Positions 1 through 51,284 are shown, counted from the first letter of the stretch. The stretch is DNA of 51,284 nt from an uncultured Pseudomonadota bacterium (GCA_903920205.1 CAIXLI010000057.1:1-51284); one strand, 5' to 3'. A program made the numbers and translations. Notes: a model not told the origin generated them from the letters alone.

Positions 1-79
1 TACCCTCTAAAAATCATGGGGTGGTAAGCCTCTCGCCACATTTTCCTTTACATTCCCTCCCCGCCTAGGCTAATAACCC

Positions 80-311
80 CCTGCCTCGGCAACGGGGCAA
101 ACCTGTCGGAGACTGCGGGCGCTTCCTTGGAAGCTTAAATTTGCCAGCAAGAGACGGGACAAGATAACGGGTTCGTTCGCGGTTTATCCGCCTTATACGG
201 CTCCTGTCTTTTTCCCCCTTGATCTCCCCGACAGACTGAATTTCCCGCCGCGCTTTGCGCGTGGCGTTTATGAACCGTCGGCCTCGCGGCTGACATGTTA
301 AGGAGCGATAC
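80..311 (+). promoter_or_regulatory. Probable rplJ-rplL leader (L10 leader-like)
   Basis: This 5' region has no gene and is rich in short stems. Bases 83-98 form a 6-bp hairpin closed by a GCAA tetraloop, and 121-134 form a GCTTCC/GGAAGC stem. In many bacteria the mRNA leader before rplJ binds the L10-(L12)n complex and represses its own translation; the position and structure fit that role, but I could not match the full L10-leader consensus by eye. The first 79 bases hold nothing I recognise; the end of rplA is not visible. The rplJ ribosome binding site AGGAG is at about 301-305. Confidence 0.4.
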
Positions 312-839
312 ATGCACGCACATAGCCCTAACCGTTTGGCGAAAGAAAAGCTGATCTCCGAGATCGATGCCGAGATCAAGGATTCGGCGCTGATCGTCGT
401 CAACCAACAGCTCGGCCTGAACGCCGACCAGACCCGCACGCTGCGCGTCACCATGCGCAAAGAAGGCGTCGGCCTCAAGGTTGCCAAGAACAAGCTGGTC
501 AAGCACGTCATCGAAGGCAGCAAGTTCGCCGCGCTGGAAAAGTTCCTGCATGGCCCGACGGCCCTGGCCTATTCCAAGGATCCCATTGCCGCCGCTAAGG
601 CGTCTGTCGAATTCGCCAAGAAGAACGACAAGTTCAAGATCGTCGGCGGCGTGATGGGCGACCAAGTTCTGGAAGAAGCGCAAATCAGAATGCTTGCCGC
701 TCTGCCGTCGCTGGATCAGCTGCGCGCCAAGCTCCTCGGCTTGCTGCAAGCGCCCGCGACCAAGATCGCTGGCGTACTGCAAGCACCCGCAGGCCAATTG
801 GCTCGCGTTCTGTCGGCACGCAGCCGTCAGGAAGTCTAA
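312..839 (+). CDS. rplJ: 50S ribosomal protein L10
   Basis: L10 anchors the L12 dimers to the large subunit to make the ribosomal stalk that recruits translation GTPases. The 175-residue product has the normal L10 length and layout: an N-terminal rRNA-binding domain with the KNKL segment near residues 60, and a C-terminal helix that carries alternating hydrophobic patches for L12 dimers. AGGAG lies 7 bases before this ATG and fixes the start. It is followed 104 bases later by rplL, in the usual rplJ-rplL order, with a structured leader in front that probably mediates autoregulation. Confidence 0.96.
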   Translation: MHAHSPNRLAKEKLISEIDAEIKDSALIVVNQQLGLNADQTRTLRVTMRKEGVGLKVAKNKLVKHVIEGSKFAALEKFLHGPTALAYSKDPIAAAKASVEFAKKNDKFKIVGGVMGDQVLEEAQIRMLAALPSLDQLRAKLLGLLQAPATKIAGVLQAPAGQLARVLSARSRQEV

Positions 840-859
840 CAAGTTTTTCCTTATCCTTC

Positions 860-876
860 CCGCCCCGCAGGGGCGG
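860..876 (+). promoter_or_regulatory. GC-rich hairpin in the rplJ-rplL spacer
   Basis: A perfect 7-bp stem (CCGCCCC / GGGGCGG) with a GCA loop lies between the two ribosomal genes. No U-run follows, so it is not a classical terminator. It could stabilise the 3' end of a processed rplJ message or partly attenuate, or be a remnant of a palindromic intergenic repeat. Function is not shown. Confidence 0.4.
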
Positions 877-943
877 AGACAGGGTAGGGGGGAAGTTTTA
901 AGTCCACCACTAACGAAAAACGTTCAACAAAGGAGAGAATACC

Positions 944-1315
944 ATGTCGAAGCTTGATAAACTCGTCGAAGAATTGTCCACCCTGTCGGTTCTGGAAGCC
1001 GCCGAACTGTCGAAGCTGCTGGAAGAAAAGTGGGGCGTTAGCGCCGCCGCTCCGGTTGCCGTCGCCGCCGCTGCTGCCGCTCCTGCCGCTGCCGCTGAAG
1101 AGCAGACTGAATTCACGGTCGTTCTTGCCAAGGCTGGCGACAAGAAGATCGAAGTCATTAAGGAAGTCCGTGCGATCACCGGTCTCGGCCTCAAGGAAGC
1201 CAAGGACCTGGTCGAAGGCGCTCCGAAGCCCCTTAAGGAAGGCGTCAGCAAAGCCGATGCCGAGAAGTTCAAGAAGGCCCTTGAAGCCGTCGGCGCTGCC
1301 GTCGAACTCAAGTAA
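944..1315 (+). CDS. rplL: 50S ribosomal protein L7/L12
   Basis: L12 forms the mobile ribosomal stalk, present in several copies bound to L10. The 123-residue protein has the family's three parts: an N-terminal dimerisation helix pair (residues 1-35), an Ala-rich flexible hinge (about 37-52), and the globular C-terminal domain with the conserved [10 protein letters not shown] and [12 protein letters not shown] segments that contact elongation factors. AAGGAG about ten bases upstream sets the start. It ends 50 bases before a strong terminator, so it is the last gene of its transcript here; rpoB does not follow. Confidence 0.97.
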
Positions 1316-1363
1316 GCTTGTTGATCTTTATCTCCGCGCAGGCGGGGATTTAGGCTCATAAAG

Positions 1364-1394
1364 AAAAAGGCGGGGATCAAACCCCGCCTTTTTT
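1364..1394 (+). terminator. Rho-independent terminator after rplL
   Basis: GGCGGGG (1369-1375) pairs with CCCCGCC (1382-1388) and is followed directly by six T residues (1389-1394). An A-run in front makes it potentially bidirectional. It closes the rplJ-rplL transcript. Confidence 0.9.
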
Positions 1395-1473
1395 GCGAGT
1401 TTTTCCTTCGCAAACGTGGCATTGGACACGTTTTTCTGCTATAAGAATCAGCTCAACGAGATAGAAAAAGACT

Positions 1474-1674
1474 ATGAACGAGCAGGACAAGCTTCAGGAT
1501 CTTCTGGCGCATCTCAAGGATGAGCACCGCGATCTCGACGATGCGATCAGCGCATTGTCGCAGCGCGCCGTGCCGGATATGATTCAAATTCAACGCCTGA
1601 AAAAACGTAAGCTCGTCGTGCGCGACGAAATCGCGCGCACCGAAAGCAATCTTTTGCCGGATATCATCGCGTAA
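1474..1674 (+). CDS. YdcH family (DUF465) small protein
   Basis: A 66-residue, highly charged, all-helical protein with the DUF465/YdcH pattern: an N-terminal helix with the L..EHR.LD..I segment (residues 15-25), then the RLKKRKL.VRDEI segment (42-54) of the second helix. The family is widespread in Alphaproteobacteria, and its molecular function is not established; a helical hairpin or coiled-coil dimer is expected. I recall the family often sitting close to purE in this class, which agrees with purE-purK 0.8 kb downstream. No strong ribosome binding site is visible. Confidence 0.8.
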   Translation: MNEQDKLQDLLAHLKDEHRDLDDAISALSQRAVPDMIQIQRLKKRKLVVRDEIARTESNLLPDIIA

Positions 1675-1704
1675 GCGTGTGCGGAGAGATATATCGGGGC
1701 GTTT

Positions 1705-2316
1705 TTACTTCACCGCACTCGTCATGACTTGCGCCGCTTCTTTCAGCCCAACCGCGAGGTCTTCGTTGTCGCGGAAAGTATAGGCGCCATAGCTTACTTT
1801 GATGCTTAGTCTGCATCCTTGAATCTCGGTCAAGGTGTGTTGCAACTGTATCGCCAGATCCTCGGCTTTGCGCCACGCTGCGGCATTATCGCAGCGCATC
1901 AGCAAGATGCCAAATTCATCGGGGGCAAGCCGGCCGACGATATCGGAACCACGCACGCTACGCACTAGCGTGGCAGCGATTTCTTTCATCGCGGCGGCGG
2001 ATACGGCGTTTCCAAACCGCGACGTCGTTTCTCCAAGATGATCGAAATCGAAATAGAGAACGCTCGACATGCCGCCATAGCGTTCGTCAAAAGCCAGCAT
2101 GCGCGCGACTTCGCGGTTAAATTCGGGGCGGTTCAGGATCGACGGCTCCGCATCCGCTTGCTGTTGCTCGACCTGCCTCAGTCTTTCCATCAATTCCTGA
2201 TTTTTGGCCAGCGCCGACGCCAACTCGCCACGCAGCACGGTCCATGCGCGGCGCTGATCGGTGGTTAACGGCGCATCGACGAGCCAATCGACGGAAAGAT
2301 CAAAATCCTTAGACAT
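1705..2316 (-). CDS. GGDEF-domain protein with degenerate active site
   Basis: The 203-residue protein starts with a helical, Gln/Glu-rich segment (about 20-55) and continues with a GGDEF fold (about 62-200). The metal-binding region is present (YFDFD, residues 88-92) but the signature loop reads APDEF at 131-135 in place of GGDEF, losing both glycines needed to position GTP. I therefore expect no or weak diguanylate cyclase activity and a sensory or partner-binding role. The start at 2316 leaves out 15 extra residues that are possible only with an earlier ATG. It is divergent from purE. Confidence 0.75.
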   Translation of the reverse strand: MSKDFDLSVDWLVDAPLTTDQRRAWTVLRGELASALAKNQELMERLRQVEQQQADAEPSILNRPEFNREVARMLAFDERYGGMSSVLYFDFDHLGETTSRFGNAVSAAAMKEIAATLVRSVRGSDIVGRLAPDEFGILLMRCDNAAAWRKAEDLAIQLQHTLTEIQGCRLSIKVSYGAYTFRDNEDLAVGLKEAAQVMTSAVK

Positions 2317-2444
2317 AGACGATTCTGTGACCCCAAGAGTTGGCGCGTTGACTAAAATCAAGCCGACGCGCTTTTGACAAACATTCTATCATTTTGATGA
2401 AAAACAGGTTAAGAAAAGTCCTGTCTCTTGCGGAGGTAAAATGT

Positions 2445-2975
2445 ATGGCCATGACGCGTAAAAACACAAAAACACAGCAAACGCCTGTTGTTGGACTTGT
2501 TATGGGTAGCCAGTCGGACTGGGAAACCATGAAAAACGCTGCCCAAATCCTGACTGATTTCGGCGTGCCTTTCGAGTCCGGCATCGTTTCGGCGCATCGC
2601 ACGCCTCAACGCCTCGTCTCCTATGGAGCCACGGCGGTCGAGCGCGGTCTGAAGGTTGTTATCGCGGGGGCAGGGGGCGCGGCGCATTTGCCTGGAATGC
2701 TGGCTGCTTTGACCACGCTGCCCGTTCTGGGCGTGCCGGTGCAAAGCAAATCTCTCGACGGTCTTGACAGCCTGTTGTCGATTGCGCAAATGCCTGCGGG
2801 TGTTCCGGTAGGCACTTTGGCAATAGGCAATACCGGTGCTACAAACGCCGGATTATTCGCCGTGTCCATTATCGCGCTTGGCGATCCTAAGCTTGCGGCA
2901 AAACTCGCCAAGTGGCGCGCGGCGCAAACCGCGTCGGTTGCCAAGAAACCAGGTAAGACGAAAAAGAAGAAATGA
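2445..2975 (+). CDS. purE: N5-carboxyaminoimidazole ribonucleotide mutase
   Basis: PurE (class I) converts N5-CAIR to CAIR in de novo purine synthesis. The conserved active-site segments are visible: GSQSDW near residue 23, SAHRTP near 53, and [11 protein letters not shown] near 80. The start at 2445 is chosen because GGAGG at 2432-2436 sits eight bases upstream; an ATG 51 bases earlier lacks this. The C-terminus is a Lys-rich tail. Its stop overlaps the purK start by four bases (ATGA), so the two are translationally coupled. A perfect TTGACA lies at 2374-2379, a possible -35, though no good -10 follows. Confidence 0.95.
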
Positions 2976-4060
2976 AGACGCTTCCTCCGGGCTCTATTAT
3001 CGGCATTCTGGGAGGCGGGCAGTTGGCGCGCATGACAGCGCTGGCTGCGGCGAAGCTCGGCTACCGTTGCCATATTTTCTGCCCCGATGATACGGAGCCA
3101 GCGGTAGAGGTTTCGGCATTTCATACCAAGGCCGCCTTTCTTGACGGCGCTGCTTTGGAGACTTTTGTTGCTTCCGTCGATGTCGTGACGCTGGAATGGG
3201 AAAACGTTCCGCTTGAGGCATTGCTGATTGTCGGGAAGCATGTTGCAGTGCATCCTTCGGTCGAAGTTTTGCGCGTAGCGCAGGACCGCGAACAGGAAAA
3301 AACATTTGCTCGCAGCATAGGCGTCGGCACGGCGGAGTTTGTTATTCTACGTTCGGCGGCGGAATTGGAAAACGCGCTTAAAACCTTTCCTTTCCCTGCG
3401 ATTCTGAAATCGACGCGCATGGGTTATGACGGCAAAGGGCAGGTCAAACTTACGACCGACAGCGATCCCGTAGAAGCGTGGCGCACTATGGGGGGGGCAA
3501 CCGGTATTTTGGAAGCCTTCGTCGATTTTGCCTGCGAAGTTTCCGTGATCGTTGCGGCACGCGCCGATGGCGCTATGGCGACATTCCCTGTCGTTCAGAA
3601 TATCCACCGCGACCATATTCTGGCGGAAACCCACGCCCCCGCGAATATCGACCCCAAAGCGGCGGAAGAGGCCGAACATCTTGCGCGGCGGCTCGCCGAG
3701 AAACTAGGGGTTATCGGTTTGCTGGCGGTTGAATTCTTCGTACTGCGCGAACCGGACTCGCAAGGACGGCGCGTGTTGATGAACGAAATCGCGCCGCGTC
3801 CGCATAATTCCGGCCATTGGACGATGGACGCCTGTTCGACCAGCCAGTTCGAACAATTGGTGCGAGCGGTTTGCGGTCTGCCCTTGGGCGACACGACGCC
3901 GCACAGCCGCGCCGTGATGTATAACGTGATAGGCGATGCCATCAACCGCTGGCCCCAATGGCTGCAAGAGCCCAAAACAAGCCTACACCTCTACGGCAAA
4001 ACCGAAACCCGCGCCGGTCGCAAGATGGGGCATGTCACCGTGCTCAAGGGGCATTGGTAA
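2972..4060 (+). CDS. purK: N5-carboxyaminoimidazole ribonucleotide synthase
   Basis: PurK is the ATP-grasp enzyme that carboxylates AIR with ATP and bicarbonate to N5-CAIR, the substrate for the PurE encoded just upstream. The 362-residue length is typical. The nucleotide-fold start [11 protein letters not shown] (11-21), the ATP-grasp loop [12 protein letters not shown], and the metal/ATP motif [14 protein letters not shown] are all present. It overlaps purE by ATGA. The gene contains a run of eight G (about 3490-3497) that keeps the frame. It ends 15 bases from the end of a convergent glycosyltransferase gene. Confidence 0.96.
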
Positions 4061-4075
4061 AGAGCCGTGGTTTTT

Positions 4076-4840
4076 CTATTGGGCGGTCGGGGCGTTTGTC
4101 AACGTTACATCCGGCGAGCCCTGAAACCGGAAAGTCCCGTAATGCGTCAAGCGGCTTTGCGGGTCGAGCCAGATTTTCCCGCCAATATCCCGCCAGCGGC
4201 GGCAGAAGGTGAAGTCTTCGCTTAGGTAAATATTGGTTCCCGGCTCGATCATGCAATCGAACAAAGCATATTGATTCTCGCTCCGCTCCTTGGGGATCGG
4301 ATAGACATGCGCGAGGCTATACTTCGTCTGTGAATAAGCAAAAATCATACGTTTCAGACAAGAACGGCGGATCAGCATAAAGCCGGTTCCGGCATAGACC
4401 CCCGTCACAAATCCGTTGCGATGTTCGCGGTCTTTTTCGGGGCAGGGCAGGCCGACGAAATGCAATCCCGTCTCGGCAAGCTTGTCCAGAGGCATGTCGG
4501 GGGTCATTGTGTTTCTAACCTTCTCCCAGTCGAAATTCTTGACCGGATACATGCCCGCGACGACCTCGTGGTCGAATTTCAGCATGCGGTGAATGTCTTC
4601 GGGATGGAACGAGATATCCGCGTCAATAAACATCAAATGCGTCGCCTGCGGCATGTCGAGAAAAGTCGCCACCAGTTTATTGCGGCTCCGCGTAATCAAA
4701 GAATCCCCGCCCAGCAAAGCCAAGCTGACGTCAAAATCGTTGCGCGACGCATAGCCCATCAATTGAATGACGGATTCCATATAGCCCTGCACGACGAGTC
4801 CGCCGTAACAGGGAGTGCCGATAAGGATAAAGGGTTTCAT
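4076..4840 (-). CDS. GT-A type glycosyltransferase-like protein
   Basis: A 254-residue soluble protein with features of a GT-A fold glycosyltransferase: an N-terminal nucleotide-binding region (LIGTPCYGG), the motif SRNKLVATFL, then MFIDADISFHPED at about 70-83, where D-A-D matches the metal-binding DXD motif. The later YAGTGFMLIRR and SEDFTFCRR segments resemble the acceptor and catalytic-base regions of the family 2-like enzymes. The sugar and acceptor cannot be told. It stands alone between purK and maeB, with 85 bases to the latter. Confidence 0.7.
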   Translation of the reverse strand: MKPFILIGTPCYGGLVVQGYMESVIQLMGYASRNDFDVSLALLGGDSLITRSRNKLVATFLDMPQATHLMFIDADISFHPEDIHRMLKFDHEVVAGMYPVKNFDWEKVRNTMTPDMPLDKLAETGLHFVGLPCPEKDREHRNGFVTGVYAGTGFMLIRRSCLKRMIFAYSQTKYSLAHVYPIPKERSENQYALFDCMIEPGTNIYLSEDFTFCRRWRDIGGKIWLDPQSRLTHYGTFRFQGSPDVTLTNAPTAQ

Positions 4841-4925
4841 AGTCTAAGGACAAAAGAGGAAACGTAAGGCGAAAAAAACAGGTACCAGATTTTACGGACG
4901 CCCGATACCTGTTTTCCTCTTTCCA

Positions 4926-7193
4926 TTACGAGATCGACTGATAGGCCGCTAGAACTGCCGTTGTCACAATATCCGACACAGTCGCGCCCATGCGGACAAT
5001 CTGCGCCGGTTTTTCAAGGCCGTTCATAATGGGACCCAGCAAAGTGACGCCGCCGATATGTTGCATCAATTTGGCGGCGATGTTCGCGGCTTGCAGGTTA
5101 GGCATTACCAAAACATTGGCGGGGCCCGTCAGGCTGCAGAACGGGAAGGTGCTTTTCATAAGATCGTAGTCGAGCGCCATATCGGCCGACAATTCGCCGT
5201 CATATTCGAAGCCCACATCCCTTTCGTCGAGGATTTCAACGGCGCGGCGAACATGCTCGGCATGCGCCCGCCGTGGCGTGCCGAAACTGGCGAAGGACAG
5301 GAACGCGACACGAGGTTGATGCCCCATGCGACGCGCCCAGTCTGCCGCGCATATGGCGATTTCCGCCAAACGTTCGGGGGTCGGCTCGATTTGCACGGCA
5401 GTGTCCGCTAGGAATATTGTCCTTTCCGGCGCGATAGCGACCGAAAGGCCGAAAGCGCAGGAAGGGCCATCCGTGTCGATCACGCGGCGGATATCGTCAT
5501 AGTTGACGACAAAGCTGCGCGTCAGCCCCGTAACCATCGCATCGGCATCGCCCGCCATCACCATTGTCGCGGCAAAAGCGTTCGCGTTTTGACGCACAAG
5601 ATTTTGGCAATCGCGCATCACATAACCGCTGCGCTGCAGGCGTTTGTACAAAAATTCCTCGTACTTATTGCCCTGCGCGGACAAGAACGGATCGTGGATT
5701 TCGATGTCTGTGTCCTCGCCCAGCTTCATGGCCGCAATTTGGTCCCGAATGTTGGCTTCGCGTCCGACCAAAACGGCGGATCCGTAGCCTGCGGCGTTGA
5801 ACTGCAGGGCGGCGCGGATCATGCGATCTTCTTCGCCTTCTGCGAATACGACGCGGCGCGGATTGCGACCGACTGAGTCAAAGATAAGATCGAGACTATC
5901 CGCCGTCGGATCGAGGCGCGCGCGCAAGGTACGGCGATAGGCTTCCATATCCTTGATCGGTTTGCGTGCCACGCCCGATTCCATCGCCGCTTCGGCGACG
6001 GCCACGGGAATACGCACAATCAGGCGCGGATCGAAGGGGGCAGGAATGATATATTCGGGGCCATAACGCAGACGCTTGCCGCCATAGGCTGCTGCGACTT
6101 CGTCAGGCACGTCTTCGCGCGCCAACGCTGCTAATGCATGCGCGGCAGCCAGTTTCATCTCGTCATTCACGGACGAAGCGCGGACATCCAATGCCCCGCG
6201 GAAGATGTAAGGGAATCCCAGAACATTGTTGATTTGGTTGGGATAATCCGACCGTCCCGTCGCCACGACGGCGTCGGGACGCACGGCATGAACTTCCTCA
6301 GGCGTAATTTCAGGATCAGGGTTGGCCATCGCAAAGATGATCGGCTTCTTCGCCATGCCCTTAATCATCTCTTGTGTCAAAGAACCCTTGGCGGAAAGGC
6401 CAACAAAAATATCTGCGCCTTTCAAAGCTTCGGTCAAGGTTCGCGCCGAGGTTTCGACTGCATGTGCCGATTTCCATTGGTTCATGCCTTCGGTGCGGCC
6501 CTTATAAATAGTGCCCTTGGTGTCGCACATCGTTACATTGGCATGAGGCACGCCCAAAGCCTTGAATAAACTAACGCAAGCGATAGCGGCGGCTCCGGCA
6601 CCGTTAACCACCATTTTGACAGTCTTGATCTTGCGTCCGGTCAGGTCGAGCGCGTTAATCAGGCCTGCGGCAGCAATAATCGCTGTGCCGTGCTGATCGT
6701 CATGGAATACGGGGATGTCCATGATTTCGCGTAATCTTTGCTCAATGATGAAGCAATCGGGCGCTTTGATGTCCTCAAGATTGATTCCGCCGAAGGACGG
6801 GCCCAAAAAGCGCACGCAGTTGACGAAATCATCCACATTTCTGGTGTCGACCTCTAGATCGATACCATCCACGTCGGCAAAGCGCTTGAAAAGAACCGCT
6901 TTTCCTTCCATGACGGGCTTAGATGCCAACGCGCCCAAATCGCCGAGCCCCAGCACCGCTGTCCCGTTCGAGATGATCGCCACCAGATTGCCCCTTGCCG
7001 TGTAGTCATAGGCCAGATCGGGGTTTTGCTCGATCCGCAGGCAAGGCGCAGCGACGCCAGGCGTATAGGCCAGAGACAAGTCCCTCTGTGTTACCAAGGG
7101 CTTGGTCGCCGTAATCTGGAGCTTTCCAGGGCGGCCTTGCGCATGAAAGGCCAAGGCTTCTTCGTCGGTAACACGCTTATTTGATTTGCTCAT
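4926..7193 (-). CDS. maeB: NADP-dependent malic enzyme with phosphotransacetylase domain
   Basis: A large malic enzyme of the MaeB type. Residues 1 to about 420 are the malic enzyme (SLAYTPGVAAPC, GTAVLGLGDLGA, and the NAD(P)-binding VVNGAGAAAIA), which oxidatively decarboxylates malate to pyruvate. The remaining part is a phosphate acetyltransferase-like domain that usually has no catalysis but binds acetyl-CoA and regulates the enzyme. The 755-residue length is standard. I start at 7193 (MSKSNKR), because the 17 residues before it look unlike the family. It is divergent from the sensor kinase at 7405. Confidence 0.93.
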   Translation of the reverse strand: MSKSNKRVTDEEALAFHAQGRPGKLQITATKPLVTQRDLSLAYTPGVAAPCLRIEQNPDLAYDYTARGNLVAIISNGTAVLGLGDLGALASKPVMEGKAVLFKRFADVDGIDLEVDTRNVDDFVNCVRFLGPSFGGINLEDIKAPDCFIIEQRLREIMDIPVFHDDQHGTAIIAAAGLINALDLTGRKIKTVKMVVNGAGAAAIACVSLFKALGVPHANVTMCDTKGTIYKGRTEGMNQWKSAHAVETSARTLTEALKGADIFVGLSAKGSLTQEMIKGMAKKPIIFAMANPDPEITPEEVHAVRPDAVVATGRSDYPNQINNVLGFPYIFRGALDVRASSVNDEMKLAAAHALAALAREDVPDEVAAAYGGKRLRYGPEYIIPAPFDPRLIVRIPVAVAEAAMESGVARKPIKDMEAYRRTLRARLDPTADSLDLIFDSVGRNPRRVVFAEGEEDRMIRAALQFNAAGYGSAVLVGREANIRDQIAAMKLGEDTDIEIHDPFLSAQGNKYEEFLYKRLQRSGYVMRDCQNLVRQNANAFAATMVMAGDADAMVTGLTRSFVVNYDDIRRVIDTDGPSCAFGLSVAIAPERTIFLADTAVQIEPTPERLAEIAICAADWARRMGHQPRVAFLSFASFGTPRRAHAEHVRRAVEILDERDVGFEYDGELSADMALDYDLMKSTFPFCSLTGPANVLVMPNLQAANIAAKLMQHIGGVTLLGPIMNGLEKPAQIVRMGATVSDIVTTAVLAAYQSIS

Positions 7194-7404
7194 GGTGCCA
7201 TAAAGGGGGTTGGGGTGGTGACTAAGGGGGGTGGCTCTCGGCACAGGGGAAGAAAAATCTTCCCGAATCCCGACTGCCGACCCCCCCGACCCATACTTTA
7301 TTTAGGCTCGACGGGATAAAATCAACCAAAAGTTAAAAATTTTTAACCCATACTCGATGGCTCTGACCTTCAAATGTGGCACCGCACAAATCTTTTAGGC
7401 ACCT

Positions 7405-10080
7405 GTGGCAAACTTCCTTTTCCTCATGCTGAGTCGTTTTCGCCGAGTCGCGTGGGGCGTAGCTTTGCTCGCCGTCTTGCCAGGGCTCGCCCTCGCCGAC
7501 GTTTTCGTCACGACGGCGCCGGAAAAAGACCAAATGGCCGTCTTGTTCTTCGGTCTTTTGATCGGCGTCGTTTTATCGGCCGCCGCTTATCTGTTCTTCA
7601 TCTGGGTCGTTATGCGCGATCGCGGACAGGTCTTTTTGATCATCTTTCTTTTTTGCATATGTGTGAACATATTCAGCACCAGCGAATTACTGATGAACAA
7701 GATTGGGATTTACGACCCGTTGGGGCGCGAATTTATTACTAATCTTAGCTTTATCGCTTCGTGGATATTCGCACTGTTCTTCACCTATTACTTTCTCGAA
7801 CTCGACATCAACAGCCCCGCCTACAAAATCCCTTTTATTATCATCGGCATCCTGCTGATGCTCATCCTGATTTACTCGGTGATTGACCACACGTTGATCT
7901 ATCTCGTGATGTCCGTGATCGGGACGATTACTATGTCTACCATCATCATCGCGGGTCTTTCGGGCGTTCGCAACGGCACAAGCGGAAGCGTGGTCCATAT
8001 TGTCGCCTTCCTGTGTTCCTTGGGCGGCATTCTCGCGGAGCCAGCCTATATCCTTGGTTTTCTGAAAACGATGGCTGAGGTGCATAACACCACCAATATT
8101 TCTTTTGCCCTTTCCGCCATGATGTTCGCCATCGTCATCGCCGGTCAGTTCGCCGCGCGGCAGGACGAAAAAGAAAAAGCACTGGCGATCAGCAATGAGC
8201 GGTTCGCGCTGGCAACGCGGGGCGCCAACGAAGGGCTGTTCGATTGGAATTTGCTAACGGGCGAGATTTTCTTTTCCGACCAATTCCGCAAGATCCTCGG
8301 CGTCCGCATCGTCAACGGCGCTGACGGGCTAAAACGATGGGTCAGAATGATACAGCCCCCTTATCGTCGGCTTGTGACCGATACCGTCCGCCGCTTCCGC
8401 CGTAACGCCAAGGCCAATACGCTAAACGTCGAATACTGCATCGAACAGATGAACGGAGAGCGACGGTGGCTGCACTCCAAAGCCGTCGCTGTGCGCGACA
8501 GGACGACCCAAAAGGTCATGCGCTTGGTCGGGTCAACCAGCGACATTACCGAGCGCAAGAAGGGCGAATTTGCCTTGCTCGCCAGCGAGGCGCGTTTTCG
8601 CAGCATTATCGAAGCCCATCCCGTGCCTGTTCTGATCGTTAGTCTTGGCACCAACGCGATTTTCTATGCGACTCCCGGGGCCGAACAGCTTCTCGGCATG
8701 AAACACGAAGATATGCAAAAAGAGTTTCTTGAGCGCTTTCTCCCCGATCCGCCGACACGCTTGCGTATCTTGAAGGCTATCGTTTTAGACAAGCCCGTAG
8801 ATTTAATGGAGGCGGAATTCATTCGTGGCGACGGAGTCGCCATCGCGGCGGCGGTTTCCGCGCGGCGCATCACCTATCAAGACGAAGACGCGATGGTCAT
8901 GGGGATTTACGATTTGACCGAGCGCAAGAAAGCCGAGACGCAAATCGCTCAACAGCAAGAGGCCCTGCAGCAAAGCGAAAAAATGGCAGCGCTCGGCGGA
9001 TTGCTGGCGGGCGTGGCTCATGAGTTGAACAATCCTTTGTCGGTTGTCGTCGGTCAGGCGACCCTGTTAATGGAGGGAGCGCCCGAAGCCAAGGTTGCTT
9101 CACGCGCCGAGAAAATCTTTAAAGCCGCCGACCGTTGCTCAAGAATTGTCAAAAGTTTCCTCGCCCTTGCGCGGCGCAAACCGCCAGAGCGCAAACAGGT
9201 CGATCTCAATCAAATCATTCGTTCTTCGCTGGAATTGCTTGGCTATCAGCTAAAAACCAACGAGATCGATATTCAGTCGTCGCTTGACCCTCACGTTAGC
9301 AACATTATCGGCGACGAGGATCAATTGACTCAGGTGGTCACTAACCTGATTCTAAACGCCGCGCAGGCTTTGGATGGGTGGAAGGGGCTGCATCGCATCA
9401 CGGTATCAAGCGGCAGCGATGCCAACGGCGCTGTTTTGTTAAGCGTTGCCGATACGGGGCCGGGCGTTCCGCCGGATATCCGCTTGCGCGTGTTCGAGCC
9501 GTTTTTTACGACCAAAAGCGGCAAGGGGGGGACGGGGGTCGGGCTTGCTCTGTGTCTTAATATCGTTGCGGCGCATGGCGGCGAATTGTCGTTAAGCGAT
9601 ACGGAAGGGGGAGGGGCTACGTTTACCGCCAGATTCCCGTTCTCGGAACAGGTTCTTTCGGACAAGGACGCAGAGAAGGACGTGGATTCCGGCGTGATTG
9701 CGCCGCTCAATTTATTGCTGGTTGATGACGAAGTCGAACTGGCCCAGACTCTTGCCGACTTGCTGGAACCAGAAGGGCACTCCATTGATATCGCTATCAA
9801 CGGGGCCATAGCGATGGATAAGCTTCGCAAACGTAAGTTCGATGCGATTATCAGCGATTTGCGCATGCCGGTTATGGACGGCCCCGCCCTTTATGACGCA
9901 CTGCAACGCGAGTTGCCTTCGTATCTAAACAGGATTATTTATGTGACAGGAGATACTCTATCCTCTCATGTTCAGGATTTCCTGAACAGCCATGTCGTTC
10001 CTGTTGTTGAAAAGCCTTATCGTCTCAAGGATATTCGTCGCGCCTTGAGCGAGTTATTGAAAAATGCGGCTAACAAGTGA
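7405..10080 (+). CDS. Hybrid sensor histidine kinase (membrane-PAS-PAS-HisKA-HATPase-REC)
   Basis: An inner-membrane sensor of 891 residues. It begins with a probable signal peptide or first helix ending in LALAD, then about seven hydrophobic helices (roughly 45-250) of the 7TMR type. Two PAS domains follow (about 265-385 and 395-515), then HisKA with the phospho-acceptor H539 in GVAHELNNP, an HATPase domain (GTGVGLALCLNIV), and a C-terminal receiver with acceptor D818. The GTG at 7405 is used; an ATG at 7426 is an alternative. Three bases separate it from the REC-EAL gene, its likely phosphorelay partner. The signal sensed is unknown. Confidence 0.9.
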   Translation: MANFLFLMLSRFRRVAWGVALLAVLPGLALADVFVTTAPEKDQMAVLFFGLLIGVVLSAAAYLFFIWVVMRDRGQVFLIIFLFCICVNIFSTSELLMNKIGIYDPLGREFITNLSFIASWIFALFFTYYFLELDINSPAYKIPFIIIGILLMLILIYSVIDHTLIYLVMSVIGTITMSTIIIAGLSGVRNGTSGSVVHIVAFLCSLGGILAEPAYILGFLKTMAEVHNTTNISFALSAMMFAIVIAGQFAARQDEKEKALAISNERFALATRGANEGLFDWNLLTGEIFFSDQFRKILGVRIVNGADGLKRWVRMIQPPYRRLVTDTVRRFRRNAKANTLNVEYCIEQMNGERRWLHSKAVAVRDRTTQKVMRLVGSTSDITERKKGEFALLASEARFRSIIEAHPVPVLIVSLGTNAIFYATPGAEQLLGMKHEDMQKEFLERFLPDPPTRLRILKAIVLDKPVDLMEAEFIRGDGVAIAAAVSARRITYQDEDAMVMGIYDLTERKKAETQIAQQQEALQQSEKMAALGGLLAGVAHELNNPLSVVVGQATLLMEGAPEAKVASRAEKIFKAADRCSRIVKSFLALARRKPPERKQVDLNQIIRSSLELLGYQLKTNEIDIQSSLDPHVSNIIGDEDQLTQVVTNLILNAAQALDGWKGLHRITVSSGSDANGAVLLSVADTGPGVPPDIRLRVFEPFFTTKSGKGGTGVGLALCLNIVAAHGGELSLSDTEGGGATFTARFPFSEQVLSDKDAEKDVDSGVIAPLNLLLVDDEVELAQTLADLLEPEGHSIDIAINGAIAMDKLRKRKFDAIISDLRMPVMDGPALYDALQRELPSYLNRIIYVTGDTLSSHVQDFLNSHVVPVVEKPYRLKDIRRALSELLKNAANK

Positions 10081-10083
10081 CGA

Positions 10084-11244
10084 ATGGATGGCGACATGCG
10101 TTTGCTGATTATCGACGACGAAGAAGATATCTGCGATTTGATCGCCGAAGTTGGTACTCGGCGCGGCCTTGATGCGCGCTCGACCTGTAACGCGGAAGCG
10201 GTGCAGCAAATTTTGACTGACTTCACGCCGGATGTCATCATGATGGACTTGATGATGCCCGGCATTGATGGCGTCGAGCTTCTGCGTCTGCTGTCCGAAA
10301 AAGCAAAAAACGCCAAATTGTGCCTGATTAGCGGAAGCGATACGCGCGTTCTGAACAGTGCGCGCCGTTTGGGTAGCGCGCACGGTCTCGATGTCGTTGC
10401 TGCGCTGGAAAAGCCGCTTGGCATCCAGACGCTTAACGGTTTTTTCGACTCGGTAATCTTGAGCGGTAAGGCGGATGGGGCCGAGGCGCGTGCGCAGGCC
10501 ATCGCGTCGGGGGAAATCAAACTTTATTATCAGCCGGTCATCGATCTCGCCTCGCGCCGCGTAAAGGGCGTTGAGGCTTTAGCGCGGTGGCTGCATCCGG
10601 AGCGTGGCGTTCTTTTGCCCGACGAGTTTTTGGAACAGATCACCAGCGACGGCTTGATGCAGGCCTTGACCGATCTCGTCATCAAGACCGCGGTTCAGCA
10701 AGCCTCCGTTTGGCATCAGGGGGGAGAGAGGCTGACCGTATCTATGAATGTGACGGCATCCACGCTTCTTGATCTTGCCCTTCCGGACAAAATAGCGGAA
10801 ATGTGCAAGCAGCAGTCCTTGCCGCAGGAAATGTTGATTCTCGAAGTTACGGAAACTGAGGCCATGCGCGACGTCACGCGCACGATGGATGTTTTGTTGC
10901 GTATGCGTCTTCGCAACATCGGCGTTTCAATCGACGATTTCGGAACGGGTCATTCTTCGCTGCGCGAGCTTCAGCGCATGCCCTTCAGCGAATTGAAGAT
11001 CGACAAAAGCTTCGTCACCGATATGGCGAATAGCAAAGATTGCGCGGTCATCGTGAATTCGATCATCGATCTGGGACACAATCTCGGTCTAAAAGTGATC
11101 GCTGAAGGCATTGAAGATCAGCGCGCTTGGGACATGCTGCGCGAAAAGGGGTGTGACTTTGGGCAGGGGTTCTTTATGGGGCGCCCGATGGCGGCATCAG
11201 ATTTCAGCCTGTGGCTCGAAAACTGGAATAAAAACAAAGGCTGA
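10084..11244 (+). CDS. Response regulator with EAL c-di-GMP phosphodiesterase domain
   Basis: Residues 5-120 are a receiver domain with the DDEED pocket (11-15), phospho-acceptor D55 and the K of EKP at 110. Residues 135-385 are an EAL domain that keeps the catalytic set: EAL at 164-166, EVTE, DDFGTG, the Lys of KIDKSF, AEGIE and the Gln of FGQGFFMGRP. It should hydrolyse c-di-GMP to pGpG when switched by phosphorylation. It follows the hybrid kinase by three bases and so is its likely target. An ATG at 10096 is an alternative start. It faces the pilin gene tail to tail. Confidence 0.92.
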   Translation: MDGDMRLLIIDDEEDICDLIAEVGTRRGLDARSTCNAEAVQQILTDFTPDVIMMDLMMPGIDGVELLRLLSEKAKNAKLCLISGSDTRVLNSARRLGSAHGLDVVAALEKPLGIQTLNGFFDSVILSGKADGAEARAQAIASGEIKLYYQPVIDLASRRVKGVEALARWLHPERGVLLPDEFLEQITSDGLMQALTDLVIKTAVQQASVWHQGGERLTVSMNVTASTLLDLALPDKIAEMCKQQSLPQEMLILEVTETEAMRDVTRTMDVLLRMRLRNIGVSIDDFGTGHSSLRELQRMPFSELKIDKSFVTDMANSKDCAVIVNSIIDLGHNLGLKVIAEGIEDQRAWDMLREKGCDFGQGFFMGRPMAASDFSLWLENWNKNKG

Positions 11245-11271
11245 CCGCTGATCATGAAGACCAGCGGTCAG
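11227..11271 (-). terminator. Terminator hairpin between EAL gene and pilin operon
   Basis: CTGACCGCTG (11241-11250) pairs perfectly with CAGCGGTCAG (11262-11271). Read on the minus strand the stem is followed by a T-rich tract (CCTTTGTTTTTATT), so it most likely ends the pilus-like operon. The stem overlaps the stop codon of the EAL gene and could also help end that transcript, although no U-run follows on the plus strand. Confidence 0.6.
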
Positions 11272-11279
11272 GGTAGCCC

Positions 11280-11972
11280 TTACTGAACGGCAAGAACTTG
11301 ATAGTAGAAATACTGCGATGTCGGGCCAGCGGTACAGGCGGGGCATCCCGAGCCAAGAGGGGCATCGGTGTTGAGTACGCATCCCGTCGCAACGCCGACT
11401 AAGTTCGGGGTCGTGGGCCAGTTGGCGCTGCCGGTAACAGTATTCGCTAGGAAGTTGCCCATTTGCTCCGTTGTAGGCAGTGTCGCCGCGCCTAATACCC
11501 TATTATTGATTTCCTGACATACGCCAGCCGACACGGGCAAAACAGCGAGCACATTGTTATTCGACCCGCCAGTGCCAAAACCTTTGACCAGACCCTGAGG
11601 GAAGTACCATTTGTCGTATTTTGGATTGTTGGCCATGCCAACCGATGGTGGGGCAATGCCACCGCCTATCGGAGAAAACAGTGCGTTGCTTAACGCTGTG
11701 TTGCCTGTCGCTGTATCGACAGCGGTTGGAATAAGCCCGCCTTCCATAGTTATGCGGTCCATACCGATTTTCAGGTTTTCACCGATCTGAACCAAGGCCG
11801 ATGATTTCGTCTTATCGCTTTCGGTTGCCGTGCCACCGGTAAAGCTGCCGCTGCCTGCTGCGATCGCGGCGGCGAGAATGGCGAGAATGGCGATGATAAA
11901 AAGGATTGGTCCAATCGCAATACCTGCGTTCGAGCTTAGCCGCCCGTCCTTCGCCTGAAACACAGTCATCAT
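11280..11972 (-). CDS. Pilin-like protein of the type IVb pilus/T2SS-like operon
   Basis: A 230-residue protein with a short polar N-terminus, one long hydrophobic helix (about residues 18-42, rich in Ile, Leu and Ala) and a Gly/Ala/Thr-rich exported domain with four Cys near the C-terminus (two in a CPAC context). This is the layout of a type IV pilin or pseudopilin. The usual Gly|Phe/Met with Glu at +5 is not obvious: the region reads SSNAGIAIGPILF with no Glu in the helix. GGAG sits five bases before the first ATG and eight before the second (11969). It is separated from the platform genes by 126 bases, so it may have its own promoter, as major pilins often do. Confidence 0.6.
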   Translation of the reverse strand: MMTVFQAKDGRLSSNAGIAIGPILFIIAILAILAAAIAAGSGSFTGGTATESDKTKSSALVQIGENLKIGMDRITMEGGLIPTAVDTATGNTALSNALFSPIGGGIAPPSVGMANNPKYDKWYFPQGLVKGFGTGGSNNNVLAVLPVSAGVCQEINNRVLGAATLPTTEQMGNFLANTVTGSANWPTTPNLVGVATGCVLNTDAPLGSGCPACTAGPTSQYFYYQVLAVQ

Positions 11973-12098
11973 TATATCTCCATTAACAGAGTTAAGCTTC
12001 GTATCATTGATCGCACGATTCGCCCTATGGAACCTTTTTCCGCCTCTAAAGTCAAGGGCAAGATCGCTATCGCAAGCCCAGCGACATAACGATTCGCT

Positions 12099-12605
12099 CT
12101 AATGCTGTGGCAAAGAAAACACCATTTTCTGTCCCGTCACCGTGGCCTTCATCAGCGTTTGTCCCCCGCAGGCTCCTACGCAAAAATCGCGGAGCGTCCA
12201 GTGAAATTGAGGCGCCATTGTATCGATATAGCTAAGCGCCGTAATCCATTGATGGAACTTTGCGCCGTCATCGCTTTTGATGGAGAGGGCCTGCGCCGCT
12301 CCGGCCTCAATCTTGATGTCAGGAAATTGGTGCTGAAGTCGATCAGAAATAAGCTGAAGCTCGCGTGGGCCTATGGGCGTGTTTGTCGATACTGGCAACA
12401 CGGGCTCGGCAGAAATGGCTTCTGCCGCCGCGTTTTTCGAAGAAACGGCGCCATGAACGGCGAAAACAGCCAGAATTAAGGTCACAAGAGCCGCCAGCCA
12501 ACACGCGCTGATAACGATGGCGGTGGATTTATCAAGGCTAGCGAGCGCCCTCGCCATCAGCCGCGGAGAAAAAGCTTGGATCAAAGGTTTGGCGTCTAGG
12601 GGCAT
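12099..12605 (-). CDS. PilO/GspM-like inner-membrane platform protein
   Basis: A 168-residue bitopic protein. The short cytoplasmic N-terminus is followed by one membrane helix (about 29-52) and a periplasmic domain with a small alpha/beta pattern, as in GspM/PilO ring proteins. Sequence similarity to these families is weak by eye; topology, size and position after the GspL-like gene carry the call. It overlaps the upstream gene by one base (TAATG type), which implies coupled translation. In such machines the GspL/GspM pair links the ATPase and platform to the periplasmic part. Confidence 0.5.
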   Translation of the reverse strand: MPLDAKPLIQAFSPRLMARALASLDKSTAIVISACWLAALVTLILAVFAVHGAVSSKNAAAEAISAEPVLPVSTNTPIGPRELQLISDRLQHQFPDIKIEAGAAQALSIKSDDGAKFHQWITALSYIDTMAPQFHWTLRDFCVGACGGQTLMKATVTGQKMVFSLPQH

Positions 12606-13660
12606 TATCGCTTCTCCTTGCTCGCTTCGTATTCGATCTCGGCATCATTGCCGATCACCACCCCCTGATCGTTCGATTCGATGTTCTTGCCTCCCATGGC
12701 AGAAATGCGATCAGCCGTAGCGCTGGGCGGCACGATGGCGCGCCATCGTGTCGTCTGTTCCTTGATGTCGTAGACGGTGAGAAAACCGTTGAGCGACAAC
12801 AGACCATCGTTGACGTTCAGAAATTTCGAGATTTGCTCTCGCAACGGGCTGGAACGTAAGCCCTCCGCGTTACGCAAAAGCGTCATCGTCTTGACTTGGG
12901 TGTGCTCAAGCGCGGAGGCAAGGTCGTGCCGCGCCGCGATCATCGCCATGCTTGCCGACAACCAGACAAGAAACGACATGCCGACAATCAGCAGGGACGC
13001 GAGCACAGAAACTGTCGACAGAATGCGACGTGCGCGATCTTCAAACAACGAGGCCGAATACCAAGGCACGGGGGTCATCTGCCCGATGCGGAACAAATCG
13101 ACATTGATGGTGCGGGCCTTGTCGCCCAACTCGCGCACGGTGCGCTCCGCCTTGGCTCTGACGACGGCGGCTGTGCCGCGGAAGATATGAAGCTCTTCCA
13201 CCGTCACGACCATCAGAACGGCCATTTCTTCGCCGAAATAGGTATAACATAGGGGAAGGTTTTCTGCGTCCCTCGCCGTCGGCAACAGGGCCGCCAAAGG
13301 ACACCATGAATTGATATGCGAGGCGAGATCTGCCGATCTTACCGCTAGATACCAGATGCAATTTCCGAACGATTGCCAGACGACATGAACGCGTTCGCTG
13401 TCGCAGGCTTCCGCTGCGGCGTTCCAGACGATTTCCTCTTCCTTGCCGGCAACGCGGGGACAGATGCCGCCGATAAGATCGGGCGGGAAGTAGAATTCCC
13501 CAATATCGCCGACAGGCCCCGTCAGGGCTTGGAGCAGGGATGAGGACGATTCGGAAGCGATGTCGCCGGACGCAGATTGGGCGCTGCCGACTTCCTCTTT
13601 CCGGCCTAGCGATTGCCTGAATGTGTGGCTCGCTTTCTTGATGTGTTCGCCGATGCCCAT
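12605..13660 (-). CDS. GspL/PilL-like inner-membrane protein of the pilus operon
   Basis: A 351-residue protein with a soluble N-terminal part of about 220 residues containing several Cys and Trp, one strong membrane helix at about 225-250 (STVSVLASLLIVGMSFLVW), and a periplasmic C-terminus of about 100 residues with a coiled segment. The plan of cytoplasmic domain, single helix and periplasmic domain resembles GspL or the PilO2-type proteins of type IVb pili. I do not recognise the N-terminal domain with certainty. It lies two bases after the GspF-like gene and overlaps the GspM-like gene. Confidence 0.5.
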   Translation of the reverse strand: MGIGEHIKKASHTFRQSLGRKEEVGSAQSASGDIASESSSSLLQALTGPVGDIGEFYFPPDLIGGICPRVAGKEEEIVWNAAAEACDSERVHVVWQSFGNCIWYLAVRSADLASHINSWCPLAALLPTARDAENLPLCYTYFGEEMAVLMVVTVEELHIFRGTAAVVRAKAERTVRELGDKARTINVDLFRIGQMTPVPWYSASLFEDRARRILSTVSVLASLLIVGMSFLVWLSASMAMIAARHDLASALEHTQVKTMTLLRNAEGLRSSPLREQISKFLNVNDGLLSLNGFLTVYDIKEQTTRWRAIVPPSATADRISAMGGKNIESNDQGVVIGNDAEIEYEASKEKR

Positions 13661-13662
13661 GT

Positions 13663-14880
13663 TTATGACCGCAGCCCTTTGAGACTATCGAGGAAGCTTT
13701 GATTCTGAACCATCAACAGATAGACCATCATCAAAACCGTGGCGCCCGCCAGAGTCATCATCATGATGATGCCGAGAATGGCCAACCGCCTCTGATCCGA
13801 CTTTGCCATAAGTCCACGCTCTTCGGCAATCGCCGCGTAGACCTCCGCCAATTGATCGACGGACTGAATGGTCATGATCTGATCTCGCTCGCCCTTCATT
13901 AGGGGCCATCGCGACAGGGCGCGGGAAGGGTCGACGCCCGCCATAATGCGGCTTTTGCTTTCCGACCAATAAAGGCGGCAGGAGGGCTCATTCACGCTTT
14001 CGATAATGATGTCGAGCGCGTCGGCCAAAGGCACTTTGCCGTTTAACAGGCGCTGCATCAGCTTGCTGCTTTCCTTCATGCTGATATTACGCAGATAGGA
14101 AGACATAATCGGCGCTTTCATCAGTATTTTGGACGTATAGTGATCCGGTTTTTGCCGGTTAAACCAATAAAGCGCGACAAAAATTGCGCCTCCGACGATC
14201 AGCGAGGTAATCACGACCAGCAGGGTCATGTTAACCCATGTCGCAAGTGTGATCGCGTGATTGAACCGATCAACCGACTCAGCATCGGTCGTTTTCGTGC
14301 CTTGGCTTTTCAAATAGGGAATAAAACCGAATTGAGCGCCCCAAATCGTGCCGACGATATTGACGATGTCGAACGACAGCCAGCTAAGCGCCGTAAGGAT
14401 GATTTTTGTTTGTTTGCCTTTTTCCTCGGTATGTTCGATGGCGTGCTGAATAACGCCTTTCAAATCGCCCGCGCGTTCGCCTGCCGTAATGATCGCCATT
14501 GTCGCCGCATCGAGAAGCCGCAGGGCGCGCAAGGCTTCCGAAAAAGAACCGCCACCTTTCAACACCGTGCGCGTTGGCAAAAAAGCCAACCGTCGCTTGG
14601 CGTCGCTTTCGCCTTCGATAATGTTCAAAAGCGCCGTGCCGGCGGAAGCGGTAGCGCCCTGAAAACGCAAGGCGCGCAAGAGCTGAATTTGCCAGGCACG
14701 CGAACGAACATCGGCCCATTCAAAAAGGGCCGGCTTCTGTTCGTTGATCGTTATGGGATAGAAGCCGTTATTGCGCAATTGGCGACGCACAGCGTGCTGG
14801 TCGGGAAGATAAAAATCTTCTTCCATGACATTGACCGCGCCTTGTCGCATTTGGGCGTATTTGGCGTGAAAAAGCTTCAT
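13663..14880 (-). CDS. GspF/PilR-type inner-membrane assembly platform protein
   Basis: The 405-residue protein has two copies of the T2SS-F fold, the first around 60-170 with the GERAGDLKGVI segment and the second around 280-370, each followed by membrane helices (about 175-195, 220-245 and 375-397). GspF proteins connect the assembly ATPase to the growing pilus or pseudopilus. It begins six bases after the ATPase gene, the standard pairing in type II secretion, type IV pilus and R64 pilQ-pilR systems. Confidence 0.8.
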   Translation of the reverse strand: MKLFHAKYAQMRQGAVNVMEEDFYLPDQHAVRRQLRNNGFYPITINEQKPALFEWADVRSRAWQIQLLRALRFQGATASAGTALLNIIEGESDAKRRLAFLPTRTVLKGGGSFSEALRALRLLDAATMAIITAGERAGDLKGVIQHAIEHTEEKGKQTKIILTALSWLSFDIVNIVGTIWGAQFGFIPYLKSQGTKTTDAESVDRFNHAITLATWVNMTLLVVITSLIVGGAIFVALYWFNRQKPDHYTSKILMKAPIMSSYLRNISMKESSKLMQRLLNGKVPLADALDIIIESVNEPSCRLYWSESKSRIMAGVDPSRALSRWPLMKGERDQIMTIQSVDQLAEVYAAIAEERGLMAKSDQRRLAILGIIMMMTLAGATVLMMVYLLMVQNQSFLDSLKGLRS

Positions 14881-14886
14881 GCTTTT

Positions 14887-16635
14887 CTACCCTCTGCCGT
14901 GCGTCGTCGAGGCCGCTTCTTCAATCAGCATCGCCGCGCCCATATTGGCGTCGATGGCGTTGCGTCGGATCAGATCCACGATCGATTGTCGCCGCGGCAT
15001 ATAAATGGTGCCTGGCACATCGACGATCGAAGACGAAACGTTGGACACCATCATTTCCGTAATCGCACGGCGGCTTGCCTGATCTTCGGGCGGGAACATC
15101 GCTTCCAAAGCCAAAGTACGGCCCAGAAATCCGCTATGCCCACAAAGATCACATCCTTCGCCGTGCGCCAGCGCCAAAGGCGCGTCCGGCGCTATGCCTA
15201 TTTCTCCGCACCGTTCGACGCTGTCGAAAACCACCGAGGCTCTGGCGATTTCGTGGCAGGCGGGGCAAACCGTTTTGACAAGGCGTTGGGAAAGGCTGGC
15301 GACCAGCGCGTGACCCAAGATGTAGAGACCGCTTGTGCGGTAGGCGGAGCTGAGAAAGCCGTCGATACGATCCAGCGTGTGCAAGGCATCGACCGAGTGG
15401 ACGGTCGTGATGACGATATGTCCCGATTCGGTCGCGCGTAGCGCCGCTTCGACCGTATCGCCGTCGCGCATTTCGCCGACGATGATGACGTCGGGATCGT
15501 GCCGCATCAGGGCGCGGATAATATCGGCGATGGAATTAGTAGAATTATCCGTCACGGAGGTTTGATCGACCAGCGGCATGTCGTATTCGACAGGCGCTTC
15601 GACCGAATACACGGCGCGAGAGGCGCGGTCGATATCCTGAATAATCCCGTAAAGCGTGGTTGATTTTCCCGAACCTGTCGGGCCGCTAACGACGATCAGT
15701 CCGCCGTCCTTGGTATGACCATGGATGGCTTTGCGCACACGGTCGGCGACGACCGGCGCGTGTAAAAACAGTTCATCGAAGGTGCGTAAGTTTTCTCGAT
15801 CAAGCAAACGAAGGGTTAGTTTTTCGCCCGCAGGCGCCACCGGCAAGGCGGCGCAGCGAACGTCGATCATGCGTCCTTGCCATTCGAATGCCAAACGCCC
15901 GTCTTGCGGATGCTGGCGGTCTGCCGCGTCCATCTTGGCGTCGGTTTTGATGCGGGTGACAATCGGCGCCATGACGCGATGCGGCACCAGATGTTTATAC
16001 ACAAGATCGCCGTCGACGCGGTAACGGATCCAGCACCGCGCGTCTTCTTCCTTTAATGACAAATGGATATCCGACGTGCGGCTTTGCAAGGCTTCGGCCA
16101 GAATATCGTGCACGGCTTGTTCAACCAGCATCGCGTCGTCGGGGTCGCGCGCCAGTCCGGCCAGAATACGCAACAAACGGTCGCCCGCCATCTCGCTTTG
16201 TTCGCGCATCAGGCGCGCCAGCTCCGCGCGGTCCCACGGTTCGATTTCGACACTTTCGACCTTGTGGTCGGCGCGCGCCAGCGATTGGGAAATGTGCAAC
16301 AGATCAGCGTCATCGACGCGGTCGCCGACCGCGATACGCAAAACACCTTGACGCAACTCCAGCAAGCACAGCCCCATCGCCGCTTGCGTGGCCGACGGCA
16401 CATAAAGGCGCAAAGCCTGCATCGTCATGTCTTCGTTGCCGCCGCTCTTGCTTTTTGCCGCATCGCGTGAGCCGGAGGCGAAGCCGTTACGATACAAAAT
16501 TTCGTCGATCGACATCAATCGACCGTTCGCGCGGCGCATCGCTTGTTCGGCTAGGGCAAGTTCATAATGTTTTGGTTTGATATGGAGCGCTTCGGCTTGG
16601 GCGCGCAGGGAGTCAACGGGGGCGGGATCGCTCAT
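14887..16635 (-). CDS. GspE/PilQ-type pilus assembly ATPase
   Basis: A 582-residue secretion ATPase. The C-terminal motor has Walker A GPTGSGKSTT (about residue 325), the Asp box, Walker B with DVIIVGEMRD, and the His box HIVITTVH. A four-cysteine zinc site is present (CPAC about 455 and CDLC about 490). The N-terminal 150 residues form an MshEN-like or linker region. It powers polymerisation of the pilin from the cytoplasmic side of the inner membrane. It overlaps the preceding gene by ATGA and is followed by the GspF gene. Confidence 0.9.
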   Translation of the reverse strand: MSDPAPVDSLRAQAEALHIKPKHYELALAEQAMRRANGRLMSIDEILYRNGFASGSRDAAKSKSGGNEDMTMQALRLYVPSATQAAMGLCLLELRQGVLRIAVGDRVDDADLLHISQSLARADHKVESVEIEPWDRAELARLMREQSEMAGDRLLRILAGLARDPDDAMLVEQAVHDILAEALQSRTSDIHLSLKEEDARCWIRYRVDGDLVYKHLVPHRVMAPIVTRIKTDAKMDAADRQHPQDGRLAFEWQGRMIDVRCAALPVAPAGEKLTLRLLDRENLRTFDELFLHAPVVADRVRKAIHGHTKDGGLIVVSGPTGSGKSTTLYGIIQDIDRASRAVYSVEAPVEYDMPLVDQTSVTDNSTNSIADIIRALMRHDPDVIIVGEMRDGDTVEAALRATESGHIVITTVHSVDALHTLDRIDGFLSSAYRTSGLYILGHALVASLSQRLVKTVCPACHEIARASVVFDSVERCGEIGIAPDAPLALAHGEGCDLCGHSGFLGRTLALEAMFPPEDQASRRAITEMMVSNVSSSIVDVPGTIYMPRRQSIVDLIRRNAIDANMGAAMLIEEAASTTHGRG

Positions 16636-17939
16636 TTCTTAAGGCCCCCGCCGGGCGCTGAAGCGTTTTTCTGTTGCGCCGCCTCTTCTTGCTGCGCTTC
16701 CTCGGTCGCTTTGGCAACCAGCGAAGAAGCAGCTTCAAGCGGTATCGTTCTTTTCTTGCCGCCAATAATGATATCGGCGGAACGTGTACCGACAGAGGCC
16801 AGTTTAGCCGTTCCGCTCCGTACTTCGATTTCGTTACCTATAGCGACAACCGACGTCTCGCCGCTCGGCAACAGAAAAAGGGCACGGTCGCCGATCGTGC
16901 CGATCAGATGCAGGTCACCGTCGCCGCTGCTGCCCGAGGACGAACCGCGCCGCCCGCTGCCCGACCCTGAACCGCCGCTTAAGACGGCTTCGGAAATGGG
17001 CGCTATTCTGCTTGCGACTTCTTTTTCTATATCTTGGGGGGAGGGGGGCAGGGGGATGGCTCCTTTTCTGTCCTTGTCTTTATCCACCGTTTTTGATCCT
17101 TCAAAACCGCCCGAAGCAGCGCCTTTGGCCTCTCCGCGTACGGGGATGACGGCGAATCCGAGCTTGCCGCTATGGCGAATGATAAGGTCGGTGGAAATCG
17201 GCCCTCCCGCTTTCGGAACCCACAGGAGAGTCACGGGGCACGACGCGCCCGGTGCGAGTTCCATATCGACGGCGCAGCCTTGTTCAAGCCGTTGCAGTCC
17301 GTTATCAGCCTCGATCACGTCGATGGCGAAAATTGTAATAGGTTCTGCGCTATCGTTGACCATAAGCGTTGAACGCACAATTTTACCGCTGCCGACCTCC
17401 ACCGCGCCGAATTCGACTGGCTTAATTTCCTTGGCGTTGACAGCAAGCCCCGTGCTTTTGCTTTCGCTTGCACTATTGCCCGACGTTTTTCCGGTCAGCC
17501 GCGCACGCGTGATGCGTCCCGCTCCATTATGCGTCATCAGCACATCGACGCTCCACGCACCCGCGCTTGTCGGCGTGACAGAAATTTCAACGCTGCAGCG
17601 GCTTAATGGCCCGATGCTGCCTTGTTTAACACAATCGTTGGCTGTCGCTTCGGCTGCGACATCGGAGTCGCTGTTAAGGGTGACCTTTTCGATCTTGACC
17701 GCCATATTGGTCTGGTTGACAAAGAAAATAGAAATGCGCTTGGCGACATTGGCCGTCGTTTCGCCGACCTCGATTTCCGCCTTGGGATCGACTCTGATCG
17801 CTTCTTCGCTGATGCCTCCGGACGAAGAAGACCCAGGATTCAGAAAAGCGGCGTCACGCGCCAGAACTGCGCTTACATGGCTCACGCTTACTAGAGCCGC
17901 GAGGCTCAACACCCGCAATAGGGGGAGAGGACGGTTCAC
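16632..17939 (-). CDS. Periplasmic protein with Ig-like repeats and a PilP/GspC-like C-terminus
   Basis: A 435-residue exported protein with a signal peptide (about 1-28). Two Ig-like beta domains of the choice-of-anchor/ASPM type follow (about 55-160 and 170-275): both have the FFVNQT or VNDSAEP start and the C-x-V and PTSAG/PKAGG turns. A Pro-, Gly- and Ser-rich linker leads to a small C-terminal beta domain (about 345-395, LIGTIGDRALFLLPSGE and VVAIGNEI) that resembles the PilP/GspC homology domain. Such domains bind the secretin and tie it to the inner membrane. It overlaps the secretin and ATPase genes by ATGA at both ends. The combination is unusual to me. Confidence 0.6.
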   Translation of the reverse strand: MNRPLPLLRVLSLAALVSVSHVSAVLARDAAFLNPGSSSSGGISEEAIRVDPKAEIEVGETTANVAKRISIFFVNQTNMAVKIEKVTLNSDSDVAAEATANDCVKQGSIGPLSRCSVEISVTPTSAGAWSVDVLMTHNGAGRITRARLTGKTSGNSASESKSTGLAVNAKEIKPVEFGAVEVGSGKIVRSTLMVNDSAEPITIFAIDVIEADNGLQRLEQGCAVDMELAPGASCPVTLLWVPKAGGPISTDLIIRHSGKLGFAVIPVRGEAKGAASGGFEGSKTVDKDKDRKGAIPLPPSPQDIEKEVASRIAPISEAVLSGGSGSGSGRRGSSSGSSGDGDLHLIGTIGDRALFLLPSGETSVVAIGNEIEVRSGTAKLASVGTRSADIIIGGKKRTIPLEAASSLVAKATEEAQQEEAAQQKNASAPGGGLKK

Positions 17940-19678
17940 AAATTACCCCCTTCCGAGGAAAGAGAGCCGGGAGGCTTCAAGAGCTGGTCGAAGGCATGCG
18001 AGAAGCCGCGCTGCATCAACTTCTTATCGACTGGTGCGCTGTCATCGCCGGGCGCAATCGGCGTATTCTGCATTGAAGACGCGCGAAGATCGGTCTGCAT
18101 AAGTTCCGACGCAGGCGCGGAGGTGACCGCGATGACCGGTTGGGGTTGCGGCAAAACAAAAGGCCGCGATCCGTCTTTGTCGATGACGACGGCGTTGGGC
18201 AAAGGCTTGGCTGTTTCCTTCTTTTTAGCTTCCTCAGCCTCGGATTTGTCCGAAAACAAGACGATCGAGGGTTTGACGATCATGACAAGTTCGTGATTGT
18301 TGCGCTGCTCGTCGCCGAACAGGGGGATCGAGCTGTCGCTGCTCACAGGCAATCCCTGGCTGGCCCCCGTATCGCTGGAAGACACCAATCCTGCAAGAAC
18401 CAGACTGTCGCCCGGACGTACGCGCAACGCAGTATTCATTTTTTCGTCCGTCGTTTGCGGCAAATCGATTGTGCCGCCGCCGCTGTTCGTCGGGTTAAGG
18501 CTGACAAGGTTTTTCAGCGACAGATCAAGGTTGGCAAACACCACGCCGTTCTCGTAACTGCCTACGACACTAATGGTCAGACCGGTATCGATGCTGTCGG
18601 TGCTGACCGTGTTGGTGCTGGAATTGCCGGCGGTGCCGCTGGTGGTGCCGCTGACGTTGCTGGTCGTTAAGGTGCCCACCTGTGAGATATAACGCTGGGT
18701 GCCGCCGACTTTGAGCTGCGCCGTCGAGCCTGACACAAAGGTGATTTGCGGGTTGCTGATCGTCTGGACGCGTCCCTTGGTGGCGAGGAAAGAGGCAACG
18801 GCGTTAGCCGAGATAATGCCCGAGGTTACCGCGCCAAGGCTGACGCTTCCCGCCGTCGTTGCCGCAGAGGTCAGGTTGTTCTTGAGGTTAAGGTTGTTGA
18901 TAAGCGTGGAGTTGCTAAGCGCTGTCCAGTTAATACCCTGCGAGTTTTCCCGGGTCAGCGTCACTTCCCAAATATACATCTGCAAAACGATCAAGGGACG
19001 CCCCGTGCGCAATTCTGCCAGATATTGCGAAACGCGGTCTTCGGCTTCGACGGTGGCGGTATAAACGATATTCCCGCCTTGGTCGTCGACCGTGGCTTTT
19101 TCTCCGCCAAGCAGCTCGTTAATAGCCTCGACCATACTGTTTGTGCTGCCAGAAGAGGCGGAACCCGACGAACTGCTGCTGATCGCGCGTACGACGGGGG
19201 GCAGGCTGACGACGAAGGTTTCTTTGTCCGACAACTCGATCGAACCGTGATGATAATTACAAAAAACTTTGGCGGCGGCGCAGACTTTTTCGACCACTTT
19301 GGGCAAAGGTCCGCTCAGATTCATGACGGTGACAAGCCTTGTGCCAAACGTCCCCGTATTCCACGACAATGACACGTCGGTTCCGGAAAGAACCGCTTGC
19401 AGCGCGGCGGTAATCGGCACCGCGTTCAGATTTGTGGTCGGGATAAGGATGTTGCCGGGCAGTTCGTCTGCCGCTCTCAGGCGATGCTCGTGTAAGCCGG
19501 ATTTGAGGTCGAGCGTCACGATGGCGGGATCGGCGTCGCCACGGACGGTTTCGTCTTGGTTGGGTACCTCGGCAAGGGTCGGGTCGCGTCCCGCGGCGGA
19601 TTTTGCAAGAGGGACATCGGAGGCCGAACACGCGGCAAGGCCCAGCGCAAAAGCCAAGGCGACCATCCATTGCTTCAT
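17936..19678 (-). CDS. Outer-membrane lipoprotein secretin (PilN/BfpB-like)
   Basis: A 580-residue secretin that forms the outer-membrane gate of the machine. It starts with a lipoprotein signal and lipobox LAAC (about residues 15-18). An STN/N0-like domain follows (about 70-175), then a Ser-rich linker, an N1-like domain (about 195-260), and the secretin core (about 310-500) with VQTISNPQITFVSG, VRPGDSLVLAGLV and HELVMIVKP. Being a lipoprotein matches type IVb pilus secretins. The start at 19678 gives a proper signal; an upstream extension of 15 residues does not. It is the first gene of the seven-gene minus-strand cluster. Confidence 0.88.
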   Translation of the reverse strand: MKQWMVALAFALGLAACSASDVPLAKSAAGRDPTLAEVPNQDETVRGDADPAIVTLDLKSGLHEHRLRAADELPGNILIPTTNLNAVPITAALQAVLSGTDVSLSWNTGTFGTRLVTVMNLSGPLPKVVEKVCAAAKVFCNYHHGSIELSDKETFVVSLPPVVRAISSSSSGSASSGSTNSMVEAINELLGGEKATVDDQGGNIVYTATVEAEDRVSQYLAELRTGRPLIVLQMYIWEVTLTRENSQGINWTALSNSTLINNLNLKNNLTSAATTAGSVSLGAVTSGIISANAVASFLATKGRVQTISNPQITFVSGSTAQLKVGGTQRYISQVGTLTTSNVSGTTSGTAGNSSTNTVSTDSIDTGLTISVVGSYENGVVFANLDLSLKNLVSLNPTNSGGGTIDLPQTTDEKMNTALRVRPGDSLVLAGLVSSSDTGASQGLPVSSDSSIPLFGDEQRNNHELVMIVKPSIVLFSDKSEAEEAKKKETAKPLPNAVVIDKDGSRPFVLPQPQPVIAVTSAPASELMQTDLRASSMQNTPIAPGDDSAPVDKKLMQRGFSHAFDQLLKPPGSLSSEGGNL

Positions 19679-19961
19679 ATGACGTGCCACTCGAAAGCCT
19701 CTTATAAAAAGACAAAACCGCACTCAAAAAGGTGTCTGGCCCTCTTCTGCGGACAGACTTGTTAACTAATCTGCATTGCGCAGGTTTATAATTCGTTAAC
19801 TGATTTTAAGAGATTTTTCAGACGGGGCGCGAGGAACCCCTGACGCTCCCGTCCTCTTCGCTCAAGGCGGTGGGGTTGGGATCGTATAAGCCGTGGCGTG
19901 TTTATGGGGCTTGTTTGATAAGTCTGAACTTATCATTTCCGGTATTTTTGTAAGCTCTGGC

Positions 19962-22139
19962 TTAGGGGGTATGGTCCGGATTATTAGGAAGGGCGATCTC
20001 CGACATTAACAACGCGGGGTTTTGTTCGGCAATGTAGGCTTTGACGCGGGCGACCTCGTCTTTGAGCTGGCGCAGGAGGGCGCTACGGTTGCTGTAAGTC
20101 ATGTTGGCGGCTTTTTCGGATTCGCGGCAAATGTTTTCCAGTGCGGTCATTCCCATATTGCCCGCCGCGCCTTTGAGTTTATGTGCCGCGTTTTTCCATT
20201 GCGTGAATTCTTCGCCTCGACGCGCGTCTTCCATGATGGAGACAATTTCTTTCGTTAGCTTGAAGAAGAAGTCCAGAAGAACGGCTTGTTCCTCAACCGT
20301 GTCTGCCACGATTTGCAAACGACTCAGATCCACTGGCAAGGGGGCGTCTTCGGCGGGGACGGCGTTCGGCAGGGCGGCGGATATTTCCGCCGGAAAAACG
20401 AACCACTGCGCGATGATTTCTTTGACCTTGTCGGGTTGCAGGGGCTTGCTGAGATATTCGTCCATGCCCGCTTCGAAACAGGTTTCGCGGTCGCCTGCCA
20501 GCGCATTGGCGGTCATGGCGATAATGGGTACGCGCGCGCCCGTGCCCATTTGTTGTTCTTGGTCGCGGATCATGCGGGTCGTTTCATAGCCGTCTTGTTC
20601 CGGCATCATACAGTCCATGAAAATCGCGTCGTAGGGTCTGCCTTTGTACCCATAGGTGTTGCGCATGATGGTTTCCATCACTTCAACGCCGTTTTCCGCC
20701 ACGTCGATTTTTGTGAATCCGAATTTCTTGAGCAGGGCCACGAGGAAAAGCTGATTAATCGGGTGATCTTCTGCGACAAGCACATAGGCTTCGCGGGCCT
20801 CGACGCGGTCCGCCGTGGTTTCCTTCGCGATCTTGTTTGGACTTGGCAAAACACCTTCTTCGGGCAACGTGACCGGCAGCGTAAACCAAAAATGCGAACC
20901 GACCTTTTCGGTGCTGTCAAAGCCGATGGTCCCGCCAAGCATGACAACCAATTGTTTCGTGATAGAAAGCCCAAGGCCTGTGCCGCCATATTTTTCTGTG
21001 ATAGAGGCGTCGCCCTGAGTGAACTTTTCGAAAATGGCCTCATGTTTATCGGCGGGAATACCTATGCCCGTATCCTTAATGTCGCAACGGATAGTATTAT
21101 TGACGTCGTCATAGCGCAGTAACGCTTCGACCGTGCCATTTTCCGTGAATTTGACGGCGTTTCCGACAAGGTTGGTGACGATCTGGGCAAAGTGCCCCGG
21201 ATCTCCGACAATGACCTCCGGCACGGAGGATTCGACAGTGTAAAGCAGCATATTGCTTTTTTTGTTGGCGAGCGGCTTCAGCAGTTTAACGTTTTGGATA
21301 AAGCTGTTTTTGATGTCGAAGCGTTTTCGGTCAAGGATCAATTCGCCCGCTTCGATCTTGGACAAGTCCAAAACGTCGTTGATAAGCAGCAAAAGGTTTT
21401 GGGCGGAGTGGTTGATCGTGTCGATATATTCGCGCTGAAGGGCGTCAAGGGGCGTATCGCCCAGAAGGTAAGCCATGCCAAGGATGCCGTTCATCGGCGT
21501 GCGCAATTCGTGGCTTATGGTGGCGACGAATTGGGATTTCTCTTGCGTGGAGCGCTCAGCTTTTTGGCGCGCTTCTTCCAGTTCTTTTTGCGTGCTCTTC
21601 AAAGCGTCCAAATCCTGCCGTGCGCGCCGCATGGAAAGGCGCAATTCCATTTCGTCGATGACGATCGCCGCGAGCTCTTCCAATTCCTGTTTCTGTTCTT
21701 CGGAAAAATCGGGGCGCGGCACATGGTCGATAACGCAGAGAACCCCGAGCTTGTAACCGTTTTTGCTTGTCAGTGGCGCTCCGGCATAGAAGCGGAAGGC
21801 GGTATCTCCCGCGACCAGCGGATTGCCTGAGAAACGGGGGTCGGTGGTGGCGTTGGGGACGACCAGAACCTCGTCTTGCAGGATCGCATGCGCGCAAAAA
21901 GCGATGCTTCGTTCCGTTCCCTCAACGGCCACGCCATGCCTCGCTTTAAACCATTGCCGATCTTGATCAACCAAGGACACAAGCGCGATAGGCGTTTTGA
22001 AATGCCGCGCCGCCATACGTACCAAACGGTCGAAGACAAGCTCAGGTTCGGTGTCGAGAATCTGGTAGTTGTGCAGCTCGGCGAGTCGTTCCGACTCGTT
22101 TTCCGGCAGTGGAGCGATTTGCCATGGAACGTTTAACAT
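19962..22139 (-). CDS. Hybrid histidine kinase, GAF-HisKA-HATPase-REC-HPt
   Basis: A soluble 725-residue phosphorelay protein. GAF domain at about 25-170 (LVSLVDQDRQWFK, SIAFCAHAI); a coiled coil; HisKA with H210 in ISHELRTP; HATPase (about 315-440, GTGLGLSITKQL); a receiver (about 470-595) with acceptor Asp in FMDCMMP; and a C-terminal HPt domain with the phospho-His in AAHKLKGAAG. It has no membrane segment. The start at 22139 is preceded by AGGTGA seven bases upstream; a longer frame with 43 more residues lacks this support. It lies 283 bases upstream of the secretin gene in the same direction; target unknown. Confidence 0.92.
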   Translation of the reverse strand: MLNVPWQIAPLPENESERLAELHNYQILDTEPELVFDRLVRMAARHFKTPIALVSLVDQDRQWFKARHGVAVEGTERSIAFCAHAILQDEVLVVPNATTDPRFSGNPLVAGDTAFRFYAGAPLTSKNGYKLGVLCVIDHVPRPDFSEEQKQELEELAAIVIDEMELRLSMRRARQDLDALKSTQKELEEARQKAERSTQEKSQFVATISHELRTPMNGILGMAYLLGDTPLDALQREYIDTINHSAQNLLLLINDVLDLSKIEAGELILDRKRFDIKNSFIQNVKLLKPLANKKSNMLLYTVESSVPEVIVGDPGHFAQIVTNLVGNAVKFTENGTVEALLRYDDVNNTIRCDIKDTGIGIPADKHEAIFEKFTQGDASITEKYGGTGLGLSITKQLVVMLGGTIGFDSTEKVGSHFWFTLPVTLPEEGVLPSPNKIAKETTADRVEAREAYVLVAEDHPINQLFLVALLKKFGFTKIDVAENGVEVMETIMRNTYGYKGRPYDAIFMDCMMPEQDGYETTRMIRDQEQQMGTGARVPIIAMTANALAGDRETCFEAGMDEYLSKPLQPDKVKEIIAQWFVFPAEISAALPNAVPAEDAPLPVDLSRLQIVADTVEEQAVLLDFFFKLTKEIVSIMEDARRGEEFTQWKNAAHKLKGAAGNMGMTALENICRESEKAANMTYSNRSALLRQLKDEVARVKAYIAEQNPALLMSEIALPNNPDHTP

Positions 22140-22286
22140 TGGGAATTCACCTGATTTCACCTTTGTGAAAACCAAAACGTTCCGAAGTTGGGAAAAGAGA
22201 TAGGAAGGAGAAGACAAGGGTAGGTGCGTTAACCGGAAATTGCAAGAAATAGCTACGGCCACGCACAACCCTGTATGCCGATCTTC

Positions 22287-24095
22287 CTATCCCTTTTTGA
22301 CCGGAAGCGCCAAGCGGATGTGGAGTTCTTGCAGGCGTTCCGGCGGGACGATGTTGGGGGCTTGCATCATCAAATCTTCCGCTTGTTGGTTCAGGGGGAA
22401 GGCGATGATTTCGCGGATGTTGGGTTCGTCCGCCAACAACATGACGATGCGGTCGATGCCGGGTGCGGAACCGCCATGCGGCGGTGCGCCAAGTTTCAGC
22501 GCCGACAGCATGCCTCCGAAACGGGATTCCAAATCTTCGCGGCTGTATCCGGCGATGGAGAACGCCTTATACATAACATCGGGAAGATGGTTGCGGATAG
22601 CGCCTGAGGAAAGTTCGATGCCGTTGCAGACGATGTCGTACTGGTAAGCTTTGATCGTCAGCGGGTCTTGCTCTTCCAACGCTTTCAGCCCGCCTTGCGG
22701 CATGGAGAAGGGGTTGTGGCAGAAGTCGACCTTCTTGTGTTCTTCGTCGTATTCGAACATCGGGAAATCGACGATCCAGCAGAAGCGGAAGGCGTCTTTT
22801 TCGATGATGTCCATGTCTTGCGCGATTTTTGTGCGTGCCGCGCCAGCCATCTTGGCGGCTTTGAGCGTTTCGTCGCAGACAAAGAAAACGGCATCGCCGT
22901 CTTCGCAGCCTGTGATGGCGCGAAGTTCCTTTTGCGCTTCTGCGCCGACGAAACGGGCGATGGGGCCTTTGCCGGCTCCAGCTTCGAAGGTGATGTAGCC
23001 AAGGCCGGGCGCACCGAGTTCCTTTGCCCAATCGTTCAGTTTGTCGAAGAAGCTGCGGGGCCTATCCAAAACTTTGGGCGCGCGGATGGCGCGGACGACG
23101 CCGCCTTTGTCAATGATGCCGCGGAAGGCGCGGAATTCGACATCGGCGCGTTGGAAGACGCTTGTTACGTCTGTAATCAGCAATGGATTACGCAAATCCG
23201 GCTTGTCCGAGCCGTATTTCAGCATCGCTTCGTCATAGGGGATGCGCGTAAAGGGATAGGAGGAGACGGTCGGCTTCTTTGCTTTCCTGAACCCGCCGAA
23301 TTCGTCGAAGATGCCGTGCAGGACGGGTTCGATGGTGTTGAAGACATCGTCTTGCGTGACATAGCTCATTTCGAAATCGAGCTGATAGAATTCTCCCGGG
23401 CTGCGGTCGGCGCGCGCGTCTTCGTCGCGGAAGCAGGGCGCGATTTGGAAATAGCGGTCATAGCCCGCGATCATTAGAAGCTGTTTGAACTGCTGCGGGG
23501 CTTGGGGCAGGGCGTAGAATTTTCCAGGGTGGATGCGGCTTGGTACCAGAAAGTCGCGTGCGCCTTCGGGGCTGCTGGATGTCAAAATCGGCGTTTGATA
23601 TTCGCGGAAGCCTGCAGCCCACATGCGGCGGCGCAGGGAGGCGATGACATCGGAGCGGAGTTTCAGGTTGCTCTGCATTTCCTCGCGGCGCAGGTCGAGG
23701 AAGCGGTAGGTTAGGCGCGTGGCCTCGCCCGTGTCGGTGTCGTGTTCGGCGTTGACTTGAAGGGGCAGGGGTTCTGCCGCGCTTTGGACGAGGAATTCGG
23801 TGATGTCGAGTTCGATCTCGCCTGTAGGGAGGCGGTCATTTTTGGTGTCGTCGGGGCGTTGCACCACTTTGCCTGTGATCGTGACGACGCTTTCGTTTTT
23901 AACCGTTTCGACGGCGCTCAACAGGGGGCTGGAGCGGTCGATCACGCATTGCGTCATGCCGTAATGGTCGCGCAAATCGATGAAAAGCAGGCTTCCGTGG
24001 TCGCGTTTGCGGTGCACCCAGCCCGAAAGGCGGACGATTTGGTCTTTGTGCGAGAAACGGAGTTCGCCACAGGTATGGGTACGATAGGGGTGCAT
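22287..24095 (-). CDS. aspS: Aspartate--tRNA ligase
   Basis: Class IIb aminoacyl-tRNA synthetase charging tRNA-Asp. The 602-residue length is that of the bacterial-type enzyme: an OB-fold anticodon-binding domain (1-110), a catalytic domain with class II motif 2 ([19 protein letters not shown]), the inserted GAD domain (about 290-420), and motif 3 near the end ([12 protein letters not shown]). Without an AsnRS survey of the genome I cannot say whether it is discriminating. It stands alone, 147 bases from the upstream hybrid kinase, with no clear terminator. Confidence 0.97.
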
Positions 24096-24410
24096 GATAA
24101 AACGGGATTTGAGGTTAAGATTCAGCGTTCAGCGGGGGGACATTAACGATTTGCAGGCCTTGCGTCAATTTTCATTCCCGCAAAACTGCCATGAAAAGGG
24201 AGCGTAAGACTACGAATAAGGTTAACGCGACTTCCCCCAGAGAGGGTGGTAAGCTAGGGTGTTATCTATAATTTCGTTGCTTGACCGAAATCAAGCCAGC
24301 GTTCCGCAACTATGTTATCCGACAATCAATATTAGTCACGCAAGCTAAGGGATGCTGGCGCTAATTTGTTACTCTTTGTTCGACCTTGAGAGCGGGGAAG
24401 AACGATATTT
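24096..24410. other. Intergenic region between aspS and the GH108-like gene
   Basis: About 315 bases between divergent genes. I see no ORF, strong hairpin or convincing promoter hexamers here. It must hold the promoters of aspS and of the plus-strand gene at 24411. Confidence 0.4.
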
Positions 24411-26057
24411 ATGAAACGGTTGCCCGATATGGCGCGCACGAAAAAACATTTTTCCGCTTCCGGTATTTGGGCAATGTTTGCGCTGACCGCGCTCAGCGTT
24501 TTTGGAAATTCTGTTGCACCGTCCGATGCCTTTGCCTCAAGGCATCATCATCGAGCAAGGCATCATTATTCGACAACGCATCATCATCGAACAACGCATC
24601 ACTATCGTACAGCACGCCACCATCAAGCAAAGCATTTCTCTTTTGGTAATATTCCTGCCGTTAATGCAGATTCCCGGAAAATCATTGCCTATGTGGCGCT
24701 GCACTTAGAAGGACCTGGTCTGGTCAAGAATGATAATGGGTACGGTTACTCGAAGTTTGGTATCGTAGGTCACTTCAATGGACTTACAGACGAACAGGTT
24801 AGTAATCTAACCCTCAGCGCTGCGACTAATATTTACAAGAGAAACTATTGGGACGTAGCCCACATTAGTCGCCTTCCGCCCAAGATTAGGCTTTTCGCTT
24901 TTCATACCGTCATTCTATGTGGCACGAATAGAGGGCAGGCAATGATTGAGCAGGCTCATGGCGATCCCCGTGAGTTGCTGAAGCTTTGCTCTGAGAGGTG
25001 TGAAAGACTCGCGCAGAAGCAGAGGTTCGCCGGATCAAGAGAGGGGTGGAGGAACCGAATCAGGTTTTTAACTGGGGTTCTGGATCATCAGGATCAGAAT
25101 GGTTCAGAGAGCGCCGGTTCATTCTTTTTTGCCGAAAGCACGGAAGGCAGTGATTCCAGCAAGCTCTCAAGTGAGAAACTTGCAAGTACAAAAACGTACG
25201 GTTCGCCCCATCGCAAAGAAACAGCGAACCCGATTAAAGGGGGGTTTGTTTTCGCCCAAAAAACAATAACAGCCCGCGTTTCAAAAGCGCCCACTTCATT
25301 CTTGGCTAAATTGGAAAACACACTTTTTCCGGCAGCAGAGGCCGAGGTGCTAGCCGAGGTACGATCCTATAACAATTTCTCGACGTATCCTCGGTGGGCT
25401 CCTCTCGTCCTGCTCCCCCTCATCCCCTTGGGCTTCTCTGTTGCGTATCGTGTAGGTGGGAAGGACTCTGCTGCCAAGGCAGGGGAGGACTCTGGAACAC
25501 TTGAGGGGGATTTTCCGAACACCGATACGCCTCCTGAGGGTGGCGAGCCTTGCCCTCCCGCTGAGGGGACGTTAGGCGACGACAGCAATAATTCTTCAGC
25601 AAAGAAGAAGGGTGCTTCTTGGAGGCCTACTTTAGAAGCGGAGCCGTTTCCCGGATTAAGCGCCAAAGAGCGCAAAGCCTTTCAGGACATCTTTGGGCAG
25701 AATACTTGTACGCCGGAACCGAGCGGAAGGGCATGGCGGGTCCAGTATACTGAAACATCCTATGTGATTGTCAAGAAAGGGCAGGTGACCCTTGAAGGAG
25801 AAGACGGGATTGAAGCCTCTCTTCGTTACGCAGCGCAAGCTTGGGGCGGCAAGTGCGTGATGACTGGCGGCACAGTGGAGTTCAAAGACAAAATGAGGGC
25901 GGCGGCGCAAAAACTGGTTGACGATGGCGAAGTTCCGTCCGGATTCTCCATAAAAGGATTGGGCGTTTTCAAAAAGGCTTCCCCAACCCCACCATCGAGG
26001 GGTTGGAGATTTTGGCAGAGGAAAAACCCCGCGTCTCCATCGACCGCGCCGAAGTGA
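24411..26057 (+). CDS. Exported His-rich protein with GH108-like lysozyme domain, membrane helix and LPD7-like tail
   Basis: A 548-residue protein of unusual design. Residues 14-43 form a signal peptide or anchor. Residues 45-75 hold 13 His spaced by Arg and Thr. Residues 88-220 look like a GH108/zliS lysozyme domain: HLEGPG (E100 the likely catalytic acid), then KFGIVG, IYKRNYWD and the closing GWRNRIRFL. A helix at about 329-347 spans the membrane. The C-terminal 440-516 (AAQAWGGK, then the G-x-x-EFKDKMRAAA pattern) resembles the LPD7 domain known from relaxases and polyvalent proteins. The stretch 350-420 is acidic and low in complexity. It could be a murein hydrolase or an effector; neither is shown. 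No close neighbours share its direction. Confidence 0.5.
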   Translation: MKRLPDMARTKKHFSASGIWAMFALTALSVFGNSVAPSDAFASRHHHRARHHYSTTHHHRTTHHYRTARHHQAKHFSFGNIPAVNADSRKIIAYVALHLEGPGLVKNDNGYGYSKFGIVGHFNGLTDEQVSNLTLSAATNIYKRNYWDVAHISRLPPKIRLFAFHTVILCGTNRGQAMIEQAHGDPRELLKLCSERCERLAQKQRFAGSREGWRNRIRFLTGVLDHQDQNGSESAGSFFFAESTEGSDSSKLSSEKLASTKTYGSPHRKETANPIKGGFVFAQKTITARVSKAPTSFLAKLENTLFPAAEAEVLAEVRSYNNFSTYPRWAPLVLLPLIPLGFSVAYRVGGKDSAAKAGEDSGTLEGDFPNTDTPPEGGEPCPPAEGTLGDDSNNSSAKKKGASWRPTLEAEPFPGLSAKERKAFQDIFGQNTCTPEPSGRAWRVQYTETSYVIVKKGQVTLEGEDGIEASLRYAAQAWGGKCVMTGGTVEFKDKMRAAAQKLVDDGEVPSGFSIKGLGVFKKASPTPPSRGWRFWQRKNPASPSTAPK

Positions 26058-26235
26058 TGCTGTTCCTCTGCGTTTTGGCGGATAGGCATTCAGCGAGAAC
26101 ATAAAATGCTCCTCGCACAGGCTACCCTCCCATGATAGTACATGGCTCGTTGAGTCTGCGCAGGTTTAGCGATTCCTTAACCCTGTTCTCCTTAGGTTTG
26201 TTGTGGGCGAGGGGGCTTTTGAAAGGTTCTCGGTT

Positions 26236-26646
26236 ATGAAATACGCAGTGATATCTTTGACCTTGGCGGGCTTGGCGCTTGGTGGGTGTACGGGCCCTAT
26301 CATCATGGGGACGGATGCGGCTATCATTATGGCGACGCGCCCGGGATCGCCGCCGCCTGCCGATACGCAAAGCCAAATTCCCGAACACGAGTCCTGGTGC
26401 TATAGCACGTTAGGCGATCCGCAGTGCTATGCGCATGCGCAAGACATTTCTCCCGGACGATTGATCAACGTCGAGCCGCAGAATCGTTATCCTGTCACGG
26501 TGCAGGCCTATCGGGATGAAATCGCGGGAAGGAATGCGCCACAACCCTCCGGTGCGGCGGAACCGATTGCGCTTGGCTCTGCGGCCTCTGCGCCCGTTGA
26601 ACATGGCGCGTTGGCGAACGAGGGCGGCGGGGGCAAGGCTCCTTAA
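26236..26646 (+). CDS. Small lipoprotein of unknown function
   Basis: A 136-residue protein with a lipoprotein signal (MKYAVISLTLAGLALGGC; Cys18 the lipidation site), then a Pro-rich, Gly-rich sequence with two further Cys (WCYS and QCYAH). It should be anchored in the outer membrane facing the periplasm. The start at 26236 is chosen because the signal begins there and GAAAGG precedes it; a longer frame adds 11 polar residues. It precedes rbfA by 97 bases and may share its transcript. Function not recognised. Confidence 0.65.
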   Translation: MKYAVISLTLAGLALGGCTGPIIMGTDAAIIMATRPGSPPPADTQSQIPEHESWCYSTLGDPQCYAHAQDISPGRLINVEPQNRYPVTVQAYRDEIAGRNAPQPSGAAEPIALGSAASAPVEHGALANEGGGGKAP

Positions 26647-26743
26647 ACGGGAAGACCGCGTTTTCCTTGGTTTTCAACGACGATATGGTATTGATCGTCG
26701 GAATGGGGGTATATTCCCCGAAACTTCATTGGGATTATTGGCT

Positions 26744-27157
26744 ATGCGTACTCAAAGACAGCTTCGCGTTGGAGAAGAAATCCGTCATGCGTTGGCGACG
26801 GTTTTGATGCGCGGGGATGTGCCGTGGCCACGGGAGTTGAAGTCTCCGACGGTCACTGTGACCGAGGTCAAAATCAGCCCTGATCTTCAAAACGCGACCG
26901 TCTTTGTTATGCCTTTGGGCGGACGACAAGTAACGGAAATCGTGCGGGCAATGAATGATGGGGCGGGATTCTTTCGTTTCGCTGTGGGCAAGGCGGTTGC
27001 TTTGCGCCATGTGCCTAAGCTGAAGTTTATTGCCGACGAGAGTTTCGAAACCGCGAACCGCATCGGCGCTATCCTGCATGCGCCGGAAGTGGCGAAGGAT
27101 TTGAAGCAATCTGGCCAATCCGATGAAACGACGGAGAGTGGCGAGGAGGAGTCTTAA
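26744..27157 (+). CDS. rbfA: 30S ribosome-binding factor A
   Basis: RbfA helps mature the 30S subunit and the 16S rRNA 5' end, and matters for growth in the cold. The 137-residue product has the type II KH fold, with RQLRVGEEIRHAL at the N-terminus, VTVTEVKISPDLQNATVFV in the middle and the conserved LRHVPKLKF strand. The C-terminal 20 residues are acidic. The start at 26744 is where family similarity begins. It is not next to infB or truB here. The stop overlaps the end of the convergent GGDEF-EAL gene by four bases. Confidence 0.93.
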   Translation: MRTQRQLRVGEEIRHALATVLMRGDVPWPRELKSPTVTVTEVKISPDLQNATVFVMPLGGRQVTEIVRAMNDGAGFFRFAVGKAVALRHVPKLKFIADESFETANRIGAILHAPEVAKDLKQSGQSDETTESGEEES

Positions 27158-28836
27158 GGGGCTGCGGGCATTTCCATCGGCACAACTATAGACTGTCTGC
27201 CGAATTTGGTGCCTTCCGCGCTTTCGGGGCGGTCGAGCGAGGGTTTGCCGAAGAAATAGCCTTGCATGTAATCGACTTTGGCTTTGCGGAACCATGCGGC
27301 GACTTCTGCTGTTTCGACGCCTTCGGCGACGGTTTGAATGCCAAGGCCTCGCGCAAGATCCAACAGGACCATAACCAGATGTTGCTGCTCACGGTTGGTC
27401 AGAAGATCGTTCAACAATTCTTTGTCGATTTTCATAATCGACAGGCCGAGTTCGCGCAGGTAGCGGATCGAGGTCGAGCCTGCGCCAAAATCGTCGAGCG
27501 AGGCGCGCGAGCCGACTTCCTTAAGCGTGTCGATAAAGCGCCTCGCCTCGCCGATACCCGCGAGGGCTGCCGTCTCCGTAATCTCAACGGTCAGACGTCG
27601 CGCGACATCGGGGCGCGGTTCCAAAACTTTCCTGATATGGCTCGGCCAATCGGCTTGCGACGCCGTAAAGCCGGAGACATTGATCGCCAGATTCAGCGTG
27701 GGAACGGCTTCCATAGCGCGGACAGCCATATCCAGCACCAATTTGTCCAGATCGCTTGCCAGCCCCATTTGCTCGATCATCGGCACAAAAAGCGCGGCGG
27801 AGATAGGCTTGCCGTCGTCGCTGAACATGCGTACCAAGGCTTCGTAGCATACGGGCGTTCCCGTCGAGGCTTCGACGATCGGCTGGTAGGCGAGGCGGAA
27901 TCCGTCGTTTTTGAAGGCGCGTTTGATGCGTTCGCCCAGTTCCAGTAATTGGCGGTTTTCCTGCGCCCGTTCGGGGCTGTCTATATATTCGACAAAGGTG
28001 TTGCGTCCGCGCTGCCGCGCCATGTGCAAGGCTTGTTCGGCAAAGATCATCGCTTCGTTGGGGGTTTTGGCGACGGTGGGGACGCGCACGCCGCCGATGG
28101 ATACTGTGATGTGCAGCGGCTCATTGGCGATGATCAGGGGCGCGTTATGGAAATCGTCGATGATGCGTTCGGCAAGAATTTGCAGGTCGTTCCCCAAAGG
28201 CTCGGGCAGAAGAATGCCGAAAATGTCGCCGCCGATGCGCCCCAAAACGGCGCGGGTCGGTATAATTTGCGCGAGACGGGTCGCCACACTACGCAAGACG
28301 CTGTCGCCCGCGTCCGTGCCGACGGCTTCGTTGACGAAAGACATTTTATCGATATCGACCACGAAATAAGAACCGACGCGTCGTGCCATTTTCGCGTTTT
28401 CGATTGCACGCGCCAAATGGGATTGTAGGGCATGGCGTTTAAAACATCCCGTCAACCCGTCGCGGTGCTGTGCTTCGGCGTGGGAAATCCCCTGCGCCGG
28501 TTGATCAATAATGCGCCATACGCCGCGTTGGCGAAGGGGGCGGCGGGCGTCATCGTTTTCGCTTTTGCCGCGCTCATGTACCCATAAAATGCTGCCCGCT
28601 TTGCTGTGAATGCGAAATTGACGGTCGATGGCATTGGCTTCTCCGCCGAAGACGATGTGGCGGTCATCAGGGTGAAGGACGTGGTAAAGAGCCTGTGAAT
28701 CTTGGGGTGGGTTTTCCGCAGCGAATATCTTGTTGCAAGTGCCGAACCAAGCAATCGTGTCGTCGCGCAAATCCCAGTCGTAGGCGATATCGCCTGCGGC
28801 TGACAAAAGATCGGATAAATCGAAGGACTCGGTCAT
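27154..28836 (-). CDS. PAS-GGDEF-EAL protein, probable c-di-GMP phosphodiesterase
   Basis: A soluble 560-residue protein. An N-terminal PAS-like domain (about 10-112) is followed by a GGDEF domain (about 125-285) and an EAL domain (about 300-545). The cyclase loop reads GGDIF at 202-206, losing the catalytic Glu, so the cyclase is probably inactive and may serve as a GTP sensor. The EAL part keeps EAL (332-334), EITE, DDFGAG, KIDKELL, AEGVE and MQGYFFGKP, so hydrolysis of c-di-GMP is expected. A nine-C tract (28921-28929) lies about 85 bases upstream of the start. It is convergent with rbfA. Confidence 0.9.
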   Translation of the reverse strand: MTESFDLSDLLSAAGDIAYDWDLRDDTIAWFGTCNKIFAAENPPQDSQALYHVLHPDDRHIVFGGEANAIDRQFRIHSKAGSILWVHERGKSENDDARRPLRQRGVWRIIDQPAQGISHAEAQHRDGLTGCFKRHALQSHLARAIENAKMARRVGSYFVVDIDKMSFVNEAVGTDAGDSVLRSVATRLAQIIPTRAVLGRIGGDIFGILLPEPLGNDLQILAERIIDDFHNAPLIIANEPLHITVSIGGVRVPTVAKTPNEAMIFAEQALHMARQRGRNTFVEYIDSPERAQENRQLLELGERIKRAFKNDGFRLAYQPIVEASTGTPVCYEALVRMFSDDGKPISAALFVPMIEQMGLASDLDKLVLDMAVRAMEAVPTLNLAINVSGFTASQADWPSHIRKVLEPRPDVARRLTVEITETAALAGIGEARRFIDTLKEVGSRASLDDFGAGSTSIRYLRELGLSIMKIDKELLNDLLTNREQQHLVMVLLDLARGLGIQTVAEGVETAEVAAWFRKAKVDYMQGYFFGKPSLDRPESAEGTKFGRQSIVVPMEMPAAP

Positions 28837-29076
28837 GGGGGAAAACCCTTTGTGTTACTGGTCCCATGATAGAAGAGGTGGTGTTAATTTTTCATAAAAT
28901 AGCCTGAAAAACATGGCACTCCCCCCCCCAGCGTTCGCTAAAAACGATCACCATGACGGAGACTTGTTTGTCAGTGTCTTGTGCGAAGACCTAAGGTAAA
29001 AATAACGATGTTTCTCAATTGGTTGCACCCATCAATAAGACGTACCCGATTGATGTGTGCTTAATGCCGTGTCCCG

Positions 29077-29598
29077 TTAATTGCCGTAATAATGCGGGGG
29101 TTCTGACGGCGGGGGCGCATAAATAACCGTCGGCTGGGGTGGCTGGGTATAGATTATCGTCGGCTGGGGCGCGTAAATGACGGGACGGTCGATCGGGTTG
29201 CCCTTGGCGACCATGCATTGGATATAGGCGTCGTTGTATTGTTGCTGGATGCCGCGTTGATCGTGCCCTGAGGTGCTGGCGCCGATGGCGGTGCCGCCAA
29301 CTGCGCCGAGACCTGCACCGACTGCTGCGCCGTGGCCTCCGCCAAGAGCCGCGCCTAGACCTGCGCCGAGGACGGTGCCTCCTACGCCTTCAATGAGCCC
29401 TGTTGTGTTGGCTTGTTCTGCCTGACCGCGAACCTCTCCGTCCGCGTATTGTTTGCAGCTTGCCTGTTCGATCTGAAACTGCTCGAAAGGCTTTCCTTGC
29501 GCCGGAAGGGCGCGAACCGTTGGCCCCATGGGGGTGCTGGCGCAAGCCGCGAGCCAAAGAGTTGTGCCGCAGAGGGCGATGGTTTTGAGGGATTTCAT
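29077..29598 (-). CDS. Glycine-zipper lipoprotein
   Basis: A 173-residue outer-membrane lipoprotein: signal and lipobox LAAC (Cys19), a short helical part with one Cys, a Gly-zipper segment (about 70-108, with GAGLGAALGGG and GAGLGAVGG repeats) typical of membrane-inserting or cell-envelope proteins, and a Pro/Tyr-rich tail with repeated PTVIYAP-like units. AGGAGG six bases upstream sets the start. Relatives are common in proteobacteria; their exact function is unclear. Confidence 0.8.
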   Translation of the reverse strand: MKSLKTIALCGTTLWLAACASTPMGPTVRALPAQGKPFEQFQIEQASCKQYADGEVRGQAEQANTTGLIEGVGGTVLGAGLGAALGGGHGAAVGAGLGAVGGTAIGASTSGHDQRGIQQQYNDAYIQCMVAKGNPIDRPVIYAPQPTIIYTQPPQPTVIYAPPPSEPPHYYGN

Positions 29599-29928
29599 GG
29601 GAAGCCTCCTTTTTTCTAGCGAAGCGCGAACGGGCTGAGGGGAAAAAGATAGATCATACTTAGGAAATATACACCTTTATTCGGGTCAAAATTATGGCGT
29701 TTGTTTGCTATGAAGGTTCGTGGATGAAGACGTTCTTCAAGAAAATTGACATTTTGGGGCTTTCTTGGTAATCACGCGCATCCCCGCCATCTGGCTGCGG
29801 CAGAGTCTTTGATTATAGGCTAGTCGCTTGAGGATACGCTCTCGAAGATAGGGCGTAAGGTCTGTCCACGCGTTGCGTGCACAGACCTGATGGCGTTTGG
29901 GGTTTTTTCGATAGGAATGTGACGACGC
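29599..29928 (+). promoter_or_regulatory. ffh upstream region with a long hairpin
   Basis: No gene is seen in these 330 bases. The notable element is an imperfect 14-bp inverted repeat, 29858-29871 with 29875-29888, one C-C mismatch and a 3-base loop (GTT). A T-run (29903-29908) follows 14 bases later, too far for a clean terminator, and the ffh ATG comes 40 bases after the stem. It may be a leader structure of the ffh-rpsP transcript or a folded palindrome. No -35/-10 pair stands out. Confidence 0.45.
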
Positions 29929-31290
29929 ATGTTTGACGGGTTGAGCAGCAAATTAACCGGCATTTTCGACCGGCTTAAGGGACGCGGGTCTTTGAACGAA
30001 GCCGACGTGACCGAGGCTATGCGCGAAGTGCGCGTGGCGTTGCTGGAGGCCGATGTCGCTTTGTCCGTCGTCAAGGATTTTACCGCCAAGGTTAAAGATC
30101 GGGCGGTGGGGCAGGATGTTTTGCGCTCGGTCACGCCAGGGCAGATGGTCGTCAAGATCGTGCATGATGCTCTGGTCGAGTTGCTGGGTGCTGTCGCGGA
30201 GCCTTTGAATCTGAACGTCGCGCCGCCTGCCGTGGTGATGATGCTGGGGTTGCAGGGATCTGGCAAGACGACGACTGCCGCCAAGCTGGCGAAGTTTCTG
30301 ACAGAGAAGAACGGCAAGAAGGTTTTGCTGGCTTCGCTGGATGTGCAGCGGCCTGCGGCGCAGGAGCAGTTGGCGGTGTTGGGGCAACAGATTGGTGTCG
30401 CATCTTTGCCGATTGTTGCCGGGCAACAGCCTGTTGAGATTGCGCGTCGCGCTTTGGATGTGGCGCGGAGGGAAGTTTTCGATGTCGTGATTCTTGATAC
30501 CGCCGGACGTTTGGCGATCGATGAAGAATTGATGGCGGAAGCCGCCGCCGTGCGCGATGTTGCGGCTCCGCATGAAAGCTTGCTGGTTGTGGACGCGATG
30601 ACGGGGCAGGATGCCGTCAACACTGCGACGCATTTTGAAGAAAAAGTGGGTATTACCGGCATCGTTTTGACGCGCATCGATGGCGATGCGCGGGGCGGGG
30701 CGGCTTTGTCGATGCGTGCTGTGACGGGCAAGCCGATCAAGTTTTTGGGCGTGGGGGAAAAGACCGACGCTTTGGAAGTGTATCATCCTGATCGTCTTGC
30801 GGGGCGGATTTTGGGGATGGGCGACGTTGTTTCGCTGGTCGAAAAGGCCGCGGCGACAATGGATATGGACGAAGCCGAGGCGATGGCGGCCAAGATGATG
30901 TCGGGCGGGAGCTTTGACTTCAACGACCTCGCCAAGCAGATGCAGCAGATGCGCCGGATGGGTGGCATGGGCGGGATGCTGAATTTGTTGCCGGGCATTG
31001 GCAAGATCAAAGAGCAAATCAAAAATGCCAATATCGATGACAAGGTCATCAAGCGTCAGGAAGCGATTATTCAATCGATGACGCAAGTCGAACGTAAGAA
31101 TGTCGATCTGCTGCAGGCTTCGCGTAAGCGTCGCATCGCGGCGGGGGCAGGGGTGGATGTCGCAGACGTCAACCGCCTCATCAAGCAATTCCTCGAAATG
31201 CAAAAGGTCATGAAACAGGTGCAGAAGCTGGGTAAGTCCGGCTTTATGCGTTCCATGATGCCGCGCTTTGGGGGAGGGTTCAAAGGCTAA
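29929..31290 (+). CDS. ffh: Signal recognition particle protein Ffh
   Basis: Ffh is the SRP54 GTPase that, with 4.5S RNA, captures signal sequences of nascent inner-membrane proteins. The 453-residue protein has the N domain (1-95), the G domain with GLQGSGKTTTAAKL (about 106-119), DTAGRL, TRIDGDARGG, and a Met-rich M domain (about 325-430) with the MRRMGGMGGML loop. It is followed by rpsP after 36 bases, a common order in Alphaproteobacteria. No 4.5S RNA was recognised in the window. Confidence 0.97.
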   Translation: MFDGLSSKLTGIFDRLKGRGSLNEADVTEAMREVRVALLEADVALSVVKDFTAKVKDRAVGQDVLRSVTPGQMVVKIVHDALVELLGAVAEPLNLNVAPPAVVMMLGLQGSGKTTTAAKLAKFLTEKNGKKVLLASLDVQRPAAQEQLAVLGQQIGVASLPIVAGQQPVEIARRALDVARREVFDVVILDTAGRLAIDEELMAEAAAVRDVAAPHESLLVVDAMTGQDAVNTATHFEEKVGITGIVLTRIDGDARGGAALSMRAVTGKPIKFLGVGEKTDALEVYHPDRLAGRILGMGDVVSLVEKAAATMDMDEAEAMAAKMMSGGSFDFNDLAKQMQQMRRMGGMGGMLNLLPGIGKIKEQIKNANIDDKVIKRQEAIIQSMTQVERKNVDLLQASRKRRIAAGAGVDVADVNRLIKQFLEMQKVMKQVQKLGKSGFMRSMMPRFGGGFKG

Positions 31291-31326
31291 TCGCGTTTTA
31301 TTTAACAACAAAAGAAGGAGAGAGTT

Positions 31327-31704
31327 ATGTTGGTTTTGCGTATGACACGTCACGGGGCTAAGAAGCGTCCTTATTATCACATCGTCGTTGCCGACAGCCG
31401 CTGCCCGCGCGACGGTCGTTTTATCGAGAAGGTTGGCGCTTATAACCCGATGCTGCCGAAGGAAGATCCGAAGCGCGTCACTTTGGTTGCCGAGCGCATT
31501 ACGCATTGGATCAAGAACGGCGCACAGCCTAGCGAACGCGTCGCTCGTTTCCTGCATGCCGCGAAGCTTGGGCCTAAGGTCGAGTATCGTGAATCGCCTA
31601 AGAAATCAGCTCCTCGCGCCAAGACGCAGGAACGGATGAAGGTGGAAGCTGAGTTGGCGAAGAAGGCAGCGGAAGCAGCGGCTGCGGAAGCGCCTGCGGC
31701 GTAA
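31327..31704 (+). CDS. rpsP: 30S ribosomal protein S16
   Basis: S16 is a primary 16S rRNA-binding protein of the small subunit. The 125-residue product starts with the conserved [22 protein letters not shown]-type core and has the NPML and [16 protein letters not shown] segments. The C-terminal 45 residues are an Ala/Glu/Lys-rich extension seen in alphaproteobacterial S16. AAGGAGAG precedes the start. The usual downstream genes rimM-trmD-rplS are separated from it by a 249-base region with its own promoter and terminator signals. Confidence 0.96.
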
Positions 31705-31758
31705 GGCATACACAAGAAGTACCGTTTTTGTTTTTCTGCTGCAAAAAAAACAAATAGG

Positions 31759-31815
31759 ATTCCGCATAAATTCGCATTTTTGCAAGCAAGAGTAAAAAAG
31801 CGAATTTTGCGGAAT
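31759..31815. repeat. Imperfect palindrome after rpsP
   Basis: ATTCCGCATAAATTCGC (31759-31775) and GCGAATTTTGCGGAAT (31800-31815) are inverted copies differing by one base or bulge, with a 24-base loop. The outer ends (ATTCCG and CGGAATGACG) match those of the palindromic element after fabF, so both probably belong to one family of intergenic repeats. It may act as the 3' end structure of the ffh-rpsP message. Confidence 0.55.
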
Positions 31816-31843
31816 GACGGTGTTCTTAAAAAAGGGATATACT
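31814..31843 (+). promoter_or_regulatory. Candidate sigma-70 promoter before the rimM leader
   Basis: ATGACG (31814-31819, four of six against TTGACA) and TATACT (31838-31843, five of six against TATAAT) are spaced by 18 bases. Transcription would start near 31850, giving the structured leader in front of rimM. Confidence 0.45.
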
Positions 31844-31849
31844 CTGCGG

Positions 31850-31944
31850 GTACTGCTCGGGGTGGAAACAGCCTCGAGTCTCAAGACCACTTAGGTGTGG
31901 CAGACCCCGCCGAGGCCATAACAAGCTGGGCGGGGTTTTCTTTT
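31850..31944 (+). ncRNA. Structured leader or small RNA ending in a terminator, upstream of rimM
   Basis: The predicted transcript is about 95 nt. It can form a first imperfect stem (CTCGGGG with CCTCGAG, about 31856-31878), a short CCAC/GTGG stem around 31887-31900, and a terminal stem CCCCGCC (31905-31911) with GGCGGGG (31929-31935) followed by TTTTCTTTT. The rimM ATG lies only nine bases after this U-run. The layout is that of an attenuator controlling rimM-trmD-rplS, or a free small RNA. I could not match it to 4.5S, 6S or a known riboswitch. Confidence 0.45.
31905..31944 (+). terminator. Rho-independent terminator directly before rimM
   Basis: A 7-bp GC stem, 31905-31911 with 31929-31935, with a 17-base loop and the tail TTTTCTTTT. 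It stands nine bases ahead of the rimM start, so transcription of rimM must pass it; an antiterminated state through pairing with the upstream leader is a reasonable inference. Confidence 0.65.
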
Positions 31945-31953
31945 GTGTGAAGC

Positions 31954-32469
31954 ATGAATCAAGAAAAAACGGAACGTAGGATTTGCGTGGGGCAGTTCGC
32001 GGGGGCTCATGGCGTTCGGGGGTTGGTGAAGCTGCGGAGTTTTACGGCGGAGCCGGAGGCGATTTTCGGTTATGCGCCTTTGATGGAGAAGGATGGGGAT
32101 CGCGTTTTTACAATCACACTGAAATCGACGGCTAAGGATCATTTTCTGGTGGCGGTCGAGGGCGTGGGCGATAAGGAGGCGGCGGATCAGTTGCGGGGGG
32201 ATAGGCTTTATATCGCGCAGGGTCTTTTGCCGAAAACCCGTAAAGGAGAATATTACGAGGCCGATCTGGTGGGGTTGCGGGCTTTGGACGAAGCTGGCAA
32301 GGAATACGGTCGGGTGATGGGCGTTTTCGATTACGGAGCTGGAATCTTTCTGGAAATCGGGACGTCGAAGAAGGACAGCTTTATGCTGCCGTTTAAGGAG
32401 GCTTTTGTGCCGGAGGTCGATTTGGACGCCGGAACAATGCTGATTGCGGTGCCGGAGGAGTGGGTATGA
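31954..32469 (+). CDS. rimM: Ribosome maturation factor RimM
   Basis: RimM assists assembly of the 30S head near S19. The 171-residue protein has the N-terminal RimM beta barrel (about 8-95, with the [16 protein letters not shown] start and the conserved LRG-type strand) and the C-terminal PRC-barrel (about 100-170, YYEADLVGL and VMLPF-like [14 protein letters not shown]). The start has no good ribosome binding site and lies just after a terminator hairpin. It overlaps trmD by four bases. Confidence 0.95.
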
Positions 32470-33194
32470 CTTGGCGAGTCGCCATTTTAACGCTTTTCCC
32501 CGAGATGTTTCCCGGGCTTTTGGGGGCTTCTTTACCAGGAAAAGCGTTAAAAGAGGGGGTGTGGAGTCTGGAAACACTGGACATTCGGCAATTTGCGAGC
32601 GATAAGCACGCCTCTGTCGACGATACGCCTTATGGCGGCGGGGCAGGGATGGTTATGCGTCCTGATGTTTTGGACGCGGCTATTCGCGGTGCCGAGGCCA
32701 AATTTGGCGCGGCGTCGCGCAAGATTTATCTGTCGCCACGCGGGCGCGTGTTGGATCAGGCGCTGGTGAAGGAACTGGCGGCGGAGACATCGCTTTTGCT
32801 GGTGTGCGGTCGGTACGAAGGAGTCGATCAACGCGTGATCGATGCGCAGGGGCTGGAAGAGATTAGCCTCGGCGATTTCGTTCTGGCGGGCGGCGAGGTC
32901 GCGGCGATGGCTTTGATCGAGGCCTGTGTGCGTTTGGTGCCCGGCGTTTTGGGCAACGCGGCGACGACGGAGGAAGAGAGTTTCGAAGCGGGTTTGTTGG
33001 AATACCCGCATTATACGCGTCCTGCCCTATGGAAGGATGCGGCGGTGCCGGAGGTTTTAATCTCGGGGCATCACGAAAAGGTTCGGGTTTGGCGACAGGA
33101 GCAGGCGGAAAAAATTACGCAGGCGCGTCGTCCGGACTTGTATGAACGGTACGTTTTGAGTCATAAGAAGGCGAACAAGGGAGAGAAGAGATGA
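32466..33194 (+). CDS. trmD: tRNA (guanine-N1)-methyltransferase
   Basis: TrmD methylates G37 next to the anticodon using S-adenosylmethionine, preventing +1 frameshifts. The SPOUT trefoil-knot residues are seen: [20 protein letters not shown] and the [11 protein letters not shown] loop; the C-terminal HY(T)RP and [11 protein letters not shown] segments close the domain. I start at the ATG at 32466, which overlaps the rimM stop (ATGA) and has GGAGGAG at 32453-32459; a GTG six bases earlier is less likely. It overlaps rplS by ATGA. Confidence 0.96.
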
Positions 33195-33571
33195 ATCTGT
33201 TACAAAAGATCGAAGCGCAGCAAGTCGAAAAGCTGCTGGTGAATGCCAAGCTGGCTGAGTTCAGCATCGGCGACACCGTCCGCGTCAACGTGAAGGTCGT
33301 TGAAGGTACGCGTGAACGTATTCAGGCTTATGAGGGCGTTTGCATCGCTCGTCGTAACGCCGGTTTGAATTCGGCTTTCACCGTGCGCAAGATCAGCTAT
33401 GGCGAAGGCGTCGAACGTGTGTTCCCGCTTTACAGCCCTCGCATCGAATCCGTCGAACGCGTGCGTCGCGGCGACGTGCGTCGCGCCAAGCTTTACTATC
33501 TGCGCAACTTGCGCGGCAAAGCGGCGCGTATCACGGAAAAGACAGATTACGAGCAGAAGAAAAGCGCTTAA
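33191..33571 (+). CDS. rplS: 50S ribosomal protein L19
   Basis: L19 sits at the interface of the two subunits. The 126-residue protein shows the family's F.IGDTVRV.VKV.EG.RERIQ segment (about 25-50), the GVCIARRN strand, [17 protein letters not shown] and the RRAKLYYLR end. It is the last gene of the rimM-trmD-rplS unit, with a strong terminator 23 bases after its stop. Confidence 0.97.
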
Positions 33572-33594
33572 TTAACAGAGTGTTAACGAAAAAT

Positions 33595-33623
33595 GCCGGT
33601 GGAGAAATCCACCGGCTTTTTTT
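33595..33623 (+). terminator. Rho-independent terminator after rplS
   Basis: GCCGGTGGA (33595-33603), a GAAA tetraloop, TCCACCGGC (33608-33616) and seven T residues. A perfect 9-bp stem makes this one of the strongest terminators in the window. Confidence 0.95.
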
Positions 33624-33729
33624 ATGGAAACGCTGTTTTTATGAGCAAAATCATCAACGAAGGTGGTGGGCCGGGGCTGCTCGCGGTCAGGACGTTCAGC
33701 GACGACTTGGCACGCATAAAACATTCTTC

Positions 33730-33758
33730 TTGTCAAGAGTATTTTTTTGGAGTATGAT
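33730..33758 (+). promoter_or_regulatory. Candidate sigma-70 promoter
   Basis: TTGTCA (33730-33735) and TATGAT (33753-33758) each match the consensus at five of six positions and are spaced by exactly 17 bases. The promoter lies about 50 bases before the ATG at 33807. Confidence 0.65.
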
Positions 33759-33806
33759 TGTAGGCATAGTTCTAGTTCTGCGTTTTTTTGGAAGAGGGAT
33801 TTTTTA

Positions 33807-34106
33807 ATGACGAGCGCCGTTGGCATAGTAGGTTCGTCGCCCGGGACAGTATCGAGTCCTGGGGGGGGGGCGTCTGCGCCGCCGATCGGTGCCGCGTCAT
33901 CTTCTGCGGCAGTTCCCTTCCAGAATCCACGCATCATTCAAGACCCGACTGCCGGGTTCATTACCCAATATCTCAGCGCCAATGGCGGCATGCTTGTCGC
34001 GCAGATTCCGTCTGTGGTCACGGTTGCCTATTTGCGGTTTGGTTTGGCGCGTGACGGCACGCGTGTGGAAAGCGATTCCGCCAAGTCAGTTGCTGCTACG
34101 GCCTGA
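33807..34106 (+). CDS. Small hypothetical protein with a poly-G tract in its gene
   Basis: A 99-residue protein with no signal peptide. The N-terminal 35 residues are Gly-, Ser-, Pro- and Ala-rich; the C-terminal half (about 40-90) may form a short helix-strand domain (FITQYLSANGG and VVTVAYLRFGLARDG). GAGG nine bases before the ATG and the good promoter upstream support expression. A run of ten G (33861-33870) lies at codons 19-22, so slippage would shift the frame early. I do not recognise the family. Confidence 0.6.
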   Translation: MTSAVGIVGSSPGTVSSPGGGASAPPIGAASSSAAVPFQNPRIIQDPTAGFITQYLSANGGMLVAQIPSVVTVAYLRFGLARDGTRVESDSAKSVAATA

Positions 34107-34141
34107 CTTTTCCTTTCTTTCTTTTTCCGAACAGCGCGTCG

Positions 34142-34981
34142 TTATCTGATGCTTATCGGCATGGGCACACTTTGGCCTGTCGCGGGCTCGGCATTCGAGG
34201 CGTTCAGAACGCTGTCGTGTCCGGCTGTAAAATCCAACTGTTTGGTCATGCCTAAGGAATGAACGGCGTCTTGAAGCGCTTTCAATGTTTGGCGGTCGCT
34301 TTGAATGGCGTCGAGTTGCTGTTGTTTGTAGGCATCCAATGCCGCGCAGGCAGCGGACTCTTCGGGTGTTCTGGTCGGCACAGTGGGGGTATTCGGCGCG
34401 CTCTTTCTTAGCAGGGCATGACCGCGTTTTCGCGCCGACTCATGGGGAGCGTCAGGGATGGGGGTAATATTTTGCGCGGGCAGGAAGCTCATCCGAACAT
34501 TCAGCGCGGGATTCTCCTGATCTTCGTCGTCGTCCTGCTGCGTTTTGGCGGCGTGACCGCTGACGGGGGGGCTTTTCCAGTTTTTGTCCTGCAAGTGGAT
34601 ATCCGGCGTCGCTTCTGGCTTGGCGGCGATAGGTTCTTTTCTCTTCGCTTCCTCGGTCGAATTAACCCGCATATCGAACCCTTTATTGAGTCCAGGCATC
34701 GTTGGCATGGTCACAACGATAGGCGCAGGCGTCGTCGTGGGCGCGGGAGGCGTTTTGGGTTCGGGCGATGCCACGGCGGATTCTTGAGGCGCGACATCAG
34801 GAAGAGGCTTTATATCGGTTTGATAGTTTTTGGGCTTGGTCCATCGTTCGGCGTTGATCTCGAACGGGCTATCGGTGGCTTGCGCCGGAAAGCAGAGGGC
34901 AGGGCACGCAAGTCCCAAGGCAAGCGCACAGGTGCAGATGCCGCGTTTCGAGAGAAACCTTATCGGGGAAGTGTCGCGCAT
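34142..34981 (-). CDS. Exported Pro-rich hypothetical protein
   Basis: A 279-residue protein with a signal peptide of about 36 residues (Cys-containing hydrophobic core, then AQATD). The mature part is largely disordered: Pro/Thr-rich at about 60-95, charged at about 140-160, then a helical C-terminal region (about 208-245, DAYKQQQLDAIQSDRQTLKAL) likely to be a coiled coil. It is convergent with the small gene at 33807 and 148 bases from the ABC transporter gene. No function recognised. Confidence 0.6.
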   Translation of the reverse strand: MRDTSPIRFLSKRGICTCALALGLACPALCFPAQATDSPFEINAERWTKPKNYQTDIKPLPDVAPQESAVASPEPKTPPAPTTTPAPIVVTMPTMPGLNKGFDMRVNSTEEAKRKEPIAAKPEATPDIHLQDKNWKSPPVSGHAAKTQQDDDEDQENPALNVRMSFLPAQNITPIPDAPHESARKRGHALLRKSAPNTPTVPTRTPEESAACAALDAYKQQQLDAIQSDRQTLKALQDAVHSLGMTKQLDFTAGHDSVLNASNAEPATGQSVPMPISIR

Positions 34982-35129
34982 AGTTCCGGCCTTGAGTCGT
35001 GCCTTCAGGACGTTTCAGGATATTAGGCCAAGATACCTAATAAAGTCTAAACCCGCTTGCGCGGCGGATAGAGAGAAAATTCACACGTGGGCATTCATTT
35101 TTCACAAGGTGGAGTGGCCTTTTTTTCGG

Positions 35130-36911
35130 TCAACGACGATTGTTAGTGTTAAATTGCAGCGCCGCCAATCGCGCATACAAACCTTCTTGCGCGATCAATT
35201 CCCGATGCGTGCCTGTGGCAACGATGCGGCCTTGATCCATAACGAGGATTCGGTCGGCAGTCATGACTGTGGAGAGGCGGTGGGCGATGATAAGGGTGGT
35301 GCGTTCTTGCATCAGCGCGTCAAGCGCGTTTTGAATCAACCTTTCGCTTTCGGCGTCCAAGGCCGAGGTCGCTTCGTCGAGCAAAAGCAAGGGAGCATTG
35401 CGCAAAACGGCACGGGCGATGACAAGGCGTTGTTTTTGACCGCCGGAAAGACGCACGCCCTTTTCGCCGAGATAGGTGTCGTAGCCTTGCGGCAGGGCGG
35501 ATAGGAATTCATCGGCATAGGCGGCGCGGGCGGCGGCGAGGATTTCTTGCCGAGAGGCGGAAGGGTTGCCATAGGCGATGTTTTGCCATGCGTCGGTTGA
35601 GAAGATGACGGGGTCTTGGGGCACCAAGGCTATCCTTGACCTTATGGCGCGGGGATCCGCATATTTCAGATCGATGCCGTCTAGCGCAACTGCTCCTTGC
35701 TGTGGGTCGTAGAAGCGTAGCGCGAGTTGGAACAGGGTTGTTTTGCCTGCGCCGCTGGGGCCGACGATGGCTACGCGCTCGCCTTGCTTGACGGCAAAGG
35801 TGATATCGGTCAACGCCGCGATTTCAGGACGCGCCGGATAGTGGAAGGTGACGTTTTGAAAAACGATTTCTCCACGCGGCGTGGGCAGGGGGGCGGGATT
35901 GGCGGGGACGAAGACTGTCGGCTCGACTGAAAGAAGGTCGAAGATGCGTTCCGCCGCGCCTGCCGCCCGTTGGATTTCGCCTCCGGCCTCGCTGATTTGT
36001 CCTGTGGCGGACGCGGAAAGGATCGAATAGGCGATGAAAGAGGTTAGCTGTCCGCTGGTGATATGGCCTGCCAGCAAATCATGACCGCCTACCCACAGGA
36101 TTACGCAGACCGACGCCAAGACCAAAAAGATAATCAGGGCGACTAAAAATCCGCGTACGCGAATATGGCGTAAGGCCGCCTGTAGCGCTTGTTCTATATT
36201 GTGGTTGAAGCTTGCGCGGCTGATATCCTCATGCCCGAAGGCTTGCACCGTGCGGATGCCGTAAATGGTTTCTTCCGTGTTCGCGCTGACATCTGCGACG
36301 CGTTCCTGACTTTGCTTTGACAGGTGTTTGACTTTGCGACCGAAAGCTTTGATCGGGAGGACGACCATCGGGATGACCATCAAGACCATTCCCGTCAGTC
36401 TCATGCTGGTGGCCAGCATCATGCCGATGCCGCCGATCAAAAGCACGCCGTTGCGCAAGGCCATGGAAAGGGACGACCCGACGACGGTTTGTAAAATGGC
36501 GGCGTCCGAAGACATGCGCGACAGGATGTCGCCGCTGCGCGTGACTTCGAAAAAGGCGGGGCTGAGTTTCAGGATGTGGGCATAGGCGGCTCGGCGCAAA
36601 TCGGCGATGACGCGCTCGCCCAACCATGCGACCAAACTATACCGCGCGTATGTTGCCGCAGCTAAGGCCAGCGATGCCAACAACATCAGGATTAGTCCCT
36701 TATTCAAGACTTCCGTATTGTGAGCTTTCAGCCCTTGGTCGATGACATAGCGCAAGGTGGAGGGAATCACTAAGAAGGTCGATCCCGCCGCTGTTAAAGC
36801 TATGCAGGCTCCCGCTATCATTAGGCGATAGGGCTTCAAAAAACCCCAAAGCTGCCGCCACGGCTTAAGGCGCGAGGTCAAGGGCGGGGCGGGTGTGTCG
36901 TTAAGGCTCAT
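35130..36911 (-). CDS. MsbA-like ABC exporter (fused membrane and ATPase domains)
   Basis: A 593-residue half-transporter that works as a homodimer. Six membrane helices occupy about 25-320; the ATPase domain (about 350-590) has Walker A GPSGAGKTTLF, the Q loop, the signature LSGGQKQR, Walker B LLLLDEATSALD and the switch His in AHRLSTV. It belongs to the ABCB/MsbA-type lipid or drug exporters; the substrate cannot be told. It stands alone and is divergent from acpP with a 228-base gap. Confidence 0.9.
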   Translation of the reverse strand: MSLNDTPAPPLTSRLKPWRQLWGFLKPYRLMIAGACIALTAAGSTFLVIPSTLRYVIDQGLKAHNTEVLNKGLILMLLASLALAAATYARYSLVAWLGERVIADLRRAAYAHILKLSPAFFEVTRSGDILSRMSSDAAILQTVVGSSLSMALRNGVLLIGGIGMMLATSMRLTGMVLMVIPMVVLPIKAFGRKVKHLSKQSQERVADVSANTEETIYGIRTVQAFGHEDISRASFNHNIEQALQAALRHIRVRGFLVALIIFLVLASVCVILWVGGHDLLAGHITSGQLTSFIAYSILSASATGQISEAGGEIQRAAGAAERIFDLLSVEPTVFVPANPAPLPTPRGEIVFQNVTFHYPARPEIAALTDITFAVKQGERVAIVGPSGAGKTTLFQLALRFYDPQQGAVALDGIDLKYADPRAIRSRIALVPQDPVIFSTDAWQNIAYGNPSASRQEILAAARAAYADEFLSALPQGYDTYLGEKGVRLSGGQKQRLVIARAVLRNAPLLLLDEATSALDAESERLIQNALDALMQERTTLIIAHRLSTVMTADRILVMDQGRIVATGTHRELIAQEGLYARLAALQFNTNNRR

Positions 36912-37139
36912 GAGAGACGGCGCCTTTTTTCAGGGCAGGGGAAGGCCAAAGCAACAGGAAACGCCCTATCATGCTTGGAATAAAAAGCAAGGCTTTTCAT
37001 GATTTTAGGCAAAATTATGTCGGTTTGATGTTTTCTTTTCTGGACATGAGGATGTTCCCAGAATACAGAGAACGAACCAAGTGGGCGTCGATTCTTTATC
37101 GTCCGCCTTTGTCGATAACAACAAAAGGGCTTTGAGATC

Positions 37140-37379
37140 ATGAGCGATATCGCAGAACAAGTGAAGAAGATCGTCGTTGAACATTTGGGCGTTGATGCCG
37201 CGAAAGTCACCGACAACGCAAGCTTCATCGATGATCTGGGCGCGGACAGCCTTGACACCGTCGAGCTCGTGATGGCCTTTGAAGAAGAATTCAGCGTCGA
37301 AATTCCTGATGACGCCGCCGAAAAGATCGCTACCGTCAAGGACGCGATCTCGTTCATCAGTTCCAAAAAGGCGGCGTAA
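37140..37379 (+). CDS. acpP: Acyl carrier protein
   Basis: A 79-residue acidic four-helix protein that carries growing acyl chains on phosphopantetheine. The attachment serine is in [10 protein letters not shown] (about residue 38). It follows the usual ACP pattern, [10 protein letters not shown] at the start and [13 protein letters not shown] before the last helix. It is followed 36 bases later by fabF, the classic acpP-fabF order. Confidence 0.97.
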
Positions 37380-37415
37380 TCTGCCGCGCTTTTGTTTCTT
37401 CAAGGGAGAGTAGTT

Positions 37416-38675
37416 ATGCGCCGTGTCGTCGTCACTGGCATGGGGATGGTTTCGCCTTTGGGCGTTGGGGTCGATCTCAACTGGAAACGGTTGACGGAAG
37501 GCCACAGCGGCTTGGGGCGCATCACGCATTTTGATCCGTCGGACATGACCTGCCAAGTCGCAGGGCAGGTCCCGCGCGGGGACGGCGAGGGAGAGTTAAA
37601 TCTCGACCGTTTTATCGAGCCTAAAGAACAAAAGAAAATGGATACCTTCATCCACTTTGCGGTTGCCGCAGCGGAAGAAGCGATTAAAGACGGGGGCTAT
37701 GTTCCCGCGACGGAAGAAGCGCGCGACCGCGTCGGCGTGATGATCGGTTCGGGCATCGGTGGATTGAACGAGATTTACGAAACCTCGATCGTTCTGCACG
37801 AAAAAGGCCCGCGTCGCGTGTCGCCCTTCTTTATTCCGCGCAGCCTTATCAACCTTGCCTCGGGGCAGGTGTCGATTATGCATGGCTATCGCGGGCCTAA
37901 TCATGCCGTTGTTACCGCTTGCGCTACGGGCGCTCATGCGATTGGCGACGCGGCACGGCTGATCGCGCTGGACGATGCCGATGTAATGGTGGCTGGTGGC
38001 GCTGAAGCGGCGATTTGTCGCGTCGGGATTGCGGGATTCTGCGCTCTTCGCGCTTTGTCCACGGGATTTAACGACCAGCCGGAAAGATCGTCGCGTCCTT
38101 TTGACAAAGACCGCGACGGATTCGTGATGGGCGAAGGCGCGGGCGTTGTTGTTTTGGAAGAATACGAACACGCGAAAAAGCGCGGCGCGAAAATTTACGC
38201 CGAATTGGCAGGGTATGGCTTGTCGGGCGACGCTTATCATATGACATCGCCAGCGGAAGACGGGAATGGCGGCTATCGCGCTATGCAGATGGCGTTGAAA
38301 CGTTCCGGCTTTAATGTCGAAGATATTGATTATGTGAACGCGCATGGGACTTCGACGCCGCTCGGCGACGAGATCGAAGTTCGGGCGGTGCGTCGTTTGT
38401 TGGGCGACCATGCGGGGAAGACGATGATGTCTTCGACCAAATCCGCCACGGGGCATTTGCTGGGCGCGGCGGGCGCGATTGAGGCGATCTATTCGATCAA
38501 GGCCGTGAAAGACGGCCTTATTCCTCCGACGCTCAATCTGGAAAATCCTTCGGAAGGCGTGCAGGGCATCGACCTTGTTCCGTTGAAGGCCAGAGAAAAG
38601 AAAATCAAAGTCGCTCTGTCGAATTCGTTCGGGTTCGGCGGGACGAATGCGAGTTTGATTTTTAAGGCGGTTTAG
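37416..38675 (+). CDS. fabF: 3-oxoacyl-[acyl-carrier-protein] synthase II
   Basis: FabF elongates acyl-ACP by condensation with malonyl-ACP. The thiolase-fold enzyme of 419 residues has the active-site Cys in VTACATGAHAIG (about 168), the first His in NAHGTSTPLGD and the second His in KSATGHLLGAAGAIE, plus the C-terminal NSFGFGGTNAS. The start at 37416 has AAGGGAGAG upstream and begins right at the conserved RRVVVTG strand. It is coupled with acpP. Confidence 0.97.
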   Translation: MRRVVVTGMGMVSPLGVGVDLNWKRLTEGHSGLGRITHFDPSDMTCQVAGQVPRGDGEGELNLDRFIEPKEQKKMDTFIHFAVAAAEEAIKDGGYVPATEEARDRVGVMIGSGIGGLNEIYETSIVLHEKGPRRVSPFFIPRSLINLASGQVSIMHGYRGPNHAVVTACATGAHAIGDAARLIALDDADVMVAGGAEAAICRVGIAGFCALRALSTGFNDQPERSSRPFDKDRDGFVMGEGAGVVVLEEYEHAKKRGAKIYAELAGYGLSGDAYHMTSPAEDGNGGYRAMQMALKRSGFNVEDIDYVNAHGTSTPLGDEIEVRAVRRLLGDHAGKTMMSSTKSATGHLLGAAGAIEAIYSIKAVKDGLIPPTLNLENPSEGVQGIDLVPLKAREKKIKVALSNSFGFGGTNASLIFKAV

Positions 38676-38687
38676 GAAACAATCCTC

Positions 38688-38839
38688 CATCGTTATTCCG
38701 CGACTTGTCTGCCAAAGCTTTTTGCGGAGGAGGGAAGGAGGAAAACTGCTGCGCCGCATCTGCGGCGCGTATGAATCCGACAGCGAAGAAAAACAAAAGT
38801 TTTCAATCTGGATTCCGGCTTTCCGCCGGAATGACGATG
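38688..38839. repeat. Intergenic palindromic element between fabF and mrp
   Basis: The 152-base spacer is bounded by inverted ends: CATCGTTATTCCG (38688-38700) and CGGAATGACGATG (38827-38839), 12 of 13 positions matching. Inside the right end is a hairpin (ATTCCGG.....CCGGAAT). Such GGATTCCG/CGGAATGACG palindromes are frequent in alphaproteobacterial genomes as dispersed repeats. The ends match the shorter palindrome after rpsP. It is probably a non-coding MITE- or REP-like unit. Confidence 0.5.
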
Positions 38840-38855
38840 TTTTGAGGATTGCGCC

Positions 38856-39911
38856 ATGACTCAACTTACCGAAGAACAAATTCTTGCCGCCCTTCGTACC
38901 GTTTTATGGGACGGAGGGGATGTTGTTACGCGGGGGATGGTGGGTGGCCTTTCGTTGGCGGCGGAGGGGAGTGGAACGAAGGCCACGGTAATTTTGGAGA
39001 TCGAACCGCAGAAGGATGCGAATGTTGAGGGGCTGAAAACGCAGGCGGAGAAGGCAGTCGCTTCTGTCGCGGGGGTTTCTTCGGTGGCGGTTATTTTGAC
39101 GGCGCATCATGCGCCGCAGAAAAAGAAGGCGGCGGTGGCGCAGAAGATCGAATTGCCGGAGGTTCGTTTTGTCGTCGCGGTGGCGTCGGGCAAGGGCGGG
39201 GTGGGGAAATCGACGACGGCGGTCAATCTGGCGGCGGCTTTGGCGCAGAAGGGGTTGAAGGTCGGTCTTTTGGATGCCGATATTTATGGGCCTTCGATTC
39301 CGCGCATGATGGGGCTGACGGGCGAGCCGCCGGTGAATGCGGACGACAAGATGATCCCGCATGAACGTTTTGGCATGAAGGTGATGTCGATAGGCTTTTT
39401 GGTCGCCGAGGATGCGCCGATGATTTGGCGCGGCCCTATGGTGCATAGCGCCATCACACAGTTGTTCCGCGATGTCGCTTGGGGGGCTTTGGATGTTTTG
39501 GTGGTTGATTTGCCTCCGGGCACGGGCGACGCGCAATTGACGTTGGCGCAGTCGTGCCCTTTGGCGGGGGCGGTGATTGTCTCGACTCCGCAAGACATCG
39601 CTTTGCTGGATGCGCGGAAGGGGTTGGCGATGTTTCAGAAAGTCGGCGTGCCTGTATTGGGCATTATCGAGAATATGAGTTATTTCGAATGCCCCCATTG
39701 CGGCGGACGCAGCGATATATTCAGCCATGGCGGGGCGAAGGACGAGGCGGAAAAACTGGGGATCCCGTTTTTGGGGGAGATACCGTTGGATATTGCCATC
39801 CGGCGCAAATCGGATGAGGGAATGCCTTTAACCTTGTCGGAGCCAGAGGGCGCTATCGCTTTGCGTTATCGGGAAATTGCCGACCGGCTTTGGGATGTTC
39901 TGAACGCTTGA
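38856..39911 (+). CDS. Mrp/ApbC family Fe-S cluster carrier ATPase
   Basis: A 351-residue P-loop protein that binds and transfers Fe-S clusters as a homodimer. An N-terminal MIP18 (DUF59) domain (about 5-85) precedes the NTPase with the deviant Walker [10 protein letters not shown] (about 112-120), [18 protein letters not shown] and the cluster-binding CPHCG (about 273-277). It corresponds to Mrp/ApbC of many Alphaproteobacteria. It is monocistronic, with tRNA-Ala 47 bases downstream. Confidence 0.94.
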
Positions 39912-39958
39912 CATGCGCCCTTTGTCCGACGATAAAGACTCCCTTGCACACGTGCTAA

Positions 39959-40034
39959 GGGCCTGTAGCTCAGCTGGGAGAGCGCCTCGTTCGCAATGAG
40001 GAGGTCGTCGGTTCGATCCCGATCAGGTCCACCA
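39959..40034 (+). tRNA. tRNA-Ala(CGC)
   Basis: 76 nt with encoded CCA. The acceptor stem GGGCCTG/CAGGTCC contains the G3-U70 pair that identifies alanine tRNA. The anticodon loop TTCGCAA carries CGC, which reads GCG codons. D and T arms are normal (TTCGATC loop). Confidence 0.95.
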
Positions 40035-40098
40035 GCCTTCGCACGCAGTAGAGCGTGCTACGGCTCGGCGAGCCAGCCTTTGCCAGCGTGCGAAGGCT
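40034..40098. repeat. Long palindrome abutting tRNA-Ala
   Basis: AGCCTTCGCACGC (40034-40046) and GCGTGCGAAGGCT (40086-40098) are perfect 13-base inverted arms; smaller stems (GTAG/CTAC, GGCTC/GAGCC) fold inside. It begins at the last base of the tRNA. It may serve as the 3' processing or termination structure, or be one copy of a dispersed repeat; a second copy is not in the window. Confidence 0.6.
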
Positions 40099-40189
40099 GC
40101 CGTGGCGTAGCCCACTCGGGCGAAGCAGGGCTGGGTCTCCGGATGCTTCCTTCTCTGCCCTGCGCGATGAAGCGCGCGGCAGAGCAATT

Positions 40190-40423
40190 TCACAAAACTA
40201 GGGCGTTGTTTTTCTCTGATCGGGCGAACAGGGTGCTGAGGCTGTAGACGGTTACAAGCTTTGCGTTTTCATGGCCTGGGCGTGCGCATGTTACGTTCGC
40301 TGTCCATGCTCCAGTGCTCGGGTCAACAGCTAAAATTTCCGTTTGGTAACGGGGATCGTTTTGATCTGTTGGTTTCTTGCGCAAAGACAAAAGCCTTCCA
40401 AATTTATGAATAAGTTTTTGCAT
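40190..40423 (-). CDS. Small hypothetical protein
   Basis: A 77-residue basic protein with an ideal ribosome binding site, AGGAGG five bases before the ATG at 40423, which favours a real gene over a 21-residue longer version. It starts with an amphipathic basic helix and has a central strand-rich part (EILAVDPSTGAWTANVTC). No family recognised. It lies upstream of nothing in its direction; the Y-family polymerase gene ends 93 bases behind its start. Confidence 0.5.
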   Translation of the reverse strand: MQKLIHKFGRLLSLRKKPTDQNDPRYQTEILAVDPSTGAWTANVTCARPGHENAKLVTVYSLSTLFARSEKNNALVL

Positions 40424-40516
40424 GATGACCTCCTGCCTAAGGGACGGCTTTATTATAACGGCGTTTTCAAATGAAGGAAGGGACAAGGCTTAGGCAAAGG
40501 CGAGGCTGGGGGACTG

Positions 40517-41755
40517 TCAGAACTCAAACTCCTCCGGCACCCTTTGAAACGCGGCGTGGCCGGTGAATTTTTGAATTTGGGGAGTGGGGTTGCCGAAGCT
40601 GATGGCACCCCGGCCGTAGCGGCGGTTGATTTGGTCGATGAGGGGGGAGAGTTTTTGGCGGCGGGGGTTGTCGGCGAAGAGGTCGGGTTGGTGATGCGCG
40701 GCGGGGACGAGGCCGAGCAGGACGATGCCGACTTTGATGGGCTTGAGGCGCGGGGCTTGTTTCCAAAGCTGTGAAAGCCTTGCCAGAAGAAAATCCGTGT
40801 CTTGCGTTTCGTGGAAGCCGGATTCTGTCCAGAAGTTTCCCCAGTCTTCCGCCGAGGCAAGGCTTAATCCCAAATGGCGGCAGAAATAGTTATCGTGACG
40901 GAGACGCTCTGCGGCTTTGGCGAGCAGATGTTGGGAGAATTGCCGTGCGCCATCAAGCGTGCGGAGTTCCGGTTCCAGAACATGCTGATGCCCCATGCTT
41001 TTTCTGTGTGGGGAAGAGGGGAATTGCAGGTCGGCACCGTGGAGGAGTTCGTAATATAAAACGCCATAGATGCCGCCCCATGCTTGTCTGAGCTGGCTGC
41101 GCGGGGCGCGGAGGAGGTCGGCGACGGTTCCGATGCCAGCCTGATGGAGCCTGTGTTCCATGCGGGTGCCTATGCCGTAGATGTCAGTTAAGTCTAGCCT
41201 GTGTAGGATGTCGGGCAGAGCGCTTTTGGTGATGACGACGAGACCGTCGGGTTTTTGCATATCGCTGGCGACTTTGGCGAGGAAGATGCTGGGGGCGAGG
41301 CCGATGGAACAGGTCATGCAATCGCCGAGTCTTTGGCGGAGAACGTGTTTGACTTTGTGGGCGAGGGCTTTGGCGGTGCTGACTTCGCGCTCGCGCCCCA
41401 TCAGGCGGCAGGCCATTTCGTCGATGGAGGATACTTTGGTGACGGGCAGGCATGTGTCGACGGCTTCGCAGATGCGGTGGTGATACTGGACATAGAGCTT
41501 ATGCCTTGCCTGAACCAGCACGAGGTCGGGGCATCGCTTTTTGGCTTCCCAGATCATCGTACCTGTTTTGACGCCAAAGGATTTGGCTTCATAGCTGGCG
41601 GCGATGGCGCAGGTGCTGTCGGTCAGCATTTGGACGATGGCGATAGGCCTACCGCGCAGTTCGGGGCGTTCTTGCTGTTCGCAGGACGCAAAGAAGCTGT
41701 TGAGGTCGAGGAAAAGCCAGTTGACGAGGTCGTCATCGGGGGCGTGTGCGTTCAT
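40517..41755 (-). CDS. Y-family (DinB/UmuC-type) translesion DNA polymerase
   Basis: A 412-residue error-prone polymerase. The palm carries the metal-binding D17 in LFLDLNSFFASCEQ and D112-E113 in SSIDEM; the fingers show ASYEAKSFGVKTG; a helix-hairpin-helix follows in IYGIGTRMEHRL, and the little-finger domain lies at about 255-370. The sequence mixes UmuC-like (SYEAKSFGV) and DinB-like features, so I give no symbol. A LexA box overlaps its start codon, so it should be induced by DNA damage. It is not linked to imuA/imuB or dnaE2 in this window. Confidence 0.9.
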   Translation of the reverse strand: MNAHAPDDDLVNWLFLDLNSFFASCEQQERPELRGRPIAIVQMLTDSTCAIAASYEAKSFGVKTGTMIWEAKKRCPDLVLVQARHKLYVQYHHRICEAVDTCLPVTKVSSIDEMACRLMGREREVSTAKALAHKVKHVLRQRLGDCMTCSIGLAPSIFLAKVASDMQKPDGLVVITKSALPDILHRLDLTDIYGIGTRMEHRLHQAGIGTVADLLRAPRSQLRQAWGGIYGVLYYELLHGADLQFPSSPHRKSMGHQHVLEPELRTLDGARQFSQHLLAKAAERLRHDNYFCRHLGLSLASAEDWGNFWTESGFHETQDTDFLLARLSQLWKQAPRLKPIKVGIVLLGLVPAAHHQPDLFADNPRRQKLSPLIDQINRRYGRGAISFGNPTPQIQKFTGHAAFQRVPEEFEF

Positions 41756-41764
41756 GTTATGTTC
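41750..41764 (-). promoter_or_regulatory. Alphaproteobacterial LexA (SOS) box
   Basis: GTTC (41750-41753), seven bases, GTTC (41761-41764): an exact match to the GTTC-N7-GTTC direct repeat bound by alphaproteobacterial LexA. It covers the start codon of the Y-family polymerase gene, so LexA bound here would block its transcription or initiation. Confidence 0.8.
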
Positions 41765-41863
41765 TTATCGCGCCGGATCTCGTGGAGGCAATCGGAAATC
41801 GGTTGGGATTCAAAAATAGTAGGGGATGAATTCAAAAAGCGTAGAAAATCCAAGCGTGTGTCG

Positions 41864-42700
41864 TTATTTCGCCAAAGGGCGCGCATAGGGCGGGGCGACT
41901 TGGAGGAATATTTTGCCTTCGGGGTCGTTTTTCTTGGCGAGGGTTTCCGCTTGGCCTGTGTTGACCATCACGTCGATGGTGCCGTTCAGCATGTTCAGGA
42001 GATCGGATTCCCCTTTTTTGACGGAGAAGCCTCCGCCATAGACGGCGACGGGGCGGGGGAAAAGAACCTTGATCTTGTTGGGATTGCTTTTCGCAAAGGA
42101 GGTAAAGGCGGCGGGGTCGGTGATGACGACATCTGCTTTTTTCGTGACGACGTTCAACAGAAGCTGTGACGGATCGGCGAGGTTGCCCATGCTGTTGAGT
42201 TTGGCTTTGGGGAAGCGGTCTTGGGCTATATCCGTGCTGACGTCGCCGTCTATCGCGGTAAAGGTGACATCGGGGCGGTTCAGGTCCTCGGGGGCCGCGA
42301 ATCTTTTTTCGTCGGCGCGGGCGTAGAGATATTCGGGAACATAATAATAGGGCTTGGTGTAATCGATGTATCTTAACGTAGACAGAACCCACGGCCCATC
42401 TCCGCAGACGGCGTCTATTTTGCCGTTGTTTAGATCTTGAACCTGTTGGCCGACGGTGATTTCAATATACTCGATTCTTATTCCAAGAATTTTCGCGGCG
42501 GCATCCGAAAAATCCTTGCTGACTCCGCTGACGGCCTTCGTGTTCGGATCGATGCTAAAGAAGGGAGGCCAGTGCGAATAGCCGCAGCGTAAAACGCCCG
42601 TGCGCAGGACGCGGGCATAGGTCGTTTCCGAGGGGGTGCTTGCCATCGCCGGTTGGACGGCGATCAGAGCGAACAGGAGCACGAATAAAGATTTCTTCAT
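41864..42700 (-). CDS. Periplasmic solute-binding protein, family 3 (amino-acid type)
   Basis: A 278-residue exported protein with a signal peptide (about 1-21, PAMAS cleavage) and the SBP_bac_3 pattern: VLRTGVLRCGY, then GVSKDFSDAAAKILGI, GKIDAVCGDGPWVLSTLRYIDYTKPYYYV and a C-terminal lobe with VVTKKADVVITDPAAF. AGGAGGCACCG precedes the ATG. No permease or ATPase gene is nearby; it lies 29 bases after mlaA and may be cotranscribed with hpnN-mlaA. The ligand is unknown; it may also act as a sensor or effector protein. Confidence 0.85.
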   Translation of the reverse strand: MKKSLFVLLFALIAVQPAMASTPSETTYARVLRTGVLRCGYSHWPPFFSIDPNTKAVSGVSKDFSDAAAKILGIRIEYIEITVGQQVQDLNNGKIDAVCGDGPWVLSTLRYIDYTKPYYYVPEYLYARADEKRFAAPEDLNRPDVTFTAIDGDVSTDIAQDRFPKAKLNSMGNLADPSQLLLNVVTKKADVVITDPAAFTSFAKSNPNKIKVLFPRPVAVYGGGFSVKKGESDLLNMLNGTIDVMVNTGQAETLAKKNDPEGKIFLQVAPPYARPLAK

Positions 42701-42729
42701 CGGTGCCTCCTGTGCGCTGAGATTTTTGG

Positions 42730-43497
42730 TTATTCGTAATCCTCGAATACAGGCGAGGCGTTGGGATTTTGGATGCCCAATTGCTTGTCGCGGTATTGAC
42801 GATAGACGCTGCGCAGTTCGGCGTAGAAGTCCAGCGATCCCGACCGTAGGGCGTCGTAATCCTCAAGCGTTTCTTCGCGGCGGGTCAGCCCGTCTGCGGC
42901 AAAGGTAGAATAGGTCACGCGGTTCTGGGTTCCGTTGCCGTCTATCCCCGCGATGTATTGCCAAGGCGACATCGCCATATCCGCGCCCAAACCAATCGCG
43001 TCGCGGAAATTCGACGGGCCAAACAGCGGCAGAACCAAATACGGCCCGCCATTGATGCCCCACACGGACAAGGTTTGTCCAAAATCGCCTTTTTGCTTGG
43101 GAAGATCCCACCCATCGGCGACTTCGAAGATGCCCGCAGCGCCTACCGTCGTGTTGACGAGGAAGCGTTGGATCGTCACGCTAGCATCCGACGCTCTGCC
43201 CTGAAGCAGGTTGTTGGCAAAGATCACCGGTTCGCCCATGTTGGCTAAAACATTGGCGATGCGTTCACGCAGATAATCGGGGATGGCGAAGCGATAAAGT
43301 TCCGTCAAGGGACGGATCAACAAACGATCAAGGAAGTCGTTGACGTCGAACACGACGCGGTTCATCGGCTCCAAAGGATCGTTGATCGCCTGCGCTTCGG
43401 CTTGCGCTTCGGGCGATTTGGGAACTTCTGCACAGGATACCAATAGCGATGGCAGGATCAGAAGCGCGAGGACGAGGACGATGCGACGTGGGTGCAT
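42730..43497 (-). CDS. mlaA: MlaA/VacJ family outer-membrane lipoprotein
   Basis: MlaA removes mislocalised phospholipids from the outer leaflet of the outer membrane. The 255-residue lipoprotein has a signal with lipobox LVSC, then the hallmark NDPLEPMNRVVFDVNDFLD, the ITRFLVN-like segment and GPYLVLPLFGPSNFRDAIG. The start at 43497 (ATG) is preferred over an in-frame TTG 12 bases earlier. It follows hpnN with a 31-base gap, which suggests a shared role in lipid or hopanoid traffic. Confidence 0.93.
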   Translation of the reverse strand: MHPRRIVLVLALLILPSLLVSCAEVPKSPEAQAEAQAINDPLEPMNRVVFDVNDFLDRLLIRPLTELYRFAIPDYLRERIANVLANMGEPVIFANNLLQGRASDASVTIQRFLVNTTVGAAGIFEVADGWDLPKQKGDFGQTLSVWGINGGPYLVLPLFGPSNFRDAIGLGADMAMSPWQYIAGIDGNGTQNRVTYSTFAADGLTRREETLEDYDALRSGSLDFYAELRSVYRQYRDKQLGIQNPNASPVFEDYE

Positions 43498-43528
43498 GGA
43501 GGCTCTCAAAAAAACGTGGAATCAAGGG

Positions 43529-46132
43529 TTATGGTCGGAATGTATCTTGTTTGTCAGGGGCATACAACACTGGAAGCACAAAAAATGTGCAGAGCAGGGA
43601 ATATAATAGCGCAATGGTTAATAATTCACCCATGCCCTGCGTGCCCGGGTGTGAAGAAAAGCATAAAGAAGCAAAAGCGACCAAAACGGTGGCGGCGCTA
43701 AAGAGAACGGCTCTTGCCATGCTGGATTGCAGAAAATCCCTTTGACCTGTGCGTCCGTAGAAAACAAAGTAAACCGCATAGGACACGCCTAAACTAAATA
43801 AAAGGGGCAGGGCGATGATGTTGGCGAAGTTCAGGGGCAGGCCGATAAGCGTGATGGTCGCCAGCGTTAAGATTCCGGCAATAACTAGGGGGAACAGCAT
43901 CAGGGCGACATCCCTTGCGCGGCGCAGGACGAGAAATGACAGAAGTGCGATGGAGATGAGGCCATAGATTCCCGCATGGACGAAGGCGGAGATGACGGTG
44001 TGACCGGATTCGCGGATCGAGACGGGCGTTCCGGCGGCATCAGGCGCGAGTTTTTGAACAGCATCAACAAACTTGTTCAACATCTCGGAATCTCTGGGGT
44101 TGTTGTCAGCGGCGCGGCGGGGGAATATCTCGATCAGGCTTTGGTTGTCGCTGGTGATCCAATCGCGCTTCAACTCGGGCGGGATGGCGCTGAGGGTGAC
44201 GGGCTTGGCTTCCAGCACGCCTTTGATTTCGCCAAGTTTGGTTTGGAGGGGGAGGATAATGGCGTCTTGCGCTAGCTTCAGGGTTTCCGGCGAGTCTTGC
44301 GCGGCGAGTTGATCGAGCACAGAGGCAAGGTTTTTTGCGGCGGGGAGGGAGTCGCCTGCTTGATGCAGAAGCGCCGCAGCTTTGCGCAGGGCTTCGCGGT
44401 TGTCGGCGTCGGTGGCGGCGGGTTGTTGGGGCAGGGCGAAGGTCGGCGCGAGAAGCGAGGCTGTGTCGGCGATCATCGCTAGCTTGGCGTCTTGCTCTTC
44501 GGGGATGAAGCTGTTCAGCGTCATGACGTGATCGACTTCGGGGAGTTTTTCGAGTTCGGTGGCGCGTTTTTGAGCTTCTTCCAAAGAGGGCGCCAGAATT
44601 TGCGCGGCGTAGGCGTCCGAGTCCGGGTCTTGCATGGCGTCGAACATTGTGGAGACGGATTCGATCTCGGGGTTTTTGAGATTCAGAGGGTCGAAGTCAA
44701 AGCGGATTTGCGAGGCGGTGGCGATACCGACAAAAGCCAAAACAAGAATCGCGGGGAATAAGATTTTGCGATGCGAGGTTAGAAAAGCGTTCAAAGGGGC
44801 GAGGGCGGCATAGCCGACGCTTTCGGCTTCCGCCGGAGGTTGGGTAAGGCTCATCAAGGCGGGGAGGAGCGTGATATTCAGGACGAAGGCGATAATCATG
44901 CCCGCGCCTGCAATCAGCCCAAGTTCGGACACGCCGCGATACTCTGTGGGGATAAAGGCCAGAAAGCCGAGCGCGGTCGAGCCTGCCGCCATTGCCAAAG
45001 GGACGGCGATGGTTGCCGCCGTGTTGCGTAAGGCTTCGGCGTGATCCGGCGTTTGATGGCGTTGGTCGCGGTAGCGGACGCCGAATTGGATGCCGAAATC
45101 GACGGCGATGCCGATGAACATCACGGCGAATGCAACCGAGATCAGGTTTAAAGAACCGACGGCGAAGGTCGCAAAGGCGGTGGAGGCTACGAGGCCGACG
45201 CCTAAGGTCAGGGCGATGGGCAGCACGATGCGCCATGTTCGCATGGCGGCGAAGAGCAAGACCAAAACCAAGGCGCCGCACAGGGCGGTTGCCACGCCTG
45301 TGCCTTCGGCGACGCTGGCAAATTCGTCGTCGTTGAGTGGGACGGAGCCTGTCAAGCGGATGCGGACGCCATTTTCGGGCGTGAGGTTAAGGGCTGCGAT
45401 GGCTTGGCGAACACTCTTGGTCGCTTCTTCGCCGGGTTGCAGAGAAGAATAATCGAGGACGGGTTTGGTAATGATGTATTTGCGCAGTTCTCGCGCCGCG
45501 TTGGGGGAGGATGCGGATTCAGGCATCATTTTGCGCCAATCGAGCGCGTGGTCTTTGCCGTCGAGGGCGGCTTGGAAGGTTGCGGTGATTTCTGCCAAGG
45601 GGCGGTTGATTGCGGCGGCGTCGACCGCGCCTGCGGAGACACCTTGCAGCATCATGCCGATGGTGCCGAAAAAGCCGCGCAGAGAAGGGTCGGTGATGAC
45701 CGCGCCGAGCATGGGTTGGGCTTGCGCGATTTGGTCGAGCGTCTCGCCGAGTTCGGACTTGGAGAGATACAAAAGACCGTTGGCGCGGAAGAAGGGCAGG
45801 GCGTCGGGGCGCGAAACAAACGGGAATCTGTCCGGCATCGCGGATAATTTTTCGGTCAGGGCTGCCGCCGCCGCGTCAACTTTGTCGCCGTTGTCGCTGT
45901 CGATGACGATGACGAGATTGTCGGTTTTGTTCGGGAAGGCGGTTTCTAAAACCTTCTCGCGTTTGCGCCAGCCCAGATTGTCGGACAGAAGTTGGTTAAT
46001 GTCCGTGTTGATAGCGATGTTCTTGGCGACATAAACGCTCAGAGCGAGGGTGAGGATGAGGGCTCCCACGACCAGAATTTTCGCAAATCTGCGACTGAAA
46101 TCGACGGCGGCGACGAGGAATGAGGCGAACAT
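43529..46132 (-). CDS. hpnN: Hopanoid-type RND transporter of the MMPL family
   Basis: An 867-residue inner-membrane exporter with the two-fold RND/MMPL architecture: one helix at about 17-38, a periplasmic domain (about 45-265), a six-helix sterol-sensing-like block with VAFAVMFIGIAVDFGIQFGVRYRD, a second periplasmic domain (about 480-700), and a second helix block. HpnN moves hopanoids to the outer membrane in Alphaproteobacteria. Placement next to mlaA fits. Other hopanoid genes are not in the window, so the substrate is inferred from family resemblance. Confidence 0.85.
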   Translation of the reverse strand: MFASFLVAAVDFSRRFAKILVVGALILTLALSVYVAKNIAINTDINQLLSDNLGWRKREKVLETAFPNKTDNLVIVIDSDNGDKVDAAAAALTEKLSAMPDRFPFVSRPDALPFFRANGLLYLSKSELGETLDQIAQAQPMLGAVITDPSLRGFFGTIGMMLQGVSAGAVDAAAINRPLAEITATFQAALDGKDHALDWRKMMPESASSPNAARELRKYIITKPVLDYSSLQPGEEATKSVRQAIAALNLTPENGVRIRLTGSVPLNDDEFASVAEGTGVATALCGALVLVLLFAAMRTWRIVLPIALTLGVGLVASTAFATFAVGSLNLISVAFAVMFIGIAVDFGIQFGVRYRDQRHQTPDHAEALRNTAATIAVPLAMAAGSTALGFLAFIPTEYRGVSELGLIAGAGMIIAFVLNITLLPALMSLTQPPAEAESVGYAALAPLNAFLTSHRKILFPAILVLAFVGIATASQIRFDFDPLNLKNPEIESVSTMFDAMQDPDSDAYAAQILAPSLEEAQKRATELEKLPEVDHVMTLNSFIPEEQDAKLAMIADTASLLAPTFALPQQPAATDADNREALRKAAALLHQAGDSLPAAKNLASVLDQLAAQDSPETLKLAQDAIILPLQTKLGEIKGVLEAKPVTLSAIPPELKRDWITSDNQSLIEIFPRRAADNNPRDSEMLNKFVDAVQKLAPDAAGTPVSIRESGHTVISAFVHAGIYGLISIALLSFLVLRRARDVALMLFPLVIAGILTLATITLIGLPLNFANIIALPLLFSLGVSYAVYFVFYGRTGQRDFLQSSMARAVLFSAATVLVAFASLCFSSHPGTQGMGELLTIALLYSLLCTFFVLPVLYAPDKQDTFRP

Positions 46133-46231
46133 GGGGTACCTGTAGGGGGAGGGAATCCTGCGGGATAGGTCAAGAATGATGGTCGCGGGTCTTATACCAT
46201 AAAGAGAAACTTTGGCGAGGCGTCACTATAT

Positions 46232-46253
46232 GATTGCCGAAGCAATCTTTTTT
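46232..46253. terminator. Hairpin between hpnN and tRNA-Pro
   Basis: GATTGC (46232-46237), CGAA, GCAATC (46242-46247) and six T residues on the plus strand. Read on the minus strand it is a C(TTCG)G tetraloop stem just after the recombinase stop but without a T-run. It could terminate leftward transcription from the element, although the T-run points the other way. Confidence 0.4.
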
Positions 46254-46255
46254 GA

Positions 46256-47811
<1,556 letters not shown>

Positions 47812-47815
<4 letters not shown>

Positions 47816-49002
47816 GACGCACAATCCTTTCTGACAGCAGATTTTGGAACCGTTCTTACCAAATGCTTAAGCCTGAGTGGTTCAAAATCCTTTAAGGCTT
47901 TCCCCACGTTACGCATAGCATCATACCTTATGTTGGCATTGGCAACAGCATCCAAACCATCAAGCTCTTTTTTGATACGCGCCCATGTGCGCGGGTTGCA
48001 TTGCCGCTCAAATAACACCTTCGCACCACGAATACCGATGGAGCCGATAAGGGCGAGGCCACCAATGTGCTGCAACAGCTTTGCTGGCTTTATCTGACCT
48101 TTACTATCCGCAATCATGGCTTGCACAATATCCTCAGGCTTGGCTCTACTCAGAGCCAACAAGGGTAGGTCTGGGATAGCTTTTTGCCAATAGTGCAAAA
48201 GGACGCTTTGAGAAAGGGTTGCACTAAACAAAGTCCTAAAAGACGTGCCCATGTCAATGCCCAGCAAGGTCAGGACATGTTTGATTTTGGCATGATTGCC
48301 CAGCCGGACTTCCATTCTGAGAACCTCAAGCTCTTTGGGATATGCCCCGCTTTTAAAAAGATCGCCCTGGATCGCATTGTCTCGCTCAAGAGCCCGTTTT
48401 TCGCTCTTATGAGACTGCCATAGGTCTTTCAGCTTGTCATAGAAGGTCAGCTCAAAATTGTTCGCATGAAACCGTATGGCATGGCCTTCATTGCGAAAAT
48501 CTGTTTTCGATAGATCAAGACGCCCGCTTACATCTGTTTTGCACAGCTCGCTGGTAATCATTGAGCATGTGCAATAATCCGTCAAAGCCATATTTTTACC
48601 GAAATGGATGGCTGAAACATGGGCATTCCTCAGGGCATCTCGATTAGTCATAACCCCCATGCCTTCAAGAACCCGATGCAGCGTATCCAAAACCCTTTCA
48701 AAATCATTTTCTGTGAGCTCATCAAAGTTATTGCCAAACAGTAGCTTTGGTGCAGAGAATTCAATTCTGAGTGTTGTGGACAGGCCACCTGTCACCCGCC
48801 GCGTTATCAGCGTTAGGCGTGGTTTGTAAGTTCCTGCCTTCAATTCTGCTTTGGTGGGGTTTTGCGTGCAGCTAATGCGCCCATGCTTGCCCAAAGCACA
48901 AAATTGCGGTTGCATTATACCACGCGCTGAGGGGCTGAAAGCGTCAAAATCCGTAATCTCAAATTCGACACAGCTCAGCATTAAGGCTACGGTGTCCAGC
49001 AT
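47812..49002 (-). CDS. Replication protein resembling the phage/plasmid gene II/X family
   Basis: A 396-residue protein that begins LDTVALML and has the conserved-looking blocks QNPTKAELKAGTYKPRLTL, IEFSAPKLLFGNNFDEL, NNFELTFYDK and LEVLRMEVRLG. These recall the gene II/X (CRI) replication initiators of filamentous-phage-like and small plasmid elements; I know similar proteins from candidate-phylum genomes. A rolling-circle Tyr was not pinned down. Its start lies 44 bases inside the SpoVG-like gene and its stop overlaps the recombinase start (ATGA), so all are coupled. Confidence 0.5.
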
Positions 49003-49267
49003 CTAATTTGCTCACTACGTTTTTCAGTTTCTGGAAAATGGCCTGCTCAATAGCAGCACACAAAGGTTTTCTGATTGGATGGAAAAGCTGGGTCTGGGTG
49101 CTGCCCAATTTGCGGGTGGGGTATGTCAGGCGGTAGCCAGAGCCGTCTAGTTTTTGATGTATGGCGATACCGCTCAGGTATAGCTGGTCGTCCAACACGA
49201 TGCTGGCGAAGGCAATCAATCCAGAATGAGGCTTGATAAAGGCTATCTCTACTTCTGTCACTATCAT
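48959..49267 (-). CDS. SpoVG-family protein
   Basis: A 102-residue protein with the SpoVG fold signature: VTEVEIAFIKPHSGLIAFASIVLD, then LYLSGIAIHQKLDGSGYRLTYPTRK and LFHPI. SpoVG of Gram-positive bacteria binds nucleic acid and regulates many genes; relatives occur on mobile elements of Proteobacteria. Here it lies in the middle of the element operon, overlapping the 55-residue gene (ATGA) and the Rep start, so it may regulate element genes. Direct nucleic-acid binding is inferred. Confidence 0.75.
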   Translation of the reverse strand: MIVTEVEIAFIKPHSGLIAFASIVLDDQLYLSGIAIHQKLDGSGYRLTYPTRKLGSTQTQLFHPIRKPLCAAIEQAIFQKLKNVVSKLDAGHRSLNAELCRI

Positions 49268-49431
49268 GCATGGCCCATGTCATGGTTTCGTTGGTCAATT
49301 TCTCTGAGGAGCAGAAAGAAATTTGTGAGATTACGCGCACCCTCAGCCGCCTCTGCATCGGTCAAAGGCCCTGAAGCGTGGAGCTTGATCGCATCGGCAA
49401 GATCGTTGGCTGTGTTGTCTCGTTTGCTCAT
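49264..49431 (-). CDS. 55-residue conserved-looking element protein
   Basis: A short frame starting with MSKRDNTANDLADAIK and ending at TGA (49264-49266). It is mostly helical (DAEAAEGARNLTNFFLLLREID) and is coupled to the SpoVG gene by ATGA, which argues that it is translated. No strong ribosome binding site precedes the ATG. It recalls small plasmid-encoded helical proteins but has no assigned function. Confidence 0.55.
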   Translation of the reverse strand: MSKRDNTANDLADAIKLHASGPLTDAEAAEGARNLTNFFLLLREIDQRNHDMGHA

Positions 49432-49560
49432 GCCGAGATTTAAGCATGAGGCAGCACCTGAAGCACCAAAACCCGTGGGTACGAAAGGCGCGGTGTTCGT
49501 CCCTTTTTCTACGAGGATTTTATCACGTCAGCGCATGGTGATGTCCCTACACGCCGAGCC

Positions 49561-50478
49561 CTAGTCAGAGGTTCGCGCTCCAGCCGCAACAAATTGTTCT
49601 TTGAGTTTATTAAGGGGGTAATTTTCTGTGAGCCTTATGCAAAGAGCCATTTCTTGCGCTAGGTCATCCTTTGGGGTTCTTCCCCTCTTTTTTCCTTGGA
49701 TCAATTGCGCATAATCAAGAAAAACCTGCTCATCAAAATCCGGCATAAATTTTTTCATGCCAGCAATGGCTTTGGCAGCCTGTTTGATTTTTTCTAATGC
49801 CGTCTTCTCTTTGTCCCATTCATTGATAACTGGCTTTTCCCATTTCTTGATGGCATCAAATGTGACACCACAGCATTTGGCAACATCATATTGAGCCGCC
49901 ATTTTCTTTCCTCTTTCGCCCCATAATCTATACACATGTTGGATTGCTACCCATTTGAGTTGGGACTGCCGATAGGCATCGCCTTGCTGCTTAGTATGTG
50001 TCGGAGTTACAAAGTGATAGACCTGACCATAATTTAGCGCATGTAGGCTTTCTCTCAGATTAACCCTCCATGCCCCTGTTATGCCGTATAATCGGTGGAC
50101 GTGAGACAGGATCGTGATAACCGCAGTTCGATAATCCTCAAGCGGAAACTCGTTAACATGGTGCGATAATTTGGTCATGTCGTACCAAATCAATTCATTA
50201 AGATGACTATTGCTCGGACGCGAGGCTTCTGTCTTGCCCTTTGCCTCTGATCTATGAAAATAATGCCCGAAAATTTCGGCTTCAGCCCACTCGGTCAAAA
50301 TACCAGTCAGGTCGGCTGCATGTTTTAATGCCTGTAGAGCCTTCTCCATTTTATGTTTCTCAGACTTTTCACCAAGCACAGGGTCTGTTTCCGCATATAA
50401 TTTTACTAATTTATCAACTAGCTCATGGCAGTGCTCAATGCCATTTTTGTTTAAAATCGGGCGAACGGGTTGCTTCAT
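49561..50478 (-). CDS. Element protein of unknown function
   Basis: About 305 residues, soluble, Lys-rich and mainly helical. A possible helix-turn-helix lies at about 200-225 (KKMAAQYDVAKCCGVTFDAIKKW), and the C-terminal region has a Lys/Arg-rich GKKRGRTPKDD patch. The start at 50478 is chosen because AAGGA lies seven bases upstream; another ATG 15 bases earlier lacks proper spacing. It precedes the 55-residue gene by 129 bases. It could be a DNA-binding or regulatory protein; no family recognised. Confidence 0.55.
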   Translation of the reverse strand: MKQPVRPILNKNGIEHCHELVDKLVKLYAETDPVLGEKSEKHKMEKALQALKHAADLTGILTEWAEAEIFGHYFHRSEAKGKTEASRPSNSHLNELIWYDMTKLSHHVNEFPLEDYRTAVITILSHVHRLYGITGAWRVNLRESLHALNYGQVYHFVTPTHTKQQGDAYRQSQLKWVAIQHVYRLWGERGKKMAAQYDVAKCCGVTFDAIKKWEKPVINEWDKEKTALEKIKQAAKAIAGMKKFMPDFDEQVFLDYAQLIQGKKRGRTPKDDLAQEMALCIRLTENYPLNKLKEQFVAAGARTSD

Positions 50479-50747
50479 CTCTACATCCTTCATACCTATA
50501 TTCGGCAGAGTAATTCACGCATATTGCGTGGCGCAGACAGGGAGCGCAAGAGCTGAGAGAATTCAGAATTGTTTCTGAGCAATTCCCCTTCAGAGGCCAA
50601 CTTTCTTCCATTGTGGCTGGCGGGGGAAAATATCCCGTTATTGTGTCCAGTTTTGTTGGGTATTCTGCACTTTATGCTTGATAAATTATTATCCCGCACA
50701 CCCAATGATACCCAACTTTTACCCACCATGCTCAGTCGTAGTTTATA

Positions 50748-51209
50748 TTAGCGCGGGGCTCTGTTTTTGACATAGGGCGGCACGATAAAATCAGGGCGGT
50801 CAGCTACAGGCATCAGGGCAATTTCTGTCTCAATCAACAGCAGCACCTTTGAGGTAAATTGGTCAAGGCGTTCCTCCCTGCGGTGCTGGCGCACGGTAGG
50901 TGTCTTGTGAGCCAAGAAATCATCCGCTGCTGCCTTGGTGCCCTTCATCTGGAGCGCACGGTCTATTTGGTAACGCTCTTGGCTCTCCAGAAAGTACTTA
51001 TAGGCTTCGGCTGGGGAGCGCAGGACTTCCTTAGAGGCAAGTTTCAGGGCTTCGCGTATGGAAGACGGGCGGGACGTTTCCAGAGCCTCCTGCAAGGCCA
51101 TACGCTGCTCGCCAAGCTGAATGAGCGTATGGGCACCCTCAATCAGGGCAAAATCAGAAATTATTAACGCAAGTTTTACAAGGAGTGTGATTCTGAGAGT
51201 CTCCAACAA
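50748..51209 (-). CDS. Unrecognised helical protein of the element
   Basis: A frame of 153 residues from a TTG at 51209, or 117 from the first ATG at 51101. The sequence is Leu-, Ala- and Glu-rich (GEQRMALQEALETS, LLLIETEIALMPVADRPDFIVPP), suggesting helices. Neither start has a clear ribosome binding site. It stands nearly back to back with the plus-strand gene at 51227. Function unknown. Confidence 0.4.
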   Translation of the reverse strand: MLETLRITLLVKLALIISDFALIEGAHTLIQLGEQRMALQEALETSRPSSIREALKLASKEVLRSPAEAYKYFLESQERYQIDRALQMKGTKAAADDFLAHKTPTVRQHRREERLDQFTSKVLLLIETEIALMPVADRPDFIVPPYVKNRAPR

Positions 51210-51226
51210 CGAAGGAGGCTCTGACG

Positions 51227-51284
51227 ATGAGTTTTTTGGAATGGTGCAACGGACTTCTCGATTACCGCGTTCCTGGCATGGTGA
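51227..51284 (+). CDS. Start of a plus-strand gene, cut by the window edge
   Basis: ATG at 51227 with GGAGG about eight bases upstream opens a frame of 19 visible codons (MSFLEWCNGLLDYRVPGMV) with no stop. It is the only plus-strand start in the element part seen here and diverges from the gene at 50748-51209, leaving at most a short promoter region between them. Product unknown. Confidence 0.45.
   Translation, partial: MSFLEWCNGLLDYRVPGMV

Follow-up and report, generated by a model that had tools for sequence, protein, structure and literature searches.

Seven co-directional genes on the minus strand of the window, a 51,284-nucleotide stretch of DNA from an uncultured Pseudomonadota bacterium (genome G000), form what we take, with a probability of roughly 70%, to be the core assembly apparatus of a type IV filament machine that probably builds an extracellular pilus and stands apart from the six bacterial kinds listed in a review (PMC10191384). 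The cluster itself proved as real as the original prediction held: 7/7 ORFs were confirmed (11280–19678, Table 1), the genes overlap or nearly touch, a terminator-like hairpin lies at the 3′ end, and synteny extends across the order. The A/B and B/C junctions are 4-nt overlaps, 6 nt separate C from D and 2 nt separate D from E, E and F overlap by 1 nt, and a gap of 126 nt lies between F and the pilin gene G. The convergent REC-EAL neighbour is possibly regulatory, and an EAL gene also adjoins the cluster in four related loci (L052, L053, L054 and L059).

Table 1 Features of the seven-gene cluster and its convergent neighbours in the window
Feature	Position	Strand	Basis
Gene A, secretin, lipoprotein (LAAC lipobox)	17936..19678	-	PF00263 4.9e-17; NCBIfam MshL 104 bits
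Gene B, Ig/PilP-like	16632..17939	-	PF15780 9.3e-09
Gene C, GspE/PilB-type assembly ATPase, Walker A and tetracysteine motif	14887..16635	-	PF00437 4.9e-80
Gene D, GspF/PilC-type inner-membrane platform protein	13663..14880	-	PF00482 7.6e-13, two stretches
Gene E, bitopic, PilO2/BfpC/GspL type	12605..13660	-	model fold; no sequence family
Gene F, small bitopic inner-membrane protein resembling GspM/PilO in position and topology only	12099..12605	-	
Gene G, type-1 pilin-like, predicted cleavage AG/IAIGPILF, Pro at +5	11280..11972	-	alignment, model fold
Terminator-like hairpin, 13 pairs, T-rich tail, directly 3′ of pilin stop	11241..11271	-	
REC-EAL protein, convergent neighbour	10084..11244	+	Pfam
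7TM-PAS hybrid histidine kinase, convergent neighbour, paired with the EAL gene	7405..10080	+	Pfam

The predicted identities of the secretin, ATPase and platform protein are borne out by their Pfam families. The Walker A and tetracysteine motifs recur in all 21 homologues of ATPase C (21/21), as in extension ATPases, and the nearest PDB sequences are GspE and PilB. Genes E, F and pilin G matched no Pfam or NCBIfam family, and in gene B the Ig-type domains gave the only matches to these two collections. Protein B consists of a signal peptide, two ASH-type Ig domains, a low-complexity linker and a putative C-terminal PilP/GspC-like domain; short, Ig-less homologues occupy the same gene position in relatives, and the best single profile pair for the PilP-like part is the genome's own PilP, at a probability of 11%. 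Gene F represents a conserved family for which a profile search of PDB sequences returned no match. Position and topology suggest the roles given to B and F below. Compared as profiles with individual R64, BFP and E. coli Gsp proteins, neither B, E and F nor pilin G yielded a convincing match.

For the genes that do match families, NCBIfam scores lie far under the cut-offs. Secretin A is best matched by MshL (104.3 bits, cut-off 250.2), ATPase C by GspE (249.8 bits, equivalog cut-off 630.25) and PilB (222.8 bits, equivalog cut-off 675.65), with 43.8 bits against 373 for the TadA-family model, and platform D reaches 50 bits against 424 for GspF. With E, F and the pilin outside any family, the cluster maps to no standard locus, as had been anticipated, and HMM comparison with the known sets and synteny in relatives together give the poor scores and conserved gene order that the original note had named as support for novelty. 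The cluster belongs to the type IV filament superfamily: an assembly ATPase, a platform protein, a secretin and a pilin with a class III signal are present, with a prepilin peptidase in the genome. The pilin is recognised from its fold and N-terminal pattern and not through membership of a sequence family. The same genome carries a Tad locus (contig C99) and an R64-like type IVb locus (contig C98) with PilO2 (PF06864, 2.3e-30) and a TraI lipoprotein (PF16932, 1.8e-73), which makes the window cluster a third machine, distinct from these two. In many genomes of the order there is a further ATPase/secretin locus that resembles a T2SS (e.g. contig C4 of G003).

A search with protein E found it in 28/33 genomes of the order. 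Among 19 other loci of the order that were read, all seven genes stand in the same order in 14; three of the remaining five are truncated where a contig ends, in one the pilin is broken, and in one no pilin adjoins the other genes. Since E is this widespread and the gene order recurs in the loci read, the cluster is not a chance arrangement. Of the five genomes in which E was not matched, G001 has genes A–C at a contig end, G005 has gene A and the start of B ahead of a stretch that reads N (an apparent ORF of >22,000 aa following the secretin there is an artefact of this stretch), and G012 (63% complete) and G021 (80% complete) have a pilin match, so that G011 (99% complete) appears to be the sole genome of the order without the system. 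The ATPase and platform trees follow the families of the order, and the simplest account is a pilus-type filament machine near the type IVb pili that has been retained there mostly by vertical descent. The suggestion that the machine is lineage-specific is upheld by this order-wide synteny but fails as an exclusive statement, because the cluster occurs also in other alphaproteobacterial families and on two betaproteobacterial plasmids.

The absence of a prepilin peptidase, a retraction ATPase and further pilins holds for the cluster, but not for the genome. A second pilin class, first seen in distant clusters, is encoded in G000 on contig C47 (about 6845–7444), where it starts with SAGIAIGPILF like the window's pilin and is followed, after 3 bp, by an A24 peptidase of 175 aa that carries a GxGD motif. 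The gene set is thus not minimal, contrary to the original prediction, because this satellite locus supplies a second pilin and a small prepilin peptidase. A profile of the second pilin gave matches in 31/32 genomes and a true second pilin in 30, the match in G027 being its type-1 pilin. In 20 genomes of the order, by a count from coordinates together with direct reading of loci, the small peptidase adjoins the second pilin, and in about ten the two are apart; in G132 and three f138 genomes the peptidase, the second pilin and the cluster stand together. G011 is without cluster, second pilin and small peptidase, all three, and G027 (97% complete) is a counter-example to this association, with the cluster present and no satellite detected. 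Three A24 prepilin peptidases are encoded in G000, one of them beside the second pilin, and the other two could also process pilins. A PilT/PilU-like tandem pair adjoins the cluster in G014; we left it out of the system, because such pairs also occur in the cluster-less G011.

All pilins found lack Glu5. With counts anchored on the conserved pilin motif and the cleavage site predicted, the +5 residue is Pro, Leu, Thr, Tyr, Ala, Met, Val or Ser in 60/60 pilins of both classes, Glu5 occurs in 0/60, and no Glu is present anywhere from +1 to +21. In type IV pilins Glu5 is a frequent but not universal residue, and the docking of subunits is thought to be driven by the salt bridge that it forms (PMC10191384); Glu5 is present in R64 PilS, BfpA, GspG-J, PpdD and BfpI-K and absent in GspK. 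An order-wide machine in which every pilin found is without Glu5 makes the Glu5 docking rule directly testable. Pilin G had no sequence match to any pilin family, its profile found no real PDB relative, and comparison of its N-terminal profile with GspG gave an unconvincing probability of 13%. The model of pilin G (pLDDT 83.5) has type IV pilins as its top fold matches (PilA1, Z 6.8; TcpA, Z 5.7; then PilA), which suggests a pilin fold, although matches at these Z values (<8) alone are not decisive.

The fold of protein E points towards the type IVb pili, as the original label of IVb-like had implied. The model (pLDDT 80.5) shows a cytoplasmic actin-like domain, a transmembrane helix and a periplasmic ferredoxin-like domain. 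The cytoplasmic domain is matched best by PilO2Bp (Z 10.8, 3.4 Å over 146 residues), followed by BfpC (Z 8.6, 3.9 Å over 135 residues) and by FtsA, EpsL, PulL and PilM (Z 5–7), and for the periplasmic part a match is the C-terminal domain of PulL (Z 5.7). PilO2Bp and BfpC have a common fold at 6.7% sequence identity (PMC3984277). The E profile found no real PDB sequence relative, and E had no match to PF06864 at E<=1; this is not a failure of the model, because the genome's own R64-like PilO2, the positive control, scores 2.3e-30.

Trees of the ATPase and platform proteins place the window cluster and its relatives (clade X) among 3 T4bP, 2 T2SS, 2 T4aP and 5 MSHA references, with no Com. Clade X is supported at 100/100 in both trees, outside T2SS, T4aP, MSHA and the T4bP used, and HMMs built from the window set it apart, with platform E <= 1e-65 for its members and E >= 1e-15 for every reference system. 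In the platform tree, X and T4bP are grouped against the rest at 98/98, and in the ATPase tree this grouping is not rejected (p 0.38). Because there are few references, several long branches and tests named after the trees were seen, this closeness to T4bP is a lead, not a result. In AU tests, a grouping of X with MSHA is rejected for the platform (p 0.011) but not for the ATPase (p 0.166).

These data bear directly on the reading that the cluster is a deep, fast-diverged member of the T4bP, with the missing PF06864 match and the missing Glu5 due to divergence only. Such a reading, which we consider rather unlikely, would accommodate the fold of E, the two trees and the occurrence of T4bP on conjugative plasmids, as in R64. 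It conflicts with the three T4bP references forming a clade of their own (99/99 and 99/97) with X outside it, with the PF06864 score of the genome's own PilO2 set against none for E, with the retention of Glu5 in R64 PilS and BfpA, and with a gene order unlike that of R64 and BFP.

Relatives outside the order connect the cluster with conjugation. Among 385 genomes of the class that were searched, the E profile picked up relatives in 9 that lie outside the order. In f138 the clusters are surrounded by a peptidase, a response regulator and two pilins, and in f121, f22 and f35 the cluster lies next to or interleaved with T4SS genes. In G150 the homologues stand between VirB8/VirB9 and VirB10/VirB11/VirD4, with VirB2, VirB3, VirB4, VirB6 and a small peptidase close by, and the arrangement in G051 is similar; in these relatives, pilus genes are interspersed with those of conjugation machinery. 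Plasmids of Rhodoferax ferrireducens T118 and Methylibium petroleiphilum PM1, both typed as conjugative, carry the cluster and both pilin classes. Outside these groups the cluster is rare: 398 genomes spread over the phylum gave only two matches, both in the window's own family. A literature search covering Micavibrio and PRTRC plasmids turned up no account of the locus. The VirB/VirD4 contexts and the two plasmids could mean that the cluster is the pilus of a conjugation apparatus, a mating pilus or mating-pair stabiliser captured from a mobile element and kept on the chromosome. We regard this as unlikely, given that no T4SS gene was seen adjoining the cluster in the window's order, that the ATPase and platform trees follow the families of the order, that E matched none of the other plasmids in a set of 72,556, and that an I-type (TraI/PilO2) locus exists elsewhere in the genome.

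A divergent T2SS, in which the pilins would form a short periplasmic pseudopilus that pushes folded proteins through the secretin, is improbable: GspE is where the ATPase scores highest, both in NCBIfam and among sequences of the PDB, E resembles GspL (EpsL/PulL cytoplasmic domain, Z 6.5, and the PulL C-terminal domain) and the pilins are without Glu5, as is GspK, but AU tests with two T2SS references reject X + T2SS (p 0.021 for the ATPase, 0.034 for the platform), the cluster is without a GspG-type pseudopilin with Glu5, many genomes of the order hold another, T2SS-looking locus as well, and relatives sit inside conjugation loci.

If the cluster encodes a separate filament machine, pilin G and the second pilin of the satellite would be inserted in the inner membrane, and the small prepilin peptidase beside the second pilin would cut both after the Gly of their common AG/IAIG motif. 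The ATPase C, as a hexamer, would drive platform D, which would add pilins at the filament base, while E and F would form an inner-membrane assembly complex with the actin-like domain of E facing the ATPase. Protein B would connect the inner membrane with secretin A, the lipoprotein that would provide the filament's exit from the cell. Since every pilin found lacks Glu5, the subunits of such a filament would have to dock through contacts other than the salt bridge between Glu5 and the N-terminus. A role in attachment or cell contact may be proposed, as it fits both the links to conjugation and the neighbouring EAL/kinase pair in close relatives. The genes themselves leave room for another product, in that a short protein-secreting pseudopilus would need the same set, which counts against reading the filament as a pilus. 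Only tentatively do we extend the proposal to a seventh bacterial type IV filament kind, with a gene set of its own that includes two pilin classes, all pilins without Glu5 and a non-Glu5 docking chemistry, and joined more than once to VirB/VirD4 conjugation machinery.

Compared with known systems, the cluster is linked to the Tad pilus (T4cP) by membership in the same superfamily and by a small peptidase without the A24 N-terminal domain, and differs in having a single platform protein with two T2SSF stretches in place of two half-size platforms and the Flp pilin. With the MSHA pilus it has in common a secretin best matched by MshL and an ATPase similar to MshE, whereas the MshL score is under the cut-off, the platform tree rejects the grouping and the gene set is different. 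The T2SS (GspC-O) likewise has a secretin, an ATPase nearest in sequence through GspE, a platform and a pair corresponding to the GspL-like and GspM-like proteins; in contrast, the cluster has no pseudopilin set with Glu5, its NCBIfam scores are far under the cut-offs, and sister grouping is rejected by AU. The cluster is set apart from the R64 thin pilus (PilL-V) and the bundle-forming pilus by the gene order secretin-PilP-ATPase-platform-E-F-pilin, Ig domains in B, pilins without Glu5, no PF06864 match, the lack of a lytic transglycosylase, PilL and PilV, and a peptidase in a satellite locus. Like them, however, it has a lipoprotein secretin, a GspE-type ATPase, one platform, a PilP-like protein and a bitopic actin-like protein of the PilO2/BfpC fold, in one compact operon that also occurs on conjugative plasmids. 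A reference survey named no T4bP in Alphaproteobacteria (PMC6668835), and the cluster would add to that class a lineage close to T4bP.

Tandem ATPases resembling PilT and PilU are widespread in the window's order, scoring under the PilT cut-off. In the window's own genome (G000) the pair is surrounded by housekeeping genes, and in G014, a genome that carries the cluster, it immediately follows the cluster's pilin gene. A 130-aa protein of G000 consists of the prepilin peptidase N-terminal domain (PF06750) alone, without the catalytic half, and a trmFO-like gene lies directly downstream.

Loci considered alongside the cluster
Feature	Locus read	Sequence	Positions
Tandem PilT/PilU-like ATPases	L133	G000:C149	3339-5335
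Tandem PilT/PilU-like ATPases	L058		6149-8267
130-aa PF06750 protein	L001	G000:C152	1411-1803
Interleaved pilus/T4SS region	L130	G150:C34	4001-24000
Interleaved pilus/T4SS region	L184	G150:C34	22001-41999
Interleaved pilus/T4SS region	L071	G051:C240	
Rhodoferax plasmid pilus cluster	L169	NC_007901.1	154857-176590
R64-like locus	L072	G000:C98	

In G150 and also in G051, alphaproteobacterial relatives outside the order, type IV pilus genes of the cluster's kind are interspersed among the VirB2-B11 and VirD4 genes of a type IV secretion system (T4SS). The interleaved set includes one gene for an ATPase of PilT-like type and another for a small prepilin peptidase, and the VirB10 bears an N-terminal Ig-like domain of the same kind as in protein B. 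The pilus cluster on the Rhodoferax ferrireducens T118 plasmid adjoins a PRTRC gene cassette and contains two secretin genes; a gene for a peptidylprolyl isomerase separates its F gene from the pilin genes. The R64-like locus of G000 encodes a TraI lipoprotein, a DotB/PilT-like ATPase, a secretin, PilO2, an ATPase and a platform protein; a secretin/ATPase pair resembling that of this locus is present in most genomes of the order.
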